Part shown: piece after piece, positions 1 to 64,000 of the stretch
How the letters are laid out: each line of letters begins with the position of its first letter
Position numbering within the stretch: the first letter of the stretch is position 1
From: Acidipropionibacterium jensenii DSM 20535
GTDB taxonomy: Bacteria; Actinomycetota; Actinomycetes; Propionibacteriales; Propionibacteriaceae
Reading direction: 5' to 3'
Length of the DNA stretch: 64,000 nt
Assembly: GCF_000425285.1 (NCBI RefSeq)
Contig: NZ_AUDD01000010.1
Span: 1 to 64,000 of the forward strand
Made by a program: the position numbers and the translations under genes
Notes under the pieces: model-generated
Seen by the model: the letters and a program-made list of their open reading frames with translations, nothing else
Databases searched by the model: none
What the model was told of the DNA's origin: nothing

Positions 1-354
1 TTCATGACCCGGGCTCTGACCTTCTTCGAATCCATCGGGGTCGCCGTAAAGGCCGTGATGACCGACAACGGGGCCTGCTACCGGTCCCGGGTCTTCAGCC
101 AGGTCCTCGACGACGCCAAGATCGGTCACAAGTGGACCCGGCCGTACCGGCCTCAGACCAATGGGAAGGTCGAACGGTTCAACCGGTCCCTGGCCGCCGA
201 GTGGGCCTACGCCCGCGACTACACCAGTGAAACTGAACGCGAAGCGGCCTACACGGAATGGTTGCATCACTACAATCACCACAGACCCCACACCGGTATC
301 GGCGGCCAGACCCCCTCAGAACGTGTTCACAACCTCACGGGGAAGTACATCTAG
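1..354 (+). CDS. IS481-type transposase, C-terminal part (cut by window edge)
   Basis: The reading frame is open from the first base, so the gene begins upstream of the window. The visible 117 residues are the end of an rve-type DDE integrase core: a central Asp in MTDNG, the glutamate in TNGKVERFNR, and the typical tail YNHHRPHTGIGG...TPSERV. These match IS481-family transposases (related to IS3 OrfB), which cut and join DNA ends during transposition. No terminal inverted repeat could be identified just after the stop, so whether the element is intact cannot be judged. It marks the left side of the window as a site of past insertion. Confidence 0.85.
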   Translation, partial: FMTRALTFFESIGVAVKAVMTDNGACYRSRVFSQVLDDAKIGHKWTRPYRPQTNGKVERFNRSLAAEWAYARDYTSETEREAAYTEWLHHYNHHRPHTGIGGQTPSERVHNLTGKYI

Positions 355-471
355 GCAGCACGCGCGGCTCCGAGCCGGTCCGATGGTCCATGACGGCAGT
401 CCGTTGGTCGAGAATTCTCCGTACCTCTCGACCTTGCGGCCCGCCCGGGTGGCTCGCGCAGGCTGACGGCC

Positions 472-1182
472 ATGATCACCGTGACACATCTCACCAAGAC
501 ATACGGTCCCGTCACCGCCGTCGACGACATCTCCTTCACCGTGGGGCCCGGACAGGTCTGTGGCTTCCTGGGACCCAACGGCGCCGGCAAGTCCACCACC
601 ATGAGGTGCCTCGCCGGACTCACCAGACCCACCTCGGGAAGTGCGACCGTGCTGGACACCCAGTACTCCCGCATCCCGAATCCGGGTCGTCAGGTCGGCG
701 TCATGCTCGACGCCTCGGCCCAGCACCCTGGCCGCACCGGCCGGGAGACGCTGAAGCTGGCGGCGCTGATCCAGGGGCTCCCCGATGGTCGCGTCGACGA
801 GGCCCTGGAGCTCGTCAGACTCACCGCTGCGGAGTCCCGGTCCCGGGTGCGGAACTACTCCTTGGGCATGAGACAGCGACTCGGCCTGGCGGTCGCGCTG
901 CTCGGCGACCCCCGCGTCCTCATTCTCGACGAGCCCGCCAATGGCCTGGATCCCGAGGGGATCAGTTGGATGCGCGCCCTGCTGCGCGACCGGGCCGATC
1001 GAGGGGACGCGGTGCTGCTCAGCTCCCACCTGCTGCACGAGGTGGAGCTGGTCGCCGACACCCTCGTTCTCATCGGCGGTGGGCGGATCCTCACTGCGGG
1101 TCCGGTCGACGAGCTGCTGAACGGCGATCGCAGCCTCGAGGAGCTCTACCTGTCCCGCACCGAGACCACCGCCCGCCGCTGA
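472..1182 (+). CDS. ABC exporter ATP-binding protein
   Basis: The 236-residue protein is an ABC ATPase of the type that pairs with ABC-2-like permeases. Visible motifs are Walker A GPNGAGKST (about residue 36), an LSGGQ-like signature YSLGMRQR, Walker B VLILDEPANGLDPEG, and the switch histidine in LLSSHLLHEV. It lacks the regulatory C-terminal domain of sugar importers. The permease gene follows 55 bp downstream on the same strand, so the two probably form one exporter or immunity-type transporter. The substrate cannot be told from sequence; drug, peptide or lipid export are all possible. Confidence 0.9.
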   Translation: MITVTHLTKTYGPVTAVDDISFTVGPGQVCGFLGPNGAGKSTTMRCLAGLTRPTSGSATVLDTQYSRIPNPGRQVGVMLDASAQHPGRTGRETLKLAALIQGLPDGRVDEALELVRLTAAESRSRVRNYSLGMRQRLGLAVALLGDPRVLILDEPANGLDPEGISWMRALLRDRADRGDAVLLSSHLLHEVELVADTLVLIGGGRILTAGPVDELLNGDRSLEELYLSRTETTARR

Positions 1183-1237
1183 TCCGCCACCCCTTTCCAG
1201 CGATCATCCTCGCCTTTTTCAGATCAGGAGTCCTGTC

Positions 1238-2047
1238 ATGACCACCACGACCCTCACCGGTTCATCCCCCACCTCCGTCGAGACCGACAGTGCGCGGCAC
1301 CCCGGCATCCCATTCACCCGGCTGCTCCGCGCCGAGCGGCGCAAGATGACCGACACCCGTTCCGGCTTCTGGCTGGTGCTGGTGCTGATTCTGGGAGCGC
1401 TGGCGGCGGCTGTCACCGTCGTGGCGACCTGGGACCGTCTGGCCGACGGGCCGAACCCCTCCTGGACGCTCGGTGGTGCCTTCATCCCGTTCGTCCCGAT
1501 GACTCTGCTGCCGGTGCTTGCAATCCTGCTGATCACCTCGGAGTGGAGTACCCGGTTGGCCCTGTCCACCTTCACCCTCGAACCGCGCCGCGGCCGGGTG
1601 ATCGGAGCCAAGACTGTTGTCACGGTGGCAGCCACAGTGCTCATCTGGGCGCTGTGCCAGGGACTCGCCGCCCTCGCCGCGCTGCTCGGAGAGGTGATTC
1701 ACTCCTCCTCACCGGTGTCGTGGACGATCCGCTGGTCCGCGCTGGGCGGTGACCTCGCCCAGGCGGTGCTGCTGGTGCTTGTCGCGGCGGCGCTGGGACT
1801 GGCGATCGGCAATGCCCCGGCTGCCATCGTGCTCTACCTGATCCTGCCGGTGCTGACGACAACTCTGGCGCTGATCCCCGGGTTGCACACCGCAATGGGC
1901 TGGGTCTCGCTCGACGCGATCTCAATGCTGGGTGCCGGATCCCTCGACACCCGCGGCTGGGCCCATGTGGCTGTGTCGGCTCTCATCTGGATCGTCATTC
2001 CGGCCGTTGTGGGCACGATCCGCACTTTGCGCCGAGAGGTCAAGTGA
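1238..2047 (+). CDS. ABC transporter permease (ABC-2 type), membrane protein
   Basis: This 269-residue protein has about six hydrophobic segments, starting with the stretch at residues 45-65 (FWLVLVLILGALAAAVTVVA), then around 85-105, 130-155, 175-205, 205-225 and 245-260. The cytoplasmic start TRLLRAERRKMTDTRSGFW is typical of permeases partnering DrrA/CcmA-like ATPases. It follows the ATPase gene at 472-1182, probably in one transcript. A TCAGGAG ribosome binding site lies about 8 bases before the ATG. The substrate is unknown. Its stop is followed directly by a block of duplicated palindromic repeats. Confidence 0.85.
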   Translation: MTTTTLTGSSPTSVETDSARHPGIPFTRLLRAERRKMTDTRSGFWLVLVLILGALAAAVTVVATWDRLADGPNPSWTLGGAFIPFVPMTLLPVLAILLITSEWSTRLALSTFTLEPRRGRVIGAKTVVTVAATVLIWALCQGLAALAALLGEVIHSSSPVSWTIRWSALGGDLAQAVLLVLVAAALGLAIGNAPAAIVLYLILPVLTTTLALIPGLHTAMGWVSLDAISMLGAGSLDTRGWAHVAVSALIWIVIPAVVGTIRTLRREVK

Positions 2048-2094
2048 CTGCGACCGCGTTCGGGAAGTTGTTGATCGGCCCGGTTGGGGTGGGT

Positions 2095-2277
2095 CCGGCC
2101 GCAGCAGAAACGAGATCTGCCACGCAGGGACCCGGCGGGCGCACTATCCAGCCGCCGCCCCACATATGGCAGATCTCAACCGAAGACCGGCCGCAGCAGA
2201 AACGAGATCTGCCACGCAGGGACCCGGCGGGCGCACTATCCAGCCGCCGCCCCACATATGGCAGATCTCAACCGAAG
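2095..2277. repeat. Two tandem 92-bp copies of a 66-bp inverted-repeat element (locus A)
   Basis: The sequence at 2095-2185 is repeated without a visible difference at 2187-2277, a period of 92 bp. Each copy holds a 66-bp core (2112-2177 and 2204-2269) bounded by perfect 11-bp inverted repeats, GAGATCTGCCA and TGGCAGATCTC, with GCACTATCCAG starting 29 bases into the core. Two more diverged copies with the same core length, spacing and period lie at 26091-26248. The block fills most of the gap between the ABC permease and the phosphatase. It resembles a REP/MITE-like family; no coding function is seen. Confidence 0.9.
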
Positions 2278-2330
2278 GTCGGCCCACCGGCCCGCCGGCC
2301 ATTCCTTCCGGCGCCGGTAACCTCGGTTCC

Positions 2331-2909
2331 GTGACCCGCATTGTCCTGGTCCGTCATGGCCAGTCCACCTGGAATCTGGAGCACCGGCTCCAGGGGCAGC
2401 GAATGGACGTACCGCTGAGCCCGTTGGGTCGCGACCAGGCCACCGCCGCCGCGAGCACGGTTGCCGGTCTGGTCGACCGGAGCACCCCGGTCTTCTCCAG
2501 CGATCAGGACCGTGCCCTCCAGACCGCCGCCCCCATCGCGGCCGCCCTGGCCTCGACCATTCACCCGGATCCGAGGCTGCGCGAGCAGGACCTGGGCCGG
2601 ATGGAGGGTCTCACCCCCGATCAGCTCACCCCCGAACCCATTCCCGAGGGAGTCGACATCGCCGATGTCCGGTGGGCCGGCGGGGAGTCGCTGGCCGATG
2701 TCGCCGCGCGCAGCCGCTCCTTCCTCGCGGATCTGGCGGTCAGCGAGAACGGTCATGCCCCCGACCAGGCGGTGATCGTCGGTCACGGTGACGCCCTGCG
2801 AGTACTCATCGCACTGCTGGACGGCCGCAGTCATCGCGAGTGCGACTTCAACCTGGTCCTGGGCAACGGAGATGTCATCACTCGGACCTGGCCGGGCGGG
2901 TCAGCGTAG
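2331..2909 (+). CDS. Histidine phosphatase family protein (phosphoglycerate-mutase-like)
   Basis: The 192-residue protein begins VTRIVLVRHGQSTWN, carrying the RHG motif with the phosphate-accepting histidine. The second histidine is in VIVGHGDALRVL near residue 150, and the conserved acid lies in the REQDLGRMEG region. Such enzymes remove phosphate from small phosphometabolites; the exact substrate cannot be assigned. GTG at 2331 is chosen because the family motif starts directly there and the upstream part of the open frame is repeat DNA. The next gene, folP2, begins only 10 bases after this stop, so the two are probably co-transcribed. Confidence 0.85.
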   Translation: MTRIVLVRHGQSTWNLEHRLQGQRMDVPLSPLGRDQATAAASTVAGLVDRSTPVFSSDQDRALQTAAPIAAALASTIHPDPRLREQDLGRMEGLTPDQLTPEPIPEGVDIADVRWAGGESLADVAARSRSFLADLAVSENGHAPDQAVIVGHGDALRVLIALLDGRSHRECDFNLVLGNGDVITRTWPGGSA

Positions 2910-2919
2910 CCTGACCAGC

Positions 2920-3813
2920 GTGCTGAGCCAGGACCCGACTCTCCGTCAGCCCGCCGCGCTGATCCTGCGCGGCCGGCGCTTCGACGCATCCCATCCGGCG
3001 GTGATGGCCGTCATCAACCGCACCCCGGACTCCTTCTACTCCCAGGCCCGCCACACCTTCGACGACGCACTGCGCCGCCTCGACGAGGTGGCCGGCCACG
3101 GTGCCGACATCGTCGACATCGGCGGGGTGCGGGCCGGCCAGGACGGTCCCGAGGTCTCCGAGGAGGCCGAGATCGAGCGGGTGCGCCCCTTCCTGGAACG
3201 GGCCCGCGCCGAGCATCCGGAGATCCTGCTCAGCGTCGACACATGGCGCTCCGGGGTGGCGCTGGCCTGCGCCGGACTGATCGACGTGGTCAATGACACC
3301 TGGGCCGGCGCCGACTCCGAGCTGGCCGGGGTGGCCGCCCGACTGGAGGCCGGTCACGTCGTCTCGCACACCGGGGGCCTCCCCCCGCGTACCGACCCGC
3401 ACCACGTGCACTACGAGCGCGGGGTGGTGGCCGATGCCCTGACCGAGCTGGCCCGCAGCGCCACCCATGACCGCGAGATCGGCATCCCGGCCGAGCGGAT
3501 CATCATCGATCCCACCCTGGACTTCGGCAAGACGACAGCCGACTCGCTGGCCTGCCTGCGCCGAACCGACCTGTTCGTGGATCTCGGCTATCCCGTGCTG
3601 GTGGCCGCCTCCCGCAAGGACTTCGTCGGGGAGACTCTCGATCTTCCGGTGGACGACCGTCTGGAGGGCACCCTGGCAGCGGTCGCGGTCTCGGTCTGGA
3701 TGGGAGCCACCGTGATCCGTGCCCATGATGTCCGCGCCACTCGCCGGGTGGCGGACATGGTGTCGTCCATTCGCGGCGACCGGCCACCGGCCCGTTCCCA
3801 GCGAGGAGTCTGA
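2920..3813 (+). CDS. folP2: FolP2-type dihydropteroate synthase homologue
   Basis: The 297-residue TIM-barrel protein has the DHPS-family motifs VMAVINRTPDSFY and SVDTWRSGVA, a DFGKTTADSL stretch and the closing SRKDFVGETLD. The loop that reads DIGGESTRPG in true dihydropteroate synthase is DIGGVRAGQDG here, the pattern of the actinobacterial FolP2 group (M. tuberculosis Rv1207 and Streptomyces homologues). That group is generally considered not to make dihydropteroate. A folate role should therefore not be assumed. GTG at 2920 was chosen because it follows the upstream stop closely; an internal start cannot be excluded. Confidence 0.8.
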   Translation: MLSQDPTLRQPAALILRGRRFDASHPAVMAVINRTPDSFYSQARHTFDDALRRLDEVAGHGADIVDIGGVRAGQDGPEVSEEAEIERVRPFLERARAEHPEILLSVDTWRSGVALACAGLIDVVNDTWAGADSELAGVAARLEAGHVVSHTGGLPPRTDPHHVHYERGVVADALTELARSATHDREIGIPAERIIIDPTLDFGKTTADSLACLRRTDLFVDLGYPVLVAASRKDFVGETLDLPVDDRLEGTLAAVAVSVWMGATVIRAHDVRATRRVADMVSSIRGDRPPARSQRGV

Positions 3814-3929
3814 GACGACCACTCCGCGCAGAGACGTCGGCGTCCCCACCGGCTCGATGGCCGCCCACCTGCTGGCGCTCACCGGCGCAAAGGGCTGACG
3901 CAGGAACGATCGTGCGCGAGAATGCGCTC

Positions 3930-4448
3930 ATGGCCACAGTGGAGATCCTTCGAACCGACATCACCACCCTCGCTGTCGACGCCGTCGTCAACGCGGCCAA
4001 CTCGTCGCTGGCAGGAGGGGGCGGGGTGGACCGCGCCATCCACCGCGCCGCTGGACCGACCCTGGACGTGGAGTGCCGCACGCTGCGCCAGACCAGGTAC
4101 CGGGCCGGCCTGGCGACCGGTGCGGCGGTCGCCACCTCGGCGGGTCGAATGCCCGCCAAGTGGGTGATCCACACCGTCGGCCCGATCTGGGACGGTTCCG
4201 GGCACCAGGACGGCCTGCTGGCCAACTGCTACCGCCACAGCATCGCCGTGGCCGACGAGGTGGGCGCCTACAGCATCGCCTTCCCGTGCATCTCCGCCGG
4301 CGTGTATGGCTATCCGATCGACCGGGCGAGCCGGGTCGCAGTGACGACTTGCCGTCAGGCGCGCCCCGACATCGTCAACCGCATCATCCTGGTGGCCTAC
4401 GACGACCGGGCGGAGAAAGCCCTCCAAGCGGCAATGGCAGAAAGCTGA
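3930..4448 (+). CDS. Macrodomain protein (O-acetyl-ADP-ribose deacetylase-like, YmdB type)
   Basis: The 172-residue protein consists of a single macrodomain. The ADP-ribose-binding motifs are VDAVVNAANSSLAGGGGVDRAIHRAAG at the N terminus and FPCISAGVYGYPIDRAS in the second half. Such proteins bind ADP-ribose and many hydrolyse O-acetyl-ADP-ribose or remove mono-ADP-ribose from proteins. The ATG at 3930 matches the usual N terminus (MATVEI); an in-frame GTG at 3912 would add six residues. The gene stands alone, convergent with the DedA gene at 4514-5359. Confidence 0.88.
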   Translation: MATVEILRTDITTLAVDAVVNAANSSLAGGGGVDRAIHRAAGPTLDVECRTLRQTRYRAGLATGAAVATSAGRMPAKWVIHTVGPIWDGSGHQDGLLANCYRHSIAVADEVGAYSIAFPCISAGVYGYPIDRASRVAVTTCRQARPDIVNRIILVAYDDRAEKALQAAMAES

Positions 4449-4513
4449 TCGCTGCCCCCATCGCCAGTCGCATCACCGAAGGAGCCTGACGGGAACTCTC
4501 GGACCCCAGCCAC

Positions 4514-5359
4514 TCAGCGCGCGGTCCTGCGCCCCGACCTGAGGAAGATCGGCACGAGAACGGCGACCAGCAGGACGACGGTGACCCAGTTGACGACCTT
4601 GTTGTACTCGTGCAGAAGGTCGACGATCGGGTCGCCGACCGCCCTCCCGGCGAGCAGGAATCCCAGGTTCCACACGGTCGCGGCGATGAAGTCGATGATG
4701 AGGAAGGTGCGCAGCTTCATCCCGGAGGCTCCCGAGAGCACGAAGACCACCGGCATGAGGGGCAGCGGGATCGGCGCGTAGGCCACCAGAATGCCCAGCC
4801 ATCCGAGCCGTCCGGCCCATCTCTCGAGTCGGTCGTAGCGCCGTTGGGCACGCGGAGAACTACCGGCCCAGACCTCGATCATGCCCCGGCCCCACAGTTT
4901 TCCGGCCCACCAGTAGACCCAGTCCAGTTTGATCGAGACCAGTGAGCCGAGCAGCAGCCACGCCCACCAGTGCGGTGCGCTCCCCACCGCCACCAGGGCG
5001 CCGGTCGCGGCGGCCCCGATCCGGGACCCGGACACCCCCAGCATGATGTCGGGGCGCAGTCCGAGCAGCCACCCCTTGAGCGGCAGCATGGCCAGCCCGA
5101 CGACGCCGACCAGGCCGATGCAGGCCATGCACCAGTAGTCCCGCTTGCCGGGCTTCTGGTGCCACGGCATGCCGGAGTCCTGCCACCAGGGCGCCTCCTC
5201 GTCGGCTGCGGTCCCCTCGTCGGCAGTGGTCCCCTCGTTGGCTACCGCCCCGCCATCGGCTGCGGCGTCCTCCCTGCCAGCGGCCCTCTCGTCGACTGCG
5301 GCCCTCTCATCGGGTACGTCTGATGAGGGGTTCAGCTGCTCGTCGGCGGGGCGATCCAT
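4514..5359 (-). CDS. DedA/VTT-domain membrane protein with acidic repetitive N terminus
   Basis: About 200 residues form a DedA (SNARE-associated/VTT) membrane domain with hydrophobic segments and the characteristic stretch GRLGWLGILVAYAPIPLPLMPVVFVLSG. DedA proteins are linked to lipid carrier transport and membrane homeostasis. The first roughly 60 residues are low-complexity, rich in Asp, Glu and Ala, with repeated ADEGTAADEE-like units, probably cytoplasmic and disordered. The start chosen is ATG at 5359; an in-frame ATG at 5407 is also possible. A second DedA gene lies at 59830-60549 but is not closely similar. Confidence 0.75.
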   Translation of the reverse strand: MDRPADEQLNPSSDVPDERAAVDERAAGREDAAADGGAVANEGTTADEGTAADEEAPWWQDSGMPWHQKPGKRDYWCMACIGLVGVVGLAMLPLKGWLLGLRPDIMLGVSGSRIGAAATGALVAVGSAPHWWAWLLLGSLVSIKLDWVYWWAGKLWGRGMIEVWAGSSPRAQRRYDRLERWAGRLGWLGILVAYAPIPLPLMPVVFVLSGASGMKLRTFLIIDFIAATVWNLGFLLAGRAVGDPIVDLLHEYNKVVNWVTVVLLVAVLVPIFLRSGRRTAR

Positions 5360-5451
5360 GGCCTCGACGATACCCGGGAGCGGAGCTCGCCCCGGTCCGC
5401 TCTTCATCCCCGCAATGACCCGGTCGCCCGGCATCTGCGCAGGTCAGCGGC

Positions 5452-5838
5452 TCAACCCCGGTCAGCGGCCAGCTCATCGAGGACGGCCTTGAGGACCACC
5501 GCGTTGTTGTGCTCGCGGTCCTTGGCGTCGTATAGGAGGTCGACGTCGTCCTGGTCGGCCAGCTCGTCGAGGAGGTCACGGGCGGCGCCAGAAGCCTCGA
5601 GCTCCTGGCGGTAGCGCTCGACGAAGGCGTCGAACTTGGCGGGGTCGTGGCCGAACCACTTGCGCAGCTCGGTGCTCGGGGCGACCTCTTTGGGATGGGC
5701 GTCGAGGGCGGCGCGAACCTTGCTGATGCCGCGCGGCCAGAGCCGGTCGACGAGCACCCGGTAGCCGCCCACCTCGGGCGGCTCGCCGTCCTTGCCGGCA
5801 AGATCGTCTCGAATGTTGAGGACTGTGAAGGTGGTCAT
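5452..5838 (-). CDS. DUF488 family protein
   Basis: The 128-residue protein has the hallmark [16 protein letters not shown] near residue 30 and the [21 protein letters not shown] segment of the DUF488 (YeaO-like) family. The biochemical function is unknown. Its ATG overlaps the stop of kbl by four bases (ATGA, 5835-5838), so it is probably translated in coupling with kbl and is the last gene of a tdh-kbl-DUF488 transcript. The link to threonine catabolism is positional only. Confidence 0.85.
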
Positions 5839-7064
5839 GACCCCACCTTTCCACGCGACGGTGAGGAGGGGTCGATCTCCTCCCTGGCCTGCTCGAAGGC
5901 GAGGATCGCCCGGTCGATCTGGGTGCGGTCGAGGGCGGCCGACATCTGGGTGCGGATCCGCGCCCTGCCCCGCGGCACCACGGGGTAGGAGAAGGCGCGC
6001 ACATAGACCCCGCGGGCCAGCATCGCGTCGGCCATCCGCGCCGCGGCGACGGCATCGCCGATCATCACCGGGCAGATCGGGTGGTCGGACGCCGGGATGT
6101 CGAATCCGCGCCGGGTCATCTGCGAGCGGAAGTACCGGGTGTTCTCGCGCAGCCGCTCGAGCAGTTCGGGCGAGCGGCGCAGCAGGTCGAGGGTGGCCAG
6201 GGTGGCGGCCGCGATCGAAGGCGCCAGGGAGTTGGAGAAGAGGTAGGGCCGCGACGTCTGCCGCAGGGTCTCCACCACCTCCCGGTAGGAGCAGGTGTAG
6301 CCGCCGGAGGCTCCGCCCAGGGCCTTGCCGAGAGTTCCGGTGAGGATGTCGACCCGGTCGCGCACTCCCCAGTGCTCCGGCGTCCCGGCTCCGGTGGCCC
6401 CGACCAGTCCGACCGCGTGGGAGTCGTCGACCATCACCATCGCGCCGTACCTGTCGGCGAGGTCGCAGATCTGCGGCAGCGGGGAGACGAAGCCGTCCAT
6501 CGAGAAGACGCCGTCGGTGGCGATCACCACTCGTCGCGCCCCGGCGGCGTCGCGCAGCTGATCCTCCAGATCGGCCATGTCCTGGTTGCGGTAGCGCAGC
6601 CGACGGGCCCGGGAGAGCCGGACCCCGTCGATGATCGAGGCGTGGTTGAGCTCATCGGAGATGATGACGTCGTCGGCCCCGAACAGCGGTTCGAAGAGCC
6701 CGCCGTTGGCGTCGAAGCAGGACGAGTAGAGGATGGTGTCCCAGGACTGCGGGTCGTCGGGATGGAGGAACTCGGTGATCGCCTGTTCCAGCTGCTGGTG
6801 CAGGGTCTGGGTGCCGCAGATGAACCGCACCGAGGCCATCCCGAATCCCCAGGTGTCCAGGGCCTTCGCGGCCGCTGCGATGAGGGTCGGCGAGTCCGCC
6901 AGGCCGAGGTAGTTGTTGGCGCACAGGTTGATCACCCGGCGACCGTCGGCCACCGTGATCGACGCCGACTGGGGGCTGGTCAGTGCGGCCTCGGTCTTGA
7001 ACAGGCCCTCCTTCCTGAGGACGTCGAGTTGGCCGGTCAGTTGGTCCCTGACTTTTCCGTACAC
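5835..7064 (-). CDS. kbl: 2-amino-3-ketobutyrate CoA ligase (glycine C-acetyltransferase)
   Basis: The 409-residue PLP enzyme belongs to the alpha-oxoamine synthase family. It cleaves 2-amino-3-ketobutyrate with CoA into glycine and acetyl-CoA, the second step of threonine degradation. Visible features are the [14 protein letters not shown] substrate/PLP region, [18 protein letters not shown], and the PLP-binding lysine in [14 protein letters not shown] at residue 247. The GTG start at 7064 has GGGAGAAGG just upstream. The threonine dehydrogenase gene lies 65 bp upstream on the same strand, matching the classic tdh-kbl pairing. Confidence 0.95.
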
Positions 7065-7129
7065 GGGGCACCTTCTCCCAATCTCTCGGCCGGCAGTCTC
7101 CTGTCGGCTCCTTCCCGGCGACCGACCGC

Positions 7130-8167
7130 TCAGTCGAGCGCCTCCCAGTTCATGACGACCTTCCCCGACCGGCCGTTACCGGCGATGTCGAAGGCCCGGC
7201 GGTACTCGGTGACCGGGACCCGGTCGGTGATCACCCCAGAGATGTCCAGCCCGGAGCGCAGCAGTGAGGCCATCGCGTACCAGGTCTCGAAGATCTGCCG
7301 GCCGGTGACTCCCTGCAGGGTGAGCATCGAGAAGATCACCTTCTCGATGTCCACCTCGGTGGGTGCGGTGGGGGTGCCGAGCAGGGCGATCCGCCCGCCG
7401 TGGGCCATGTTGGCGATCATCGCGGTGAGGGAGGAGGCCGATCCCGACATCTCCAGTCCGATGTCGAACCCCTCCCTCATGTCGAACCGGTCCCACACCC
7501 CTGCCAGCGGTTCGCGGGAGACGTCGACGGTGTTGGCCAGGCCCAGGGCTCGGGCCAGGGCGAGCCTCTGCGGGGAGACGTCGGCGACGACGACGTTGCG
7601 GGCCCCCTGGAACTGGGCCACCAGGGCGGCCATGATGCCGATCGGGCCGGCCCCGGAGACCAGCACGTCCTCGGCCAGGCAGGGGAACTGGAGGGCGGTG
7701 TGCACCGCATTGCCGAAGGGGTCGAAGATGGCGGCGACGTCGGGGTCCAGACCGGGGATGTGGTGCACCCAGACGTTGGCCGCCGGCATCGCGAAATACT
7801 GGCAGTAGGCGCCGTCGACGGCGTAGCCGATGCCCTTCGTGTTGCGGCACAGGTGGCGCTTGCCGGCCAGGCAGGCCCGGCAGCGTCCGCAGACGTAGTG
7901 ACCCTCACCGGAGACGAACTGGCCCACCTCCAGGTCGTCGACCTCCGAGCCCAGCTCGACGATCCGCCCGCAGAACTCGTGGCCGACGATCCTGGGCGCC
8001 TCGACATTGCGCTGGGCCCAGCCGTCCCACCGGTCGATGTGGACGTCGGTGCCGCAGATGCCGGTGCGCATCACCTCGACGATCACCTGGTTGGGCCCGG
8101 CGACCGGGTCGGGGACGTCGATGAGGTCCAGCCCCGGGGCGGGGCGGGTCTTCACCAGAGCCTTCAT
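7130..8167 (-). CDS. tdh: L-threonine 3-dehydrogenase (zinc alcohol dehydrogenase family)
   Basis: The 345-residue medium-chain dehydrogenase oxidises L-threonine to 2-amino-3-ketobutyrate with NAD+. Catalytic zinc ligands lie in [15 protein letters not shown] and GHEFCG. The structural zinc cysteines are in [15 protein letters not shown]. The Rossmann motif is [16 protein letters not shown], and the [12 protein letters not shown] stretch is typical of Tdh. ATG at 8167 gives the family start [12 protein letters not shown]; the open frame extends further upstream without support. It forms an operon with kbl, converting threonine to glycine plus acetyl-CoA. Confidence 0.95.
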
Positions 8168-8290
8168 CAGTACCTCCATGTACCTGTCAGGCGACAAGAA
8201 GTCGTCGACCACAAGGGCCGACAGCCACGGCGGCCCCGTACGGCACACACTATGCCGTCGGAGCCGCCGCTGCAGCGACGCGGCCGGGTC

Positions 8291-9238
8291 TCAGCCCTTG
8301 AGGCCCGAGGTCGCCAGTCCCTCGATGACCCTCTTCTGCATGGAGAAGAAGAGAATGAAGATGGGCGCCATCGCCATCGTCGAGGCCGCCATCATGAGGG
8401 CGTAGTCGGTGGAATGCTGGCCGGCCAGGGTGGCGATGCCGACGCTCAGCGGCATCGACTCCTCACGGGTGGTGACGATCAGCGGCCACAGCAGGTCGTT
8501 CCAGGACCACAGCACGGTGGTGATCATCACCGCGAAGAGGCTCGGGTTGACCAACGGGAACATCACCCTCCAGAAGGTCTGCCACGGGTTGCAGCCGTCC
8601 AGCCGGGCGGCCTCCTCCAGTTCCATGGGCAGGCTCATGAAGGCCTGCCTCATGAGGAAGACGCCGAAGGCCGAGAAGAACCCGGGCAGCACGATGCCCC
8701 ACGGCGTCTCCAGCAGGCCCAGATTCTGAACCACCTGGTACTGGCCGATGAGGTAGGACTGGCCGGGCACCATGAGGATGGCCAGCAGCAGACCGAAGAG
8801 CAGACCGCGACCCTTGAACCGCATCCGGGCGAAGGCGTAGCCGGCCATCGAGCACAGCAGCAGCTGGACGACAGTCCTCAGCACGGTGATCTCGATCGAC
8901 ACCCAGAACTGGTGCAGGAAGGGCAGCTTCGCGAAGACGTCGGAGTAGTTGCTCCACTTCCAGTGCTCCGGGATGAATTTCGGCGGCACCGCCTGGATCT
9001 GCGCATTCGTCGAGAGCGACATGAGGATCTGGTAGACGAACGGAAAGACCATCACGATCCCGCCGAGGATCAGCAGGATGTGGACCGGCAGGTAGCGCTT
9101 CTGGGAGACGTGCCCCTGCTTCTTCGCCATCCGGGCGATCTCTTCGCGGCTGTACTCGCCGGTGACGTCGGTGCTCACCAGTGGCGTGCTCACACCGGAG
9201 GCCGAGGCGCCCGGGGTCTGGATCATCGAGTCAGACAT
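8291..9238 (-). CDS. Sugar ABC transporter permease (MalG/inner-membrane component 2)
   Basis: The 315-residue protein has six predicted membrane segments after a roughly 50-residue cytoplasmic N terminus. The ATPase-contacting EAA loop reads ELEEAARLDGCNPWQTFWRVMFPLVNPSL, and the C terminus RVIEGLATSGLKG is typical of MalG-like carbohydrate permeases. Its start overlaps the end of the partner permease by eight bases, so translation is probably coupled. It is the last gene of the binding-protein/permease/permease set; no ATPase is in the operon. The sugar is unknown. Confidence 0.92.
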   Translation of the reverse strand: MSDSMIQTPGASASGVSTPLVSTDVTGEYSREEIARMAKKQGHVSQKRYLPVHILLILGGIVMVFPFVYQILMSLSTNAQIQAVPPKFIPEHWKWSNYSDVFAKLPFLHQFWVSIEITVLRTVVQLLLCSMAGYAFARMRFKGRGLLFGLLLAILMVPGQSYLIGQYQVVQNLGLLETPWGIVLPGFFSAFGVFLMRQAFMSLPMELEEAARLDGCNPWQTFWRVMFPLVNPSLFAVMITTVLWSWNDLLWPLIVTTREESMPLSVGIATLAGQHSTDYALMMAASTMAMAPIFILFFSMQKRVIEGLATSGLKG

Positions 9239-10190
9239 AGTTCACCCACTTCTTCTGGCCGATGAACTGGATCACCGTGACGATCGCCACGAAGAGCAGG
9301 ATGACGATCGCGGTGGCGGCGCCGGCCCCCTGATTGCTGTCGACGAAGGCCTGCCGGTAGAACAGCGAGACCAGGGAACGGGTCTTCGGTTCGGCCGGGT
9401 TGCCTCTCCCGATCATCGCGAAGAGCGCGTCGAAGAGCTGGAAACCGCCGATCGTCGTGGTGATGGACAGGAAGAAGATCGACGGGGTGAGCAGCGGCAC
9501 GGTCACCCAGCGGAACTGCTTGACGCCGGTGGCCCCGTCGATCGAAGCGGCCTCGTAGAGCTCTCTGGGAATGCCCTTGAGACCGCTGGACAGGATGATG
9601 ACGTTGAACCCGATCGAGCACCACAGGCCGAAGACCGAGACGGCCACGATCGCGAATCCGGGGGTGACGATCCAGTACGGCGGGTCGTCGACGCCGACGA
9701 CTCTCAGGAACTGGTTGATGAGTCCGAAGTTGCCGTTGTAGAGCACCTTCCACACCTGGGCCACGGCCATCGGCATGGCCAGGTAGGGCAGGAAGTAGAT
9801 CATCCGGTACACGCTCTTGCCGCGCAGCCCGGGCAGCTCCACCATCGAGGCGATGGCCACCGACAGCGGCACCCCGATGAGCAGGATCAGCGTGTACAGC
9901 AGGGTGTTGCCGATCGCCGAGCCGATCTCGGGCTCGGCGAACAGGGACTTGTAGTTGTCAAGGCCGACGAACTGGGGGTCGCCGCCGAAGGCGTTGGTCT
10001 GTTGGAAGGACGTGATGATGTTCTTCACGATGGGCCAGTAGTAGAAGACCGCGACGCCCAGCATGAGCAGGCCGATGAAGGCGACGGGCCAGGCTCCGAC
10101 GCTTGTGGGAGAGCCCCGGCGGCGCCGGCCCTTCGGGCTGGCGGAGCCGGGGCGCGGGGCGGTGGCGCCCCGCGCACCAGCTTCGGACAT
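9231..10190 (-). CDS. Sugar ABC transporter permease (MalF/inner-membrane component 1)
   Basis: The 319-residue membrane protein has about six hydrophobic segments. Its EAA loop reads ELYEAASIDGATGVKQFRWVTVPLLTPSI. The basic, proline-rich N terminus is followed by the first segment WPVAFIGLLMLGVAVFYYWP. ATG at 10190 overlaps the TGA of the binding-protein gene (TGATG), a typical arrangement for coupled translation; a GTG one codon upstream is also possible. It pairs with the permease at 8291-9238. Confidence 0.92.
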   Translation of the reverse strand: MSEAGARGATAPRPGSASPKGRRRRGSPTSVGAWPVAFIGLLMLGVAVFYYWPIVKNIITSFQQTNAFGGDPQFVGLDNYKSLFAEPEIGSAIGNTLLYTLILLIGVPLSVAIASMVELPGLRGKSVYRMIYFLPYLAMPMAVAQVWKVLYNGNFGLINQFLRVVGVDDPPYWIVTPGFAIVAVSVFGLWCSIGFNVIILSSGLKGIPRELYEAASIDGATGVKQFRWVTVPLLTPSIFFLSITTTIGGFQLFDALFAMIGRGNPAEPKTRSLVSLFYRQAFVDSNQGAGAATAIVILLFVAIVTVIQFIGQKKWVNYV

Positions 10191-11482
10191 CACTTCTCCT
10201 TGGCCAGCTCAGCGTTCATGAAGTCGGCCATCTGCTTGGCCGCGGCCTTGACGGTCGTCGAGCCGTCGAAGGCCGGCACCAGGATGTCGGCCTCCTTGTT
10301 GGCCCAGACGTCGGTGTTCTTGCTCACCGGGTAGGTGACCGCGTAGTCATTGGCGGCGTCGATGAACAGCTGCATGTTCAACTTCGGGAAGGCCTTCACC
10401 CAGGCGTCCTGGGTGTCATTGAAGGCCGGGATGGCGGTGCCGTTCTTGGCCTCCACCTCATGGGCCTCCTTGGAGCTCATGTGGGCGGCCAGCGCGATGG
10501 CTGCGGCCTTGTTCTTCGACTTCTGGGAGACGGCCCACGCCAGGCCGTGAATGATGGTGCCCTTCTTCTCCTTCTTGGGCAGGTCGATGACCCCGAACTT
10601 GTCCTCCTTGCCCTTGAGGTCGGCGGCCAGCTGAGAGGCCATCCAGTCCCCGGACCAGAACATGGCGGATTTGCCGTTCTCGAACATGACGTCGGGCTTG
10701 GTGTCGGTGACGATCTTGGCGGAGGCCACCGAGCCGTCCTTGATCCAGTCGGCCCAACACTGCAGACCCTCGATGGACTTCGGGTCGTCGTAGCCGGACT
10801 TGCCGTCCTTGATGACGTAGCCGCCGGCCTGGGCGATCGTGTTGTAGTAGGTGCCCTGTCCGTCGCCGTTGATGGTGGTGGCGCAGCCGTAGATGCCCTT
10901 CGACTTGCCCCAGTCGGAGATCTTCTTGGCCTTGTCGTGGAAGTCGTCCCAGGTCCAGTCGGCCTTGGGCTCCTCCACCCCCGCCTGCTTGAACAGGTCC
11001 TTGTTGTAGAAGACGCCGATGGTGTCGTAGTCCTTCGGGACGCCGTAGTGCTTGCCGTCGTAGGTGTAGAGCGTCACCAGGGCGTCGGGGTAGTTCTTCC
11101 AGTCGACGCCCTGGGAGGTGATCGAGTCGAGCGGCTCGAGCATGTTGTTGGAGGCGTAGAGCTGGATGTTCGGGCCGTTCATCCACATGACGTCGGGCAG
11201 TTCCCCGCCCTGCGCCTGGGTCTTCATCTTGGTCCAGTAGTCCGCGTAGGCCGTCAGATTCGTCCGGATCTTGATCTTCGGGTACTTCGCGTTGAAGCTC
11301 TTGATGTTGGCCTGGACGGTCGGGGTCTGGTTCTTGTCCCAGTACGCCAGGGTCAGGGTGGCGGAGGTGTTCGCGTCGATGGATGCGGCCGCCGAGGGCG
11401 ACCCGCTCTCCTTCGACCCGCATCCGGCCACGGCCATTGCGGCGAGCGCTGCCGCTCCGGTGAGGAAACTACGCCTCTTCAT
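10190..11482 (-). CDS. Sugar ABC transporter substrate-binding lipoprotein
   Basis: The 430-residue protein starts MKRRSFLTGAAALAAMAVAGCGS, a signal sequence with a lipobox cysteine at about residue 21; the twin Arg also suggests possible Tat export. The mature part is a family-1 type solute-binding protein, with TLTLAYWDKNQTPTVQANIKSFNAKYP near the start and a GKSAMFWSGDWMASQ stretch in the ligand cleft region. It captures a sugar outside the membrane and delivers it to the two permeases. The Gfo/Idh gene lies directly upstream, suggesting the ligand is a sugar or cyclitol that this dehydrogenase oxidises. Confidence 0.92.
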   Translation of the reverse strand: MKRRSFLTGAAALAAMAVAGCGSKESGSPSAAASIDANTSATLTLAYWDKNQTPTVQANIKSFNAKYPKIKIRTNLTAYADYWTKMKTQAQGGELPDVMWMNGPNIQLYASNNMLEPLDSITSQGVDWKNYPDALVTLYTYDGKHYGVPKDYDTIGVFYNKDLFKQAGVEEPKADWTWDDFHDKAKKISDWGKSKGIYGCATTINGDGQGTYYNTIAQAGGYVIKDGKSGYDDPKSIEGLQCWADWIKDGSVASAKIVTDTKPDVMFENGKSAMFWSGDWMASQLAADLKGKEDKFGVIDLPKKEKKGTIIHGLAWAVSQKSKNKAAAIALAAHMSSKEAHEVEAKNGTAIPAFNDTQDAWVKAFPKLNMQLFIDAANDYAVTYPVSKNTDVWANKEADILVPAFDGSTTVKAAAKQMADFMNAELAKEK

Positions 11483-11506
11483 GGTCTTCTCCTTGCTTTC
11501 CCGAGG

Positions 11507-12718
11507 TCACTTGACCTGATTGTTGAGGAAATACGTGACGATCTCGCCAGGGAGCGACGGGATCTGCCGCGGCGTCGAACCGTGCCGCAGCGAGTCTGTG
11601 GCCTGGATACCGGCCGCGACCGCATACCAGGCGCCCAGGGGGGAGGTGTCGGTGCGGGCGCCGCTGCGAACGAACCGGATGAACTCGGTGACGGTGAGCA
11701 CGTCGGCGTCCCCGTGGCCGTTGGCGTCCCCGAGGATCGGGAACTGCTCGTCCCCCTCGGCGCTGTACTCGGTGCGGTGGTTCCACAGCCGGATGAGCCC
11801 GCCCTCGCCGTCACCGAAGTTCTCGATGCGGCCCTCGGTGCCGATGACGGTGTAGTTGCGCCAGTAGTCGGGGGTGTAGTGGCACTGCTCGTAGGAGGCG
11901 AAGACGCCGGACTCCATCCTCATAAGCATCATCGAGAGGTCCTCGACGTCGATGACCGGGTTGAGCCCCTTCTGGGTGAGCGGGGGCCAGTTGTCGTGGG
12001 AGAACCAGTCGACCATCAGGTCGTCGGTGTTGTCGCGGCGGTCGGAGACCTGGTTGTAGAGGGTCTGGCCGCCCATGGCCACGACGTCTGTGGTGTGGGA
12101 GTCGGCGAACCAGTGCATGACGTCGATGTCGTGGGCCGCCTTCTGGAGCAGGAGGCCGGTGCCGTGCTCGCGGGTGGCGTGCCAGTCCTTGAAGTAGTAG
12201 TCGCCGCCGTTGCCGACGAAGTGGCGGCACCAGATGGCCTTGACCTCGCCGATCCGCCCGGTGCGGATGAGGTCGCGCATCGAGCGAACGACGTTCATGT
12301 GGCGCATGTTGTGGCCGACGTAGAGCTTGGTGCCGGTTTCGTAGGCGGTGGTCAGGACGCGGGTGGCCGAGTCGAGGGTGATGGCCAGCGGCTTCTCCAG
12401 ATAGACCGGGATGCCGGCCTCCAGCAGCGCGCAGGTGGCGTCGGCGTGAGTGTCGTCCGGAGAGGTGACGAAGGCGACGTCGACCCCGGCCTTGATGAGC
12501 CCGTCGACGTCGGGGCTGATGGAGATCTCGTCGGGGTCCTTCTTGAGCCGGGAGACGACCCGCTCGCGGGCCAGGTGGTGGGGCTCGGCGACGGCGGTGA
12601 TCGCGCCGTTGTTCTCCTCGAGTTCGGAGTTCAGAGCGAGGCTGGCCCGGGCGCCGACCCCGACGACCCCCACTCTGAGGGTGTCGGTGCGAAGCTGCGA
12701 GGGGACGGTGGTCGTCAT
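11507..12718 (-). CDS. Gfo/Idh/MocA family oxidoreductase
   Basis: From the ATG at 12718 this is a 403-residue NAD(P)-dependent dehydrogenase. The Rossmann motif VGVVGVGARASLAL lies at the N terminus. The EKP motif (PVYLEKPLAITLDSA) and the active-site region LLLQKAAHDIDVMHWF also fit the family. Such enzymes oxidise sugars, cyclitols or their derivatives; the substrate is unknown. A GAAAGGA ribosome-binding-like site lies about 12 bases before this ATG. There is no stop codon between the ROK regulator reading frame (13822-12719) and this gene, so the two may instead be made as one 771-residue protein. Confidence 0.85.
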   Translation of the reverse strand: MTTTVPSQLRTDTLRVGVVGVGARASLALNSELEENNGAITAVAEPHHLARERVVSRLKKDPDEISISPDVDGLIKAGVDVAFVTSPDDTHADATCALLEAGIPVYLEKPLAITLDSATRVLTTAYETGTKLYVGHNMRHMNVVRSMRDLIRTGRIGEVKAIWCRHFVGNGGDYYFKDWHATREHGTGLLLQKAAHDIDVMHWFADSHTTDVVAMGGQTLYNQVSDRRDNTDDLMVDWFSHDNWPPLTQKGLNPVIDVEDLSMMLMRMESGVFASYEQCHYTPDYWRNYTVIGTEGRIENFGDGEGGLIRLWNHRTEYSAEGDEQFPILGDANGHGDADVLTVTEFIRFVRSGARTDTSPLGAWYAVAAGIQATDSLRHGSTPRQIPSLPGEIVTYFLNNQVK

Positions 12719-13822
12719 TGTGGAGTGAGGTCCTTTCTCAAGTTCTGCTGTGACGAGATCGAAATTCCGGAAAGGCACCGGCCGAGGGTCCGGAATGCCC
12801 AGGAGGGTGCCGGCGGCGGTGTGCAGGGCGACGGCCAGGGCACCCGAGACCGAGGCGGCCCAGCCGAGCCCGGAGACCTCCGCGGGAAGCGGCGGGGCGC
12901 CGACCGGGCGGTTGCTGATAAGCCGGGCGACGACACGGCGGATGGCCAGCAGGGAGGCCGGGGTCGGGCCCGTGATGACGATGAGGTCCGGATCGATGAC
13001 GGCGGCCATCGAGCCGATGGCCACAGCCGCGCTCTCGACCCACTCGTCGGTGGGGCTGTCGAACTTGTCGAGGGGCTGGCCGAGGATGTCGCTCACCTCG
13101 CCGGCGTTCCACTGCCGGCCGTGGTGGACCCGCCCGCCCAGCACCAGGCCGGTGTTGAAGCCGCGGGTCATCTGCACCATGAGCAGGTCGGCGTCGGGGG
13201 CGATGGACCCGGCCTGGCGTCTGGCGGAGAACTCGCCGAGGGCCGCCATGTTGATGTCGTTGTCGACGGCGACGGGGACCCCCAGCCGAGAGGAGATCTC
13301 GGCGGCCAGCGGCAGGCCGTTCCACTGCGGGACGAGGTCGCTGCGCTGGATGACGCCGTCGCCGTCGATGACGCCGGTGGTGGAGATGGCAATCTGGCGC
13401 AGGGCGCCGTGACCGGGGGCCTGGCGGCCCGCCGCCTCGGCGATCATCTCGCTCACCTCCGCCAGCCGTGCCTCGCGCTGCTGGGAGTGGATCGCAACGG
13501 TCCGGGCGGACAGGATCCCGCCGTGGATGGAGGCGACGACCACCAGGGCCGAGCTCACCAGGACGTCGGCGGCGACGATGATGCCCGCCGCGGGCTCGAT
13601 CTCCCAGCTGGCCGCGGGGCGTCCGACGGCGTTCCCGGCACCGCCCTGCGACTGGCGGACGACGCCGTGCGATTCGAGGGCGCCCAGCAGGGAGATGACG
13701 GTCGGGCGGGAGAAACCGGTCTTCGTGACGAGGTCCCGGACGGTGGCGGGGCTCGTGTGGCGCAGCGCCGCGAGGACGACGTCGGCCCTGGCGCGCTTGG
13801 CCTCCTGATCGCTGCTGACCAT
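12719..13822 (-). CDS. ROK family transcriptional regulator, reading through in frame into the Gfo/Idh gene
   Basis: From ATG 13822 (preceded by GGGAGGGG) the frame encodes a winged-helix DNA-binding domain (residues about 8-65, VRDLVTKTGFSRPTVISLLGAL) followed by an ROK sugar-kinase-like domain of about 300 residues, including IAISTTGVIDGDG and AVDNDINMAALGE. Proteins of this type repress sugar-uptake genes. The length to the internal Gfo/Idh start is 368 residues, close to a normal ROK repressor, but no stop codon ends it. The coordinates therefore mark the ROK portion of a continuous frame 13822-11507. The gene precedes the dehydrogenase and transporter genes it probably controls. Confidence 0.8.
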
Positions 13823-13861
13823 GGCCCCTCCCGGTGTCGAAGCTGAAACACGATGGTTACA

Positions 13862-13885
13862 AAAGCCCTTTTCGAAAGGGTCTTT
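13862..13885 (-). promoter_or_regulatory. Candidate operator palindrome upstream of the ROK gene
   Basis: About 40-63 bases before the ROK start is an interrupted palindrome: AAAG-CCCTTT-TCG-AAAGGG-T-CTTT. Both arm pairs are perfect, with a 3-base centre and a single unpaired base. The position fits autoregulation by the ROK repressor and control of the transporter operon. This is inference from symmetry and position only. Confidence 0.4.
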
Positions 13886-14027
13886 CAAATGAACAGCTCC
13901 ACTCTCAGCGCAGAGGGCGGCAGTTGTCAACAGGCTCGGCGGGATTCCCACCATCCGGTCACCGCGCAGGTCCGCCCGCACATCCCCCTCCCGCCCCCCG
14001 ACCGCCCTCTCCCTCGGGGGTTTCTCC

Positions 14028-14079
14028 TCCCAACACGCCGTCCCCCAGCTCTGACGGGCGCTGGGACGGCGTGTTGGGA
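14028..14079. repeat. 17-bp inverted repeat (hairpin) between ROK gene and sdaA
   Basis: The arms 14028-14044 and 14063-14079 (TCCCAACACGCCGTCCC and its complement) match perfectly and are separated by 18 bases; the inner AGC/GCT can extend the stem after a small bulge. There is no T tract, so a simple intrinsic terminator is unlikely. It could be a REP-like element or a protein-binding site. Confidence 0.75.
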
Positions 14080-14101
14080 TGCAGAATCCCCACCTCGCTC
14101 C

Positions 14102-14277
14102 GAACTTGAGTCCCGGGGGTCGCGACGGCTGAGGCCCGCCCCGCAGACCATGCCGCCCACGAACTTGAGTTCCGGGGGTCGCGACGGCTGAGGCCCGCCC
14201 CGCAGACCATGCCGCCCACGAACTTGAGTTCCGGGGGTCGCGAGGGCTGAGGCCAGCCCGGCCGACCTGAATCCCGC
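14102..14277. repeat. 59-bp tandem repeat, three copies, upstream of sdaA
   Basis: Units start with GAACTTGAG at 14102, 14161 and 14220. The first two differ at a single visible position (GAGTCCC versus GAGTTCC); the third diverges in its second half. A further GAACTTG begins at 14278. With the hairpin at 14028-14079 this fills the roughly 500-bp gap between the divergent ROK and sdaA genes. No gene is supported in this gap; open frames through it on either strand simply reflect GC-rich repeats. Confidence 0.9.
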
Positions 14278-14329
14278 GAACTTGCGGCCAGGGGATGCAA
14301 GGGGGTTGCCCCCTGCCGATAATGAGTGC

Positions 14330-15784
14330 GTGGCTGTGAGTGTGTTCGACATCTTCAAGATCGGCATCGGGCCGTCGAGTTCCCACACGGTGGGACCCAT
14401 GAGGGCGGCCCGGGTCTTTGCCGGCGATCTGGCATCGGATCCCCGGTACAGGGAGCTGACACGGGTACGGGCGCAGCTCTTCGGATCCCTGGGGTCGACC
14501 GGTCACGGGCACGGCTCGGAGGGGGCCGTGCTGCTGGGTCTGGAGGGCGAGGACCCGGCGACGGTGGACACCGACGCGATGCGCCCGCGTGAGGCGATGA
14601 TCCGCACCTCGGGGCGGATCGCCCTCAATGCCGCACGGCCCGACGAGTCACTGGAGATCGGCTTCGACGCCGATGAGGATCTCGTTCTCTATCGCACCCG
14701 GTCGCTGCCCTTCCACCCGAACGGCATGATCTTCACGGCCTGGGCCGACGACGACGTGGTCGCCGAGCGGACCTTCTACTCGATCGGCGGAGGCTTCGTC
14801 GTCGAGCACGGCGATGACGGGCATCCCGCTGTGGTGCCGGACTCCACCCCGGTGCCCTTCCCGTTCCGCACCGGGGCGCAGCTGCTGGAGCACTGCGTCG
14901 ACAACCGCATGAGCATTCCCGAGGTGACGATGGCCAATGAGGTCTCGTTGCGGTCCGAGGATCCGGGGCGGGCCGAGGAGCGGGTGCGCGAGGGGCTGCT
15001 GCACATCTGGGAGGTGATGCACGACTGCGTGGAGCGCGGCACCTCCAGGTCCGGGGTGCTTCCGGGCGGTCTGCACGTGCGACGACGGGCCATGAAGATG
15101 CGCCGCGATCTGGAGGCCCGGGAGCGGCGCGTACCCGGGTCTCCCGAGCCCTTCGGCGCGCTGGACTGGCTGACGGTGTGGGCGCTGGCGGTCAACGAGG
15201 AGAACGCGGCCGGCGGCAGGGTGGTGACCGCCCCGACCAACGGTGCGGCGGGAATCGTCCCGGCGGCCCTGCATCTGGTGGTCCGCTACCTGGTTGTCGA
15301 TCGGGTGACCGACTCCGGGACGCCGGGGGTGGGGACCGAGGACGACGACGCCATCGTGGCGTTTCTTCTGGCCGCCGGTGCGATCGGGACGATCTTCCAG
15401 CAGTCGGCGTCGATCTCGGGAGCGGAGGTGGGCTGCCAGGGGGAGGTCGGAGTGGCCTGCTCGATCGCGGCGGCCGGTCTGACCCAGGTGCTGGGCGGCA
15501 CCGTCCATCAGGTGTGCAATGCCGCCGAGATCGGGCTGGAGCACCATCTGGGGCTCACCTGCGACCCGGTGGGCGGACTGGTGCAGATCCCCTGCATCGA
15601 GCGGAACGCGGTGGGCGCCATCAAGGCCCTCACCGCGGCGCGGCTGGCCTGCGCCGGCGACGAGCAGCAGATCGTGAGTCTGGACCAGGTGATCCGGACC
15701 ATGATGCAGACCGGTCGCGACATGAAGAGGAAGTACAAGGAGACCGCCCGCGGCGGCCTCGCGGTGAACATCGTCGAGTGCTAG
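14330..15784 (+). CDS. sdaA: L-serine ammonia-lyase (iron-sulfur type, single chain)
   Basis: The 484-residue enzyme deaminates L-serine to pyruvate and ammonia. The N terminus VAVSVFDIFKIGIGPSSSHT is the conserved beta-domain start. The alpha domain carries cysteines for the oxygen-sensitive 4Fe-4S cluster in GAEVGCQGEVGVACS and LTCDPVGGLVQIPC. GTG at 14330 is chosen because homologues start at this point; in-frame GTGs at 14336 and 14342 are alternatives. It is a single gene after a repeat block. Pyruvate from serine can feed the propionate cycle. Confidence 0.93.
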   Translation: MAVSVFDIFKIGIGPSSSHTVGPMRAARVFAGDLASDPRYRELTRVRAQLFGSLGSTGHGHGSEGAVLLGLEGEDPATVDTDAMRPREAMIRTSGRIALNAARPDESLEIGFDADEDLVLYRTRSLPFHPNGMIFTAWADDDVVAERTFYSIGGGFVVEHGDDGHPAVVPDSTPVPFPFRTGAQLLEHCVDNRMSIPEVTMANEVSLRSEDPGRAEERVREGLLHIWEVMHDCVERGTSRSGVLPGGLHVRRRAMKMRRDLEARERRVPGSPEPFGALDWLTVWALAVNEENAAGGRVVTAPTNGAAGIVPAALHLVVRYLVVDRVTDSGTPGVGTEDDDAIVAFLLAAGAIGTIFQQSASISGAEVGCQGEVGVACSIAAAGLTQVLGGTVHQVCNAAEIGLEHHLGLTCDPVGGLVQIPCIERNAVGAIKALTAARLACAGDEQQIVSLDQVIRTMMQTGRDMKRKYKETARGGLAVNIVEC

Positions 15785-15939
15785 CCGTCCGTCCCCAGCA
15801 GGAGCCGACCCTCTCCGCCCCGGTGCGCCGACGTCGTCCGCTCAGGGGGAACACTCGCCCGCTCGGACCTGGCGGGACTGCGGAGTAGCATCGCGTGGCC
15901 CCCGAACCCGCATTACCAGTGACACAGAACAGGACCTCG

Positions 15940-17475
15940 ATGACAGAACTCCAGCGCGGCGATCAGACCAGGCCGTGGCCATCCCTGTGGGCGATGCTCA
16001 TCGGCTTCTTCATGATCCTCATCGACACCACCATCGTGTCGGTCGCCAACCCCTCCATCCAGCGGGGACTGGAGACCTCCACCACCGGGGTGCTGTGGGT
16101 GACCAGCGCATATCTGCTGGCCTACGCCGTCCCGCTGCTGGTCACCGGTCGACTGGGCGACCGGTTCGGCCCCAAGAAGGTCTACCTGATCGGCCTGGTG
16201 ATCTTCACCCTGGCCTCCCTGTGGTGCGGCCTGTCCAACCTTCTGCCGGGCAGCGGGATCACCAACCTCATCATCGCCCGGGCCGTCCAGGGCCTCGGCG
16301 CTGCCGTGATGGCTCCCCAGCCGATGGCCGTCCTCACCCGCACCTTCCCGCGGGAGAACCGCGGTGGCGCGATGGCCCTGTGGGGTGCCACCGCAGGGGT
16401 CGGCACCCTCATCGGACCGATCCTCGGCGGCGTCCTGGTCGACGCCCTCGGCTGGGAGTGGATCTTCTTCGTCAACGTGCCGATCGGCATCGTCGGACTG
16501 GTCCTGGTCACCCGGCTGGTACCGAACCTGGAGCTGCGCACCCACCAGTTCGACTGGCTGGGCGTCGCCATCTCGGGGACGGCCATGTTCCTGCTCGTCT
16601 TCAGCCTCCAGGAGGGCAACAGCTACCAGTGGAACGGTTGGGTGTGGGCCGGGATCATCGCCGGCGTCGTGGTGATGGGCCTGTTCGTGTGGTGGCAGGC
16701 CGTCAACCGCAATGAGCCGTTGCTGCCGCTCAATCTGTTCAGCGACCGCAACTTCTCCCTGGCGAATCTGGCGATCGCGGCCGTCGGTCTGGCGGTGACC
16801 TCGCTGTTCGTCCCCCTCATCTACTACTTCCAGCTCGTCCACGGCATGCGGCCGACCGAGTCGGCGCTGATGACCGCACCCTCCTCGATCCTGGGACTGG
16901 TCCTGGCCGCACCGGCCGGACGCCTCACCGACCGCGTCCACCCCGCTCTGCTCGCGGGGCCGGGCATGGCGCTGATGTCTGTGGGGATGTGGCTCTACGC
17001 GACGATCCTGTCGCCCACCGTCGGATGGGGCTGGCTTCTCCTGCCCTCGGCCGTGATGGGACTCGGCAGCGCCTTCGTGTGGGGTCCGATCTCGGCCACC
17101 GCGACCCGCAACCTGCCTCTTCACCTGGCCGGCGCGGGATCCGGGGTGTTCAACGCCACCCGGCAGCTGGGCTCGGTGATCGGGTCGGCCGCCGTGGCGG
17201 CGCTGATGACCAACCGGATCAGCACCCAGCTGTCGGCGGCGACCGGCGGTCGGGGCGGCCACGGCGCCGCCAGGATGGGTGACGCCGCCTCCCTGCCGGC
17301 CTTCCTGAAGGCTCCGTTCACCACCGCCATGGCACAGACCGTCGTCCTCCCGGCGATCGTCATGATGGTCGGAGTGATCGCCGCGGTGTTCTTCGCCAAG
17401 CCCGGATTCATGGACCCGGGGACGCGCCCGGCGGGTTCCGAGGACATCGACGCAGCCCTGTCCGACAAGGCCTGA
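15940..17475 (+). CDS. MFS drug-efflux transporter, DHA2 (14-helix) family
   Basis: The 511-residue protein has about 14 hydrophobic segments. It has the family motifs FMILIDTTIVSVANPSIQ in helix 1, the LVTGRLGDRFGPKKVYLIG loop (motif A), and GATAGVGTLIGPILGGVL (motif C of antiporters). Such pumps use the proton gradient to expel drugs or dyes; the substrate is not predictable. ATG at 15940, preceded by ACAGGACC, is preferred over an upstream GTG. No regulator gene is adjacent. Confidence 0.9.
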   Translation: MTELQRGDQTRPWPSLWAMLIGFFMILIDTTIVSVANPSIQRGLETSTTGVLWVTSAYLLAYAVPLLVTGRLGDRFGPKKVYLIGLVIFTLASLWCGLSNLLPGSGITNLIIARAVQGLGAAVMAPQPMAVLTRTFPRENRGGAMALWGATAGVGTLIGPILGGVLVDALGWEWIFFVNVPIGIVGLVLVTRLVPNLELRTHQFDWLGVAISGTAMFLLVFSLQEGNSYQWNGWVWAGIIAGVVVMGLFVWWQAVNRNEPLLPLNLFSDRNFSLANLAIAAVGLAVTSLFVPLIYYFQLVHGMRPTESALMTAPSSILGLVLAAPAGRLTDRVHPALLAGPGMALMSVGMWLYATILSPTVGWGWLLLPSAVMGLGSAFVWGPISATATRNLPLHLAGAGSGVFNATRQLGSVIGSAAVAALMTNRISTQLSAATGGRGGHGAARMGDAASLPAFLKAPFTTAMAQTVVLPAIVMMVGVIAAVFFAKPGFMDPGTRPAGSEDIDAALSDKA

Positions 17476-17657
17476 TCACGGCGCGGCGGACGCCGTCCGG
17501 GATTTCGGTGCCGGTCTGCCTCAATCTCCCCCGAGCAGCTATGCTCAGGACTGACCGGTGAGGTGCTGCGCCTGACCGGGCCCCGGCGGCCGCCTGGCCG
17601 CCAACTTCCACTACGGATCGTCGGGCACGTACCTGCCCGTGGAAAGGAACAGCCGAC

Positions 17658-18770
<1,113 letters not shown>

Positions 18771-18812
18771 ATGACGGCATGACCCAGAAGGTCTGACCGA
18801 CTCCTGGAGACA

Positions 18813-18851
18813 CGGCGGCGCCCCCGAACCTGTGGTTCGGGGGCGCCGCCG
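18813..18851 (+). terminator. Hairpin terminator after msmK
   Basis: A perfect 18-bp GC-rich stem (18813-18830 with 18834-18851) closes on a 3-base loop about 40 bases after the msmK stop. There is no T tract. It sits between the end of msmK and the end of the convergent gene at 18974-19873, so it could act for both directions. Confidence 0.75.
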
Positions 18852-18973
18852 CGTGCTGTCCGCTCAGTGGTCGCCCGATGGTGCGGGTCGCACCGGTCCC
18901 AGCCGTGGCCGGCCACCACTGGCGCCGGACGGCCCGGACCGGTCAGGGCGTGCCGGGATCGGGACCTGTCGGG

Positions 18974-19873
18974 TCAGCTCACCGAGACGTGGACGTGGTC
19001 ATAGTGGTTGGCGGTCGTCGAACCGCGGTCCGACATCGGACGCCAGCCCTCCGAGGAGCGCTGAACGTTCCAGATCTTCTGGCTCCAGATGATGTAGTGC
19101 ACTCCCAGGCTGGAAGCATTGGCGCGGACGTAAGCGGCGATCTCGTCGCCCATCCCGCCGGAGACCATGATGTCGACCGCGTGGCCGGTGGCGTGATCCT
19201 GAGAACCGGCGGTCAGCAGACTGACCTGCGGGTATCGGGCCTTGACCGCCCTCATCACGGCGACCGTGTTGGCGGCCAGTCCCGAGGTGTCGCCGATGGA
19301 GACCTTCGACGCGCTCCGGGTCGGAGCCTTGGTCGTGGTCCTGGTCGCCGAAGGTGAGGTCGTCGCCTTCGTCCGGGACGTCGTCTTCGTGCGGGTCGGG
19401 TTGGCCGTCGCACTGGGCTTGGTCGTGGCGCGGGTCGGGCTGGCAGAGGCGGTGAGCCGTCCCATCTCGGTCGCCCGGGCCGACGTCGTGACCGGCGGGC
19501 GGGATGCGTCGGAGCGGCTGATGCCACCGGTGCGCGAACGCTCCCCCCTCGACGGGGTGGCCGAGGCGGTGGATCCCTCGGAGGCGGGCGTGGCCGTGGT
19601 GGTCCAGGCGGCGGGGGCCTCGGCCCGGTCGGCGACCCCCGATCCCCCGTTCGCCCCGGCGACCACCCCCGAGCCGATGACGGCCAGGGCGGCCACCGCG
19701 GTGACGCCGACCACCGCCCGTCGTCTCACCCGGGTGGCCAGTCGCGGCCGGGCGCGGCGCGGTGCGGCGTCGAGGGGTTCCAGCAGGCTGTCGTCGGAGG
19801 CCTCGGTGCCGAGATCGTGAGAGGCGCTCTCGTCGAGCGCTCGTCGGGGACCGGTTGGGGTCGACTTGGACAT
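18974..19873 (-). CDS. Membrane-anchored extracytoplasmic protein, ARB_07466-like C-terminal domain
   Basis: This 299-residue protein has a cytoplasmic N terminus, one membrane segment at about residues 52-74, a roughly 110-residue Thr/Ser/Ala/Arg-rich linker with TKTTSRTKATT-type repeats, and a C-terminal domain of about 100 residues. That domain, with DHATGHAVDIMVSGG, HYIIWSQKIWN and ANHYDHVHVSVS, matches an actinobacterial domain found in wall-associated proteins. Conserved His and Asp residues suggest metal binding, perhaps in cell-wall metabolism, but activity is unproven. It is convergent with msmK. Confidence 0.75.
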   Translation of the reverse strand: MSKSTPTGPRRALDESASHDLGTEASDDSLLEPLDAAPRRARPRLATRVRRRAVVGVTAVAALAVIGSGVVAGANGGSGVADRAEAPAAWTTTATPASEGSTASATPSRGERSRTGGISRSDASRPPVTTSARATEMGRLTASASPTRATTKPSATANPTRTKTTSRTKATTSPSATRTTTKAPTRSASKVSIGDTSGLAANTVAVMRAVKARYPQVSLLTAGSQDHATGHAVDIMVSGGMGDEIAAYVRANASSLGVHYIIWSQKIWNVQRSSEGWRPMSDRGSTTANHYDHVHVSVS

Positions 19874-20163
19874 GAATCACCCTCCATGGCGGATGACGTG
19901 GGATGAAGGTCCCTGTCACTGTAACCGAAGCTGAATGAAAACGAAAGAAAAGCTGAGACTTTCACATAATTATGGATCTGGCGGTGTCCGGCAGAGTCTG
20001 GTGGTGTGCTGCTGCACCGCGGACCATCCACCCCGGTCGAGCCGGACGGCGGCCGCCCGGCCCTGGCACCGGGGCGACAGTCCCCGGACGAGGACGCCTC
20101 CCCCCGGCGACCGGACCGATACAGTCTCAGCGAGCGAACCGCTTCATCTGCGAGGAGAGTCTC

Positions 20164-21393
20164 ATGAGTTCAGACGACCGGCATCTGGCCACCCCCCTGT
20201 CGGGGACCCCGGCACGGGAGGGGCTGTCGGAGCGGATGCGCGGGCTCACCGCCGGCATCGCCGCCCCCGAACTGCGCAGTGCGGTCGTCCCCCCGCTGTA
20301 CCTGTCGACCAACTACGTCTTCTCCGGACTCGACGGGCGTCCCCAGTTCGACTACTCCCGTGGGCACAATCCCACCCGCGACCTGCTGGGCGAGGCGCTG
20401 GCCACCCTGGAGCACGCCTCGGGAGCCACCGTGACCTCCTCCGGAATGGCGGCGATCACCCTGCTGATCGAGACCACCGTGCCGGTCGGCGGCCATGTCA
20501 TCGCCCCGCACGACTGCTACGGCGGCACCTGGCGGCTGCTGGACACCTGGTCGCAGACCGGCAGACTGACCGTCGACTGGGTCGACCAGACCGATCCGGA
20601 CCATCTCACGCAGGCCCTCGGACAGTTCGACGGAGCCCCCGTGCACACCGACCTGGTGCTGGTGGAGACGCCGTCCAACCCGCTGCTGCGCATCACCGAC
20701 ATCGCCGAGGTCTCCCGCCTGGGACACGAGGCCGGCGCGGTGGTGGCGGTCGACAACACCTTCTGCTCCCCGCTGCTGCAGCGTCCCCTCACCCTGGGCG
20801 CCGACTACGTGGTGGCCTCCGACACGAAGTTCATCAACGGCCACTCCGATGTGGTCGGCGGCTCGGTGGCCTCGGCCACCACCGAGGGGGCCGAGAGGAT
20901 CGCCTACCACGCCAATGTCATCGGCGTCACGGCATCCCCATTCGACTCCTGGCTGACTCTGCGCGGACTGCGGACCCTGGACGCCAGGCTGCGGGTGCAC
21001 GCCGAGAACACCCGACGAATCGTCGACACCCTCACCTGCCACCCGGCGGTCACCGCGGTGCACTGGCCCGGCCTGGCCGACCACCCCGGCCACGATCTGG
21101 CCGCCCGGCAGCAGGACGGCCCCGGCTCCCTCCTCAGCTTCGAACTGGCCGGCGGGCTGGACGCCGTGCGCCGCTTCCTCGACGGCCTGCGCGGGTTCAC
21201 CCTGGCGGAGTCCCTGGGCGGCGTCGAGTCCCTGGTCTGCCACCCGGCCACGATGACCCACGCCGCGATGAGCGAGAAGGCCAAGGCCGACGCCGGCGTC
21301 ACCGAGTCGATGATCCGGATGAGCGTGGGCATCGAGCCCGCCGAGGACCTGGTCGCCTGCCTCACCGAGGCCCTGGGTCGCGCGGCGTCCTGA
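20164..21393 (+). CDS. metB: Cystathionine gamma-synthase
   Basis: The 409-residue PLP enzyme of trans-sulfuration resembles E. coli MetB throughout: VVPPLYLSTNYVF, FDYSRGHNPTRDLLGEAL, IAPHDCYGGTWRL, VETPSNPLLRITD, and the PLP lysine in SDTKFINGHSDVVGG at residue 222. It joins an activated homoserine to cysteine, on the way to methionine. An AGGAGAG site lies 5-10 bases before ATG 20164. Close relatives can act as cystathionine gamma-lyases, so the direction is a family-based judgement. No riboswitch was recognised in the 290 bases upstream. Confidence 0.88.
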   Translation: MSSDDRHLATPLSGTPAREGLSERMRGLTAGIAAPELRSAVVPPLYLSTNYVFSGLDGRPQFDYSRGHNPTRDLLGEALATLEHASGATVTSSGMAAITLLIETTVPVGGHVIAPHDCYGGTWRLLDTWSQTGRLTVDWVDQTDPDHLTQALGQFDGAPVHTDLVLVETPSNPLLRITDIAEVSRLGHEAGAVVAVDNTFCSPLLQRPLTLGADYVVASDTKFINGHSDVVGGSVASATTEGAERIAYHANVIGVTASPFDSWLTLRGLRTLDARLRVHAENTRRIVDTLTCHPAVTAVHWPGLADHPGHDLAARQQDGPGSLLSFELAGGLDAVRRFLDGLRGFTLAESLGGVESLVCHPATMTHAAMSEKAKADAGVTESMIRMSVGIEPAEDLVACLTEALGRAAS

Positions 21394-21577
21394 CTCCTGC
21401 CGATGTCCTGACGGTTCCCGGCGTCCTGTCCCCTGCCGGACCGGGCCTCTCGGGCCGTGACCGGTCCCTCCCCGACGTCATGCGGCCCGCACCTGGTCCC
21501 TCCCGGCCCGGGCGTGTCGGACCGAACCGACTGAGCAGAAGGTGCCCGGCCGCGCAACCGGATGGCAGACTTGAGCC

Positions 21578-22984
21578 GTGACGCGATTCCTGTCGGCAAA
21601 ACCTGATGCCCGGTTGCTCCCGCTGCCCTGGAGCACACCCCTGGCGAACTGGCCGACGGACCGCCTGGTCGCCCTGCCGCGAGGTATCTCGCGGCACGTG
21701 GTGCGATTCATCAAGGTGGGCAGCGACGTCTACGCCGCCAAGGAGGTCATCGAGCACCTGGCGATCCACGAGTACCGGTTGCTCACCGATCTCAAGCGGC
21801 TGGGCACCCCCTCGGTCGAACCGATCGGCGTGGTGACCGGCCGGGTGGACTCCTCAGGCGAGGCCCTCGACCCGATCCTCATCACCCGTCACCTCCAGTT
21901 CTCGCTGCCCTACCGGTCGCTGTTCCACACCGGGGTCCGCCAGGACACCGTGATGAGGCTGCTCGACGCCCTGGTCGTGCTGCTGGTGCGACTCCACCTG
22001 GTCGGCTTCCTCTGGGGAGACGTCTCGCTGTCGAATGTGCTCTTCCTGCGCGACGCCGACGCCTTCGCCGCCTATCTGGTCGACGCGGAGACCGGCGAGC
22101 TGCACGACCGACTCACCGACGGCCAGCGCGAGCACGACCTGCAGATCGCGCGCACCAACATGTTCGGCGAGTTCCTCGACCTGGAGGAGGGCGACATGCT
22201 CGACTCCTCGCTGGACCCGCTCAACCTCGTCACCACCATCGAGACCCGCTACCGCCAGCTGTGGAGCGAGCTCACCGGCGCCGAGGAGTACGCCGGCTCC
22301 GACATCTCCCAGGTCGAGTCGCGGGTGCGCCGGCTCAACGCCCTGGGATTCGACGTCGCCGAGCTGGACATCGAGACCTCCCCCGACGGCTCGACCCTGC
22401 GGATCCAGCCGAAGGTGGTCGACGCCGGCCACCACCAGCGGCGCCTGATGCGCCTCACCGGGCTGGACGTCGAGGAGAACCAGGCGCGGCGTCTGCTCAA
22501 CGACCTGGACACCTTCCGCGCCCGCAAGGGGCTGCAGCACGTCGACGAGGCGGTGGTCGCCCACATGTGGCTCACCGAGTGCTTCGAGCCGGTGGTCGCC
22601 GAGATTCCCCCCGAGCTCAACCGCAAGCGCGAGCTCGCCCAGTTCTTCCACGAGGTGCTCGACTACCGCTGGTACCAGTCCCAGCGGGAGCACCGCGAGG
22701 TCTCCCATATCGAGGCCGCCAAGGGATACGTCCGCGACGTGCTGGCGAAACTGCCGGACGAGGCGATGAGCATCGAGTCGGTGGTGCCGGTGGCCGGGGA
22801 GAACGTCTCCGACCAGGCGGTGCACAAGATGGTCAACCCCTACGACCCGTCACTGGGGTACGTGGAGGACGAGGAGGAGGAGCCCCCTTACGATCCCTGG
22901 GAGGACGCCGAGGCCACCGAGGACACCGGCCCGGAGGTCCTGGACATGGCGGCGCTGCGCGCCAGGTCGAAGTCGAAGAAGTAG
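21578..22984 (+). CDS. DUF4032 domain protein (kinase-fold family)
   Basis: The 468-residue protein starts with GTG. It has a kinase-like N-terminal half with VVRFIKVGSDVYAAKEVIEHLAIHEYRLL and the catalytic-loop-like FLWGDVSLSNVLFLRDADAF, followed by VDAETGEL (a DFG-like position). The second half, with the TNMFGEFLDLE region and VSHIEAAKGYVRDVL, is the DUF4032 signature. The family is widespread in actinobacteria and of unknown substrate; kinase activity is a fold-based guess. It ends in an acidic tail (EDEEEEPPYDPWEDAEATED). Confidence 0.8.
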   Translation: MTRFLSAKPDARLLPLPWSTPLANWPTDRLVALPRGISRHVVRFIKVGSDVYAAKEVIEHLAIHEYRLLTDLKRLGTPSVEPIGVVTGRVDSSGEALDPILITRHLQFSLPYRSLFHTGVRQDTVMRLLDALVVLLVRLHLVGFLWGDVSLSNVLFLRDADAFAAYLVDAETGELHDRLTDGQREHDLQIARTNMFGEFLDLEEGDMLDSSLDPLNLVTTIETRYRQLWSELTGAEEYAGSDISQVESRVRRLNALGFDVAELDIETSPDGSTLRIQPKVVDAGHHQRRLMRLTGLDVEENQARRLLNDLDTFRARKGLQHVDEAVVAHMWLTECFEPVVAEIPPELNRKRELAQFFHEVLDYRWYQSQREHREVSHIEAAKGYVRDVLAKLPDEAMSIESVVPVAGENVSDQAVHKMVNPYDPSLGYVEDEEEEPPYDPWEDAEATEDTGPEVLDMAALRARSKSKK

Positions 22985-23062
22985 TCCCGCCGGGGTCGTT
23001 CCCCGCGAGGTTCAGTGCGCGGAATCGGCCGGACTCGACCCGGCTTGCGCGTCCTACGGGTC

Positions 23063-23356
23063 CTACACGTCCTGCTCGTCCACCTCGCCATCCGCGGCGT
23101 CGTCCGCGGCCTCAGCGCCCTCAGCAGAGCCGGCCTTGCCGGCGGCCTCCCCGGCGGACACGGTGCCGACGGTGAATCCCTGCCATCCGGCGGCCATCGT
23201 CAGGGATGCCGGGCCGGCGGCCTCGGGCCTGTCGTCATCATCGGCGCCCACCGGACGGGCCCCCGGGGTGACGGGACGGATCGGATCGCCCATCGCCGCC
23301 GCGAGAGCCTGGGCGATCGGGTTCGAGGAGGACTTGTGGGTGCGGATCTCGGCCAT
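23063..23356 (-). CDS. Small hypothetical protein
   Basis: This 97-residue acidic protein starts [26 protein letters not shown] and ends in an Ala/Glu/Asp-rich tail. It has no signal peptide or membrane segment. It is divergent from cysS, with 38 bases between the two starts. The N-terminal third looks like genuine protein sequence, but I recognise no family, so it could be a chance open frame. Confidence 0.45.
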
Positions 23357-23394
23357 GCGACCATGGTACGAGACGGCGCCGGTACCCTGTTCCC

Positions 23395-24870
23395 GTGACC
23401 TTTCAGCTCTACAACACCGCTTCTCACCGAACCGAGACCTTCGTCCCGCTGGTTCCCGGCGAGGTGTCGATCTACCACTGCGGGATGACGGTGCAGGGCT
23501 CCCCCCATCTGGGCCACATCCGCAAGGAGGTCGTCTTCGACGTCCTGCGACGCTGGCTGGAGCACTCCGGCTACCGGGTCACGGTGGTCGCCAATGTCAC
23601 CGACATCGACGACAAGATCCTCACCAAGTCCGCCCAGCAGGGTGTTCCGTGGTGGGCGCTGGCCTACCACTTCGAGACCGAGCTGCACGAGGCCTACCAC
23701 GCCCTGGGGTGCCGCCCGCCGACCTACGAGCCGCGTGCCACCGGTCACATCCCCGAGATGATCGAGCTCATCAGCACCCTCATCGACGCCAGGCACGCTT
23801 ACCCGGCCGATGACGGCTCGGGGGACGTCTACTTCGATGTGCGCTCCTGGCCGCGCTACGGGGAGCTGTCGGGGATCAAGGTCGACGAGATGGCCCCGGC
23901 CGAGGACTCCGACCCGCGCGGCAAGCGCGATCCCCGGGACTTCGCGCTGTGGAAGGGCCACAAGGACTCCGAGCCCCTCACCGCCTCCTGGCAGACGCCG
24001 TGGGGCCGGGGCCGACCGGGCTGGCACCTGGAGTGCTCGGCGATGGCCGGCAAGTACCTGGGCGACGCCTTCGACATCCACGGCGGCGGGATCGACCTGC
24101 GCTTCCCCCATCACGAGAACGAGCTGGCCCAGTCGGCCGCCGCCGGGCGTCCCTTCGCCCACTACTGGATGCACAACGCCTGGGTGACGATGGCCGGGGA
24201 GAAGATGAGCAAGTCCCTGGGCAACACCGCCCGGGTCACCGAGGTCACCCGTAACCACGACCCGCGCGCCGTCCGGTACTTCCTGCTCGCCCCGCACTAC
24301 CGGTCGGCGATCGAGTTCTCCCCCTCCGACGAGCAGACCCAGGGATCCCTGGACGAGGCCACCAAGGCCATCGAGCGGATCGACGGATTCCTGCGCCGCG
24401 CCGACGAGCTGGCGGCCGACTTCCCGGCCGCGGTCTCCGACGCCCAGACCGACAGCGCCACCGACACCTCGGCGCCGATCCCCCAGGAGCAGCGGTTCGC
24501 CGCCGCGATGGACGACGACCTCGGCACCCCCGGTGCGGTCGCAGCCCTCTTCGAGGCGATCAGCGCCGGCAACCGGGCGATCGGCGCCGGCGATGCCGAA
24601 CAGACCGCCGTGGTCGCCGCCGGCGTCCGGCGGATGCTCGACGTCCTCGGCCTGGACCCGGACTCCGCGGAGTGGGCCGGAGTCGGCCCCGGAGCCTCCC
24701 CCGACAAGCTCGAACCGGTCGTCGACGGGCTGGTCCAGGCGATGCTCAACCAGCGAGCCGAGGCTCGCGCCCGCAAGGACTGGGCGGCCGCTGACGCCAT
24801 CCGCGACACCCTGTCCGATCTCGGGCTGACTGTCGAGGACACCCAGGCCGGCGCCCGCTGGTCCCTCTGA
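23395..24870 (+). CDS. cysS: Cysteinyl-tRNA synthetase
   Basis: The 491-residue class I enzyme charges tRNA-Cys with cysteine. It shows the HIGH-type motif HLGH at residues 38-41, the zinc ligand cysteine in YHCGMTV, the second zinc region WHLECSAM with [11 protein letters not shown], and KMSKS in [12 protein letters not shown] near residue 270. The GTG start gives the normal N terminus. The 23S rRNA methyltransferase gene follows after about 135 bases. In M. tuberculosis this pair lies next to ispD-ispF and carD; here they are about 10-20 kb away. Confidence 0.97.
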
Positions 24871-25006
24871 GCGCACTCGCCCCGGGGCTCACCCTGCGGG
24901 TGGGGCCCGCACCGCAGTCCATCTCTCTCGAACCATTTCTCACCATCCCGGACCGGCACCGACATCGCGTCATCCGCATTCCGGGACCCACAACTCAGGA
25001 GGCACC

Positions 25007-25996
25007 ATGCCTGGAAACTCACAGCGGCGAGGCGCCGGCGGGAACAAGGCCGGCAAGTTCGCCGGCAAGGGCAGCGCGGCGGGATCGGGCGGCCGGGTGA
25101 GGCGCGGTCTGCGCGGCCGCGGCCCGACCCCCCGGGCGGAGGACCGGCCCTACCACAAGGCCTACAAGGACAAGCAGCAGCGGACCACCAAGCAGCAGGG
25201 CCGTCCCGGTGCTGGTGGGTCCCGCCCGGGGTCCGGATCGGGGCAGGGTTCCCGAGGAGCCGGCCCGGAGTGGGTGATCGGCCGCAACCCGGTGCTGGAG
25301 GCCCTGCACGCAGGACTTCCGGTGCGCACCGCCTACATCGCCGAGGGGGCCGAGCACGACTCCCGACTGCGCGAGATCCTGTCCTACGCCGCCGACCACA
25401 ACATGCCGATGCTCCAGACCACCCGCGGTGAGCTGGACCGGATGACCGGCGGGGCGGTCCACCAGGGCGTGGCGATCAGGATGCCCGAGTACGAGTACGC
25501 CGCCGTCGACGACCTCATCGCCGCCGGCGCCGAGTCTTCCCACGGCGGCCTCATCGTGGCCCTGGACAAGGTCACCGATCCCCGCAATCTCGGCGCCGTG
25601 ATCCGCTCGGCGGCCGCCTTCGGCGCCCAGGGGGTGCTCATCCCGTCCCGGCGCTCGGCCTCGATGACCGCGGCCGCCTGGAAGTCCTCGGCCGGGGCCG
25701 CCGCCCGGGTGCCGGTGGCGATGGCCTCCAACCTCAACCAGGCTCTCGCCAAGCTGGCCAAGACCGGCTACACCATCGTCGGACTGGCCGGTGAGGCCGA
25801 TGCCGACATCGCCGACACACACGGCCTGGACGGCCCGCTGGTCCTGGTGATCGGTTCGGAGGGGGAGGGAATGTCCCGCCTCACCCGCGAGCACTGCGAC
25901 CAGGTGGCATCCATCCCGATCACCGGAATCGAGTCCCTGAACGCCTCGGTGGCGGCCTCCATCGCGCTCTACGAGGTCGCTCGGGCCCGCGCCTGA
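25007..25996 (+). CDS. rlmB: 23S rRNA (guanosine-2'-O-)-methyltransferase RlmB-like (TrmH/SpoU family)
   Basis: The 329-residue protein has a basic, Gly/Lys/Arg-rich N-terminal extension of about 85 residues, then a substrate-binding domain (WVIGRNPVLEALHAG). The SPOUT domain has motif 1 DPRNLGAVIRSAAAFGAQGV, motif 2 LVIGSEGEGMSRL and motif 3 IPITGIESLNASVAASIALYE. It methylates ribose on 23S rRNA using S-adenosylmethionine in a knotted fold. The gene sits downstream of cysS in the conserved actinobacterial arrangement. Confidence 0.9.
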   Translation: MPGNSQRRGAGGNKAGKFAGKGSAAGSGGRVRRGLRGRGPTPRAEDRPYHKAYKDKQQRTTKQQGRPGAGGSRPGSGSGQGSRGAGPEWVIGRNPVLEALHAGLPVRTAYIAEGAEHDSRLREILSYAADHNMPMLQTTRGELDRMTGGAVHQGVAIRMPEYEYAAVDDLIAAGAESSHGGLIVALDKVTDPRNLGAVIRSAAAFGAQGVLIPSRRSASMTAAAWKSSAGAAARVPVAMASNLNQALAKLAKTGYTIVGLAGEADADIADTHGLDGPLVLVIGSEGEGMSRLTREHCDQVASIPITGIESLNASVAASIALYEVARARA

Positions 25997-26031
25997 GACT
26001 CCCGGTTGGTCGGCCCGTGCCGGGCCCTTCG

Positions 26032-26090
26032 GCGGCGCGGTTTCCAGTGCGTGCGGCGCGGTTTCCGGTGCGTGCGGCGCGGTTTCCGAC
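26032..26090. repeat. 21-bp tandem repeat, about 2.8 copies
   Basis: Units GCGGCGCGGTTTCC plus seven bases start at 26032, 26053 and 26074. The array ends where the first 66-bp inverted-repeat element of locus B begins (26091). The stretch from the rlmB stop to the MFS gene (about 480 bp) is mostly repeat DNA. Confidence 0.85.
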
Positions 26091-26248
26091 GAGATCTGCC
26101 ACCACAGGACCCAGCAGCCGCACTATCCAGTCGCCGCGCCCCACAGGGCAGAACTCAACCCCATACCGATCCAGGACCACACGAGATCTGCCACCACAGA
26201 GCCCAGCAGCTGCACTATCCAGTCGCCGAACCCGTGATGGCAGAACTC
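26091..26248. repeat. Two copies of the 66-bp inverted-repeat element, 92 bp apart (locus B)
   Basis: Copies at 26091-26156 and 26183-26248 start with the same GAGATCTGCCA as locus A (2095-2277), carry GCACTATCCAG at the same offset of 29 bases, and end in GGGCAGAACTC or TGGCAGAACTC. The core length (66 bp) and period (92 bp) are the same as at locus A although the filler sequence has diverged. This shows a dispersed repeat family kept as tandem pairs. Confidence 0.88.
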
Positions 26249-26280
26249 ACCAGTACCCGAGCCATCCCCACACGGGTCTG

Positions 26281-26484
26281 ACCCCGCGGCAGACCTATTC
26301 CCAGTGGCTCACCACCACCGAGGAGCAGCGCACCCGGTGGATGCCGGGGCGGAGGGAGATACTGGCCACCGATCCCGAGGTGGCCGATATCGAGAGCGTG
26401 GAGATCCCGATGGCCACCGAGCGCTGGATCACACGTGTGACCGGCGACCGGCGACCCCCCGGCCGCGGAGGAGGACGAGGATGA
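26281..26484 (+). pseudogene. Possible 3' remnant of a gene ending in the MFS start codon
   Basis: A frame with protein-like composition (QTYSQWLTTTEEQRTRW, then ATDPEVADIESVEIPMATERW) ends with a TGA that overlaps the ATG of the MFS gene (ATGA, 26481-26484), as expected for an upstream operon partner. No convincing start is present: the frame upstream is repeat DNA, and the first in-frame ATG (26341) would leave only 47 residues. I recognise no family. It may be a gene truncated by arrival of the repeats, or chance. Confidence 0.35.
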
Positions 26485-27710
26485 GCATCACCTCACCCGG
26501 AGGCCATCGCGAACTGAGTCGCGGACTGCTGATGCTGATGGCCACCGCCACCGGCCTGTGCGTGGGAGGCAACTACCTCAACCAGCCGTTGATCGATGAG
26601 ATCTCACGCCACTTCGGCGTCACCGTCTCAACCGCCGCGTCCAGCGTCACCGTCGCCCAGTTCGGCTATGCGATCGGCCTGGTGCTCTTCGTGCCGCTGG
26701 GCGACATGGTCGACCGCCGAAAACTCGCGGCCGGCCTGATCCTGCTGTCGGCAGCAGGACAGCTGGTGGCCGCCTCCTCGACGACCTTCCCCGTCATGCT
26801 GATCGGGACCGGTGCCGCCTCCGTCTTCTCAGTCGCCGCCCAGGTGCTGGTGCCCTTCGCCTCCGAACTGGCCTCCCCCGGCCGGCGGGGGGCGGCGGTC
26901 GGCACCATGATGAGCGGGTTGCTGATCGGCATCCTGGTGGCCCGGGCGGTCTCTGGCGGGTTGAGTCTGGTGGGCGGCTGGAAGACCGCCTACTGGATTC
27001 TCGGCGGTCTGCTGATCGTGATCGCCGCTCTGCTGTGGCGCCGTCTGCCGACCGTTGCGGTCCCGGAGAGCTTCAGCCTGACCCGGGTGCCGGCGTCCAT
27101 GATCGATGCCTGGCGCAGGCTCCCGAAGGTCCGCTCCCGGTCGGTGATGTCGGGGCTGCTGTTCGCCTCGGTCAGCGCATGCTTCGCGACGATGACCCCC
27201 CTGCTGGCCGGCCCGCCCCACCGTCTGGGACCGGCGATGATCGGCCTGGTCGGTCTGCTCGGGGTGGTCGGAGCCCTGGCCGCCGGCCCGATCGGACGAC
27301 TTGCCGACCGCGGCCTGGGCACCCAGGTGGTCGCCCTGGGAACGGGACTGCTGCTGGTCGGCTGGGGCACCCTGTGGTTCGGGTCCTCCTCGGTGCTGAT
27401 GTTCGGCATCGGCTTCATCCTCACCGACTGCGGACTCCAGGCCGCCCACATCATCAATCTGTCGGTGGTCTACGCCCAGGAGCCGGCCCTGCGCTCGCGT
27501 CTCAACTCGCTGTACATGACGACCTACTTCATCGGCGGATCGGTGGGCTCGGCGGTAGCGGTGTTCCTGTGGCCGCGGTTCGGCTGGCACGGGGTGGTGC
27601 TGGCGGCGGTCGGCTTCGTGGTGGCCGCCGGGCTGGTCCTGGTCGCCGAGACCGCGAGGGATCGACGCCGTCCATCTCACCGCGACCACCCGCAGCACGA
27701 CCCGTACTAG
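26481..27710 (+). CDS. MFS transporter, 12-helix DHA1-like
   Basis: The 409-residue protein has about 12 hydrophobic segments. The first, [19 protein letters not shown], and the loop [14 protein letters not shown] (motif A) fit the AraJ/YnfM-like group of sugar or drug efflux carriers. ATG 26481 follows GAGGAGGACGAGG. The substrate is unknown. glyA starts 32 bases after its stop, so both could share a transcript, although glyA has its own strong ribosome binding site. Confidence 0.87.
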
Positions 27711-27742
27711 ATTGTGCTGCGGCCCCACGACAGGAGATTTCC

Positions 27743-29209
27743 GTGCCCGACTCGACCTACCCAGAGCCCGTGAGCATCAATGAGAAGGCCGCTCCGGCAT
27801 ACCGGACGCTGCTGGACATCATCAGTTCCGTCGAGCCCCGGATCGCCGAGGCCACCCGCGCGGAGCTGCACGATCAGCGTCACTCCCTCAAGTTGATCGC
27901 CTCCGAGAACTACGCCTCGTTGCCGGTGCTGGCCACCATGGGCACCTGGTTCTCCGACAAGTACGCCGAGGGCACCATCGGGCACCGCTTCTACGCCGGC
28001 TGCCAGAACGTCGACACCGTCGAGGCGGTCGCCGCCGAGCACGCCTGCGAGCTGTTCGGTGCCGACCACGCCTATGTCCAGCCGCACTCGGGCATCGACG
28101 CGAACCTCACCGCCTACTGGTCGATCCTGGCCCACCATGTGGAGATGCCGGCTCTGGCCGAGTTCGGTTCCAGGACCGTCAACGACCTGTCCCAGGAGGA
28201 CTGGGACACCCTGCGTCACCGGTTCAACGACCAGCGCGCGATCGGGATGAGTCTGGACGCCGGCGGTCACCTCACCCACGGATTCCGTCCGAACATCTCG
28301 GGCAAGATGTTCAACCAGCGCTCCTACGGCACCGATCCGACCACCGGACTGCTCGACTACGCGAAGGTCCGCGAGCTGGCCCTGGAGTTCAAGCCGCTGA
28401 TCATCGTGGCCGGCTACTCGGCCTACCCGCGCCGGGTGAACTTCGCGAAGATGCGCGAGATCGCCGACGAGATCGGCGCTGTGCTGATGGTCGACATGGC
28501 CCACTTCGCCGGGCTGGTGGCCGGCAAGGTGTTCACCGGCGACGAGGATCCGGTGCCCCACGCCCAGGTCGTCACCACGACCACCCACAAGTCGCTGCGC
28601 GGGCCGCGCGGCGGCATGGTGCTGGTCACCAAGGAGTACGCCGACGACGTCGACCGCGGCTGCCCGATGGTGCTCGGCGGTCCGCTGGGCCATGTGATGG
28701 CCGCCAAGGCGGTGGCCCTGGCCGAGGCCCGCACCCAGACCTTCCGCGACTACGCCCAGAAGGTCGCCGACAACGCCAAGGCGCTGGCCGAGGGGCTGAT
28801 GAGCCGTGGCGTGAAGCTGGTCACCAATGGCACCGACAACCACATCAACCTGCTCGACGTCACCGCCAGCTTCGGGCTGACCGGACGTCAGGCGGAGTCG
28901 GCCCTGCTGGACTCCGGCATCGTCACCAACCGCAACTCGATCCCCGCCGATCCCAATGGCGCCTGGTACACCTCGGGCGTCCGGATCGGCACCCCGGCGC
29001 TGACCTCACGCGGTTTCGGAGCCGAGGAGTTCGACCGGGTCGCGGCCCTCATCGTGGAGGCTCTCAAGGCCACCACCCCCAGGACCGCCTCCTCCGGCAA
29101 GCCGGGCAAGGCCAAGTACGTGATGGCCGACGGCGTGGCCGACAGGGTGCATGCCGAGGCCGATGAGCTGGTGGGCAACTTCCCGCTGTACCCCGGCCTG
29201 GAGCTCTGA
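27743..29209 (+). CDS. glyA: Serine hydroxymethyltransferase (long form)
   Basis: The 488-residue PLP enzyme interconverts serine and glycine with tetrahydrofolate. It contains [35 protein letters not shown] and the PLP-lysine motif [16 protein letters not shown] near residue 283. It is longer than the usual 415-430 residues, with an insertion in the region [22 protein letters not shown] and an extended C-terminal part, as in the long SHMT group. GTG 27743 follows CAGGAGA. A hairpin follows the stop. Together with tdh-kbl and sdaA it gives the window a full threonine-glycine-serine-pyruvate route. Confidence 0.93.
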
Positions 29210-29253
29210 GTCCGGGCCCCGACGCGGGCCAGCACTCCGTCTCGTCCGGCCGC

Positions 29254-29300
29254 ATCGGTTGTGGCTCGGCGATCCTTGGTGATCGCGGGCCACAACCGAT
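29254..29300 (+). terminator. Hairpin terminator after glyA
   Basis: Complementary arms of 12 bases, ATCGGTTGTGGC and GCCACAACCGAT, enclose a second partly paired GCGATC/GATCGC stem, 45-91 bases after the glyA stop. A short CTTCATCT follows. The rest of the 337-bp gap up to 29546 is lower in GC and probably contains the promoter of the next gene, but no clear -35/-10 pair could be fixed. Confidence 0.65.
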
Positions 29301-29546
29301 CTTCATCTGACGAGTCCTGGGAACGACCTGCCTGGATCGGGGTTGCTCAACGCGCACCTGAGGATCCTGATGTCGCCTGCCTGAGACACGGCCTCAATCA
29401 CCAGACTCACGTCATCGTAAATGTCAACAATTGCCCGATCGGTCAGATTTTCATCAGATCTATTGCGCTTCTCACTTGCCACCCATAAGCTCTTCAAAAG
29501 AAGATACCGCACGAATGGTACTACTTCCGACGAAAGAAGGACGGTT

Positions 29547-29732
29547 GTGAACTACAAGAAGCTTGCAGGACGCACCGTTGCGGCAGCGATCTTATTCTGT
29601 GGTGTGGCAATTCCTGCGCAAGCTGCCCCAGAAACCTCGTCTCAGACCGACTCCTCGACGTCCAATATAGAACCGCGAGATTCTGGTGTTGCGCAGCCCG
29701 ATGTCGTCACGTTGGAGTGCTCTCCGTGGTGA
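29547..29732 (+). CDS. Small secreted protein or N-terminal half of a split secreted protein
   Basis: The 61-residue frame starts VNYKKLAGRTVAAAILFCGVAIPAQA, a clear signal peptide with an AQA-type cleavage site near residue 26, followed by a Ser/Thr/Asp-rich stretch. The GTG is preceded by GAAAGAAGGA, a good ribosome binding site. It stops with TGA at 29730-29732, and the next frame begins ATG at 29732, overlapping by one base. Codon and base use here is lower in GC than neighbouring genes. It could be a true small gene coupled to the next, or the signal-peptide half of one gene split by a frameshift. Confidence 0.6.
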   Translation: MNYKKLAGRTVAAAILFCGVAIPAQAAPETSSQTDSSTSNIEPRDSGVAQPDVVTLECSPW

Positions 29733-30379
29733 TGAACCTCGGAAGTCCGGCCACGATAAGGGCCCACCTGACAGTTTTCTCGCCAAAGAGACCCGTCCTC
29801 GCCTTGGATCAAGTGTTCTATCCGGTCATCGACAGTCTTGGCCTCCGTTCGCCGATTAATGAGGGGCCACCCCGCTGGAGCTATGCCGCAGCCAGTGCAA
29901 CCAGCATGTCCGCAGACATGATCGCGCTGTCTTTTCGTGCCGATATTGCACCCACGACATGCATCACAGGACCAGGCGGACAGTTCATGTCGTGCATCGT
30001 CGAGACACTGAGGATGCTCGGTATCTCACATACTCAAAGTGTGAGAATCACCGGGGATTCCCAGTTGCTCGAGGCATGGATCGGCAACTCCGGGGACACA
30101 TACTGGGGTCTTTATGAGCAGCGTGATCGATGGCTCGGATGGACCGGTGGAGAATCAACATGCACAGCGTGCATCGACTCACTTCAACCTGCCCTCATGA
30201 AGTCCCTGTCAGAGTTCTTCGTTGACGCTGATGGTTTCACCTGTCACGCACAGGACAGCGAGATTTGTGTCGACATCCCAGACGATCCGGTCGCGGTGGG
30301 ATGGATATTTGATTCAATCGCCTGGATCACGAGAACTTCAGACTTCTCGGTATTCCTGAGCCCAGCGACCGCATCATGA
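29732..30379 (+). CDS. Cysteine-containing protein of unknown function, probably the mature part of a secreted protein
   Basis: The 215-residue frame (ATG 29732; an in-frame GTG at 29717 is also possible) has no signal peptide. It contains six cysteines (TCITGP, MSCIVE, STCTACID, FTCHAQD, EICVDI), a pattern more usual for exported disulfide-bonded proteins. I recognise no family. It lies one frame away from the signal-peptide frame 29547-29732, consistent with either stop-start coupling at TGATG or a frameshift. The gene has lower GC than its surroundings, suggesting acquisition. A perfect hairpin starts one base after its stop. Confidence 0.6.
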   Translation: MNLGSPATIRAHLTVFSPKRPVLALDQVFYPVIDSLGLRSPINEGPPRWSYAAASATSMSADMIALSFRADIAPTTCITGPGGQFMSCIVETLRMLGISHTQSVRITGDSQLLEAWIGNSGDTYWGLYEQRDRWLGWTGGESTCTACIDSLQPALMKSLSEFFVDADGFTCHAQDSEICVDIPDDPVAVGWIFDSIAWITRTSDFSVFLSPATAS

Positions 30380-30428
30380 GATCAGTCATCTGCCAGAGCG
30401 GGGATTCCGCTCTGGCAGATGACTGATC
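30380..30428. terminator. Perfect 22-bp stem hairpin just after the split secreted gene
   Basis: Arms 30380-30401 and 30407-30428 are perfectly complementary with a 5-base loop (GGATT). There is no T tract afterwards. The outer stem contains ATCTGCCA/TGGCAGAT, the same octamer as in the ends of the 66-bp repeat family. It probably ends the transcript of 29547-30379, but a repeat-type origin is possible. Confidence 0.7.
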
Positions 30429-30453
30429 ACGGGCCACCCGTATCATCGTCAAG

Positions 30454-31251
30454 GTGAGCACCTCCCGATCACGCAGCAGGAAGAGGGGCAGGGGACGCGC
30501 GCAGTCGCGGCGGAGAGACCGGCCCACCGTGTCGCCGGCCACCGCCGCCTCGACGACGCCGGCGCACGGATCGCACGTTCAGGACCATGGGCCGCGCGAT
30601 CGCCAGAGCGCGTCCGAAGCTCGTCCGGGATCGCTGGGTACACGGCAGGCACTGACGCCGGATTCCTCCGCCCCGATACTTCCGGACACCGTCACCGGCG
30701 CTGGCGAGATCGGGATCGGACTCACCCTGGCCTTCACAGCGTTGACGGCGTCCAACCCGCCCACCGCTGCAATCGTGGTGGCCCTGGGGCTGGCCACCAC
30801 CGTCGGGATGTGTCACAACTACCGGACCCGTCGTGAGATGACGCGCTCCGCAATCAGGACTGCCGTGGTGCTGGGAGCCGGGCTGGCCGGCGTGGTGGCG
30901 GTGGTGGCCACCTTGTCGATGGATCTACCGGTGGGTACTGCACCCCTCATCAGCCCCGTGGTGCTGGCGGTGGTCGCCTTCGGGACCCGCTGGCTGGCCG
31001 AGCGCTCGCCGGCCCTGACCCCCTGGCACCTGATCTGCTGGCTGCTGATGGTGGCCGGCTGTCTGACGTCCTTGCTGGTTCCGCCCTCTGGCGCCCTGCT
31101 GGTCTGCGGCGTCGTGTCGGGAGCGGCGCTGCTGGTGATGGGTGTGGTCGACAACCGACGCCTCTCCCGGGCGATCGGCGCCACACCGAAGGGCCCGAAA
31201 CCACCGCCGAATCCGGTCTGGGAATGGGTGCGCGACAAGGTGAAGCGCTGA
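30454..31251 (+). CDS. Hypothetical membrane protein
   Basis: The 265-residue protein has a long, basic, Arg/Ser-rich N-terminal region (about 80 residues), then about five hydrophobic segments between residues 85 and 235, and a basic C terminus ending WEWVRDKVKR. GTG 30454 follows AAGG. I recognise no family. It stands alone between the hairpin at 30380 and the convergent M20 peptidase gene. Confidence 0.6.
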   Translation: MSTSRSRSRKRGRGRAQSRRRDRPTVSPATAASTTPAHGSHVQDHGPRDRQSASEARPGSLGTRQALTPDSSAPILPDTVTGAGEIGIGLTLAFTALTASNPPTAAIVVALGLATTVGMCHNYRTRREMTRSAIRTAVVLGAGLAGVVAVVATLSMDLPVGTAPLISPVVLAVVAFGTRWLAERSPALTPWHLICWLLMVAGCLTSLLVPPSGALLVCGVVSGAALLVMGVVDNRRLSRAIGATPKGPKPPPNPVWEWVRDKVKR

Positions 31252-31388
31252 GCCGAGCCGGACCTCCGTCCCCTCCCCCTCCCCGCAGTCCGGCCCGATC
31301 CTCGCACGAGGCGCCCCTTCATCAACCAGGCGCCAGCTAGATGAGGCGCTTGGCGGACGAAGAGGCGCCTCGTCGCGATCAGCGCCAC

Positions 31389-31460
31389 CGTGACCCACTC
31401 GGCCAACGCAACCCACTCGGACCACACGGCCCACTCGGCCAACACAGCCCACGCAACCCG
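31389..31460. repeat. Short imperfect tandem repeat (about 18 bp) between convergent genes
   Basis: CCCACTCGG followed by about nine variable bases recurs three times, with further partial units CCCACGCAACCCGG. It lies in the 225-bp gap between the membrane protein gene and the end of the M20 peptidase gene. An inverted GAGGCGCC/GGCGCCTC pair occurs at about 31310-31370. No gene is seen. Confidence 0.6.
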
Positions 31461-31476
31461 GACGGCCCGGACAGGT

Positions 31477-32739
31477 CTACCTCTCCAGGAATCTCACCAA
31501 CAGATCCAGCCGGTCGAAGAGGGTCGGCACCAGGATGTGCTCGCTCACCGCGTGGGCTCCCCCGCCCATCGGCCCGAACCCGTCGACCGCGGGGATGCCC
31601 AGCGGTCCCCCGACCAGGTTCGTGTCCCCGGCGCCGGCGGCCGGACGCCCCTCGATCGTCTGCCCCAGAGCCGCCCCGGCAGCTGCGATCTCGGCCAGCA
31701 GGGCCTGACCGGAGGCTTTCGGGGCCCAGGTCGGACGATGAGTGAGGATCTCGCTGTCAATCCGGGCGCCCTCGCGGACCGGCGTCAGGGAGGTCAACCG
31801 GTCCAGCACGTAGCTCTCGCTCTGCGACTCCAGGAACCTCAGCCCGATCTCGGCCTGGGCATGGCCGGGGATCACATTGGCCCGGGCGCCACCGGAGATG
31901 ATCCCGACATTGCACAGCACCTCCTTGATCCGGCTGGCCTCGGCAATCACCGGGCGCACCCCGACGAGCTGGTCGACCAGCTCGTCGATCGCCGAGATCC
32001 CGGACTCGGGATCCAGGGCGGCGTGGGCCGCCCGTCCGGTGACCGAGACCCGCAGCCGGGTGGACCCGCGTCGTCCCACCTTGAGCGCGCCGTCGGGGTG
32101 GGGACACTCGAAGCCGATGGCGCCGACGACCCCCTCGGCGGCCTGTCGGCAGATGGCCGTGCCGGTCGGCGACCCGATCTCCTCATCGCAGGTGATCACC
32201 ACGCGCACCGGACGGTGGGGCCGGGACCGCAGCTTCTCCAGGGCGGTGAGGATGATCACCAGACCCGACTTCATGTCGAGGGCACCGGGTCCGCGCAGCA
32301 CATCGCCGTCGTGCACCCACGGCACCTGGTCGGTCAGGGCGCCGATCGGCCAGACGGTGTCGGAGTGTCCGACCAGCAGGACCGGGTCCCCCACCCCGTC
32401 GCCCGGATCGTCGACGATGAGGTGGATGCCCGAGGAGCTGTTGATGCGCTGCAGTTCCAGCCCGATCCTCTGGAACCAGGAGACCAGCAGATCGGTGACC
32501 TTCCGGTTCGCGTCGAGATCGCGGGAGGGGCTCTCGACCCTCACCAGTTTCTCGAGCCGCTCCAGCACCTGACGGGAGTCCGGTCGGGTCTGCCAGGAGG
32601 CTCTCGCGGTCGTCTCGGCACCACCCCGGGACGCCTCCGAGCCAGGGTGGGCCGTCCCGGCACCACCTCGGGACCCCTCCGAGCCGGGGTGTGTCGTCTC
32701 GGAAACGCCTTGGGCCGTCTCAGAACCACCGTCTGTCAT
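31477..32739 (-). CDS. M20 family metallopeptidase/deacylase (glutamate carboxypeptidase-like)
   Basis: The 420-residue zinc hydrolase has the metal-ligand motifs LLVGHSDTVWP, GPGALDMKSGL and VITCDEEIGSPTG, and a final histidine in GGGAHAVSEHI. M20 enzymes hydrolyse peptide or N-acyl-amino-acid bonds. The gene is divergent from a GNAT/SIS/racemase operon, a context in which M20 proteins act as N-succinyl-amino-acid desuccinylases. Near the N terminus is an in-frame duplicated 14-residue unit (HPGSEGSRGGAGTA, HPGSEASRGGAETT). ATG 32739 with AGAGAGG upstream is the best start. Confidence 0.85.
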   Translation of the reverse strand: MTDGGSETAQGVSETTHPGSEGSRGGAGTAHPGSEASRGGAETTARASWQTRPDSRQVLERLEKLVRVESPSRDLDANRKVTDLLVSWFQRIGLELQRINSSSGIHLIVDDPGDGVGDPVLLVGHSDTVWPIGALTDQVPWVHDGDVLRGPGALDMKSGLVIILTALEKLRSRPHRPVRVVITCDEEIGSPTGTAICRQAAEGVVGAIGFECPHPDGALKVGRRGSTRLRVSVTGRAAHAALDPESGISAIDELVDQLVGVRPVIAEASRIKEVLCNVGIISGGARANVIPGHAQAEIGLRFLESQSESYVLDRLTSLTPVREGARIDSEILTHRPTWAPKASGQALLAEIAAAGAALGQTIEGRPAAGAGDTNLVGGPLGIPAVDGFGPMGGGAHAVSEHILVPTLFDRLDLLVRFLER

Positions 32740-32912
32740 CTGAGAACCTCTCTTCTCATACAGATCATAAGTTGACCGCTCCCGGCACCCTCGAGATGCC
32801 GGACATCTCATCGACACCCCTGGATGTCTTGGTGATACAGAGCATAGAGAGGCCATGTGACGGTGTGATGTCGGTAACACCGATGCAACATACGAATCGT
32901 ATCTTTCTCGGT

Positions 32913-33737
32913 ATGGAGGATCTGACAGAAGTCTCACCCGCACACCAGGACCCCACCCACCCGGTGAGGCTGTACATCGGCACGCTCACCGAGGCGGCCG
33001 AGTTCGGGGAGGCGACACGCCTCTACCGGCGAACCTTCAACTACGACCTGCCCCAACTCTCCCTCAACGCGAACCTGCTGAGCGCGCTCGGACGCCACGG
33101 CGGCTCCTCGGTCGGGGTGCGCCGCGACACACCGGACGGACCGCTGGTCGGCTTCGCCTACGGCTTCGCGGCCCTGGACCCGGAGACCCACAAGCTGTTC
33201 CACTACTCCCAGGCCGCCGTCGTCGACCCGAGCATGCAGGGCGAGGGGATCGGCCGGATCCTCAAGCTCCGCCAGGCCGAGGTGGCGAGGGACTGGGGAG
33301 CCACGCACATGCGCTGGGGGTACAACCCGCTGTTCGCCCGCAACGCCCACTTCAACCTCGACTCGCTGCGCGGGGTGGGCCGCGAGTTCGTCGTCGACTA
33401 CTACGGCCGCCCGCACAGCGACCGGATGATCGTCGAGTGGAACCTGTCCGAGGACGCCGACCGCTACGCCGACGAGCACGCCCTGACCGTCCCCCCTGAG
33501 CTGGCCGAGGCCGAGCCCGCCGTCGCGGTCCCCGACCAGGACGGCATCTGGATCCCGATCCCCTCCGGGGTGGTCGCCGGGGACGACTCGGAGGAGGGCA
33601 CCGAACCGGTGCGCGACAGGCTCCGTCAGACCCTCTCGGAGGTGATGGGATCGGGTATGGTCCTGGTCTCCTGCCGCCGGCTCGGGGACTCCCTGTCGGT
33701 CTACCGGGCCGTCGAGAGCCGCGGGGGCGCGCTGTGA
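32913..33737 (+). CDS. GNAT acyltransferase of the COG3375-like group
   Basis: The 274-residue protein has an acyl-CoA-binding loop QGEGIGRILKLRQAE and the segment WGYNPLFARNAHFNLDSLRGVGREFVVDYYG, typical of a GNAT subgroup (resembling COG3375) seen beside N-acylamino-acid racemase genes. The expected reaction is transfer of an acyl group, possibly succinyl, from CoA to an amino acid. ATG 32913 is chosen; longer in-frame starts exist upstream. The stop overlaps the next GTG by four bases (GTGA). It is the first gene of a three-gene operon divergent from the M20 gene. Confidence 0.8.
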   Translation: MEDLTEVSPAHQDPTHPVRLYIGTLTEAAEFGEATRLYRRTFNYDLPQLSLNANLLSALGRHGGSSVGVRRDTPDGPLVGFAYGFAALDPETHKLFHYSQAAVVDPSMQGEGIGRILKLRQAEVARDWGATHMRWGYNPLFARNAHFNLDSLRGVGREFVVDYYGRPHSDRMIVEWNLSEDADRYADEHALTVPPELAEAEPAVAVPDQDGIWIPIPSGVVAGDDSEEGTEPVRDRLRQTLSEVMGSGMVLVSCRRLGDSLSVYRAVESRGGAL

Positions 33738-34480
33738 GCCAGTCCGGCGAAGGGGGTCTCAGTACCGATTCCGGCCGGGGACCCTCCAGCCCCCGAGACC
33801 GGATGCTGAGGCTGCGCCCCAATGTCAGCGCCGAGGCCCTCCAGGCCCATCTGGTCGACGCCGAGCGGGCCTCTCTGGAGAGCACCTTCGCCACCCTGGC
33901 CGCCGACTCCAGCCTGTCGCGGGCCGCCGCGCTCATCCTGGCCTCGCGACGCAAGTACATCGCCGGGGCCGGGAAGTCGGCGGCCTACGCGGCCCTGCTC
34001 AACGCCGATCTGGCCGCCACCCTGCCCAATGTGATGCTCATCGGCGCCGGGCTGAGCGCCACCGATGTACTGAGCGACGTCCGCTCCTCCGACGTCTGCG
34101 TGGTCTTCAGCGTGCGCCGCTACCGCGCCGAGACGGTCCGCCTGGGTCGTCTCTTCGCGAGCTCCGGAGGCCATCTGGTGGTCGTCACCGACGATCCCCG
34201 GGCACCTCTGGCTAGCAGCGCCAGTGCCCTCATCCTGGTCGACACCGGATCGGCCTCCTACGCCGACTCCCCCACCGCGATGGCCGCCGTCTGCCATCTG
34301 CTGAGTTCCCTGGCCAGCGCCTCCGCGAAGGGGGCCAGACGCCGTCTGGCCAATCGCGACGTCGTCACCGCCGAGCTGGGCCTCTACTGGGACGAGAGCT
34401 CCGACAGCCTCGAACCCGACGCCGACGGCACGCCTCCGATCATCCATTCCCCCACCGAGGAGAGCGAGAGCATCTCATGA
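33734..34480 (+). CDS. Stand-alone SIS-domain protein (RpiR/MurR-like without DNA-binding domain)
   Basis: The 248-residue protein contains a sugar-isomerase (SIS) domain: ILASRRKYIAGAGKSAAYAALLNADL and DVCVVFSVRRYRAETVRLG followed by HLVVVTDD. RpiR regulators carry an N-terminal helix-turn-helix of about 75 residues; here only about 25 low-complexity residues precede the linker helix, so DNA binding is doubtful. It may sense a ligand or act as an enzyme. It overlaps both neighbours (GTGA upstream, ATGA downstream), showing tight translational coupling. Confidence 0.78.
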   Translation: MSQSGEGGLSTDSGRGPSSPRDRMLRLRPNVSAEALQAHLVDAERASLESTFATLAADSSLSRAAALILASRRKYIAGAGKSAAYAALLNADLAATLPNVMLIGAGLSATDVLSDVRSSDVCVVFSVRRYRAETVRLGRLFASSGGHLVVVTDDPRAPLASSASALILVDTGSASYADSPTAMAAVCHLLSSLASASAKGARRRLANRDVVTAELGLYWDESSDSLEPDADGTPPIIHSPTEESESIS

Positions 34481-35595
34481 GAATCACCCGAGCACGACTC
34501 TTCGAGGTCCGGCTGCCGCTGGTCCACCGGTTCCGGACCAGCTCCCACGCCAAGTCCACCCTCGACCACATCCTCGTGGAGTTCACCGGCGCCGACGGCC
34601 AGGTCGGCTGGGGGGAGATCGCCTCCCCGGCCGGCCCCTTCTACTGCCCCGAGACCACCACGACGGCCTGGGACACCACCATCGCGTTCCTGCTGCCGAC
34701 CGTGCTGGACGCCGACTGGGACCACCCCGAGCAGGTCGACGACCTGTGGCAGCGGGTCCGCGGCCACCGGTTCGCCAAGGCCGGGCTGGTCGGGGCGGCC
34801 TGGGACCTGTGGTGCCGGACCCATGAGGTCTCGCTGGCCGCCAGTCTGGGCGGCACCCGCACCAAGGTGCGCGCCGGCGTCTCACTGGGCATCGAGGCCA
34901 CCATCGACGACCTGCTCGAGCAGGTCGAGCACCAGGTGGCGGCCGGCTACCACCGGGTCAAGCTCAAGATCTCCCACGGCTGGGACCTGGAACCCGTGCG
35001 GGCGGTGCGTTCGGCCTACCCCGACCTGGATCTCCACGTCGACGCCAACGGGGTCTACACCGACGACGACGAGACGATGGCCCACCTGGCCGAGCTGGAC
35101 GCCTTCGGCCTGACCATGATCGAGCAGCCCTTCGCACCGCGCGACCTGCTGGGTCATGCCCGCCTCCAGCAGCGGATCGCCACCGACGTGTGCCTCGACG
35201 AGTCGGTCGAGGACCTCTTCGACCTGGAACTGATGATCTCCCTGAAGGCCGGCCGGGTGCTCAACATCAAGGTCTCCCGGATGGGCGGGCTCACCGTCGC
35301 CCGGGCCGCCCACGAGATGGCCCGCAACGCCGGGATCCCGGTGTGGTGCGGTGGGATGCACGAGTTCGGGATCGGGCGCGCGGCCAATGTCGCGATCTCC
35401 TCGCTGCCGGGATTCACCCTGCCCTCCGACGTCTCCGGGTCGGACAAGTACTACGCCCGCGACGTCATCATCCCGCCGGTGATCGCCGAGGACGGCTGGG
35501 TCCAGGTGCCCACCGCCCCCGGGCTGGGCCACCAGATCGACCTCGAGCAGATCACCTCGAACACCCTGCGGACCTTCGACAGCGCCCAGTCCTGA
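34477..35595 (+). CDS. o-Succinylbenzoate synthase / N-acylamino-acid racemase (enolase superfamily)
   Basis: The 372-residue protein has the full enolase-superfamily active site: the KxK base in HRVKLKISHG, metal ligands in DLHVDANGVY, MIEQPFAP and CLDESVEDL, and the second lysine in NIKVSRMGGL. Members either make o-succinylbenzoate for menaquinone or racemise N-succinyl amino acids. Linkage to an acyltransferase and an M20 hydrolase, and the absence of other men genes nearby, favours the racemase role; this is inference. It is the last gene of the GNAT-SIS-racemase operon. Confidence 0.85.
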   Translation: MRITRARLFEVRLPLVHRFRTSSHAKSTLDHILVEFTGADGQVGWGEIASPAGPFYCPETTTTAWDTTIAFLLPTVLDADWDHPEQVDDLWQRVRGHRFAKAGLVGAAWDLWCRTHEVSLAASLGGTRTKVRAGVSLGIEATIDDLLEQVEHQVAAGYHRVKLKISHGWDLEPVRAVRSAYPDLDLHVDANGVYTDDDETMAHLAELDAFGLTMIEQPFAPRDLLGHARLQQRIATDVCLDESVEDLFDLELMISLKAGRVLNIKVSRMGGLTVARAAHEMARNAGIPVWCGGMHEFGIGRAANVAISSLPGFTLPSDVSGSDKYYARDVIIPPVIAEDGWVQVPTAPGLGHQIDLEQITSNTLRTFDSAQS

Positions 35596-35651
35596 GATCC
35601 TGGCCAGCCCTGAGATCCTGGCCGGAATCGACCGGGATCGGCCGGCCAGAC

Positions 35652-36134
35652 TCAGTCCGCGCTGTGGACCAGGGCGGTGGCGATCGCCGCCACCCCCTCG
35701 CCCCGGCCGGTCAGGCCGAGGTGATCGGTGGTGGTCGCCGAGACCGAGACCGGGGCGCCGACGGTTTCCGAGAGCACCTGCTGGGCCTCCAGACGCCGGG
35801 CCGCCATCCGCGGCCGGTTGCCGATCACCTGGACCGCGACATTGCCCACCCGCCATCCGGCCTCGGCGAGGATCCGCACCGTCTCGGCAAGCAGTGCGAC
35901 GCCGGCGGCACCGGCCCACTCGGGACGGTCGGTGCCGAAGGTCGACCCGAGGTCGCCCAGACCGGCGGCCGACAGCAGGGCGTCGCAGATGGCGTGGGCG
36001 GCTACGTCACCGTCCGAGTGACCCGCCAGCCCGGCCGGTTCATCGGGGAAGGACAACCCGGCCAGGTGCATCCCCACGCCATCCACCAGCTGGTGGACGT
36101 CGGTGCCGATGCCGGTACGGATCTGCGGGATCAT
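35652..36134 (-). CDS. ispF: 2-C-methyl-D-erythritol 2,4-cyclodiphosphate synthase
   Basis: The 160-residue enzyme catalyses the fifth step of the MEP isoprenoid pathway. Zinc ligands lie in GIGTDVHQL and [18 protein letters not shown]; the substrate and product loops are [11 protein letters not shown] and the [17 protein letters not shown] end. The ATG overlaps the stop of ispD by four bases (36131-36134), indicating coupling. Larger in-frame extensions upstream are ispD DNA read in another frame. Confidence 0.96.
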
Positions 36135-36907
36135 CCGCGACGCCGGTGGGAGGGCCGCGGGTCCATCCGGCTCAGCACCCGCCGGACCCGACGTCCGGAG
36201 TGGTGGCCCGCTCCCGCGGTGGCCTTGACCAGGGTCTCGGCGATGTCCAGATCCATCGGCTCGGTGATCTTCAGGGCCATCCGGGACCCCTCGATGAGAC
36301 TCACCCGGTACCCGTACCGTTCGCAGCAGCTCACATCGTCGGTGACCTCGCCGCCCTCGGCGTGCAGCCTGCGGTGGCACTCGGTGATCACCTCGCGGTC
36401 GAATCCCTGCGGGGTCTGCACCGCACGCAGGGTGGACCGGTCGATCACCTCCGAGACGTCGCCGTCGATCTGGCGGATGGTGTCGACCACCGGCACCACC
36501 GGCGTCACCGCGACCGCCCCGTCCTCCAGTGCGGCGAGCACCTGCTTGACGACATAGGCGGGCACCAGGGGGCGCACGGCGTCATGGATGAGGACCTTCC
36601 GGGCCTTCGACAGCCGGGTGCTGGCATCGATGAGCTGGAGGCCGTTGTGCACCGACTCCTGGCGACTCGACCCGCCGGTCGCGAACCGCACCGGGATCGG
36701 CGAGGCCGCCAGGGCCAGCCGGAAGTGGTTGTGCATGCCGTCCTTGACGACCACCACCGCGTCAGTGCACCCGCCGGCGGCCATCGACTCCACGGCGACC
36801 GCCACCACGGCCTTGCCGGTGAGCTCCTGGACCTGTTTGGGCACCGGACCGCCGAATCTGGTGCCGAGGCCGGCGGCCATCACGAGCGCGACCACGGGTT
36901 CTGACAT
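36131..36907 (-). CDS. ispD: 2-C-methyl-D-erythritol 4-phosphate cytidylyltransferase
   Basis: The 258-residue MEP-pathway enzyme transfers CMP to methylerythritol phosphate. It starts [25 protein letters not shown], the nucleotidyltransferase P-loop-like motif, and has [14 protein letters not shown] in the middle and [11 protein letters not shown] near the end. It is followed by ispF. In many actinobacteria carD lies directly upstream; here carD is 6.6 kb away, behind an inserted PTS operon whose first gene is divergent from ispD with only 65 bases between. Confidence 0.95.
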
Positions 36908-36972
36908 GATCGTGACTCTATCGTCGCGGCGGCTAGCCTGGCGGCGTGATCGACGACCCGGGGGAGACGCAG

Positions 36973-37707
36973 ATGTCACCAGCCGTCACGGCTCCGTTCC
37001 TCATCATCAACGTGAAGGCCTACCTGTACGGCGATCAGGCCCTGAGGCTCGCTCGGATCGCCGACGGCCTGAGCCGCGATGCCGACGTCGACATCATGTT
37101 CGCCGTTCAGCACGCCGACATCCGGCTCATCGCCGAGCACACCGACAGGCTCATCGTCGTCGCACAGCACATGGACCCCATCGCACCCGGACGCGGGATG
37201 GGACACATCCTGCCCGAGTCACTCGCGGCGGCGGGGGCGCGCGCCGTGATTCTCAACCATGCCGAGCACCCGCTCACCGTCGCCGATCTGGACGCCGATC
37301 TGGTGCGCGCCCGCGAGGTCGGCCTCAGCACCGTTGTCTGCGCCGACTCCATCGCCCAGTGCCAGATGATCGCACGGCTGGGACCCGACGTCATGATCTG
37401 CGAACCCTCCTCGCAGATCGGCAAGGGCACGCTCACCACTGACGACTACATCCGGGACTCCACGACCGCCGTCAAGGAGGTCGATCCCTCCATCATGGTG
37501 CTCCAGGGAGCGGGCGTGTCCACCGGCGAGGACGTGGCCAGGGTGCTTGCGCTGGGAGCTGACGCCTCGGGCGGCACCAGCGGCATCGTGTGCGCCCCGG
37601 ACTGGAGCGGCACCGTCTCGGAGATGCTGATTCCGCTGCGAGCCGAGAAGGATCGCAGAAGCCAGTCCGCGCCACCCTCAGGGCCTCCCCTGCAGCACCT
37701 CCGATAA
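36973..37707 (+). CDS. Archaeal-type triose-phosphate isomerase family protein
   Basis: The 244-residue TIM barrel aligns by eye with archaeal triose-phosphate isomerases rather than the usual bacterial form: [56 protein letters not shown] and [10 protein letters not shown]. Catalytic Asn13, Lys15, His96 and Glu144 are present. Loop 6 reads EPSSQIGKG instead of EPxxxIGTG, hinting at a changed substrate. Being in a PTS operon with a GpsA-like dehydrogenase, it may isomerise a ketose phosphate such as dihydroxyacetone or erythrulose phosphate. ATG 36973 has GGGGAG upstream. Confidence 0.82.
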
Positions 37708-37917
37708 GGGGCCTCCGACAGTGGCACGATGTGCGCGACGCTCCCGTCGGGCATCAAGGGACGTCGGAGACGCTGAGTGTCATGACCAGCAACGAGAACG
37801 GCTCCGGACCAGGGCGTGGCCGATGGATCTCCGCCCGGCAGCCCTGGTACCGCGGCACCTCTCTGCTCATACAGTGAGAGCCCGCAGACACATGACCGAT
37901 GGCCGCGAAGGAATGCG

Positions 37918-38862
37918 ATGGCGCGCAGAAGCAGGGACGAGCACCTCATCCAGGTGCTGCACGTCGCCGAGATGTACTACTTCGAGCAGATGACCCAGTC
38001 GGCGATCGCCGACCGGCTGTCGCTGAGTCGCTGGACGGTGGGACGGATGTTGGAGTCGGCCCGCGAGTCGGGCCTGGTGCACATCACCATCGACCATCCG
38101 CTGGCCCGCCACCACCGTCTGGAGGTGGAGCTCGCCAGCCGCTTCGGGCTGGCCAAGGCGGTCGTCGTCCCCACCCAGGCGCGCCCCGAGAGCACCCTGG
38201 ACGTCATCGCCTCGGCCGCCGCCGACCGTCTCACCATGCTGCGTCCGGCCCCCTCCGTGATCGGGGTGAGCTGGGGCCGCACCCTCGCCCAGGTCGCCCG
38301 GCACCTGCACCCCGGATGGGCCCACGACATCACCGTCGTGCAGACCAATGGCGGGGTGGCGATCACCCGCAACGACCTGGTCGGGCGGTCGGTGGTGCGG
38401 ATCGCCGAACTGGGACGGGGACGGGCGATCACCCTGCAGGCCCCCACCATCCTGGGGTCGGCCGAACTGTGCTCCATGCTGCGCGCCGACGCCGCGGTGG
38501 CGCGCACCCTGCAGATGGCCTCCCACGCGGACCTGCTGATCTACTCCCCCGGACCGCCCGACGCCGGTTCAGTGCTGGTCGGGTCGGGACACCTGAGCGC
38601 CGACGACATGACCAGACTGCGCGCTGCCGGCGGGCGGGCCGATGTGATGAGCCACGTGGTGGACTCCACGGGGGCCCCGGTCGACCCGGATCTGGACGCC
38701 CGCACCCTCTCGATGGATCTGGACGCCGTCCGCAGCGCCCCCCGGGTGATCGCGGTGGCCGCCGGGATGGAGAAGGCCGAGGCCACCGGGGCCGCCCTGG
38801 CCGGGGGCCTGTGCACCGAGGTGGTCACCGACTCCGAGGTCGCCGAGGCCATCCTGTCCTGA
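37918..38862 (+). CDS. SorC/DeoR-like sugar-binding transcriptional regulator
   Basis: The 314-residue protein has an N-terminal helix-turn-helix (EMYYFEQMTQSAIADRLSLSRWTVGRMLESARESGLV) followed by a SorC-type sugar-phosphate-binding domain with VIGVSWGRTLAQVARHL, ITVVQTNGGVA and ADLLIYSPGPPDAGSVLVGSGHLS. Such regulators bind a phosphorylated sugar and control neighbouring catabolic genes. It lies between the TIM gene and the dehydrogenase/PTS genes and is the probable local regulator. ATG 37918 gives the family start MARRSRDEHLIQVLHVAEMY. Confidence 0.9.
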   Translation: MARRSRDEHLIQVLHVAEMYYFEQMTQSAIADRLSLSRWTVGRMLESARESGLVHITIDHPLARHHRLEVELASRFGLAKAVVVPTQARPESTLDVIASAAADRLTMLRPAPSVIGVSWGRTLAQVARHLHPGWAHDITVVQTNGGVAITRNDLVGRSVVRIAELGRGRAITLQAPTILGSAELCSMLRADAAVARTLQMASHADLLIYSPGPPDAGSVLVGSGHLSADDMTRLRAAGGRADVMSHVVDSTGAPVDPDLDARTLSMDLDAVRSAPRVIAVAAGMEKAEATGAALAGGLCTEVVTDSEVAEAILS

Positions 38863-39230
38863 TCCCCCGCCCCCTGGGGAGCGACCGCCACCTACTCCGG
38901 CCTGCCCACCGGGCTGGGCCTGATTCCCCGCCCCCGGGGAGCGACTCTGCGACCCCGCTCTCCCCGGCCACCCCGGAAAAGCTGCTCAGACCCCGCATTA
39001 CCCAACAAATGACCTCTTGATCCCACATCTGTGCAGGACGCTGTCACAGCGGGACAGCGGGAAGGCCGCAGCATTAGCGTCGAACCATCGGTTCGACCCG
39101 GTCCGCCTCAGCATCGTCGCTGGCCGCGCCGAACAGCACCGGGCACCACCATCCCGGATCACATCACGGCGACGCACACCGGACGGCAGACCGTCCCCCA
39201 GCTGTGTGCGCCCTCAGGAGAAGGAGAATC
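38863..39230 (+). other. 368-bp gap between SorC regulator and dehydrogenase gene
   Basis: No gene is supported here. The first part has two related stretches, TGATCCCCCGCCCCCTGGGG and TGATTCCCCGCCCCCGGGG, about 60 bases apart. A short inverted pair GCTGTC/GACAGC occurs near 39040-39058 within a slightly AT-richer region that probably contains the promoter and SorC operator of the dehydrogenase/PTS genes. No confident -35/-10 could be placed. Confidence 0.4.
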
Positions 39231-40289
39231 ATGGCGAAGATTGCAGTACTCGGCGCGGGGATCATGGCGACGGCCCTCACCTTCCCGGCCGCCGACAACG
39301 GCAACGTCATCAACCTCATCGGCACCCACCTCGATGACGAGATCATCGACTCCATCAAGGCCGACGGCACCCACCCGGTGCTCGGCCTCAAGGTCCCCGA
39401 GACCGTCAAGGCCTTCTACTTCACCGAGGCGGCCGAGGCCGTCAAGGACGCCGACATCATCATGAGCGGGGTCAACTCCTTCGGCGTCGAGTGGGCCGGC
39501 GAGCAGCTGGCCAAGCTGGCCCGTCCCGGCCAGATCATCCTGTCGATCACCAAGGGGATGCGCGCCGACGAGGACGGCACCCTCCACATCCTCCCCGACG
39601 TCCTCAAGGCCAAGATGGGTCCGCTGGCCGACCAGGTCGACTGGGCGGCCATCGTCGGCCCGTCCATCGCCGGCGAGCTCGCCGTCCACCACCTCACCTG
39701 CGTCACCTTCTGCGCCGAGAAGCAGGAGATCGCCGAGAAGCTGGCCGCGCTGTACCGCACCGACTACTACCACGTGTGGACCTCCACCGACTTCATCGGC
39801 AACGAGGTCGGCTCCTGCATGAAGAACATCTTCGCCTTCGGCGGCGGATTCGCCCCCGGCATGCTCAAGAAGATGGGCAAGGAGAACGACAAGTACGTCA
39901 TGTACAACTACGCCGCCGCGCTGTTCGGCGAGGGCGCCCGCGAGCTCAAGCAGATGGTCGTGCTGATGGGCGGGGACCCGCTGGTCACCGAGAACCTCGG
40001 CGGCGTCGGCGACATGTTCGTCACCACGATGGGCGGGCGCAATGTGCGCGCCGGCACCTACGTCGGCGAGGGCGTGCCCTTCTCCGAGATCCGCAACGTC
40101 AAGATGAAGGGGGTCACCCTCGAGGGTGTCGCCGCCATCGGCGTGGTCGGCGAGGCCGTCGAGAAGCTGACCGACCGCGGCGTCATCTCCGCCGACGACT
40201 TCCCGCTGGTCCGCGCCCTCTACCGGATCGTCGCCCACGACGCCCCGCTGGATCTGCCGTGGAGCACCTTCTTCGGCGGGGAGCGCTGA
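39231..40289 (+). CDS. GpsA-like NAD(P)-dependent glycerol-3-phosphate dehydrogenase family protein
   Basis: The 352-residue protein has an N-terminal Rossmann motif VLGAGIMATAL, then ILSITKGM, IVGPSIAGELAV and the catalytic-lysine segment GNEVGSCMKNIFAFGGG (Lys198), as in glycerol-3-phosphate dehydrogenase. In biosynthesis GpsA reduces dihydroxyacetone phosphate. In this PTS operon, with a TIM-like isomerase, it may run in the oxidative direction on a polyol phosphate; that is inference. ATG 39231 has AGGAGAAGGAGAA upstream. Confidence 0.85.
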   Translation: MAKIAVLGAGIMATALTFPAADNGNVINLIGTHLDDEIIDSIKADGTHPVLGLKVPETVKAFYFTEAAEAVKDADIIMSGVNSFGVEWAGEQLAKLARPGQIILSITKGMRADEDGTLHILPDVLKAKMGPLADQVDWAAIVGPSIAGELAVHHLTCVTFCAEKQEIAEKLAALYRTDYYHVWTSTDFIGNEVGSCMKNIFAFGGGFAPGMLKKMGKENDKYVMYNYAAALFGEGARELKQMVVLMGGDPLVTENLGGVGDMFVTTMGGRNVRAGTYVGEGVPFSEIRNVKMKGVTLEGVAAIGVVGEAVEKLTDRGVISADDFPLVRALYRIVAHDAPLDLPWSTFFGGER

Positions 40290-40311
40290 CCCTCCAACCC
40301 ACCGGCCGGAT

Positions 40312-40346
40312 CTCGCCAGGGGCGGCATGTCTCTGGTGAGATCGTC
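40312..40346 (+). terminator. Hairpin between dehydrogenase gene and PTS IIB gene
   Basis: GATCTCGCCAG and CTGGTGAGATC pair (one G-U) across about 13 bases, roughly 25-55 bases after the dehydrogenase stop. It could end or attenuate the transcript before the PTS genes. The rest of the 285-bp gap contains no recognised gene. Confidence 0.45.
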
Positions 40347-40574
40347 CGGTCCACAATAGGGTCTGCGAGGTGACCGCGACTCACGGTCGCCTCGGCCCCA
40401 TCGGGCGACGCAGGTCCGCCTGCACATGAGTGCAGACTGGGTCAGGAAATATTCACAGGCGGCGATCCTCTCACCGAGAATTGCCACCGCCGGAGTCGGG
40501 GTGTGCTACGCATCCCGCATGCGTGAGGATGCCCCACCCGGAGCAGCCTTCACCGATCAAAGGAGACGGACAGA

Positions 40575-40868
40575 ATGGTCAGCAAGAAGGTTCTGGTCTG
40601 CTGTGGCACCGGTATCGCCACATCAGTGCAAGTTGCCAACAAGCTTCAGCGCCTGCTGAAGGACCGCGGCATCAACGCGACGATGAAGGAGTGCAAGGCG
40701 GTGGAGGTTCCGGCCCAGACCGCAGCGTTCAAGCCCGACGCCATCGTCTCGACCACCGTCGTCAAGTCCCCCGCGGAGGGCATCAAGGTCTACCGCGGAG
40801 TCGCATTCCTCACCGGCGTCGGCGCCGACAAGCTCGCCGACGAGATCGCAGCAGATCTCAAGGGCTGA
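40575..40868 (+). CDS. gatB: PTS galactitol-family IIB component
   Basis: The 97-residue protein begins MVSKKVLVCCGTGIATSVQVANK. The cysteine before GTGIATS (Cys10) is the phosphorylation site of GatB-like IIB proteins. It passes phosphate from IIA to the sugar carried by IIC. A GGAGACGG site lies before the ATG. The IIC gene follows after 121 bases that contain a hairpin. The true substrate may not be galactitol; the symbol reflects family only. Confidence 0.88.
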   Translation: MVSKKVLVCCGTGIATSVQVANKLQRLLKDRGINATMKECKAVEVPAQTAAFKPDAIVSTTVVKSPAEGIKVYRGVAFLTGVGADKLADEIAADLKG

Positions 40869-40930
40869 GTCCAGCCCACCGCAGCGGAGCCGCCACTAGC
40901 CCTGGCAGCACCACTGTCCACACATGAAAA

Positions 40931-40963
40931 AGGGTCCCCGGCCCTAGCCCGGCCGAGGACCCT
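40931..40963 (+). promoter_or_regulatory. Intercistronic hairpin between PTS IIB and IIC genes
   Basis: A 13-bp stem with one mismatch (AGGGTCC-C-CGGCC paired with GGCCG-A-GGACCCT) closes a 7-base loop 26 bases upstream of the IIC start. No T tract follows, so it is more likely an mRNA-processing or stability element that lets the soluble IIB be made in excess over IIC than a full terminator. Confidence 0.5.
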
Positions 40964-40989
40964 CATGACAGAAGAAAGAACCTTCCATC

Positions 40990-42477
40990 ATGGGAACAGT
41001 CACTACCGTCATCCAGTACATCTTGGGTCTGGGCGCCAGTGTGGTCCTACCGATCATTATATTCCTGCTCAGCCTGTTCTTCCGGATGAAGCCCGGCAAG
41101 GCCATCCGCGCAGCGCTGACGATCGGCATCGGATTCATCGGCATCAACCTCGTCATCGGCCTGCTCGGCAGCACGCTGGGGCCCGCCGCCCAGCGCATGA
41201 TCGAGAACACCGGCCTCAACCTGCCGATCATCGACGCCGGCTGGCCGGTCGCCGCGGCGATCTCCTTCGGCACCGCGAAGGTGGTGCCGTGGATCTTCGT
41301 CCTCGGCATCGCCATCAACCTCGCCATGATCGGCCTGAGGTGGACCACCACCCTCAACGTCGACATGTGGAACTTCTGGCACTTCATCTTCTCGTCGGCC
41401 TTCGTCTACATCGCGACCGGCAACTTCTGGCTCGGCCTGGCGGTCGGCCTCATCACCCTGGTCATCGTCCTCAAGCTGGCCGACATCTGCGCGCCGATCA
41501 TCCAGGACTACTACAAGATCCCCGGCGTCACGACGGCCCACACCGACACCGTCTCGTGGGCCCCGGTCGGCTGGTGCATCAACAAGGTCCTCGACCACGT
41601 CCCCGGCTTCCGACACAACAAGATGACCCCGGACTACGTCCAGGAGAAGTTCGGCTCGTGGGCCGAGCCGATGGTGATGGGCACCATCCTCGGTGGCGTC
41701 ATCGGTCTGCTGGCCTACTTCCCCGACCTCACCGGGGGCGCCTGGGGCAGCGGCATCAAGGGGATCGTCACGGTGGCCATCTCGATGGGCGCCGTGATGC
41801 TCCTGCTGCCGCGCATGGTGGCCCTGCTGATGGAGGGACTCATCCCGCTGTCGGACTCCGCCCAGGAGTGGATCAAGGCCCGCTACCCCGACCGTGAGCT
41901 CAACATCGGGCTGGACGCCGCCATCCTGGTCGGCTACCCGGCCAACATGTCGGTGGCCATCATCCTGGTCCCGATCACCCTGGCCCTCGGCGTCCTGATG
42001 AGCTACGCCCACCTCAACCAGATGCTGCCCTTCACCGACCTCGCCGACACCCCGTTCTTCGCCGTCTGGGCGACGACATGGTGCCGGGGCAATATCGCCA
42101 GAGGCACCGTGATCGGCACCTTCTTCGTCGCCTGCATGCTCACCATCGGCACCTTCATGGCGCCGGCCACCACGATCCTCGCCCACCAGGCGAACTTCAC
42201 CATCCCGCAGGGCGCCAGCCAGATCTCCTCGATCGACTCGGGGGCCCACCTGATCGCATACTTCTTCGCCTTCTTCTTCGTCTTCGGACAGGCGAAGGCC
42301 TACGGCACCGCGTTCATCGTCTTCAGCATCATCCTGCTCACCATCGCCGTGGTCTGCTACGTCGTCTTCTTCGCCCACGTGCTGCGCGGCGGCAAGCCGG
42401 GCATGGAGGACCGCGAGCGGTACATGACCAAGGAGGAGCTGCAGGCCGAGGCCGAGGCCGCCGAGGCGGGGTGGTGA
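40990..42477 (+). CDS. gatC: PTS galactitol-family IIC component (sugar channel)
   Basis: The 495-residue membrane protein has about a dozen hydrophobic segments. It starts MGTVTTVIQYILGLGASVVLPIIIFLLSLFFRMKPGKAIRAAL, the typical GatC/SgcC beginning, with later conserved stretches GLNLPIIDAGWPVAAAISF and NVDMWNFWHFIFSSAFVY. It transports and phosphorylates a polyol-like substrate with IIA and IIB. At 495 residues it is longer than many GatC proteins, with a charged C-terminal tail. The small gene 42481-42897 follows three bases after its stop. Confidence 0.88.
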   Translation: MGTVTTVIQYILGLGASVVLPIIIFLLSLFFRMKPGKAIRAALTIGIGFIGINLVIGLLGSTLGPAAQRMIENTGLNLPIIDAGWPVAAAISFGTAKVVPWIFVLGIAINLAMIGLRWTTTLNVDMWNFWHFIFSSAFVYIATGNFWLGLAVGLITLVIVLKLADICAPIIQDYYKIPGVTTAHTDTVSWAPVGWCINKVLDHVPGFRHNKMTPDYVQEKFGSWAEPMVMGTILGGVIGLLAYFPDLTGGAWGSGIKGIVTVAISMGAVMLLLPRMVALLMEGLIPLSDSAQEWIKARYPDRELNIGLDAAILVGYPANMSVAIILVPITLALGVLMSYAHLNQMLPFTDLADTPFFAVWATTWCRGNIARGTVIGTFFVACMLTIGTFMAPATTILAHQANFTIPQGASQISSIDSGAHLIAYFFAFFFVFGQAKAYGTAFIVFSIILLTIAVVCYVVFFAHVLRGGKPGMEDRERYMTKEELQAEAEAAEAGW

Positions 42478-42480
42478 CCG

Positions 42481-42897
42481 ATGGTTGAGTCCATGCTCGA
42501 CATGACCCTGGGTCACTGGTGGCGGTCCGTGATCGCCTTCTACCTGGCCCACTTCACCTGGATCGTCGTTCCACTGGTGGCCTGGATGGCGGTCATCGTC
42601 ATCGCTCACCGGGTCATCAAGGACGCCAAGCAGGCCATGCGGGCGACCCTCATCGCGATGCCCAACGGCCGGATCGCCCCGGAGAAGGTGCTGCGCAAGC
42701 GGTTGCTCCCGGTGATCCGCGAGCGGGCCGCCCAGCACCGCTGGATGCCCGCCGGTCCCGGAGGCATCTGGATCCGGCGCTGCCGCCCAGACGATGTGGT
42801 CGCCCAGATGACGAAACTGCCGAACTACCTCATCCGGTTCCGCGACCAGCAGTTCGGGACCTCGGCCGGGCGTCGTCGCCGGTCCCTGGCCCGCTGA
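42481..42897 (+). CDS. Unknown small membrane protein in the PTS operon
   Basis: The 138-residue protein has one strong hydrophobic segment (about residues 18-42, IAFYLAHFTWIVVPLVAWMAVIVIAH), then a basic region with KRLLPVIRERAAQHRWMPAGPGGIW and IRRCRPDDVVAQM and a very basic C terminus. I recognise no family. It begins three bases after the IIC stop, so it is surely co-transcribed, and lies between IIC and IIA. It might be a IIC partner or stabiliser; nothing proves this. Confidence 0.75.
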   Translation: MVESMLDMTLGHWWRSVIAFYLAHFTWIVVPLVAWMAVIVIAHRVIKDAKQAMRATLIAMPNGRIAPEKVLRKRLLPVIRERAAQHRWMPAGPGGIWIRRCRPDDVVAQMTKLPNYLIRFRDQQFGTSAGRRRRSLAR

Positions 42898-42962
42898 CGG
42901 CGTCTGTTGCGAACCGCGTGTTCTGCACCTCAACCCCAGCACTTCCAAGGAAACTGATCATC

Positions 42963-43430
42963 ATGTCCGAAGCTCCCCGTTTCATCGTCGTCGATGCCGA
43001 CACCGACTCCCAGAGCGAGCTGTACGCCACCGTCAACTCCCGGCTGCTCGAGGAGGAGGCGGTCCGCGACTCCTTCCTGGACGCCGTGAGCGCCCGCGAG
43101 AAGAAGTACCCGACCGGCCTCGACTTCGGCCACTGCCAGGTGGCCATCCCCCACATCGACCCCGAGCACGTCATCACCCCCGGGGTCCTGGTCTGCCGCA
43201 ACGCCCAGCAGACGCCGTTCCGGGCGATGGACGATCCCGACCGGGAGCTGTCGGTGCGGCTGTCGATCTGGCCCCTGGTCACCGACCCGCACAACCAGAT
43301 GGACATGCTCGGGGCCGTGATCTCGCTGCTCCAGGAGGACTCCTCCTGCCAGCGTCTGCTCACCGCCGACCCCACCGAGCTGCCCGAGATCCTGGCCGGC
43401 GTCCTGAAGGCCGTCGGCCAGCAGGAGTGA
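42963..43430 (+). CDS. gatA: PTS fructose/mannitol-galactitol-family IIA component
   Basis: The 155-residue IIA protein has its active histidine in CQVAIPHIDPEHV (His64). It receives phosphate from HPr and hands it to IIB. The FLDAVSAREKKYPTGLDFG stretch preceding the histidine is typical of GatA-like IIA. ATG 42963 was chosen; the frame upstream is antisense or out-of-frame DNA. It is the last gene of the operon, followed by a strong hairpin terminator. HPr and enzyme I are encoded at 48841-50786. Confidence 0.9.
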   Translation: MSEAPRFIVVDADTDSQSELYATVNSRLLEEEAVRDSFLDAVSAREKKYPTGLDFGHCQVAIPHIDPEHVITPGVLVCRNAQQTPFRAMDDPDRELSVRLSIWPLVTDPHNQMDMLGAVISLLQEDSSCQRLLTADPTELPEILAGVLKAVGQQE

Positions 43431-43469
43431 ACGCCACAACACCGCTGGCATGAGCTCCCGGAACAGACA

Positions 43470-43507
43470 GGCCGAGGGCCCCACGGATGTCCGTGGGGCC
43501 CTCGGCC
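43470..43507. terminator. Hairpin terminator between PTS operon and carD
   Basis: Arms 43470-43487 and 43490-43507 are perfectly complementary (GGCCGAGGGCCCCACGGA and its complement), about 40 bases after the IIA stop. It probably ends the PTS operon and, being symmetric, also the convergent carD transcript. Confidence 0.8.
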
Positions 43508-43553
43508 GTATCAGTTGTTCAGTACGAGTTCGTACCGGGAGCTGCCGCTCAGC

Positions 43554-44039
43554 TCAGGAGGCCAGAACCTCGTCGAGCATCTCCTCGGCCTTGCCCTCCT
43601 CGACCTTCTCGGCGAGCGCGAGCTCGGAGACGAGAATCTGACGAGCCTTGGAGAGCATCCGCTTCTCACCGGCAGACAGGCCGCGATCGCGCTCACGACG
43701 CCACAGGTCGCGAACCACCTCGGAGACCTTGATGATGTTGCCGCTGTGGAGCTTCTCGGTGTTGGCCTTGTACCGGCGGGACCAGTTGGTGGGCTCCTCG
43801 ACCTGCGTCTTGCGCAGCACGTCGAAGACCTTCTCGAGGCCCTTCTCGTCCACGACGTCACGAACACCGACGAGATCCAGGTTGCACGCCGGCACCCTGA
43901 CAACCAGGTCGTTCTGTCCGATGATCCTCAGAACGAGGTACAGCTTCTCCTCGCCCTTGATGGTCCGGGTCTCGAGATCCTCGATGACCGCCGCCCCGTG
44001 ATTGGGATAAACAACCGTTTCGCCGACGTTAAAAGTCAT
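43554..44039 (-). CDS. carD: CarD family RNA polymerase-binding transcription factor
   Basis: The 161-residue protein has an N-terminal RNA-polymerase-interacting Tudor-like domain ([21 protein letters not shown]...KLYLVLRI) and a helical DNA-binding C-terminal domain ([13 protein letters not shown]...[21 protein letters not shown]). CarD stabilises open promoter complexes and is essential in mycobacteria. ATG 44039 with GAAAGGGG upstream is preferred over a TTG six codons earlier. In related bacteria ispD follows; here the PTS operon intervenes. Confidence 0.95.
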
Positions 44040-44063
44040 GTACGCAACCCCTTTCAAGGGTCG

Positions 44064-44092
44064 ATTCTACCATGAGAATGCCCTGAGAGGAA
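44064..44092 (-). promoter_or_regulatory. carD: Candidate carD promoter
   Basis: On the minus strand TAGAAT (44069-44064) is a good -10 hexamer about 25 bases before the carD start; the hexamer 17 bases further upstream (TTCCTC) is a weak -35. CarD-dependent promoters often have poor -35 elements. The rest of the gap to 44420 contains no recognised gene. Confidence 0.35.
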
Positions 44093-44420
44093 GATGTCGC
44101 ACCTAGTCACCGGCGACTCCACCCTATACCGAGGAGTTGACTTCCGGCCAAATCTGTGGGTCGCGGCCTGTCGCGGACCGGTATTGCCGCGCTGACTAGG
44201 TGTGGGACGCCGCGTCCTTGACGGCGGCCCGCTGCTGGCGACCGGGCGCCGGGACGGGCGGGCGCCGACGGCGTTCGTGGTCGGAGACCGGCTCGTCGGG
44301 CGGTCCTCCGGCAGGCTGCGGGCCGGCACCTCGAGCGCGAGCAAACGCACCCCCGACCGGTCCCTGAATCCGATAGGCTCTGGCCGGGACATTGAGGACT
44401 CGACCAGCCAGGAGACGAGC

Positions 44421-44927
44421 ATGATCAGCGCGAGCAGGTTCCGGAGCCGCACGGTTCTGCTGGTGACGGCCGGGGCCCTGCTGGCCACCACCGCGGTGGG
44501 GTGCAGCCAGGAGCCCAAGGTGATCCGCCCCTACACCCCGGCGGCCGGGGTGAGCGGCGCCAACGACACCGTCAAACTGCGCAACATCGTCCTGGTCGCC
44601 CAGGGTGGTCAGGCCCGGCTGTCCGGGATGGCGGTCGCCAGCGCCGACGACGCCATCACCGGGGTCACCGGCAACGCCCTCAAGCCGGACAACTCGGTCG
44701 CCGCGGCTCTGGCCCCCAGCACCACCCGGGTGCCCCTCACCCGGCAGACCTCCGTCAACCTCACCGACGCCGGGATCCAGGTCTCCTCCCCCAAGCTCAC
44801 CGAGGGTCTGCTGGCCTCGGTCACCATCACCTTCAGCCAGGGCGAGCCGATCACCCTCCAGACGCCGGTGGTCTCGGCCTCCCACGCGGACTTCTCCCCC
44901 GCGGCGCCGACCCCCACCCACTCCTGA
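44421..44927 (+). CDS. lpqE: LpqE-like lipoprotein
   Basis: The 168-residue protein has a signal sequence ending in the lipobox TTAVGC (Cys28), then a beta-rich domain with VKLRNIVLVAQGGQARLSGMAV and VTITFSQGEPITLQTPVVSA. It resembles the LpqE group of actinobacterial lipoproteins, which lies divergent from carD in mycobacteria as it does here. The function is not established. AGGAGACG precedes ATG 44421. The frame continues upstream without support. Confidence 0.72.
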   Translation: MISASRFRSRTVLLVTAGALLATTAVGCSQEPKVIRPYTPAAGVSGANDTVKLRNIVLVAQGGQARLSGMAVASADDAITGVTGNALKPDNSVAAALAPSTTRVPLTRQTSVNLTDAGIQVSSPKLTEGLLASVTITFSQGEPITLQTPVVSASHADFSPAAPTPTHS

Positions 44928-44997
44928 GCCGCGCCCCGCAGGACCTCGGCAGAGCTGGGAGTCCCGGGACCGGGAAGTCCTCAGAACTGGGCAGTCC

Positions 44998-45672
44998 TCA
45001 GTCGAACTTGTAGCCCAGTCCCCGCACCGTGATCACCCGCACCGGGTGGGACGGGTCAGCCTCGATCTTGCCGCGCAGCCGCTTGATGTGGACGTCGAGG
45101 GTCTTGGTGTCCCCGACGTAGTCGTTGCCCCAGACCAGGTCGATGAGCTGGCCGCGGGTCATCACCCTCCCCGCGTTGCGCAGCAGCACCTCCAGCACCT
45201 CGAACTCCTTGAGGGCTAGGGACACCTCGGCCCCGTCGACGGTCACCTCGTGGCGCTCCACGTCCATCCGCACGCCGCCCTCCTCGAGGATGTCGTCGAC
45301 CGCCTCCTGGTCGTGGCCGCGTCTCAGCACCGCGCGGATCCGGGCCACCAGCTCGCGGTGGCTGAACGGCTTGGTGACGTAGTCGTCGGCCCCCAGCTCC
45401 AGGCCGACCACCTTGTCGATCTCGGAGTCGCGGGCGGTGACCATGATGATCCCGACATTGCCGCGGGCCCTCAGCTGGCGGCAGACATCGGTGCCGGGCA
45501 TCCCCGGCATCATGAGGTCCAGCAGCACGATGTCGGCCCCCGCGGCGTCGTACTCGGCGAGCCCGGCCAGGCCGTCGGCGGCCTCCACCACCTCGAACCC
45601 CTCCTTGCGCAGCATGTAGGCAGTGGCGTCGCGGTAGGACTCCTCGTCCTCGATGATCAGCACTCGGGTCAT
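44998..45672 (-). CDS. regX3: OmpR-family response regulator RegX3
   Basis: The 224-residue regulator has a receiver domain (VLIIEDEESYRD, phosphoacceptor Asp in VLLDLMMPGMPG, conserved Lys in YVTKPFSHRELVARI) and a C-terminal winged helix (LALKEFEVLEVLLRNAGRVMTRGQLIDLVWG...VDVHIKRLRGKIE type). With SenX3 it controls the phosphate-starvation response in actinobacteria. Its start overlaps the kinase gene stop by four bases (45669-45672). A PHO-box-like repeat near phoU is a probable target. Confidence 0.93.
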   Translation of the reverse strand: MTRVLIIEDEESYRDATAYMLRKEGFEVVEAADGLAGLAEYDAAGADIVLLDLMMPGMPGTDVCRQLRARGNVGIIMVTARDSEIDKVVGLELGADDYVTKPFSHRELVARIRAVLRRGHDQEAVDDILEEGGVRMDVERHEVTVDGAEVSLALKEFEVLEVLLRNAGRVMTRGQLIDLVWGNDYVGDTKTLDVHIKRLRGKIEADPSHPVRVITVRGLGYKFD

Positions 45673-46838
45673 GACGTCTCCTCGGAGGATGGGTGGTGCA
45701 TCGGAAATCGAAGGGTGAAGGTGGAGCCCTGCCCGACCTTGCTCCAGACCGACACCGATCCGCCGTGCACGCGGGCGGTGTGCTTGACCAGGGACAGGCC
45801 CAGGCCGGTGCCGCCGCTGGCCCGGGAGCGCGCCTGGTCGACCCGGTAGAAGCGCTCGAAGATCCGCTTCTGGTCGTCCTGGCTGATCCCGATCCCGTTG
45901 TCGGTGACGGCGATCTCGACGACCCGCAGGTCGCCCTCCCGGCCCTCCCGGGTGATCACCGAGACCCGCGCCCGGGGTCCGGAGTAGGCGATCGCGTTCT
46001 GGACGAGGTTCGCCACCGCGTCGATGAGCGGGCCGGGATCGCCCATCACGGTGAGTCCGGGGGCGCAGCGCACCACCAGATTGATGTGCCGGGAACGGGC
46101 CAGCTCGTCCATCCGGTGGACGGCCTTGTGCACCACCTCGGAGACGTCGGTCGGCTCGGCGCGCAGCAGCGGCTGGTCGGACTGAAGTCGCGACAGGGCG
46201 ATCACCTGGGTCACCAGGCTGGACAGCCGGACGGCCTCGGTGTGCAGCCGGGTGGCGAAGTGCCGCACCGCGTCAGGATCGTCGGCGGCGTCCTCCACCG
46301 CCTCGGCGAGGATCGAGACGGCGCCGATCGGCGTCTTCAACTCGTGGCTCACATTGGCCAGGAAGTCGTTGCGGGCCTGTTCGACGCGGATCATCGCGCT
46401 GCGGTCGTCGGCGAGCACCAAGGCGCTGCCGTGCTCATCCATCGGTGCCGCGCGGACCACCATGTGGAGCACCGGGACGCTCGGGTTGGGCCGCACGTCG
46501 AGATCCTGGACCTCGGTCTGCTCCTCGCGCCGGCAGCGGCGGACCATGTCGAGCAGTTCGGGGTCGACGATCCGGGAGCCCTCGACCAGTCCGATGGAGA
46601 TGGCCTGCTCGGTGGCGTAGAGCACCTCGTCATGGTCCCCGACGACGATGCCGGGTCCGTTGCGCAGATCGAGGGCGCTGATCAGGGTCGGGTCGACCTC
46701 CGGCTCCCAGGTGTCGGTGTCCAGGGTGTCGGGAGGGTTGCGTGCCGCGCTGACGGTGCGCTCGATGAGCCATGTCAGGGCCGCTCCGACCACCAGGCCG
46801 ATCAGCCCTGCCAACCACCAGTTCACAGCCCAGATCAT
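45669..46838 (-). CDS. senX3: Sensor histidine kinase SenX3
   Basis: The 389-residue kinase has an N-terminal membrane segment (WWLAGLIGLVVGAALTWLIE), a PAS-like domain (about residues 60-150), the dimerisation/phosphoacceptor motif FLANVSHELKTPIGAVSILAEAV, and ATPase boxes VANLVQNAIAYSG, VTDNGIGISQDD and GTGLGLSLVKH. It phosphorylates RegX3. The gene is divergent from phoU, with a 168-bp shared control region containing three 11-bp GTTC repeats. Confidence 0.93.
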   Translation of the reverse strand: MIWAVNWWLAGLIGLVVGAALTWLIERTVSAARNPPDTLDTDTWEPEVDPTLISALDLRNGPGIVVGDHDEVLYATEQAISIGLVEGSRIVDPELLDMVRRCRREEQTEVQDLDVRPNPSVPVLHMVVRAAPMDEHGSALVLADDRSAMIRVEQARNDFLANVSHELKTPIGAVSILAEAVEDAADDPDAVRHFATRLHTEAVRLSSLVTQVIALSRLQSDQPLLRAEPTDVSEVVHKAVHRMDELARSRHINLVVRCAPGLTVMGDPGPLIDAVANLVQNAIAYSGPRARVSVITREGREGDLRVVEIAVTDNGIGISQDDQKRIFERFYRVDQARSRASGGTGLGLSLVKHTARVHGGSVSVWSKVGQGSTFTLRFPMHHPSSEETS

Positions 46839-46887
46839 AGGAGTTGCACCGCCCCCGGGACGACCTGACGGCGTCCCCGCCGGGCAT

Positions 46888-46920
46888 GTTCACCGAGGGT
46901 TCACGGACGGTTCGCCGCGA
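46888..46920 (+). promoter_or_regulatory. PHO-box-like triple direct repeat between senX3 and phoU
   Basis: Three 11-bp units begin GTTC at 46888, 46899 and 46910 (GTTCACCGAGG, GTTCACGGACG, GTTCGCCGCGA) with no spacing. This is the layout of actinobacterial PHO boxes bound by PhoP or RegX3. A TAGGCT -10-like hexamer lies at about 46947. Control of phoU, and possibly of senX3-regX3, in response to phosphate is inferred. Confidence 0.65.
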
Positions 46921-47006
46921 TGACAGTCAGCGTCGGGGGCGCCCACTAGGCTGTCGACCAGCCGAGGACACCGCCCGGGGTGACTCCTGGCTGACAAGGA
47001 GGATCC

Positions 47007-47675
47007 ATGCGCGAGAGCTACCACGACGAGCTGGCCGCCAACACCAATGACGTCGTCACCATGTCGGCCCTGGTGCGCACCGCCGTCGAGCGGGCCACCG
47101 CGGCCCTCATCGACGCCGACCTGGCCGTCGCCGAGGAGGTCATCAGCGCCGACTCGAAGCTCGATGCGCTCCACGACGAGATCGAGCAGCGCTCGTTCAA
47201 TCTTCTGGCCCGCCAGGCCCCGGTCGCCGGGGAGCTGCGCACCGTCGTGGCCGTGCTGCGGATGTGCTACGAACTGTCGAGGATGGGTGATCTGGCCGTG
47301 CACGTCGCCGAGACCGCCCGGCACCGCTACCCCGACCACGCGGTCCCCGATCCGGTCGCCCAGCAGTTCACCAAGATGGCGACGATCGCCGACAAGATGA
47401 TCGCCACTGCCGGCCAGACCCTGGTGGACCGCGACGTCGAGGACGCCAAGAAACTGGCCAGTCAGGACACCGCGATCGACGACATCCGCGCCGAGCAGTT
47501 CCGGATGCTGCTGAGCGACACCTGGCAGTACGGCGTCGAGGAGGCCGTCGACACGGCCCTGCTGGGGCGCTACTACGAGCGGATCGCCGACCACGCGGTG
47601 GCGATCGGCTCCCGGGTGATCTACATCGTCACCGGTGAGGCCCCCGAGGGCGAGGACTGGCCGAAGGCCTTCTGA
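47007..47675 (+). CDS. phoU: Phosphate-transport/signalling regulator PhoU
   Basis: The 222-residue all-helical protein has two PhoU repeats with the metal-cluster helices (YELSRMGDLAVHVAETARHRYP near residue 90 and GRYYERIADHAVAIGSRVIYIVTGE near residue 190). PhoU restrains the phosphate response by acting on the sensor kinase and phosphate transporter. No pst genes are in the window. It is divergent from senX3 as in other actinobacteria. AAGGAGG precedes the ATG. Confidence 0.94.
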   Translation: MRESYHDELAANTNDVVTMSALVRTAVERATAALIDADLAVAEEVISADSKLDALHDEIEQRSFNLLARQAPVAGELRTVVAVLRMCYELSRMGDLAVHVAETARHRYPDHAVPDPVAQQFTKMATIADKMIATAGQTLVDRDVEDAKKLASQDTAIDDIRAEQFRMLLSDTWQYGVEEAVDTALLGRYYERIADHAVAIGSRVIYIVTGEAPEGEDWPKAF

Positions 47676-47720
47676 GCAGGAACGCAGTCTTAACAGCAAC
47701 GCAGTCTGAGCAGGAACGCA

Positions 47721-47764
47721 ATGTGGTGCGGCCCGGGAACCGAGGTTCCCGGGCCGCACCACAT
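47721..47764. terminator. Hairpin terminator between convergent phoU and gpm
   Basis: A 20-bp perfect stem (47721-47740 with 47745-47764) has a CGAG loop and is followed by TCTTG. It lies between the ends of phoU and gpm and can serve both strands. Just upstream the short unit AGGAACGCA/AGCAACGCAGTCT is repeated three times (47680-47720). Confidence 0.8.
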
Positions 47765-47808
47765 TCTTGCCGGACCGTCCCGCCCCTGAGGCCGGGAGGG
47801 TCAGCGGT

Positions 47809-48561
47809 TCACTTCTTGGCGCCCTGGTTGGCGACAGCCTTCTGTCCGGCGGCGGCGGCCTCCGGGTCGAGGTAGCGGCCACCCTTGACCAGCGGCTTGA
47901 GGGAGTCGTCCAGCTCGTAGTAGAGCGGGATGCCGGTGGGGATGTTGAGCCCGGCGATGTCGTCGTCGCTGATCTCGTCGAGGTGCTTGACGAGGGCGCG
48001 CAGGGAGTTGCCGTGGGCGGCGACCAGGACGGTCTTGCCGGCCTTGAGGTCGGGGACGATGCCCGACTCCCAGTACGGCATCATCCGTGCCACGACGTCC
48101 TTGAGGCACTCGTGCAGCGGACGCTCGTCAGCCGGGATGTCGGCGTAGCGGGGATCGTTGAACTGGCTGAACTCGCCGTCCTTGTCGATCGCCGGCGGCG
48201 GGACGTCGTAGGAACGGCGCCATGCCATGAACTGGGTCTCGCCGTACTTCTCACGGATCTCGGACTTGTTGAGCCCCTGGAGGGAGCCGTAGTGGCGCTC
48301 GTTGAGCCGCCAGGAACGGCGCACCGGGATCCAGTGGCGGTCGCAGCCGTCCAGCGCCAGGTAGGCGGTGTGGATGGCTCGACGCAGCAGAGAGGTGTGG
48401 ACGACGTCGGGCAGCAGGTTCTCGGACTTGAGGAGACCGGCGGCATTCGCCGCCTCCTTCTCGCCCTTCTCATTGAGGTCGACGTCAACCCAGCCGGTGA
48501 ACAGGTTCTTCGAGTTCCACTCGCTCTCGCCGTGGCGGAGCAGAATCAGCTTGAAGGTCAT
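47809..48561 (-). CDS. gpmA: 2,3-bisphosphoglycerate-dependent phosphoglycerate mutase
   Basis: The 250-residue glycolytic enzyme interconverts 3- and 2-phosphoglycerate. It has [20 protein letters not shown] with the active-site histidine at residue 10, [16 protein letters not shown], and the second histidine in [16 protein letters not shown] 48561, with GGTGGAAAC just before it, gives the usual N terminus. Proximity to senX3-regX3 and phoU matches the order gpm1-senX3-regX3 known in mycobacteria. Confidence 0.96.
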
Positions 48562-48840
48562 GTTTCCACCATATCCGCCGCGTTCCCTCCAGACAGCCCC
48601 GGGACCGACCCGCGAACGCGGGTCGCAGCTGAGCTTCTGGCGACCGGGGGCGACCGGCGAGAGTGTCTGCAATGAGCTGGACTGAACTGGTCATGAGGCC
48701 GTGAACAGCGCTGATCCCTCATCGGGAGGATGCGCCGAAGACACACATATGCAGAATGTTGCGGACCGGACGCGCCATCGGCAGCGCCATCGGTTATCGT
48801 CGTGGTGTTGTCCTGCCCACCCGATCAAGGAAGAGCCCAT

Positions 48841-49107
48841 ATGTCCACTCGCACCACCACCATTGCCGCAGCCAGTGGCCTGCACGCGCGTCCCGCCGCC
48901 ATGTTCGTCCAGGCGGCCTCCAAGTCGGGTCTGGCAGTGACCATCGGCCGGCCCGGCGAGACCCCGGTGGATGCCCGCAGCATCCTGTCGGTGATGGGCC
49001 TGGGCGCCAAGTTCGGCGAGACCGTCGAACTGTCCGCCGAGGGCGACAACGCCGACGAGGTCCTCGACACCCTGGTCGCCAACCTGCAGACCGATCCGGA
49101 GGCCTGA
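48841..49107 (+). CDS. ptsH: PTS phosphocarrier protein HPr
   Basis: The 88-residue HPr carries phosphate from enzyme I to IIA proteins. The phosphorylated histidine is His15 in SGLHARPAA. The regulatory serine position is in DARSILSVMGLGA (Ser47). AAGGAAGAG lies before the ATG. It is followed six bases after its stop by the enzyme I gene, so they are co-transcribed. Confidence 0.95.
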   Translation: MSTRTTTIAAASGLHARPAAMFVQAASKSGLAVTIGRPGETPVDARSILSVMGLGAKFGETVELSAEGDNADEVLDTLVANLQTDPEA

Positions 49108-49112
49108 GTCAG

Positions 49113-50786
49113 ATGCAGACCCTCACAGGGCTGGGTGTCTCGGCCGGCGTCGGCCAGGCACAGGCCCTTGTCGTCTCGCCCGCCCCGGGTCTTCCCGAGG
49201 TCGACCCGAAGGGTGAGGTCAAGGATGATCTGAAGAAGATCACCGTCGCCCTCAACAAGGTCGCCGACCGGCTCGACTACCGGGCCATGCACGCCGACTC
49301 CTCGGGTCTGGCGGTGCTCACCGCCACCGCCATGATGGCTCGCGATCCGGGACTGGTGGCCAAGGTGGAGGCCCACCTCCACACCGGCGCCGGCCCGGCC
49401 CGCGCGCTGTGGGACGCCTTCGACGAGTTCTGCGACCAGCTGGCGGCCGCCGGCGGTTACCTCGCCGAGCGGGTCACCGACCTCAAGGACGTCCGCTCCC
49501 GGGCCCTGGCGGTCCTGGAGGGGCTTCCCGAGCCTGGCGTCCCGACCCTGGACCGTCCGGCCATTCTGGTCGCCGAGGACCTGGCCCCGGCCGACACCGC
49601 CACCCTCAACCCCGAGCTGGTGAAGGGACTGATCACCGCCGCCGGCGGACCGACCTCCCACACCGCGATCCTGGCTGCCCAGATCGGCATCCCGGCCATC
49701 GTGCGCTGCCCGGAGGCCCGCTCCATCGTCACCGGGACGAACCTCGCCCTCGACGGAGTCACCGGTACCGTCCTCATCGATCCCGAGGACGCCGCGGTGA
49801 TCAAGCTCACCGAGCGCGCCGACAAGCGCAAGCAGGTGCTCGAGTCCGCCCCCGAGGGCGAGTCGTGCACCTCCGACGGGCTGCGGGTGCTCACCCTGGC
49901 CAATATCGGCTCTCCCGCCGACGCCGTGACCGCCAAGAAGAAGGGGGCCGAGGGTGTCGGACTGTTCCGCACCGAGTTCCTCTTCCTCGAGCGTCAGGAC
50001 GCACCCAGCAAGGCCGAGCAGGCCGACGTCTACGCCCAGGTGCTGAGCACCTTCGACGAGGACGCCAAGGTGGTCTTCCGCACCCTGGACGCCGGGGCGG
50101 ACAAGCCCCTGGCCTTCGCCGATCTGGGCCCGGAGGACAACCCGGCCCTGGGACGTCGCGGTCTGCGGCTCTCCCAGGTGCGCACCGATCTGATGGACAC
50201 CCAGCTGGCCGCGCTGGCCGAGGCGGCCCGCAAGACCGACCGGATGCCCTATGTGATGGCACCGATGGTGGCCACCCCCGCCGAGGCCAAGTGGTTCTCC
50301 TCGCGGGCCCGCAAGGCCGGCCTGAGCACCGTGGGTGTGATGGTCGAGGTGCCCGCGGCGGCGCTGCGCTCCTCGCAGGTGCTGGAGACGGTCGAGTTCG
50401 CCTCGATCGGCACCAACGACCTGACCCAGTACGCGATGGCCGCCGACCGTCTGCAGGGCGAGCTCTCCGAGCTCCTCACCCCCTGGCAGCCGGCCGTCAT
50501 CCAGCTGGTCAAGGCCACCTGTGACGGTGCCGGGGACCGGCTGATCGGCGTCTGCGGCGAGGCCGCCGGCGATCCGCTGCTGGCCCTGGTGCTGGTCGGC
50601 GTCGGGATCCGTTCGCTGTCGATGGCTGCCGGGAAGATCCAGGCGGTCAAGGCGGCACTGGCGATGCACACCACCGCTCAGTGCGAGGTGATGGCCCAGG
50701 CCGCGCTGGCTGCGCCGTCCCCCGAGCTGGCCAAGGCTGCTGCTCTCAAGTTGGCTGATCCGAGCATGGAGGTGCTGGTCTCCTGA
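49113..50786 (+). CDS. ptsI: PTS enzyme I (phosphoenolpyruvate-protein phosphotransferase)
   Basis: The 557-residue enzyme takes phosphate from PEP and passes it to HPr. Its active histidine is His183 in GGPTSHTAILAAQIGIPAIV. The C-terminal PEP-binding barrel has GVGLFRTEFLFL, LDAGADKPL and VEFASIGTNDLTQYAMAADR. ATG 49113 overlaps nothing and is preceded by GGAGGCC within the end of ptsH. Together with HPr it serves the galactitol-family PTS at 40.6-43.4 kb and other systems. Confidence 0.96.
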   Translation: MQTLTGLGVSAGVGQAQALVVSPAPGLPEVDPKGEVKDDLKKITVALNKVADRLDYRAMHADSSGLAVLTATAMMARDPGLVAKVEAHLHTGAGPARALWDAFDEFCDQLAAAGGYLAERVTDLKDVRSRALAVLEGLPEPGVPTLDRPAILVAEDLAPADTATLNPELVKGLITAAGGPTSHTAILAAQIGIPAIVRCPEARSIVTGTNLALDGVTGTVLIDPEDAAVIKLTERADKRKQVLESAPEGESCTSDGLRVLTLANIGSPADAVTAKKKGAEGVGLFRTEFLFLERQDAPSKAEQADVYAQVLSTFDEDAKVVFRTLDAGADKPLAFADLGPEDNPALGRRGLRLSQVRTDLMDTQLAALAEAARKTDRMPYVMAPMVATPAEAKWFSSRARKAGLSTVGVMVEVPAAALRSSQVLETVEFASIGTNDLTQYAMAADRLQGELSELLTPWQPAVIQLVKATCDGAGDRLIGVCGEAAGDPLLALVLVGVGIRSLSMAAGKIQAVKAALAMHTTAQCEVMAQAALAAPSPELAKAAALKLADPSMEVLVS

Positions 50787-50831
50787 GTCCGGCTGCTGCC
50801 GGGTTCTGAGAACGCCCGCCGTTCGGCACAC

Positions 50832-50867
50832 GATCCGCCCCGACACCGCTGGGTGTCGGGGCGGATC
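50832..50867 (+). terminator. ptsI: Hairpin terminator after ptsI
   Basis: A perfect 16-bp GC-rich stem (50832-50847 with 50852-50867) with a GCTG loop starts about 45 bases after the ptsI stop. The following roughly 300 bases up to the SDR gene are GC-rich with loosely repeated CCTCTCCGGA-type stretches and contain no supported gene. Confidence 0.78.
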
Positions 50868-51169
50868 ACTGTTCATGTGCCTTCACGGCGTCCTGCGCCG
50901 GTCTCTCGCCCGGAGTCCGGCCCGGATCCGTCGCCCGATCCCTGCGCTGTCCCAAGCCCTGTTCGCAACTACTTCCCGGCTCAAGATCAGACCCTCTCCG
51001 GAGCCGGCCCGAATCCAGTCCTGACCTTGGCCTCTCACCCGAGCCCAGGCCCTCTCCGGATCGATTCCCGGGATCCGTCCGGTGTGCTCCGATGCGCCCG
51101 TCCCCGGGGCGGCCCTGTCCACAGTCCGGATCTGGCACCGGGCCTCTGGCTGCGGGTAAGAATGTGGGC

Positions 51170-51907
51170 ATGAGTACTGCACTTGTCACAGGAGCCAGTT
51201 CCGGAATCGGGGCGGCCACCGCCCGCGCCCTGGCGGCCGACGGATGGACGGTGATCTGCGCGGCCCGGCGCAACGACCGGATCGAAGCGCTGGCCCTGGA
51301 GATCGGAGGCCGGTCGGTGGTCTGCGACGTCACGTCCGAGGAGTCGGTCGCCGGTCTGATCGAGGCCGTCGGACCGGAGCTGGACCTGCTGGTCAACAAT
51401 GCCGGTGGGGCGATCGGCCAGGAGCCCGTCGACCAGGCGGACCTGGACGCCTGGCAGACCATGTACCAGACCAACGTGCTGGGCACCGCCAGAGTCACCA
51501 AGGCGCTGCTGCCGGCCCTGGAGAAGGCCCGCGGAGAGATCGTCTTCATGACCTCCACCGCCGCCGATGCCGGATACGAGGGCGGTGCCGGCTACAACGC
51601 CGCCAAGGCCGGTGAGCGGATGATCGCCGAGGCGCTCAGGCTCGAGCTGTTCGACCGTGATGTGCGGATCGCCGAGATCTGCCCCGGGATGGTCCACACC
51701 GACGAGTTCTCCCTCAACCGGTTCCACGGTGACCAGTCGCGGGCGAACAATGTGTACGCCGGGGTGGCCGAGCCGCTCACCGCCGAGGACATCGCCGAGT
51801 GCGTCCGGTGGATCGCCGGGCTCCCCCACCACGTCAACATCGACCGGATCACGGTCCGTCCCCGCGCCCAGGCGTCCCAGTTCAAGGTCTTCCGCGAGAC
51901 CAAGTAG
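51170..51907 (+). CDS. Short-chain dehydrogenase/reductase (YdfG-like)
   Basis: The 245-residue classical SDR has the cofactor motif TGASSGIGAATARAL, the structural NNAGG motif and the active site YNAAK, with the catalytic Ser in FMTSTAADAGYEGG. The start region with AARRNDRIEAL, where Arg residues favour NADP, resembles YdfG/3-hydroxy acid dehydrogenases. The substrate is unconfirmed. ATG 51170 lies after the ptsI terminator and intervening non-coding DNA, so it is a separate transcript. Confidence 0.88.
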   Translation: MSTALVTGASSGIGAATARALAADGWTVICAARRNDRIEALALEIGGRSVVCDVTSEESVAGLIEAVGPELDLLVNNAGGAIGQEPVDQADLDAWQTMYQTNVLGTARVTKALLPALEKARGEIVFMTSTAADAGYEGGAGYNAAKAGERMIAEALRLELFDRDVRIAEICPGMVHTDEFSLNRFHGDQSRANNVYAGVAEPLTAEDIAECVRWIAGLPHHVNIDRITVRPRAQASQFKVFRETK

Positions 51908-52082
51908 GTCGCAGCCGATCACCTCCGGCCCAGGACAACCTCGGCTGACCGTCTGAAGGCCCAGGGGGAGCTTCCGCAGCCCGTCCCACCTATCCTCCAC
52001 CAGTTCCCACCTGCGCCGCCGCCTCCGACGTCCTCCCACCTCCTCCGCCGCCTCCCTCTTCCTCTCTTCCGCCTCCCTCTTC

Positions 52083-52152
52083 CGCGTTGATCCAGTTACT
52101 CGGCGTTGATCCTCTTGCAAGAGGATCAACGCCGAGTAACTGGATCAACGCG
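52083..52152. repeat. Perfect 70-bp palindrome (two 35-bp arms, no spacer)
   Basis: Arm 52083-52117 is the exact reverse complement of arm 52118-52152. Each arm contains two copies of GGATCAACGC (or its complement) with starts 19 bases apart. It lies in the 612-bp non-coding region between the convergent SDR and transcarboxylase genes, after a pyrimidine-rich stretch (52000-52082). Such palindromes are unstable and usually arise from inverted duplication of a repeat unit. Confidence 0.92.
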
Positions 52153-52200
52153 ACAAAATGGGCAGGGAGACAGGGTTTCTCGACGTCTGGAGCAGAAGAA

Positions 52201-52234
52201 CTGGATCAACGCCGAGTAACTGGATCAACGCGAC
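52201..52234. repeat. Direct copy of the palindrome arm
   Basis: GGATCAACGC-CGAGTAACT-GGATCAACGC, the core of the right arm at 52123-52151, recurs here 80 bases downstream, and the flanking GGCAGGGAG is also shared. In all, the 10-mer occurs four times in one direction and twice in the other within 150 bases. Confidence 0.88.
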
Positions 52235-52334
52235 ACGGCAGGCAGGGAGGGAGACGAGGGAACCTGGTGGGACGCCGACGACGTCACGGACGCCTGGGGA
52301 TTTGGACAGACGCCGCACCCTGCCCACAGACGCC

Positions 52335-52370
52335 ACGACGCCGCGCTCCCCGAAAGGAGCGCGGCGTCGT
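52335..52370. terminator. Hairpin between convergent SDR and transcarboxylase genes
   Basis: A perfect 15-bp stem (52335-52349 with 52356-52370) has a 6-base loop. It lies in the non-coding region between the end of the SDR gene and the end of the 1.3S gene, 150 bases from the latter, and could terminate either transcript. Confidence 0.6.
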
Positions 52371-52519
52371 TGAATCCGCGTGAGAGACGGTTCCGGCCGA
52401 CCACTAGAACCGGCCAGAATCCCCGTCCCAGACCTGGAGGGCCGAACCAGGGCGAGCCCTCAGACAACGGTCTGAAGACCCACCCGAGGCCGGACCCCAC
52501 CAAATCAGAGGGCTGAACC

Positions 52520-52888
52520 TCAGCCCAGAGCCACCAGGCCCTGGCCACCCTGAACGGCGTCCCCGACGGCCACCAGGATCCCGGTGACCTTTCCGTCGGA
52601 GGGAGCGGCGATCTCGGTCTCCATCTTCATGGCCTCCAGCGTCAGCAGAACGTCGCCGGCCTTGACCGCGTCGCCCTCCTTGACGAGGATCTTGGCGACG
52701 GTTCCGGCCAGCGGGGCCGGAACCTCACCGGCACCGGCCTTCCCGGCGCCACCGCCACTGGCGGGAGCCAGTGCCGGGCCGCCCGCTCCGCCGCCGAACA
52801 GGATCGGCGGGATGGGCGAATTGTTGGACTTGTCGACATCAACGTCAACGTCGTACGCGACGCCGTTGACGGTCACCTTGAGCTTCAT
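52520..52888 (-). CDS. Transcarboxylase 1.3S biotin carrier subunit
   Basis: The 122-residue protein closely resembles the biotin carrier of propionibacterial methylmalonyl-CoA carboxyltransferase: start [20 protein letters not shown], a Gly/Ala-rich hinge (residues 31-55), and a biotinyl domain with EAMKME, the biotinylated lysine being Lys88. It swings the carboxyl group between the 12S and 5S active sites. It is the last gene of the 5S-12S-small-1.3S operon. The start is set by homology to the known 123-residue subunit. Confidence 0.95.
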
Positions 52889-52904
52889 TGTCAGTCTCTC
52901 CGGG

Positions 52905-53150
52905 TCAACGAATGGAATGGTTCTGGAGCGTCCTGCGACCCTGACGGGTCCAGTTCTCACTCGGGGCGAAACGGATGGCCTGGACCTTTCCGTCGTCACC
53001 CAGGTAGGCCGCCACGGCCGCACTGATCGCAGTCACGACGTCCTCCGGGACGTCGGCGCTGACCGCCTTCAGGCGGCTCACGTCGGCCTCCAGAGCGGAC
53101 AACCGCTTGGTGAGCGTCTCGATGACGCGATCCTTCTCGTTGTCAGTCAT
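52905..53150 (-). CDS. Small transcarboxylase-operon protein
   Basis: The 81-residue protein has a coiled-coil-like N terminus ([21 protein letters not shown]) followed by [25 protein letters not shown] and [15 protein letters not shown]. The second half resembles small accessory subunits seen beside biotin-dependent decarboxylases and acyl-CoA carboxylases, which help assembly. It lies 12 bases after the 12S stop and 16 bases before the 1.3S start, so it is co-expressed. The accessory-subunit role is inference. Confidence 0.7.
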
Positions 53151-53162
53151 CAGTTTCTCCGA

Positions 53163-54737
53163 TCAGCACGGCATGTTCCCGTGCTTCTTGGCCGGCCTGG
53201 ACTGACGCTTGCTGGCGTAGGTCTCCAGGGCGGAAGTGATCTTGCGACGGGTGTCGGCCGGGTCGATGACGTCGTCAACCTGTCCGCGGCCGGCGGCCAC
53301 GTACGGGGTGTTGAAGGCGTCCCGGTACTCCTCGATCTTCTCGGCGCGGGTGGCGGCCGGGTCGTCGGAGGCCTCGATCTCCCTGCGGAAGATCACGTTG
53401 GCGGCACCGTCGGCACCCATCACGGCGATCTCGGCGGTCGGCCATGCGTAGACGGCGTCGGCACCCAGGTCACGGTTGCACATGGCCAGGTAGGAGCCGC
53501 CGTAGGCCTTGCGGATCACCACGGTGATCTTCGGGACGGTGGCCTCGGAGTAGGCGTAGAGCATCTTCGCGCCGTGGCGGATGATGCCGCCGTACTCCTG
53601 CTGGACGCCGGGCAGGAAGCCGGGGACGTCCACCAGCTGGACCAGCGGGATGTTGAACGAGTCGCAGAAGTTGATGAACTCCGCGGCCTTGTCGGATGCG
53701 TCGATGTCGAGGCAGCCGGACATCACCTTGGGCTGGTTGGCCACGATGCCCACGGAACGACCGTTGATCCTGGCGAAGGCGGTGACGATGTTGGTCGCCC
53801 AGCCCGCCTTGACCTCCAGGTAGTCGCCCCAGTCGACGATCTTGGCGATGACATCGCGGATGTCATAGCCCTTCTTCCCGTCCAGCGGCACGATGTCGCG
53901 CAGCTCCGGAACCGGGGAGACGTCGTTGTTCGGGAACTCGATCGCCGCGTCCTGGGTGTTGTTCTGCGGCAGGAAGCTCAGCAGCTTCTTGGCGATCAGC
54001 ATCGCGGCGTCGTCGTCCTCGGCCACGAAGTGAATGTTGCCGGAGGTCGACATATGGGCCTCGGCGCCACCCAGCTGGTCGGCGGTCACGTCCTCACCGG
54101 TCACCGACTTGATGACGGCAGGGCCCGTGATGAACATGTGGGCCTGCTTGGTCATGATGATGAAGTCGGTGAGGGCCGGGGAGTACGAGGCACCACCGGC
54201 GCACGGGCCGGCGATGATCGCGATCTGCGGAACCACACCGGACAGCTTGACGTTCGCGTAGAACATCTTGCCGTAACCGGACAGGGAGTCGATGCCCTCC
54301 TGGATTCGGGCGCCGCCCGAGTCGTAGCAGAACAGGAACGGGGTGCCGGTCAGCAGCGCCTGTTCCATGGTCTCGACGACCTTGGTCGACTGCGTCTCGC
54401 CCGCGGACCCGCCCATCACGGAGAAGTCCTGGGAGGCCACGTGGACCGGACGGCCGTTGATGGTGCCGCGACCGGTCACCACGCCGTCGGCCGGAACCAC
54501 TGCCTTGTCCATCCCGAACAGCGTGGTGCGGTGCTGACGGAACGCGCCGACCTCGTCGAAGGAATGGGCGTCCAGCAGGGTGTCGATGCGCTCGCGGGCG
54601 GTCTTCTTGCCCTTGTCGCGCTGCTTCTGGAGGCGCTTCTCGCCGCCGCCGAGTTCAATCTTGTGACGCTCCTCGGCGAGCTGCTCGATCCGACCCTCCA
54701 TGGTGTCGGCGAGCTTCACATGCTTCTTCTCAGCCAT
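53163..54737 (-). CDS. Transcarboxylase 12S subunit (methylmalonyl-CoA carboxyltransferase)
   Basis: The 524-residue carboxyltransferase has the two crotonase-like halves of the PccB/MmdA family: [57 protein letters not shown], and the end [25 protein letters not shown]. It moves carboxyl from methylmalonyl-CoA to biotin, giving propionyl-CoA. Similarity to the P. freudenreichii 12S subunit is clear along its length. The genes order 5S-12S-small-1.3S on the minus strand. Confidence 0.95.
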
Positions 54738-54752
54738 GATTGGCAATCATCC

Positions 54753-56246
54753 TCACGCAGGCTCGACGGTCACGTCGTGGCTGCGGCCACCGACCGTGAC
54801 GCTGTAATTGACCGGGCCCTGGACCCCGGAAGGACCGGTGCCCTCGGCCTCGGCCTTCATCTGGGCCTCGGTCATCGCGACGCTCTTGGGGCCCTGCGGG
54901 CGCTCCTTGAAGAACTTCGGGGCGACTCCCGGGAACAGGGCATTGGTGAGGACGTCCTCATCGGTGCCGTCGAATCCCTCGAGCTCGGAGGACTGCTTGA
55001 CCAGCTCGTCCCACTCGTTGTCGATGAGATCGGCCGGGCGGCAGTCGATCGGCTTCTTGCCGGTCTGCTTCTCGGCGCGCTTGATCAGCTCCGGGTTGAG
55101 GTCGCCGACGGGCTTGCCGTAGTAGCCGAGCATCAGGTCGGCGAACTCGGCGGTGAGGGTCTTGTAGTCGCCATTGCCCATCAGGACGTTGAACACCGCC
55201 TGGGTGCCGACGATCTGGGAGGACGGGGTGACCAGAGGCGGGTACCCGGCGTCCTTGCGGACCCTCGGGACCTCCCTCATGACCTCGTCGGTGCGGCCCG
55301 AGGCGCCCTGGGCGGCCAGCTGGGACTCCATGTTGGAGAGCATCCCGCCGGGGATCTGGGACTTGAAGATGTTGGTGTTGACCAGCGTCTTCGACTCGAA
55401 CTTCTTGTACTTCGGGCGAACCTTCTTGAAGTGGTCGCGAATCTTGATGAGGCGGTCCATGTCCAGGCCGGTCTCGTAGCCGGTGCCCTCGAGCATCTCG
55501 ACCAGCGACTCGGTCGGGTTGTGGCCGGGCCCCAGCGACATCGAGGAGATGGCGGTGTCGACGACGTCGACTCCGGCCTCGATGGCCTTCATCAGGGTGA
55601 CCAGGGTGACGCCCGTGGTGGAGTGGCAGTGCAGGTTGATCTGCACGTCGGGGTGGTTCTCCTTGATGCCCTTGATGATGTCGTAGGCGGGCTGCGGCTT
55701 CAGCAGGGCGGCCATGTCCTTGAAGGCGATGGAGTCGGCACCCATGTCGATCAGCCGGTCGGCCTGCTTGATGAAGCTCTCCGGGGTGTGAATCGGGGAG
55801 GTGGTGTAGCAGATGGTGCCCTGGGCGTGCTTGCCGGTCTTCTTGACGGCCTGCATGGCGCGCTCGAGGTTGCGCGGATCGTTGAGAGCGTCGAACACGC
55901 GGAAGACGTCCATGCCGTTCTCGGCGGACTTCTCCACGAACTTGTCGACGACGTCGTCGGCGTAGTGCCGGTAGCCCAGCAGGTTCTGGCCACGCAGCAG
56001 CATCTGGAGACGGGTGTGAGGCATCAGCTTGCGGAATGTCCGCAGCCGCTCCCACGGGTCCTCATTGAGGAATCGGATACAGGAATCGAAGGTAGCTCCA
56101 CCCCAACACTCTGCGGACCAGTAGCCAGCTGCGTCGATGTCGGCACAGGCACCGACCATGTCCTCCATGGCCATGCGGGTTGCAATCAGGCTCTGATGCG
56201 CGTCGCGGAGCGCGAGCTCGGTAACGCCAATCTTTCGCGGACTCAT
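54753..56246 (-). CDS. Transcarboxylase 5S subunit (pyruvate carboxyltransferase)
   Basis: The 497-residue TIM-barrel subunit carboxylates pyruvate to oxaloacetate from carboxybiotin. It has [20 protein letters not shown], metal ligands in LRDAHQ and [10 protein letters not shown], and the lysine in [15 protein letters not shown] that is carbamylated in the family. Start ATG 56246 matches the known subunit (about 505 residues). It is the first gene of the operon, about 70 bases after the DUF817 gene on the same strand. Confidence 0.95.
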
Positions 56247-56315
56247 ACCCCTTATCCTTGCACCCGCGACCGACACTCGCAGCGCAGGGGTCGTCCTTCA
56301 GAAGCTGAACATTGT

Positions 56316-57170
56316 TCAGTCTGCGGTGGGCCAGTTGCCGTCCGGTTCCAACTGTCCCTCCCACTGTTTGACGGCCGCGACCAGGGCGAACGACAGGCTC
56401 ACCAGCAGCGCCCAGGAACCCCATTTGCCGACGTGGACCAGATGCCATCCGGATGCCTGGTCGGGGTACCGCCAGGCCCCCAGCAGGGTGGCCAGATTCT
56501 CGGCGACCCACAGCGCCGCGCCGATCAGCACGAAGGCCGCCCACAGCGGCATCCAGTACCAGCGCAGGCCGACCCGGAACCACACCCGGCTGCGCCACAG
56601 CACCGCCACGAAGGCCAGCGCCAGGATCACCCGCAGATCGGGCAGCCAGTGGTGGGTGAAGAAGTTCGCGTAGGAGCAGCCCGCCAGCACCACCATCGCG
56701 GCAGCCGGGTAGTGGGAGACCCGCAGGGCGAACCGCCGGAAGGCCTGACAGATGTAGGAGCCGACGCTGGCGTACATGAACCCGGAGAAGGCCGGCACCC
56801 CGGCGATCCTGAGCAGCCCGGGATCGGGGTATCCCCAGGACCCCATGTGGGTCTTGAAGATCTCCAGGCCCAGACCCAGCAGGTGGAAGCAGCAGATCAC
56901 CGCCAGCTCGCGGCCGGTCTCCACGCGCATCGCCACCAGTACCAGCTGCACCACCAGGGCGTAGCCGAACAGGACGTCGTAGCGGGCCACCGGCGGATCC
57001 CACACCGACCACACCCCGATGGTGAGGGCCAGTCCGGCCACCAGGGCGATCGGGAAGACGCAGCACTGCACCTGGATGAGGGCGAACCGCCACAACTGGC
57101 CCCAGAACCCGGGCCGGACCGGACGCAGCAGTGGGGCCGGCCCGACCGGGCCGACCCCACTGCTGTTCAT
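56316..57170 (-). CDS. DUF817 family membrane protein
   Basis: The 284-residue protein has about eight hydrophobic segments and conserved stretches [51 protein letters not shown] and [15 protein letters not shown], which are typical of DUF817 (YoaT-like) proteins. The function is unknown. It lies between fba and the transcarboxylase operon on the same strand. Confidence 0.85.
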
Positions 57171-57208
57171 CTGTTCTCGAATCTGTTGTCGAGCCGATCC
57201 GGGGAGGA

Positions 57209-58234
57209 TCAGGCGGTCATCGAGGTGCCCTTGGAGCCGAGCTCCTCGCAGGCCTCGACGATACGGGCGGACATCCCGGCCTCGGCCTTCTTGCCCCAGG
57301 CGCGGGGGTCGTAGTCCTTCTTGTTGCCGACCTCGCCGTCGATCTTGAGGACGCCGGCGTACTTGGTGAAGAAGTGGTCGGCGACCGGACGCGAGAACGC
57401 GTACTGGGTGTCGGTGTCGACATTCATCTTGATGACGCCGTAGGACACCGCGTCGGCGATCTCCTGGGGGGTCGAGCCGGATCCGCCGTGGAAGACGAGA
57501 TCGAAGGGCTTGTCCTTGCCGTACTTGGCGCCGCAGGCGTCCTGGATCTCCTTGAGGATCTCCGGGCGCAGCTTGACGTGTCCGGGCTTGTAGGCGCCGT
57601 GCACGTTGCCGAAGGTCAGGGCCGTGGTGTAGCGGCCCTTCTCGCCGAGACCGAGCACCTCGAGGGTGCGCATCCCGTCGGCGACGGTGGTGTACAGCTT
57701 GTCGTTGATCTCACCGGTGACGCCGTCCTCCTCGCCACCGACAGCACCAACCTCGATCTCGAGGATGATGTGGGCCTTGGCGGCCTTGGTGAGAAGCTCG
57801 TCGGCGATCTGCAGATTCTCCTCGAGCTCAATGGCCGATCCGTCCCACATGTGGGAGTTGAAGATCGGGTCCAGGCCCTTGTCGACCCGCTCCTGGGAGA
57901 GGGCGATGAGGGGACGGACGTAGGAGTCCAGCTTCTCCTTCTGGCAGTGGTCGGTGTGCAGGCCCACGGTCACCGGGTAGTTCTTGGAGACGGTGCGGGC
58001 GTACTCGGCCAGCGCGACGGCGCCGGTGACCTTGTCCTTGATGGTCTGGCCGGAGGCGTACTCGGCGCCGCCGGTGGAAATCTGAATGATGCCGTCAGAG
58101 CCTGCGTCGGTGAAACCCTGCAGGGCGGCATTGACGGTCTGCGAGGAGGTGACGTTGATCGCCGGGTAGGCGAAGGCCTTGGCCTTGGCCCGGTCGATCA
58201 TCTCTGCGTAGACCTCAGGTGTTGCGATGGGCAT
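57209..58234 (-). CDS. fba: Class II fructose-bisphosphate aldolase
   Basis: The 341-residue zinc enzyme cleaves fructose 1,6-bisphosphate into dihydroxyacetone phosphate and glyceraldehyde 3-phosphate. Visible motifs are VGLHTDHCQ (zinc His), [24 protein letters not shown] and [16 protein letters not shown] 58234 is the family start ([19 protein letters not shown]); AGAAAGG lies before it. It is a stand-alone glycolysis/gluconeogenesis gene. Confidence 0.95.
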
Positions 58235-58346
58235 ATGTGTGCCTTTCTGCTGATGTACTCGCGATGACGGCATCCATTCTCGCGCACTTTCGTCGCGAGC
58301 GCCGACCCGACCCGTGGGCAGCTGCGCGGAAACGGCCCGGAACGGC

Positions 58347-58982
58347 TCAGAAGGGACGGTCCAGACCGGTGACGTCGAGCCCGAGGCGGCCCCCCGACCA
58401 TGCCCGGGCGGCCGAGTCGATGGCTCCGGGCAGGGCGTCCAGCCAGGAGACCGGCACCTCCCAGCGATGTCCGGCGGCGTCCACCAGGCGCACCACCGGC
58501 CCCGATCCCATGCTGCTGCCGAGGACCGCGAACTCCTGGACGTCGTGCCAACCGACCAGGTCCAGGGCCGGGTCGGCGGGATGGGCCGGGACGGTCTGGA
58601 AGCCGTCGGCGGCGTCCTCCTCGCGGGTCGATCGGCGCGGCCCGGTGACCCGCTGCTCGCGTCTCATCGCGATGCCGCAGGGGTCCAGCCGCAGCACGAC
58701 CCCCTCGTTGATGGTGAGCAGGTCCTTGCGCGCCGCCCTCAGCCGCAGGTTCTGGATGATGAACAGGACCGCGAAGACGACCAGCCAGCCGACCAGCATG
58801 CCCGCCAGGGTGCCCAGGTCGAAGGAGGACCGGGTGATCGCCCAGATGAGGGCGACGACGGCGACGATGACCAGGGCCTGGAGGGCCAGCCTCAGCCGGG
58901 TCGCCTGGTGGCGGGCCACCCGCCCGGCCGCCGGAACGGGGTTGTAGGCAACCTCCAGGGCCGGTCCGCCATCGTCTGTCAT
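58347..58982 (-). CDS. Hypothetical two-helix membrane protein
   Basis: The 211-residue protein has two hydrophobic segments (about residues 33-50, LALQALVIVAVVALIWAI, and 57-77, LAGMLVGWLVVFAVLFIIQ), then a soluble domain of about 130 residues containing a stretch of PH-like character (VVLRLDPCGIAMRREQR, WHDVQEFAVLGSS, VRLVDAAGHRWEVPVSWLD). I recognise no named family. ATG 58982 is the likely start. Confidence 0.6.
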   Translation of the reverse strand: MTDDGGPALEVAYNPVPAAGRVARHQATRLRLALQALVIVAVVALIWAITRSSFDLGTLAGMLVGWLVVFAVLFIIQNLRLRAARKDLLTINEGVVLRLDPCGIAMRREQRVTGPRRSTREEDAADGFQTVPAHPADPALDLVGWHDVQEFAVLGSSMGSGPVVRLVDAAGHRWEVPVSWLDALPGAIDSAARAWSGGRLGLDVTGLDRPF

Positions 58983-59020
58983 GGAGCCGAGCCTAGTGGG
59001 GGTCGGCCCGGCGCAAGGAC

Positions 59021-59806
59021 TCAGAGGAGGGGTCGGTGGTGCGGTGCCCACTGGAGGGACCAGTGGTACATCGCGATCGCCGAGGCCGCCCCGGCGTTGA
59101 TGGAGCGGGTCGATCCGTACTGGGTGATCGCCACCAGGGACCGACAGCCGGCAACCACCTCGTCGGTCAGTCCGGGACCCTCCGATCCGAACACCAGGCA
59201 GCAGTCGCGGGGCAGTTCGGCCTCCTCCAGGGGGACCGATCCGGGCAGGTTGTCGACCCCCACCGGGGTGACGCCGTGCTCGTCGAGCCAGTCGAAGAAC
59301 TGCTCGGCCGTCTCGTGGTGGTGGACGTCGAGGTAGCGGTCGGTGACCATCGCGCCGCGCCGGTTCCAGCGTCGTCGTCCCAGGATGTGCACCCCGGAGA
59401 CGTTGAAGGCGTTGGCGGTGCGCACCACCGAGCCGATGTTGAAGTCGTGCTGCCAGTTCTGGATGGCGATGTGCAGCGGGCTGCGGTGGGTGTCCAGTTC
59501 GGCGACGATCGCCTCGACGCTCCAGTAGCGGTACCGGTCGATGACGTTGCGCCGGTCCCCCTCCCTCAGCAGCTCGCGGTCGTAGCGCGGGTCGGTGGGC
59601 CAGGGCTCGGGCATCGGGCCCACCCCCACCTGCGAGGTCGGGCCCTCGCCGGGGTCCCTGCTCGAGTCATTGTCGGGAGCCTTGTCGGAGTCCTTGCCAG
59701 GAACCTTCCCGGCGGCCCTGTCGGCGTCCTCCCGACGCCGCCTGGCGGGCGGTGGGAGGCGCACCGACAGGTCCGTCACGGGCGCTTCTGCACAGCTGTC
59801 ATCCAT
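59021..59806 (-). CDS. TrmH/SpoU-family RNA methyltransferase
   Basis: The 261-residue protein has the SPOUT-fold motifs NWQHDFNIGSVVRTANAFNVSGVH, LVFGSEGPGLTDEVV and STRSINAGAASAIAMYHW. It uses S-adenosylmethionine to methylate a ribose in tRNA or rRNA; the site is unknown. The first 64 residues are a low-complexity Lys/Asp/Pro extension (VPGKDSDKAPDNDSSRDPG). An internal ATG at 59614 (MPEPWPTDPRYDREL) is nearer the usual start of homologues, so the start is uncertain. Confidence 0.8.
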   Translation of the reverse strand: MDDSCAEAPVTDLSVRLPPPARRRREDADRAAGKVPGKDSDKAPDNDSSRDPGEGPTSQVGVGPMPEPWPTDPRYDRELLREGDRRNVIDRYRYWSVEAIVAELDTHRSPLHIAIQNWQHDFNIGSVVRTANAFNVSGVHILGRRRWNRRGAMVTDRYLDVHHHETAEQFFDWLDEHGVTPVGVDNLPGSVPLEEAELPRDCCLVFGSEGPGLTDEVVAGCRSLVAITQYGSTRSINAGAASAIAMYHWSLQWAPHHRPLL

Positions 59807-59829
59807 GGCTCCAACGTATTGTGTCCCCC

Positions 59830-60549
59830 ATGACGAGTGTCGCCTCCCTGTTCACCCCGCTCCTGCTGCCCTCCTGGCTGGACCCCCAGCACATCATTCA
59901 GGCGGCCGGAGCGTCGGCCCTGTGGGTGGTCGCCCTCATCGTCTTCGCCGAGTGCGGACTGGCGATCTTCTTCATGCCCGGCGACTCCCTGCTGTTCGCC
60001 ATCGGGATGTTCACCGCGGTCGGCGTCACCGCCGGATCGGGGCCGCTGATCCAGTACGGGGACCGGTTCACCACCGTGCTGGTGGTCAATGTGGTGCTGC
60101 TGGTGGCGGCGGTGGCCGGCAACGTGGTCGGCTACTGGATCGGCCACAAGCTGGGACCGGCCCTGTTCCGCCCGCGCCAAGGGCTGGCGGGCCGGATCCT
60201 CAACCCCGCCTATGTCGACAAGACCGACCAGTTCTTCGCCAAGCACGGCTCCTCGACCCTCATCCTGGCCCGTTTCGTGCCGGTGGTGCGGACCTTCGTG
60301 ACGATGGTCGCCGGGATCGGCCGGATGGACTTCCGCAAGTTCATCTCCTACACCGCGATCGGGGGCGTCGCGTGGGTGCTGATCGCCGTGCAGGCCGGGC
60401 ACTTCCTGGGCCAGGTGTCCTTCATCAGGGACAACTTCGAGTTGGCGCTCATCCTCATCGTGGTCATCTCGGTCATCCCGATGGCCGTGGAGTGGCTGCG
60501 CGCCCGCCGGGTCCAGCCGGTCAGTTCGGAGACCGGCCAGACCCGCTGA
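59830..60549 (+). CDS. DedA family membrane protein
   Basis: The 239-residue protein has about five to six hydrophobic segments and the VTT-domain signatures FAECGLAIFFMPGDSLLFAIG, ARFVPVVRTFVTMVAGIGRMDFRKFISY and IGGVAWV. DedA proteins are thought to flip or transport membrane lipid carriers. It is divergent from the TrmH gene with only 23 bases between the chosen starts. Two hairpins follow before the convergent lemA gene. Confidence 0.9.
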   Translation: MTSVASLFTPLLLPSWLDPQHIIQAAGASALWVVALIVFAECGLAIFFMPGDSLLFAIGMFTAVGVTAGSGPLIQYGDRFTTVLVVNVVLLVAAVAGNVVGYWIGHKLGPALFRPRQGLAGRILNPAYVDKTDQFFAKHGSSTLILARFVPVVRTFVTMVAGIGRMDFRKFISYTAIGGVAWVLIAVQAGHFLGQVSFIRDNFELALILIVVISVIPMAVEWLRARRVQPVSSETGQTR

Positions 60550-60554
60550 GCCGT

Positions 60555-60579
60555 CGACGGCGCTCGTTCGGCGCCGTCG
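60555..60579 (+). terminator. Hairpin after dedA
   Basis: CGACGGCGC and GCGCCGTCG pair across a 7-base loop, five bases after the dedA stop (60549). No T tract follows. Confidence 0.6.
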
Positions 60580-60589
60580 GCCCCTCCAC

Positions 60590-60615
60590 GTGGTGGATCA
60601 GCGGTGATCCACCAC
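60590..60615. terminator. Hairpin between convergent dedA and lemA
   Basis: GTGGTGGATCA and TGATCCACCAC form an 11-bp stem with a GCGG loop, 19 bases from the end of lemA; probably acts on the lemA transcript and possibly both. Confidence 0.6.
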
Positions 60616-60633
60616 CCTCTGCGTCGTGGTGGG

Positions 60634-61407
60634 TCAGTTGCCGAAAGGACCGCCCTGCTGGTTCTTCGGGAACGGGTTGGCCTCGGTGGCGGGCTGCTGG
60701 ATCTCGGGCGCAGCGGCGCTGTCGGGCTGCTGGACCTGGTAGCCGGGGGCCGGCGTCTGGTCGCCCTGACCGATCTGCCCCTGCCCGCCCGGCTGGCTCT
60801 GTGCCGGACGCTGGCTGATCTCCCCGAAGCTGACGTTGGGGGCGGTGCGCACCGCCGGGTCGTCGACCTGGAAGTAGCCGGCCTTCTCGAAGTGGAACAT
60901 GTTCGCCACCATGTTCGACGGGAAGCTCTCGATCTTGGTGTTGTAGGCGCGCACATTGGCGTTGTAGTAGCGGCGTCCGGAGGCGATCCGGTCCTCGGTG
61001 GAGGCCAGCTCGCGCTGGAGCTCCAGGAAGTTCTCGTTGCTGCGCAGCTGGGGGTAGGACTCCACCTGGGCGATGAGGTTGTGGACCGCCCCGGTGAGCT
61101 GGGACTCGACCTGGTCGCGCTGGCCGTCGGGGCCGCCGTGGGAGCCGGCGGCCAGCTGCACGGCCTGGTTGCGCAGCCTGGTGACCTCCTCCAGGGTGTT
61201 GCGCTCGTGCGCCGCCCCGGCGCGCACCGTCTCGACCAGGTTGGGGATGAGCTCGTAGCGGCGGTTCAGCTCGACATCGACCTGCCGCCAGGACTCCTGG
61301 ATGGTGTTGCGCAACTTCACGAAGGAGTTGTACGGCGCGATGAACAGTCCGGCCCCACCCCCGACGACCACGACGAGGAGGATCAGAATGACGATCAGGA
61401 GTGTCAT
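60634..61407 (-). CDS. lemA: LemA family membrane protein
   Basis: The 257-residue protein has one N-terminal membrane helix (LLIVILILLVVVVGGGAGLFIA) followed by the LemA coiled-coil domain: YNSFVKLRNTIQESWRQVDVELNRRYELIPNLVETVR, and FLELQRELASTEDRIASGRRYYNANVRAYNTKIESFPS. The C-terminal roughly 70 residues are Gln/Pro/Gly-rich. The function of LemA is not settled. ATG 61407 is chosen because it starts the helix. Confidence 0.9.
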   Translation of the reverse strand: MTLLIVILILLVVVVGGGAGLFIAPYNSFVKLRNTIQESWRQVDVELNRRYELIPNLVETVRAGAAHERNTLEEVTRLRNQAVQLAAGSHGGPDGQRDQVESQLTGAVHNLIAQVESYPQLRSNENFLELQRELASTEDRIASGRRYYNANVRAYNTKIESFPSNMVANMFHFEKAGYFQVDDPAVRTAPNVSFGEISQRPAQSQPGGQGQIGQGDQTPAPGYQVQQPDSAAAPEIQQPATEANPFPKNQQGGPFGN

Positions 61408-61558
61408 CTCGGGGATGCCTTCCGATAGGGGATCTGTCGGCCAGCCTACCGAGGCAGAGGGCGAGCGGTAGGGACGCCGGGAGCCCGCCGGCCTCACGAC
61501 CCGGGCCAGGGCACAGCGACACAGGAGTGGCTGGTTCCCCGGAATCCCGGCCCCCGGG

Positions 61559-62260
61559 TCAGGAGACCCGGTGCTGGGTGGACACCAGATGGCCGACGCC
61601 GACCGACCGGGCCGAGCTGGGCACCATGTCGCGGTTGGTGGTCAGGGTGATGAGCGGGCGCTGGGCGCTGGCGTCGGGATATCCGGGGACCGGGTCGAGG
61701 ACCCAGTCGTCGGAGGAGGTCACGGTCAGCGCCGAGGGCGGCACATCGATCCGGTAGGTGAAGACGCTCGAGGGGGTCTCCACGACCACGGTGTCGCCCT
61801 TGCGGACCCGGTCCAGGTGGCGGAAGGCGTCGGCCCCGGTGGCCGAGCGTCCGGCCACCGCGAAGTTGCCGGTCTGCCCGGGCAGCACCGACCCCCGGTA
61901 CCAGGCCAGGCCGTGGTCCAGGGCCGAGGTCGCGTCATCGGTGGAGGCGTACACCGGCCAGGCCCAGTCGGTCCCCAGCCGGGGGATCCGCATCACGGCG
62001 ATGAGCTTGCCGTCGGCCGGACCCGAGGTCGCCGACGAGGAGCCGGCCGGGGCGGGCGACGCCGACCAGGAGGCCCTGGCTGCCGAGACGGCGACCCGCG
62101 CCTTGTCGCCGGCGATCATCGTGCTGCCCCACCAGGTCCAGCCGACCCAGATCGCGGCCACCAGCAGCAGCGCGCACAGTGAGACGACCGTCCAGCCGAA
62201 GGGGCGAAGACGCCGTCTGGTGGTGGATGCGCTCTCGGCGCCGCGGGATCGTCTGCTCAT
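61559..62260 (-). CDS. Class E/D-like sortase homologue lacking catalytic His and Cys
   Basis: The 233-residue protein has a basic N terminus, one membrane helix (residues 22-44), and a sortase domain with IAVMRIPRLGTDWAWPVYAS, LAWYRGSVLPGQTGNFAVAG, GDTVVVETPSSVFTYRI and PLITLTTNRD. In active sortases the AGH and TLTTC motifs supply the catalytic His and Cys. Here residue 138 is Arg (AGRS) and residue 209 is Asn (TTNRD); the only Cys is in the membrane helix. It should not be able to transfer proteins to the wall and may be a regulatory or structural pseudo-enzyme. It overlaps the upstream gene by four bases. Confidence 0.85.
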   Translation of the reverse strand: MSRRSRGAESASTTRRRLRPFGWTVVSLCALLLVAAIWVGWTWWGSTMIAGDKARVAVSAARASWSASPAPAGSSSATSGPADGKLIAVMRIPRLGTDWAWPVYASTDDATSALDHGLAWYRGSVLPGQTGNFAVAGRSATGADAFRHLDRVRKGDTVVVETPSSVFTYRIDVPPSALTVTSSDDWVLDPVPGYPDASAQRPLITLTTNRDMVPSSARSVGVGHLVSTQHRVS

Positions 62261-62919
62261 TGTCCGTTGCTCTCGGGGGTGAGTCCGGCGCGGTCCATCT
62301 CCCACATCCCGACCATCGCCACCCAGGCGTTCATGGTCCTGCTCCAGGTGAGGGTGACGGCCACCACGACCAGTGCCGCGGTGAGCCAGGTGGGGGTGAG
62401 GGGGAAGTGGACGTTGCGCCAGAACCATGCCAGCCAGGCGGCCGACAGGGCGGTGAACAGCCAGCGGTCCACCTGATGACCGGTTCTCATCGTCATCGTG
62501 AGCACTCCCCCGGCCACCGGCAGCAGCACCATCGGCACCCAGTCACCCGCCGCCAGGCCGAGGGCGAAGGTCTGCATGACCGCTCCCAGAGCTGAGTCGG
62601 AGGCCCCGCGCGAGGCCCACCAGATCACTCCGATGCCGAACAGCCAGATCGCGCCGGGACCCATCACGAGGACTCTCACCGCGGTGAGTGCACCCGGCGG
62701 TCTGGGCCGCGGGAAGCTGGCGGCGGTGCGTCGCCAGTTCTGCTGGAACTGCGGCGGGACCGGCCACGGGCCGCCAGGGTTTCCTGGGCCTCCGGGTCCC
62801 GGTTGCCCGGGCCATCCCGGCTGGGCCGCGTGCCGGGGTGGCTGCGGGCCGCGCTGCTGACCGCCCGGAGGAACGGCCGGGCCCCACTGACCCTGCGGCG
62901 GTGGTTGGTGGGAGCTCAT
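62257..62919 (-). CDS. Proline-rich membrane protein of unknown function
   Basis: The 220-residue protein has a Pro/Gly/Gln-rich N-terminal third (residues 1-65), then about four hydrophobic segments (VLVMGPGAIWLFGIGVIWW, LGLAAGDWVPMVLLPVAGGVL, ALSAAWLAWFW, TWLTAALVVVAVTLTW). I recognise no family. Its TGA overlaps the ATG of the sortase-like gene (ATGA, 62257-62260), so the two are co-translated and may act together. Confidence 0.65.
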   Translation of the reverse strand: MSSHQPPPQGQWGPAVPPGGQQRGPQPPRHAAQPGWPGQPGPGGPGNPGGPWPVPPQFQQNWRRTAASFPRPRPPGALTAVRVLVMGPGAIWLFGIGVIWWASRGASDSALGAVMQTFALGLAAGDWVPMVLLPVAGGVLTMTMRTGHQVDRWLFTALSAAWLAWFWRNVHFPLTPTWLTAALVVVAVTLTWSRTMNAWVAMVGMWEMDRAGLTPESNGQ

Positions 62920-63068
62920 GGGTTCATCATTCCACGGGCCGACCGCGGCTCACCGGCGACGACGCCGACGAGTGCCGAGGCTCCGGGAGTCGGCACGGGA
63001 CAGACGACGGGGAGACGGGACCGGGAGCGCGGAGAGAGATCACAGGAGGCGGACGCGAGCGGGAGAGG

Positions 63069-63932
63069 TCAGGAGAAGTAGGTGCCGCCCTGTGGAGGGC
63101 CGGGCGAGGAGGCGGCGTCGGCGTCGGTGAAGGCCTCGACCCCGGTGAGCATTCGGGACAGGGCGGCCCCGCGCACCACCCGGAACGGGAAGGCCGCTCC
63201 GGCGCAGCGCCGGATGACGTCGGCCAGCGGGAACGGCGCGTTGCCGGCGGCCAGGATGATGTTGCCGTAGCGGCGTCCCTTGAGGGTGGCGGACTCGGCC
63301 TCCAGCAGCACGTGGCCGAAGGTCTGGCGCATCCCGGCGACCACCCTCCTGGTCCAGCTCAGGGGTGCCGAGTCGGTGACATTGGCCACCATGATCCCGT
63401 CGGGGTGGAGCACCCTCGAGACGTCGGCGAGGAACTGTGTGGTGACCAGTTCGCCGGGCACCCGGGCGCCGGCGAAGGCGTCGAGGATGACGACGTCGGC
63501 CAAGTCCTCGCGCATCGCGGCGATCCCGGCCCGGCCGTCGACCGGACGCACCTTGATCCCGGAGTGCGGGGCCAGGGGTGCCTTGCGGCGGACCTCCTCG
63601 GTGAGGGCGGCGTCGGGCTCCAGCACGATCTGGGGGGAGGTGGGTCGGGTGGCGGTGACGTAGCGGGCCAGGTTCATCCCGGCCCCGCCGATGTGGATCA
63701 CCCTCATCCGCTCCCCGGCGGGCCGGTGCAGGTCGAGGTGGTCGGCGATCCGCTCCATGTAGTCGAACTCGAGGCGCGTGGGGTCGGAGGGGTCGAGCCA
63801 GGACTGGTCGGCCCCTCCGATCCGGACGATCCAAGCGCCCTGGTGGTCGGGGTCGGGGACCAGCCGGTCGCCCCCGGTCTCACCGACGTCGGACCGGCGA
63901 CCCGGCGCTGCAGATCGAGCCGAGTCGGCCAT
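63069..63932 (-). CDS. Spermidine synthase-like methyltransferase-fold protein
   Basis: The 287-residue protein has a Rossmann-type fold with FDYMERIADHLDL, MRVIHIGGAGMNLARYVTA (cofactor loop), an acidic residue in IVLEPDAALTEEV, and DVVILDAFAGARVPGELVTTQFL, as in the spermidine synthase-like family of actinobacteria. Whether it makes polyamines is doubtful; many such proteins have unknown substrates. Start ATG 63932 (MADSARS) or five codons upstream at 63947. Confidence 0.78.
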   Translation of the reverse strand: MADSARSAAPGRRSDVGETGGDRLVPDPDHQGAWIVRIGGADQSWLDPSDPTRLEFDYMERIADHLDLHRPAGERMRVIHIGGAGMNLARYVTATRPTSPQIVLEPDAALTEEVRRKAPLAPHSGIKVRPVDGRAGIAAMREDLADVVILDAFAGARVPGELVTTQFLADVSRVLHPDGIMVANVTDSAPLSWTRRVVAGMRQTFGHVLLEAESATLKGRRYGNIILAAGNAPFPLADVIRRCAGAAFPFRVVRGAALSRMLTGVEAFTDADAASSPGPPQGGTYFS

Positions 63933-64000
63933 CGCGTCCTCCCGCACTCACGGGCCGGTCCTGCCCCGGCCTGATTCCCCGACATGATAGTCATCGGCGC

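What the first reader, a model, noticed from the sequence alone, without database searches (positions are those of the whole stretch)
36973..43430. PTS operon with archaeal-type TIM, GpsA-like dehydrogenase and unknown small protein: candidate short-chain polyol pathway
Seen: on one strand lie an archaeal-type triose-phosphate isomerase homologue (catalytic Asn13, Lys15, His96, Glu144 present, loop 6 altered), a SorC regulator, a GpsA-like dehydrogenase, galactitol-family PTS IIB, IIC and IIA, and a small unknown membrane protein. Known: PTS IIC proteins of this family carry polyols; SorC regulators bind sugar phosphates; propionibacteria classically ferment erythritol. Inference: the PTS phosphorylates a C3-C4 polyol, the dehydrogenase oxidises it to a ketose phosphate, and the TIM-like enzyme isomerises it. 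No kinase or aldolase gene is in the operon, so the product would enter central metabolism directly. Glycerol, erythritol or threitol would be candidates.
Basis: partly seen in the sequence, partly recalled or inferred. Interest (0 to 1): 0.8.

Follow-up and report, generated by a model that had tools for sequence, protein, structure and literature searches.

The report
PTS and dehydrogenase for short polyols
A propionic-acid bacterium carries a co-regulated sugar-alcohol importer and oxidising enzyme that probably feed a four- or five-carbon sugar alcohol such as erythritol into central metabolism, which offers candidate genes for a fermentation known for decades without known genes.

Summary
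The set is a mosaic of three modules. (1) SorC and the GpsA-like dehydrogenase sit, in Cutibacterium and Rubrobacter, beside a polyol-kinase cluster; the window genome carries that cluster separately on contig C6, preceded by a Zn alcohol dehydrogenase and a DAK kinase. (2) IIB-IIC-membrane protein-IIA is a galactitol-type PTS, unlinked in two Cutibacterium species, yet there a palindrome TGCACNNNNGTGCA precedes both it and the dehydrogenase. The dehydrogenase also adjoins PTS genes in three further genera, once a glucitol-type PTS. (3) The archaeal-type TIM comes from another operon (TIM-aldolase-YjbQ) and is not required with the dehydrogenase. Best reading: the PTS makes a polyol phosphate, the GpsA-like enzyme oxidises it next to the phosphate, and the ketose 1-phosphate (for a tetritol, L-erythrulose 1-phosphate) enters the pentose-phosphate pathway through C6 enzymes. 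In this genome the window TIM is the only non-glycolytic TIM, so it could fill the missing L-erythrulose-1-phosphate isomerase slot; this is inference. Pentitols remain a serious rival. Reader partly supported. New variant of a known kind; it makes the unsolved gene basis of erythritol fermentation in propionibacteria testable.

The parts
36973..37707 (+). archaeal-type triose-phosphate-isomerase homologue (244 aa), candidate ketose-phosphate isomerase
   Evidence: tree
37816..38862 (+). SorC-family regulator (start not settled; ATG at 37918 is the alternative)
39022..39035 (.). operator-like half-conserved palindrome CCCACATCTGTGCA upstream of the dehydrogenase
   Evidence: at 2 mismatches not above chance in the window alone, supported only by conservation across species
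39231..40289 (+). GpsA-family polyol-phosphate dehydrogenase (352 aa)
40421..40434 (.). exact operator-like palindrome TGCACATGAGTGCA upstream of IIB
   Evidence: 3 exact sites in the 3.03-Mb genome, 0 for the reversed pattern
40575..40868 (+). PTS IIB, lactose/galactitol type
40990..42477 (+). PTS IIC, EIIC-GAT family
42481..42897 (+). small membrane protein, conserved with this PTS, no known family
42963..43430 (+). PTS IIA (EIIA-2 type)

Best explanation
A SorC-controlled short-polyol system. The galactitol-type PTS (IIB, IIC, IIA) imports and phosphorylates a polyol; the GpsA-family dehydrogenase oxidises the carbon next to the phosphate with NAD(P), as GpsA does with glycerol 3-phosphate. 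For a tetritol (erythritol or L-threitol) the product is L-erythrulose 1-phosphate. The window TIM shifts the carbonyl to give D-erythrulose 4-phosphate; RpiB and transketolase of the C6 cluster finish the route to erythrose 4-phosphate and the pentose-phosphate pathway. The C6 Zn dehydrogenase and DAK kinase would reach the same L-erythrulose 1-phosphate without the PTS. Shown by sequence: gene content, homology, conserved motifs, shared operator-like sites, the C6 cluster, only two TIM-family genes in the genome. Inferred: every substrate, every reaction, and the TIM's part. The confidence given is for PTS plus GpsA-like acting on a tetritol; the TIM step alone is nearer 0.3.
For: The 17 GpsA-like orthologues used form one supported group (99/99) apart from the GlpK-paired GpsA of the genus; they stand beside polyol kinase genes in four Cutibacterium loci and two Rubrobacter plasmids; TKG, KN, GxGD and GRN motifs are kept (roles recalled). 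PTS linkage recurs: SorC-GpsA diverges from IIA-IIB-IIC in G152 and from membrane protein-IIA in G099 and G100, and GpsA-like runs with a PRD regulator, GutM-like protein, glucitol-type PTS and AraM-like gene in L244 and L247. The exact palindrome precedes GpsA in 4 of 4 Cutibacterium loci (L021-L024) and IIB in the window, A. thoenii, G002 and the unlinked PTS of C. porci and C. namnetense. A second SorC gene shares such a site with a glpF-glpK-like pair (pair named by eye). GpsA-like and the FGGY kinase co-occur in 30 of 198 family genomes, 9.9 expected, kinship uncorrected. C6: ZnADH, DAK, DeoR, RpiB, permease, HAD, FGGY, AraM, AraB, AraD, Tkt; G153 has DAK, EryH-like TIM, DeoR, RpiB there. 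Two TIM-family genes in the window genome. TIM dN/dS 0.22-0.35 between window and four relatives. Erythritol via L-erythrulose 1-phosphate in P. pentosaceum: title of a 1968 paper cited in PMC4437456 and PMC10733421 (the paper itself not seen).
Against: TIM is not tied to GpsA: absent with GpsA present in 4 Cutibacterium and 2 Rubrobacteraceae genomes; co-occurrence 10 of 198 against 6.3 expected, p 0.06. Archaeal-type TIM and a further non-glycolytic canonical-family TIM of intermediate score coexist in G150, G151, G027, G019 and G136, so it is not simply a substitute. No operator-like site (up to 2 mismatches) lies upstream of TIM in the window. IIC and the membrane protein are missing between IIB and IIA in G001 and G004, which keep GpsA. 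G153, probably P. freudenreichii (a species that ferments erythritol), has no GpsA-like at E 1e-60, no archaeal-type TIM, and no Zn dehydrogenase in the stretch read. G004 has DAK and GpsA-like but no extra TIM (86% complete). AraB/AraD in the C6 cluster point to pentuloses. An aldolase that cleaves L-erythrulose 1-phosphate was suggested for P. pentosaceum (PMC10733421) and would bypass TIM. 4 of 17 GpsA-like loci have neither a labelled polyol gene nor SorC beside them.
Confidence: 0.4

Rival explanations
1. Pentitol route: the PTS and GpsA-like enzyme handle D-arabitol, L-arabitol or ribitol phosphate; the pentulose phosphate is passed to AraD/transketolase; TIM is unrelated.
For: GpsA-like lies beside AraB/AraD in G029 and AraB in G150 and G151, and with AraB-Tkt in Cutibacterium, where no DAK was seen near the cluster and no extra TIM in the genomes. 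All Acidipropionibacterium strains tested ferment D-arabitol while none of 21 P. freudenreichii strains does (PMC6920887, PMC4437456, passages); the probable P. freudenreichii genome lacks GpsA-like.
Against: GpsA-type chemistry oxidises the carbon next to the phosphate (recalled), giving a pentulose 1-phosphate that AraD and Tkt do not use. A SorC paralogue with the same kind of operator site sits by glpF-glpK-like genes. The P. freudenreichii identity of G153 is inferred from size and genus only.
Confidence: 0.32
2. Glycerol: the GpsA-like enzyme is a second glycerol-3-phosphate dehydrogenase and the PTS takes up glycerol or a relative; TIM is an auxiliary glycolytic isozyme.
For: Pfam places both enzymes in the glycerol-3-phosphate dehydrogenase and TIM families; a SorC paralogue sits by glpF-glpK-like genes.
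Against: The genome already has a glpF-glpK-like pair, a GlpK-like kinase with its own GpsA and a glycolytic TIM. GpsA-like is below the cut-off of every NCBIfam GpsA model listed and forms its own group.
Confidence: 0.12
3. Chance neighbours (not exclusive of the PTS/GpsA reading): TIM is a remnant of the TIM-aldolase-YjbQ-glucitol PTS operon at the carD-ispD locus, without a role in the PTS/GpsA pathway.
For: That operon occupies the same locus in other genera. Its DRL-like gene has no match in the window genome, while TIM persists.
Against: TIM is intact with catalytic residues and dN/dS within the range of its neighbours, and is kept beside SorC-GpsA in G002 too (L033).
Confidence: 0.4

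Closest known systems
Rhizobial erythritol operon (eryABCD, tpiB/eryH, rpiB/eryI; L137)
   Same: SorC-type regulator, polyol-phosphate dehydrogenase and a TIM-family plus RpiB isomerase logic
   Different: PTS instead of kinase plus ABC transporter at this locus; GpsA-type instead of GlpD-type dehydrogenase; archaeal-type instead of EryH-type TIM; RpiB on another contig
Tetritol pathway EltD, LerK, LerI, DerI (passages in PMC10733421; M. smegmatis origin from a cited title)
   Same: The C6 cluster has a Zn dehydrogenase, a DAK-family kinase and RpiB; that EltD and LerK are of those families is recalled
   Different: No further canonical-family TIM in the window genome; extra PTS/GpsA entry; activities untested
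Galactitol PTS operon (gat)
   Same: EIIC-GAT family permease with IIA and IIB of that type
   Different: Scores below the galactitol NCBIfam cut-offs; no GatD, GatY or GatZ gene among the seven; extra membrane protein
PTS(Gat)-FbaII-TIM-YjbQ operons on Lactobacillales plasmids
   Same: Archaeal-type TIM (51-52% identical) with a Gat-type PTS
   Different: They have an aldolase and YjbQ and no GpsA-like dehydrogenase annotated beside them

Membership tests
Archaeal-type TIM subfamily (NCBIfam PRK04302) | profile score above curated cut-off | tested here: met
   187 bits against 132
Archaeal-type TIM subfamily (NCBIfam PRK04302) | catalytic Asn, Lys, His, Glu | tested here: met
   N13, K15, H96, E144
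[quoted passage not shown]
   window TIM lies in a separate bacterial group (98/99); EryH rows lie in the canonical group (100/100)
[quoted passage not shown]
   needs assay
GpsA (NAD(P)H-dependent glycerol-3-phosphate dehydrogenase, NCBIfam models) | score above a curated cut-off | tested here: not met
   best 158.4 bits against 257
NAD-dependent glycerol-3-phosphate dehydrogenase superfamily | both Pfam domains and the Lys/Asp/Arg-Asn motifs | tested here: met
   77.4 and 70.6 bits; motifs
Galactitol PTS | TIGR00827, PRK10310, PRK09665 cut-offs | tested here: not met
   375.4 vs 542.2; 40.4 vs 95; 73.8 vs 139 bits
EIIC-GAT permease family | Pfam EIIC-GAT cut-off | tested here: met
   288.8 vs 24.2 bits
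SorC regulator family | Sugar-bind domain | tested here: met
   174 bits

The most novel reading that the evidence does not exclude
A PTS-driven tetritol fermentation: erythritol or L-threitol is phosphorylated on entry, oxidised by a GpsA-family (not GlpD-type) tetritol-phosphate dehydrogenase, and an archaeal-type TIM has replaced the EryH/LerI isomerase by non-orthologous displacement, joining a Zn-dehydrogenase/DAK-kinase branch at L-erythrulose 1-phosphate.
Probability: 0.27. Interest if true: 0.7.

Novelty: new variant of a known kind. Interest (0 to 1): 0.5.

Why it matters
Authors who sequenced 21 P. freudenreichii strains reported that all ferment erythritol and adonitol but that they could not reconstruct either pathway (PMC4437456, passages). 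The C6-type cluster, read in Acidipropionibacterium, Cutibacterium and the probable P. freudenreichii genome, together with this window set, gives candidate genes for each step. No paper naming an erythritol or threitol PTS was found in the held open-access library with five phrases; most subscription papers are not held.

Tried and rejected
Whole-set conservation (TIM next to SorC-GpsA-Gat PTS): rejected; among the loci read it holds only in the window and G002.

TIM as a member of the EryH/TpiB group: rejected by tree.

Strict mutual exclusion of archaeal-type TIM and EryH-like TIM: rejected.

FGGY kinase of C6 as an orthologue of EryA: not supported, 24-25% identity.

YjbQ literature for a function clue: listing only, nothing used. 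Rfam: no match at gathering score in 34000-46000. Membrane protein fold: AlphaFold2 mean pLDDT 73.7 with 3 sequences, best PDB match E 2.0. Operator at up to 2 mismatches in the window alone: 21 found, 33 expected, so uninformative by itself. First GpsA tree contained a wrong-frame row (L015) and was rebuilt without it. Promoter scan: 1 found, 0.5 expected.

Recounted, 12 of 17 have one; the odds for PTS plus GpsA as a pair went from 0.75 to 0.85 for that reason.
Full report
Observation. The seven genes exist at the stated coordinates and strand. The TIM is closest to archaeal TIMs with solved structures, and Asn13, Lys15, His96 and Glu144 are present. The gaps before GpsA and IIB are long, so several transcription units are likelier than one operon. 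Upstream lie ispD-ispF, downstream carD, on the other strand (by eye).

Names. G222-G225 hold the Cutibacterium loci L021-L024 (avidum, porci, modestum, namnetense); I take G107, G112, G110 and G111 for the same genomes. G002 (3.65 Mb) is taken for A. acidipropionici, G001 (3.43 Mb) for A. virtanenii, G106 for C. acnes and G153 (2.65 Mb, one contig, genus with two 3.0-Mb members) for P. freudenreichii, all by size and kinship only, not verified.

Module 1, SorC-GpsA. Orthologues of the dehydrogenase (49-93% identity) occur in 48 of 198 genomes of the family, own included (E at most 1e-60), and in 21 of 396 drawn from the phylum, own included (E at most 1e-50). In four Cutibacterium loci the genes run FGGY kinase, AraM-like, AraB, transketolase, SorC, GpsA-like; DeoR, RpiB, permease and HAD-IIA precede the kinase in the three of these clusters re-read (G222, G111, G112). 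On two Rubrobacter plasmids the outline is Zn dehydrogenase, DAK-family kinase, HAD-IIA, AraM-like, RpiB, FGGY kinase, GpsA-like, GlpD-like, with further genes between. In G029 GpsA-like follows AraB and AraD. Of 17 GpsA-like loci fetched and read have a labelled polyol gene (FGGY, AraM, AraB, HAD-IIA, RpiB or a PTS subunit) in the stretch, one has only SorC (L238), and four have none (L237, L239, L240, L241). Of the five earlier relatives outside Acidipropionibacterium whose stretches extend both ways (G014, G020, G023, G027, G029), only G029 has such a gene right beside GpsA. The 17 orthologues used in the tree form one group (99/99) apart from the GlpK-paired GpsA. GpsA-like and the FGGY kinase (E at most 1e-130) co-occur in 30 genomes of 198, 9.9 expected, Fisher p 2e-14, without correction for kinship.

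The window genome has the kinase cluster on contig C6: Zn dehydrogenase (divergent), DAK kinase, a gene on the other strand, DeoR, RpiB, permease, HAD-IIA, FGGY kinase, AraM-like, AraB, AraD, transketolase. No GpsA-like is there; it is in the window.

Module 2, the PTS. An orthologous IIC (83-93% identity) is in 6 of 12 genomes tested, own included (window, G002, A. thoenii, A. timonense, C. porci, C. namnetense), and all 6 have GpsA-like; the other 6 have GpsA-like without this IIC. In C. porci and C. namnetense it stands apart as IIB-IIB-IIC-membrane protein-IIA. In G001 and G004 IIB and IIA remain while IIC and the membrane protein are gone from between them; their best other IIC is 34-35% identical (G004 is 86% complete). 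Linkage of GpsA-like to PTS genes recurs outside: SorC-GpsA is divergent from IIA-IIB-IIC (35, 38, 40% identical) in G152 and from membrane protein-IIA (36, 45-50%) in G099 and G100, where no IIB or IIC was found in the stretch; and in G091 and G070 (L244, L247) GpsA-like, a PRD-type regulator, a GutM-like protein, a glucitol-type PTS and an AraM-like gene run in one direction, with the glucitol PTS and AraM also near in L246 (regulator and GutM by eye). I read this as strong support for a PTS-fed dehydrogenase.

Regulation. TGCACNNNNGTGCA stands exact upstream of IIB in the window (40421), A. thoenii and G002, upstream of the second IIB gene of the unlinked PTS in C. porci and C. namnetense, and upstream of GpsA in all four Cutibacterium loci L021-L024, also in G106 and twice before SorC-GpsA in L238. 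Before GpsA in six Acidipropionibacterium-type loci only the right half is kept well. No site with 0 or 1 mismatch was seen by GpsA in L019, nor in G099, G100 or G152. The window genome holds 3 exact sites and 0 for the reversed pattern; over the 10 genomes 42 sites against 7 (each palindrome once). One further site lies between a second SorC gene and a glpF-glpK-like pair. No site lies near TIM in the window.

Module 3, TIM. In the family, 30 of 198 genomes match the TIM at E at most 0.001; 26 remain after dropping four weak matches (G103, G117, G155, G215). Of 17 TIM neighbourhoods fetched, 11 have both the class II aldolase and YjbQ, three have one of them, three neither (L065, L070, L071); eight of the 11 also show glucitol-type PTS genes. 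Lactobacillales plasmids have PTS(Gat)-aldolase-TIM-YjbQ; Shinella has SDR, a TIM-barrel protein, TIM, YjbQ, FGGY kinase. A. thoenii and G001 carry TIM, YjbQ and aldolase and, near by, the glucitol set and the GpsA/PTS set; A. timonense carries TIM and GpsA 32 kb apart. DRL has no match in the window genome, G002 and G004. TIM thus looks like an independent module that stayed after partners were lost. Its dN/dS of 0.22-0.35 against four relatives lies within the range of the other genes (0.10-0.44 against the window).

Why TIM may still belong. In G153 the C6-type cluster reads DAK, EryH-like TIM (45% to the rhizobial EryH), DeoR, RpiB. In G000-G004 and A. timonense the Zn dehydrogenase and DAK are present (6 of 6) but no canonical-family TIM beside the glycolytic one (0 of 6); archaeal-type TIM is present in 5 of 6, the miss being G004. 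Of the 9 genomes with DAK within about 12 kb of the cluster, 8 have an extra TIM of either kind; in five Cutibacterium clusters no DAK was seen and their genomes have only the glycolytic TIM. Against it, G027 and G058 have extra TIMs without DAK near the cluster, G150 and G151 have both TIM kinds, and DAK was not searched genome-wide. The lineages are few and related, so this is a hint, not a proof.

Literature. Passages seen: PMC4437456 (erythritol and adonitol fermented by 21 of 21 P. freudenreichii strains, pathways not reconstructed; D-arabitol by none), PMC6920887 (table footnote: all strains tested positive on glycerol, erythritol, adonitol, D- and L-arabitol), PMC10733421 (EltD, LerK, LerI, DerI, and the suggestion that P. 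pentosaceum cleaves L-erythrulose 1-phosphate by an aldolase), PMC3599248 (ery loci), PMC7650540 (nothing on these polyols). Recalled: P. pentosaceum as a synonym of A. acidipropionici, the roles of the GpsA motifs, the names EryA-I for locus L137, the families of EltD and LerK. The aldolase route would bypass TIM and is a further point against the isomerase step.

Verdict. PTS plus GpsA-like as a polyol-phosphate pair: about 0.85. Tetritol with TIM in the pathway: about 0.3. Pentitol: about 0.3.

Noticed in passing
L062 (G062), L064, L066, L067, L068: A recurrent operon, in L062 between carD and ispD: TIM, class II aldolase, YjbQ (UPF0047), glucitol-type PTS, GutM-like, DRL-like (SAF-domain, named by eye) oxidoreductase, SorC; pathway unknown.
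   Followed up: partly
L105, L106, L107, L108: Archaeal-type TIM beside YjbQ in all four plasmid contexts read: with aldolase (and Gat PTS in two) in Lactobacillales, with FGGY kinase in Shinella; YjbQ's role there is unexplained.
   Followed up: partly
G000 contig C6, L127:205-15300: Candidate erythritol/pentitol cluster: ZnADH, DAK, DeoR, RpiB, unnamed permease-like protein, HAD-IIA, FGGY kinase, AraM-like, AraB, AraD, transketolase.
   Followed up: yes
L244:1878-8834 and L247: GpsA-like in one run with a PRD-type regulator, GutM-like protein, glucitol-type PTS and AraM-like gene: a second kind of PTS paired with this dehydrogenase.
   Followed up: partly
L034 and L019: IIC and the membrane protein are missing between IIB and IIA in G001 and G004 while the soluble subunits stay.
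   Followed up: partly
L248 (G106): SorC and GpsA-like match in several pieces in different frames, as if decayed, in the genome taken for C. acnes.
   Followed up: no
window 40930-40964: Strong hairpin between IIB and IIC (-26.4 kcal/mol over 61 nt, z -4.9), possibly setting the IIB/IIC ratio.
   Followed up: no
L158:5814-10713 and L155: A second Gat-type PTS with a GlpK-like kinase and GpsA in G002; in the window genome kinase and GpsA were found without it.
   Followed up: partly
window 33734-35595: SIS-domain-like protein followed by an enolase-superfamily-like protein, read by eye only.
   Followed up: no
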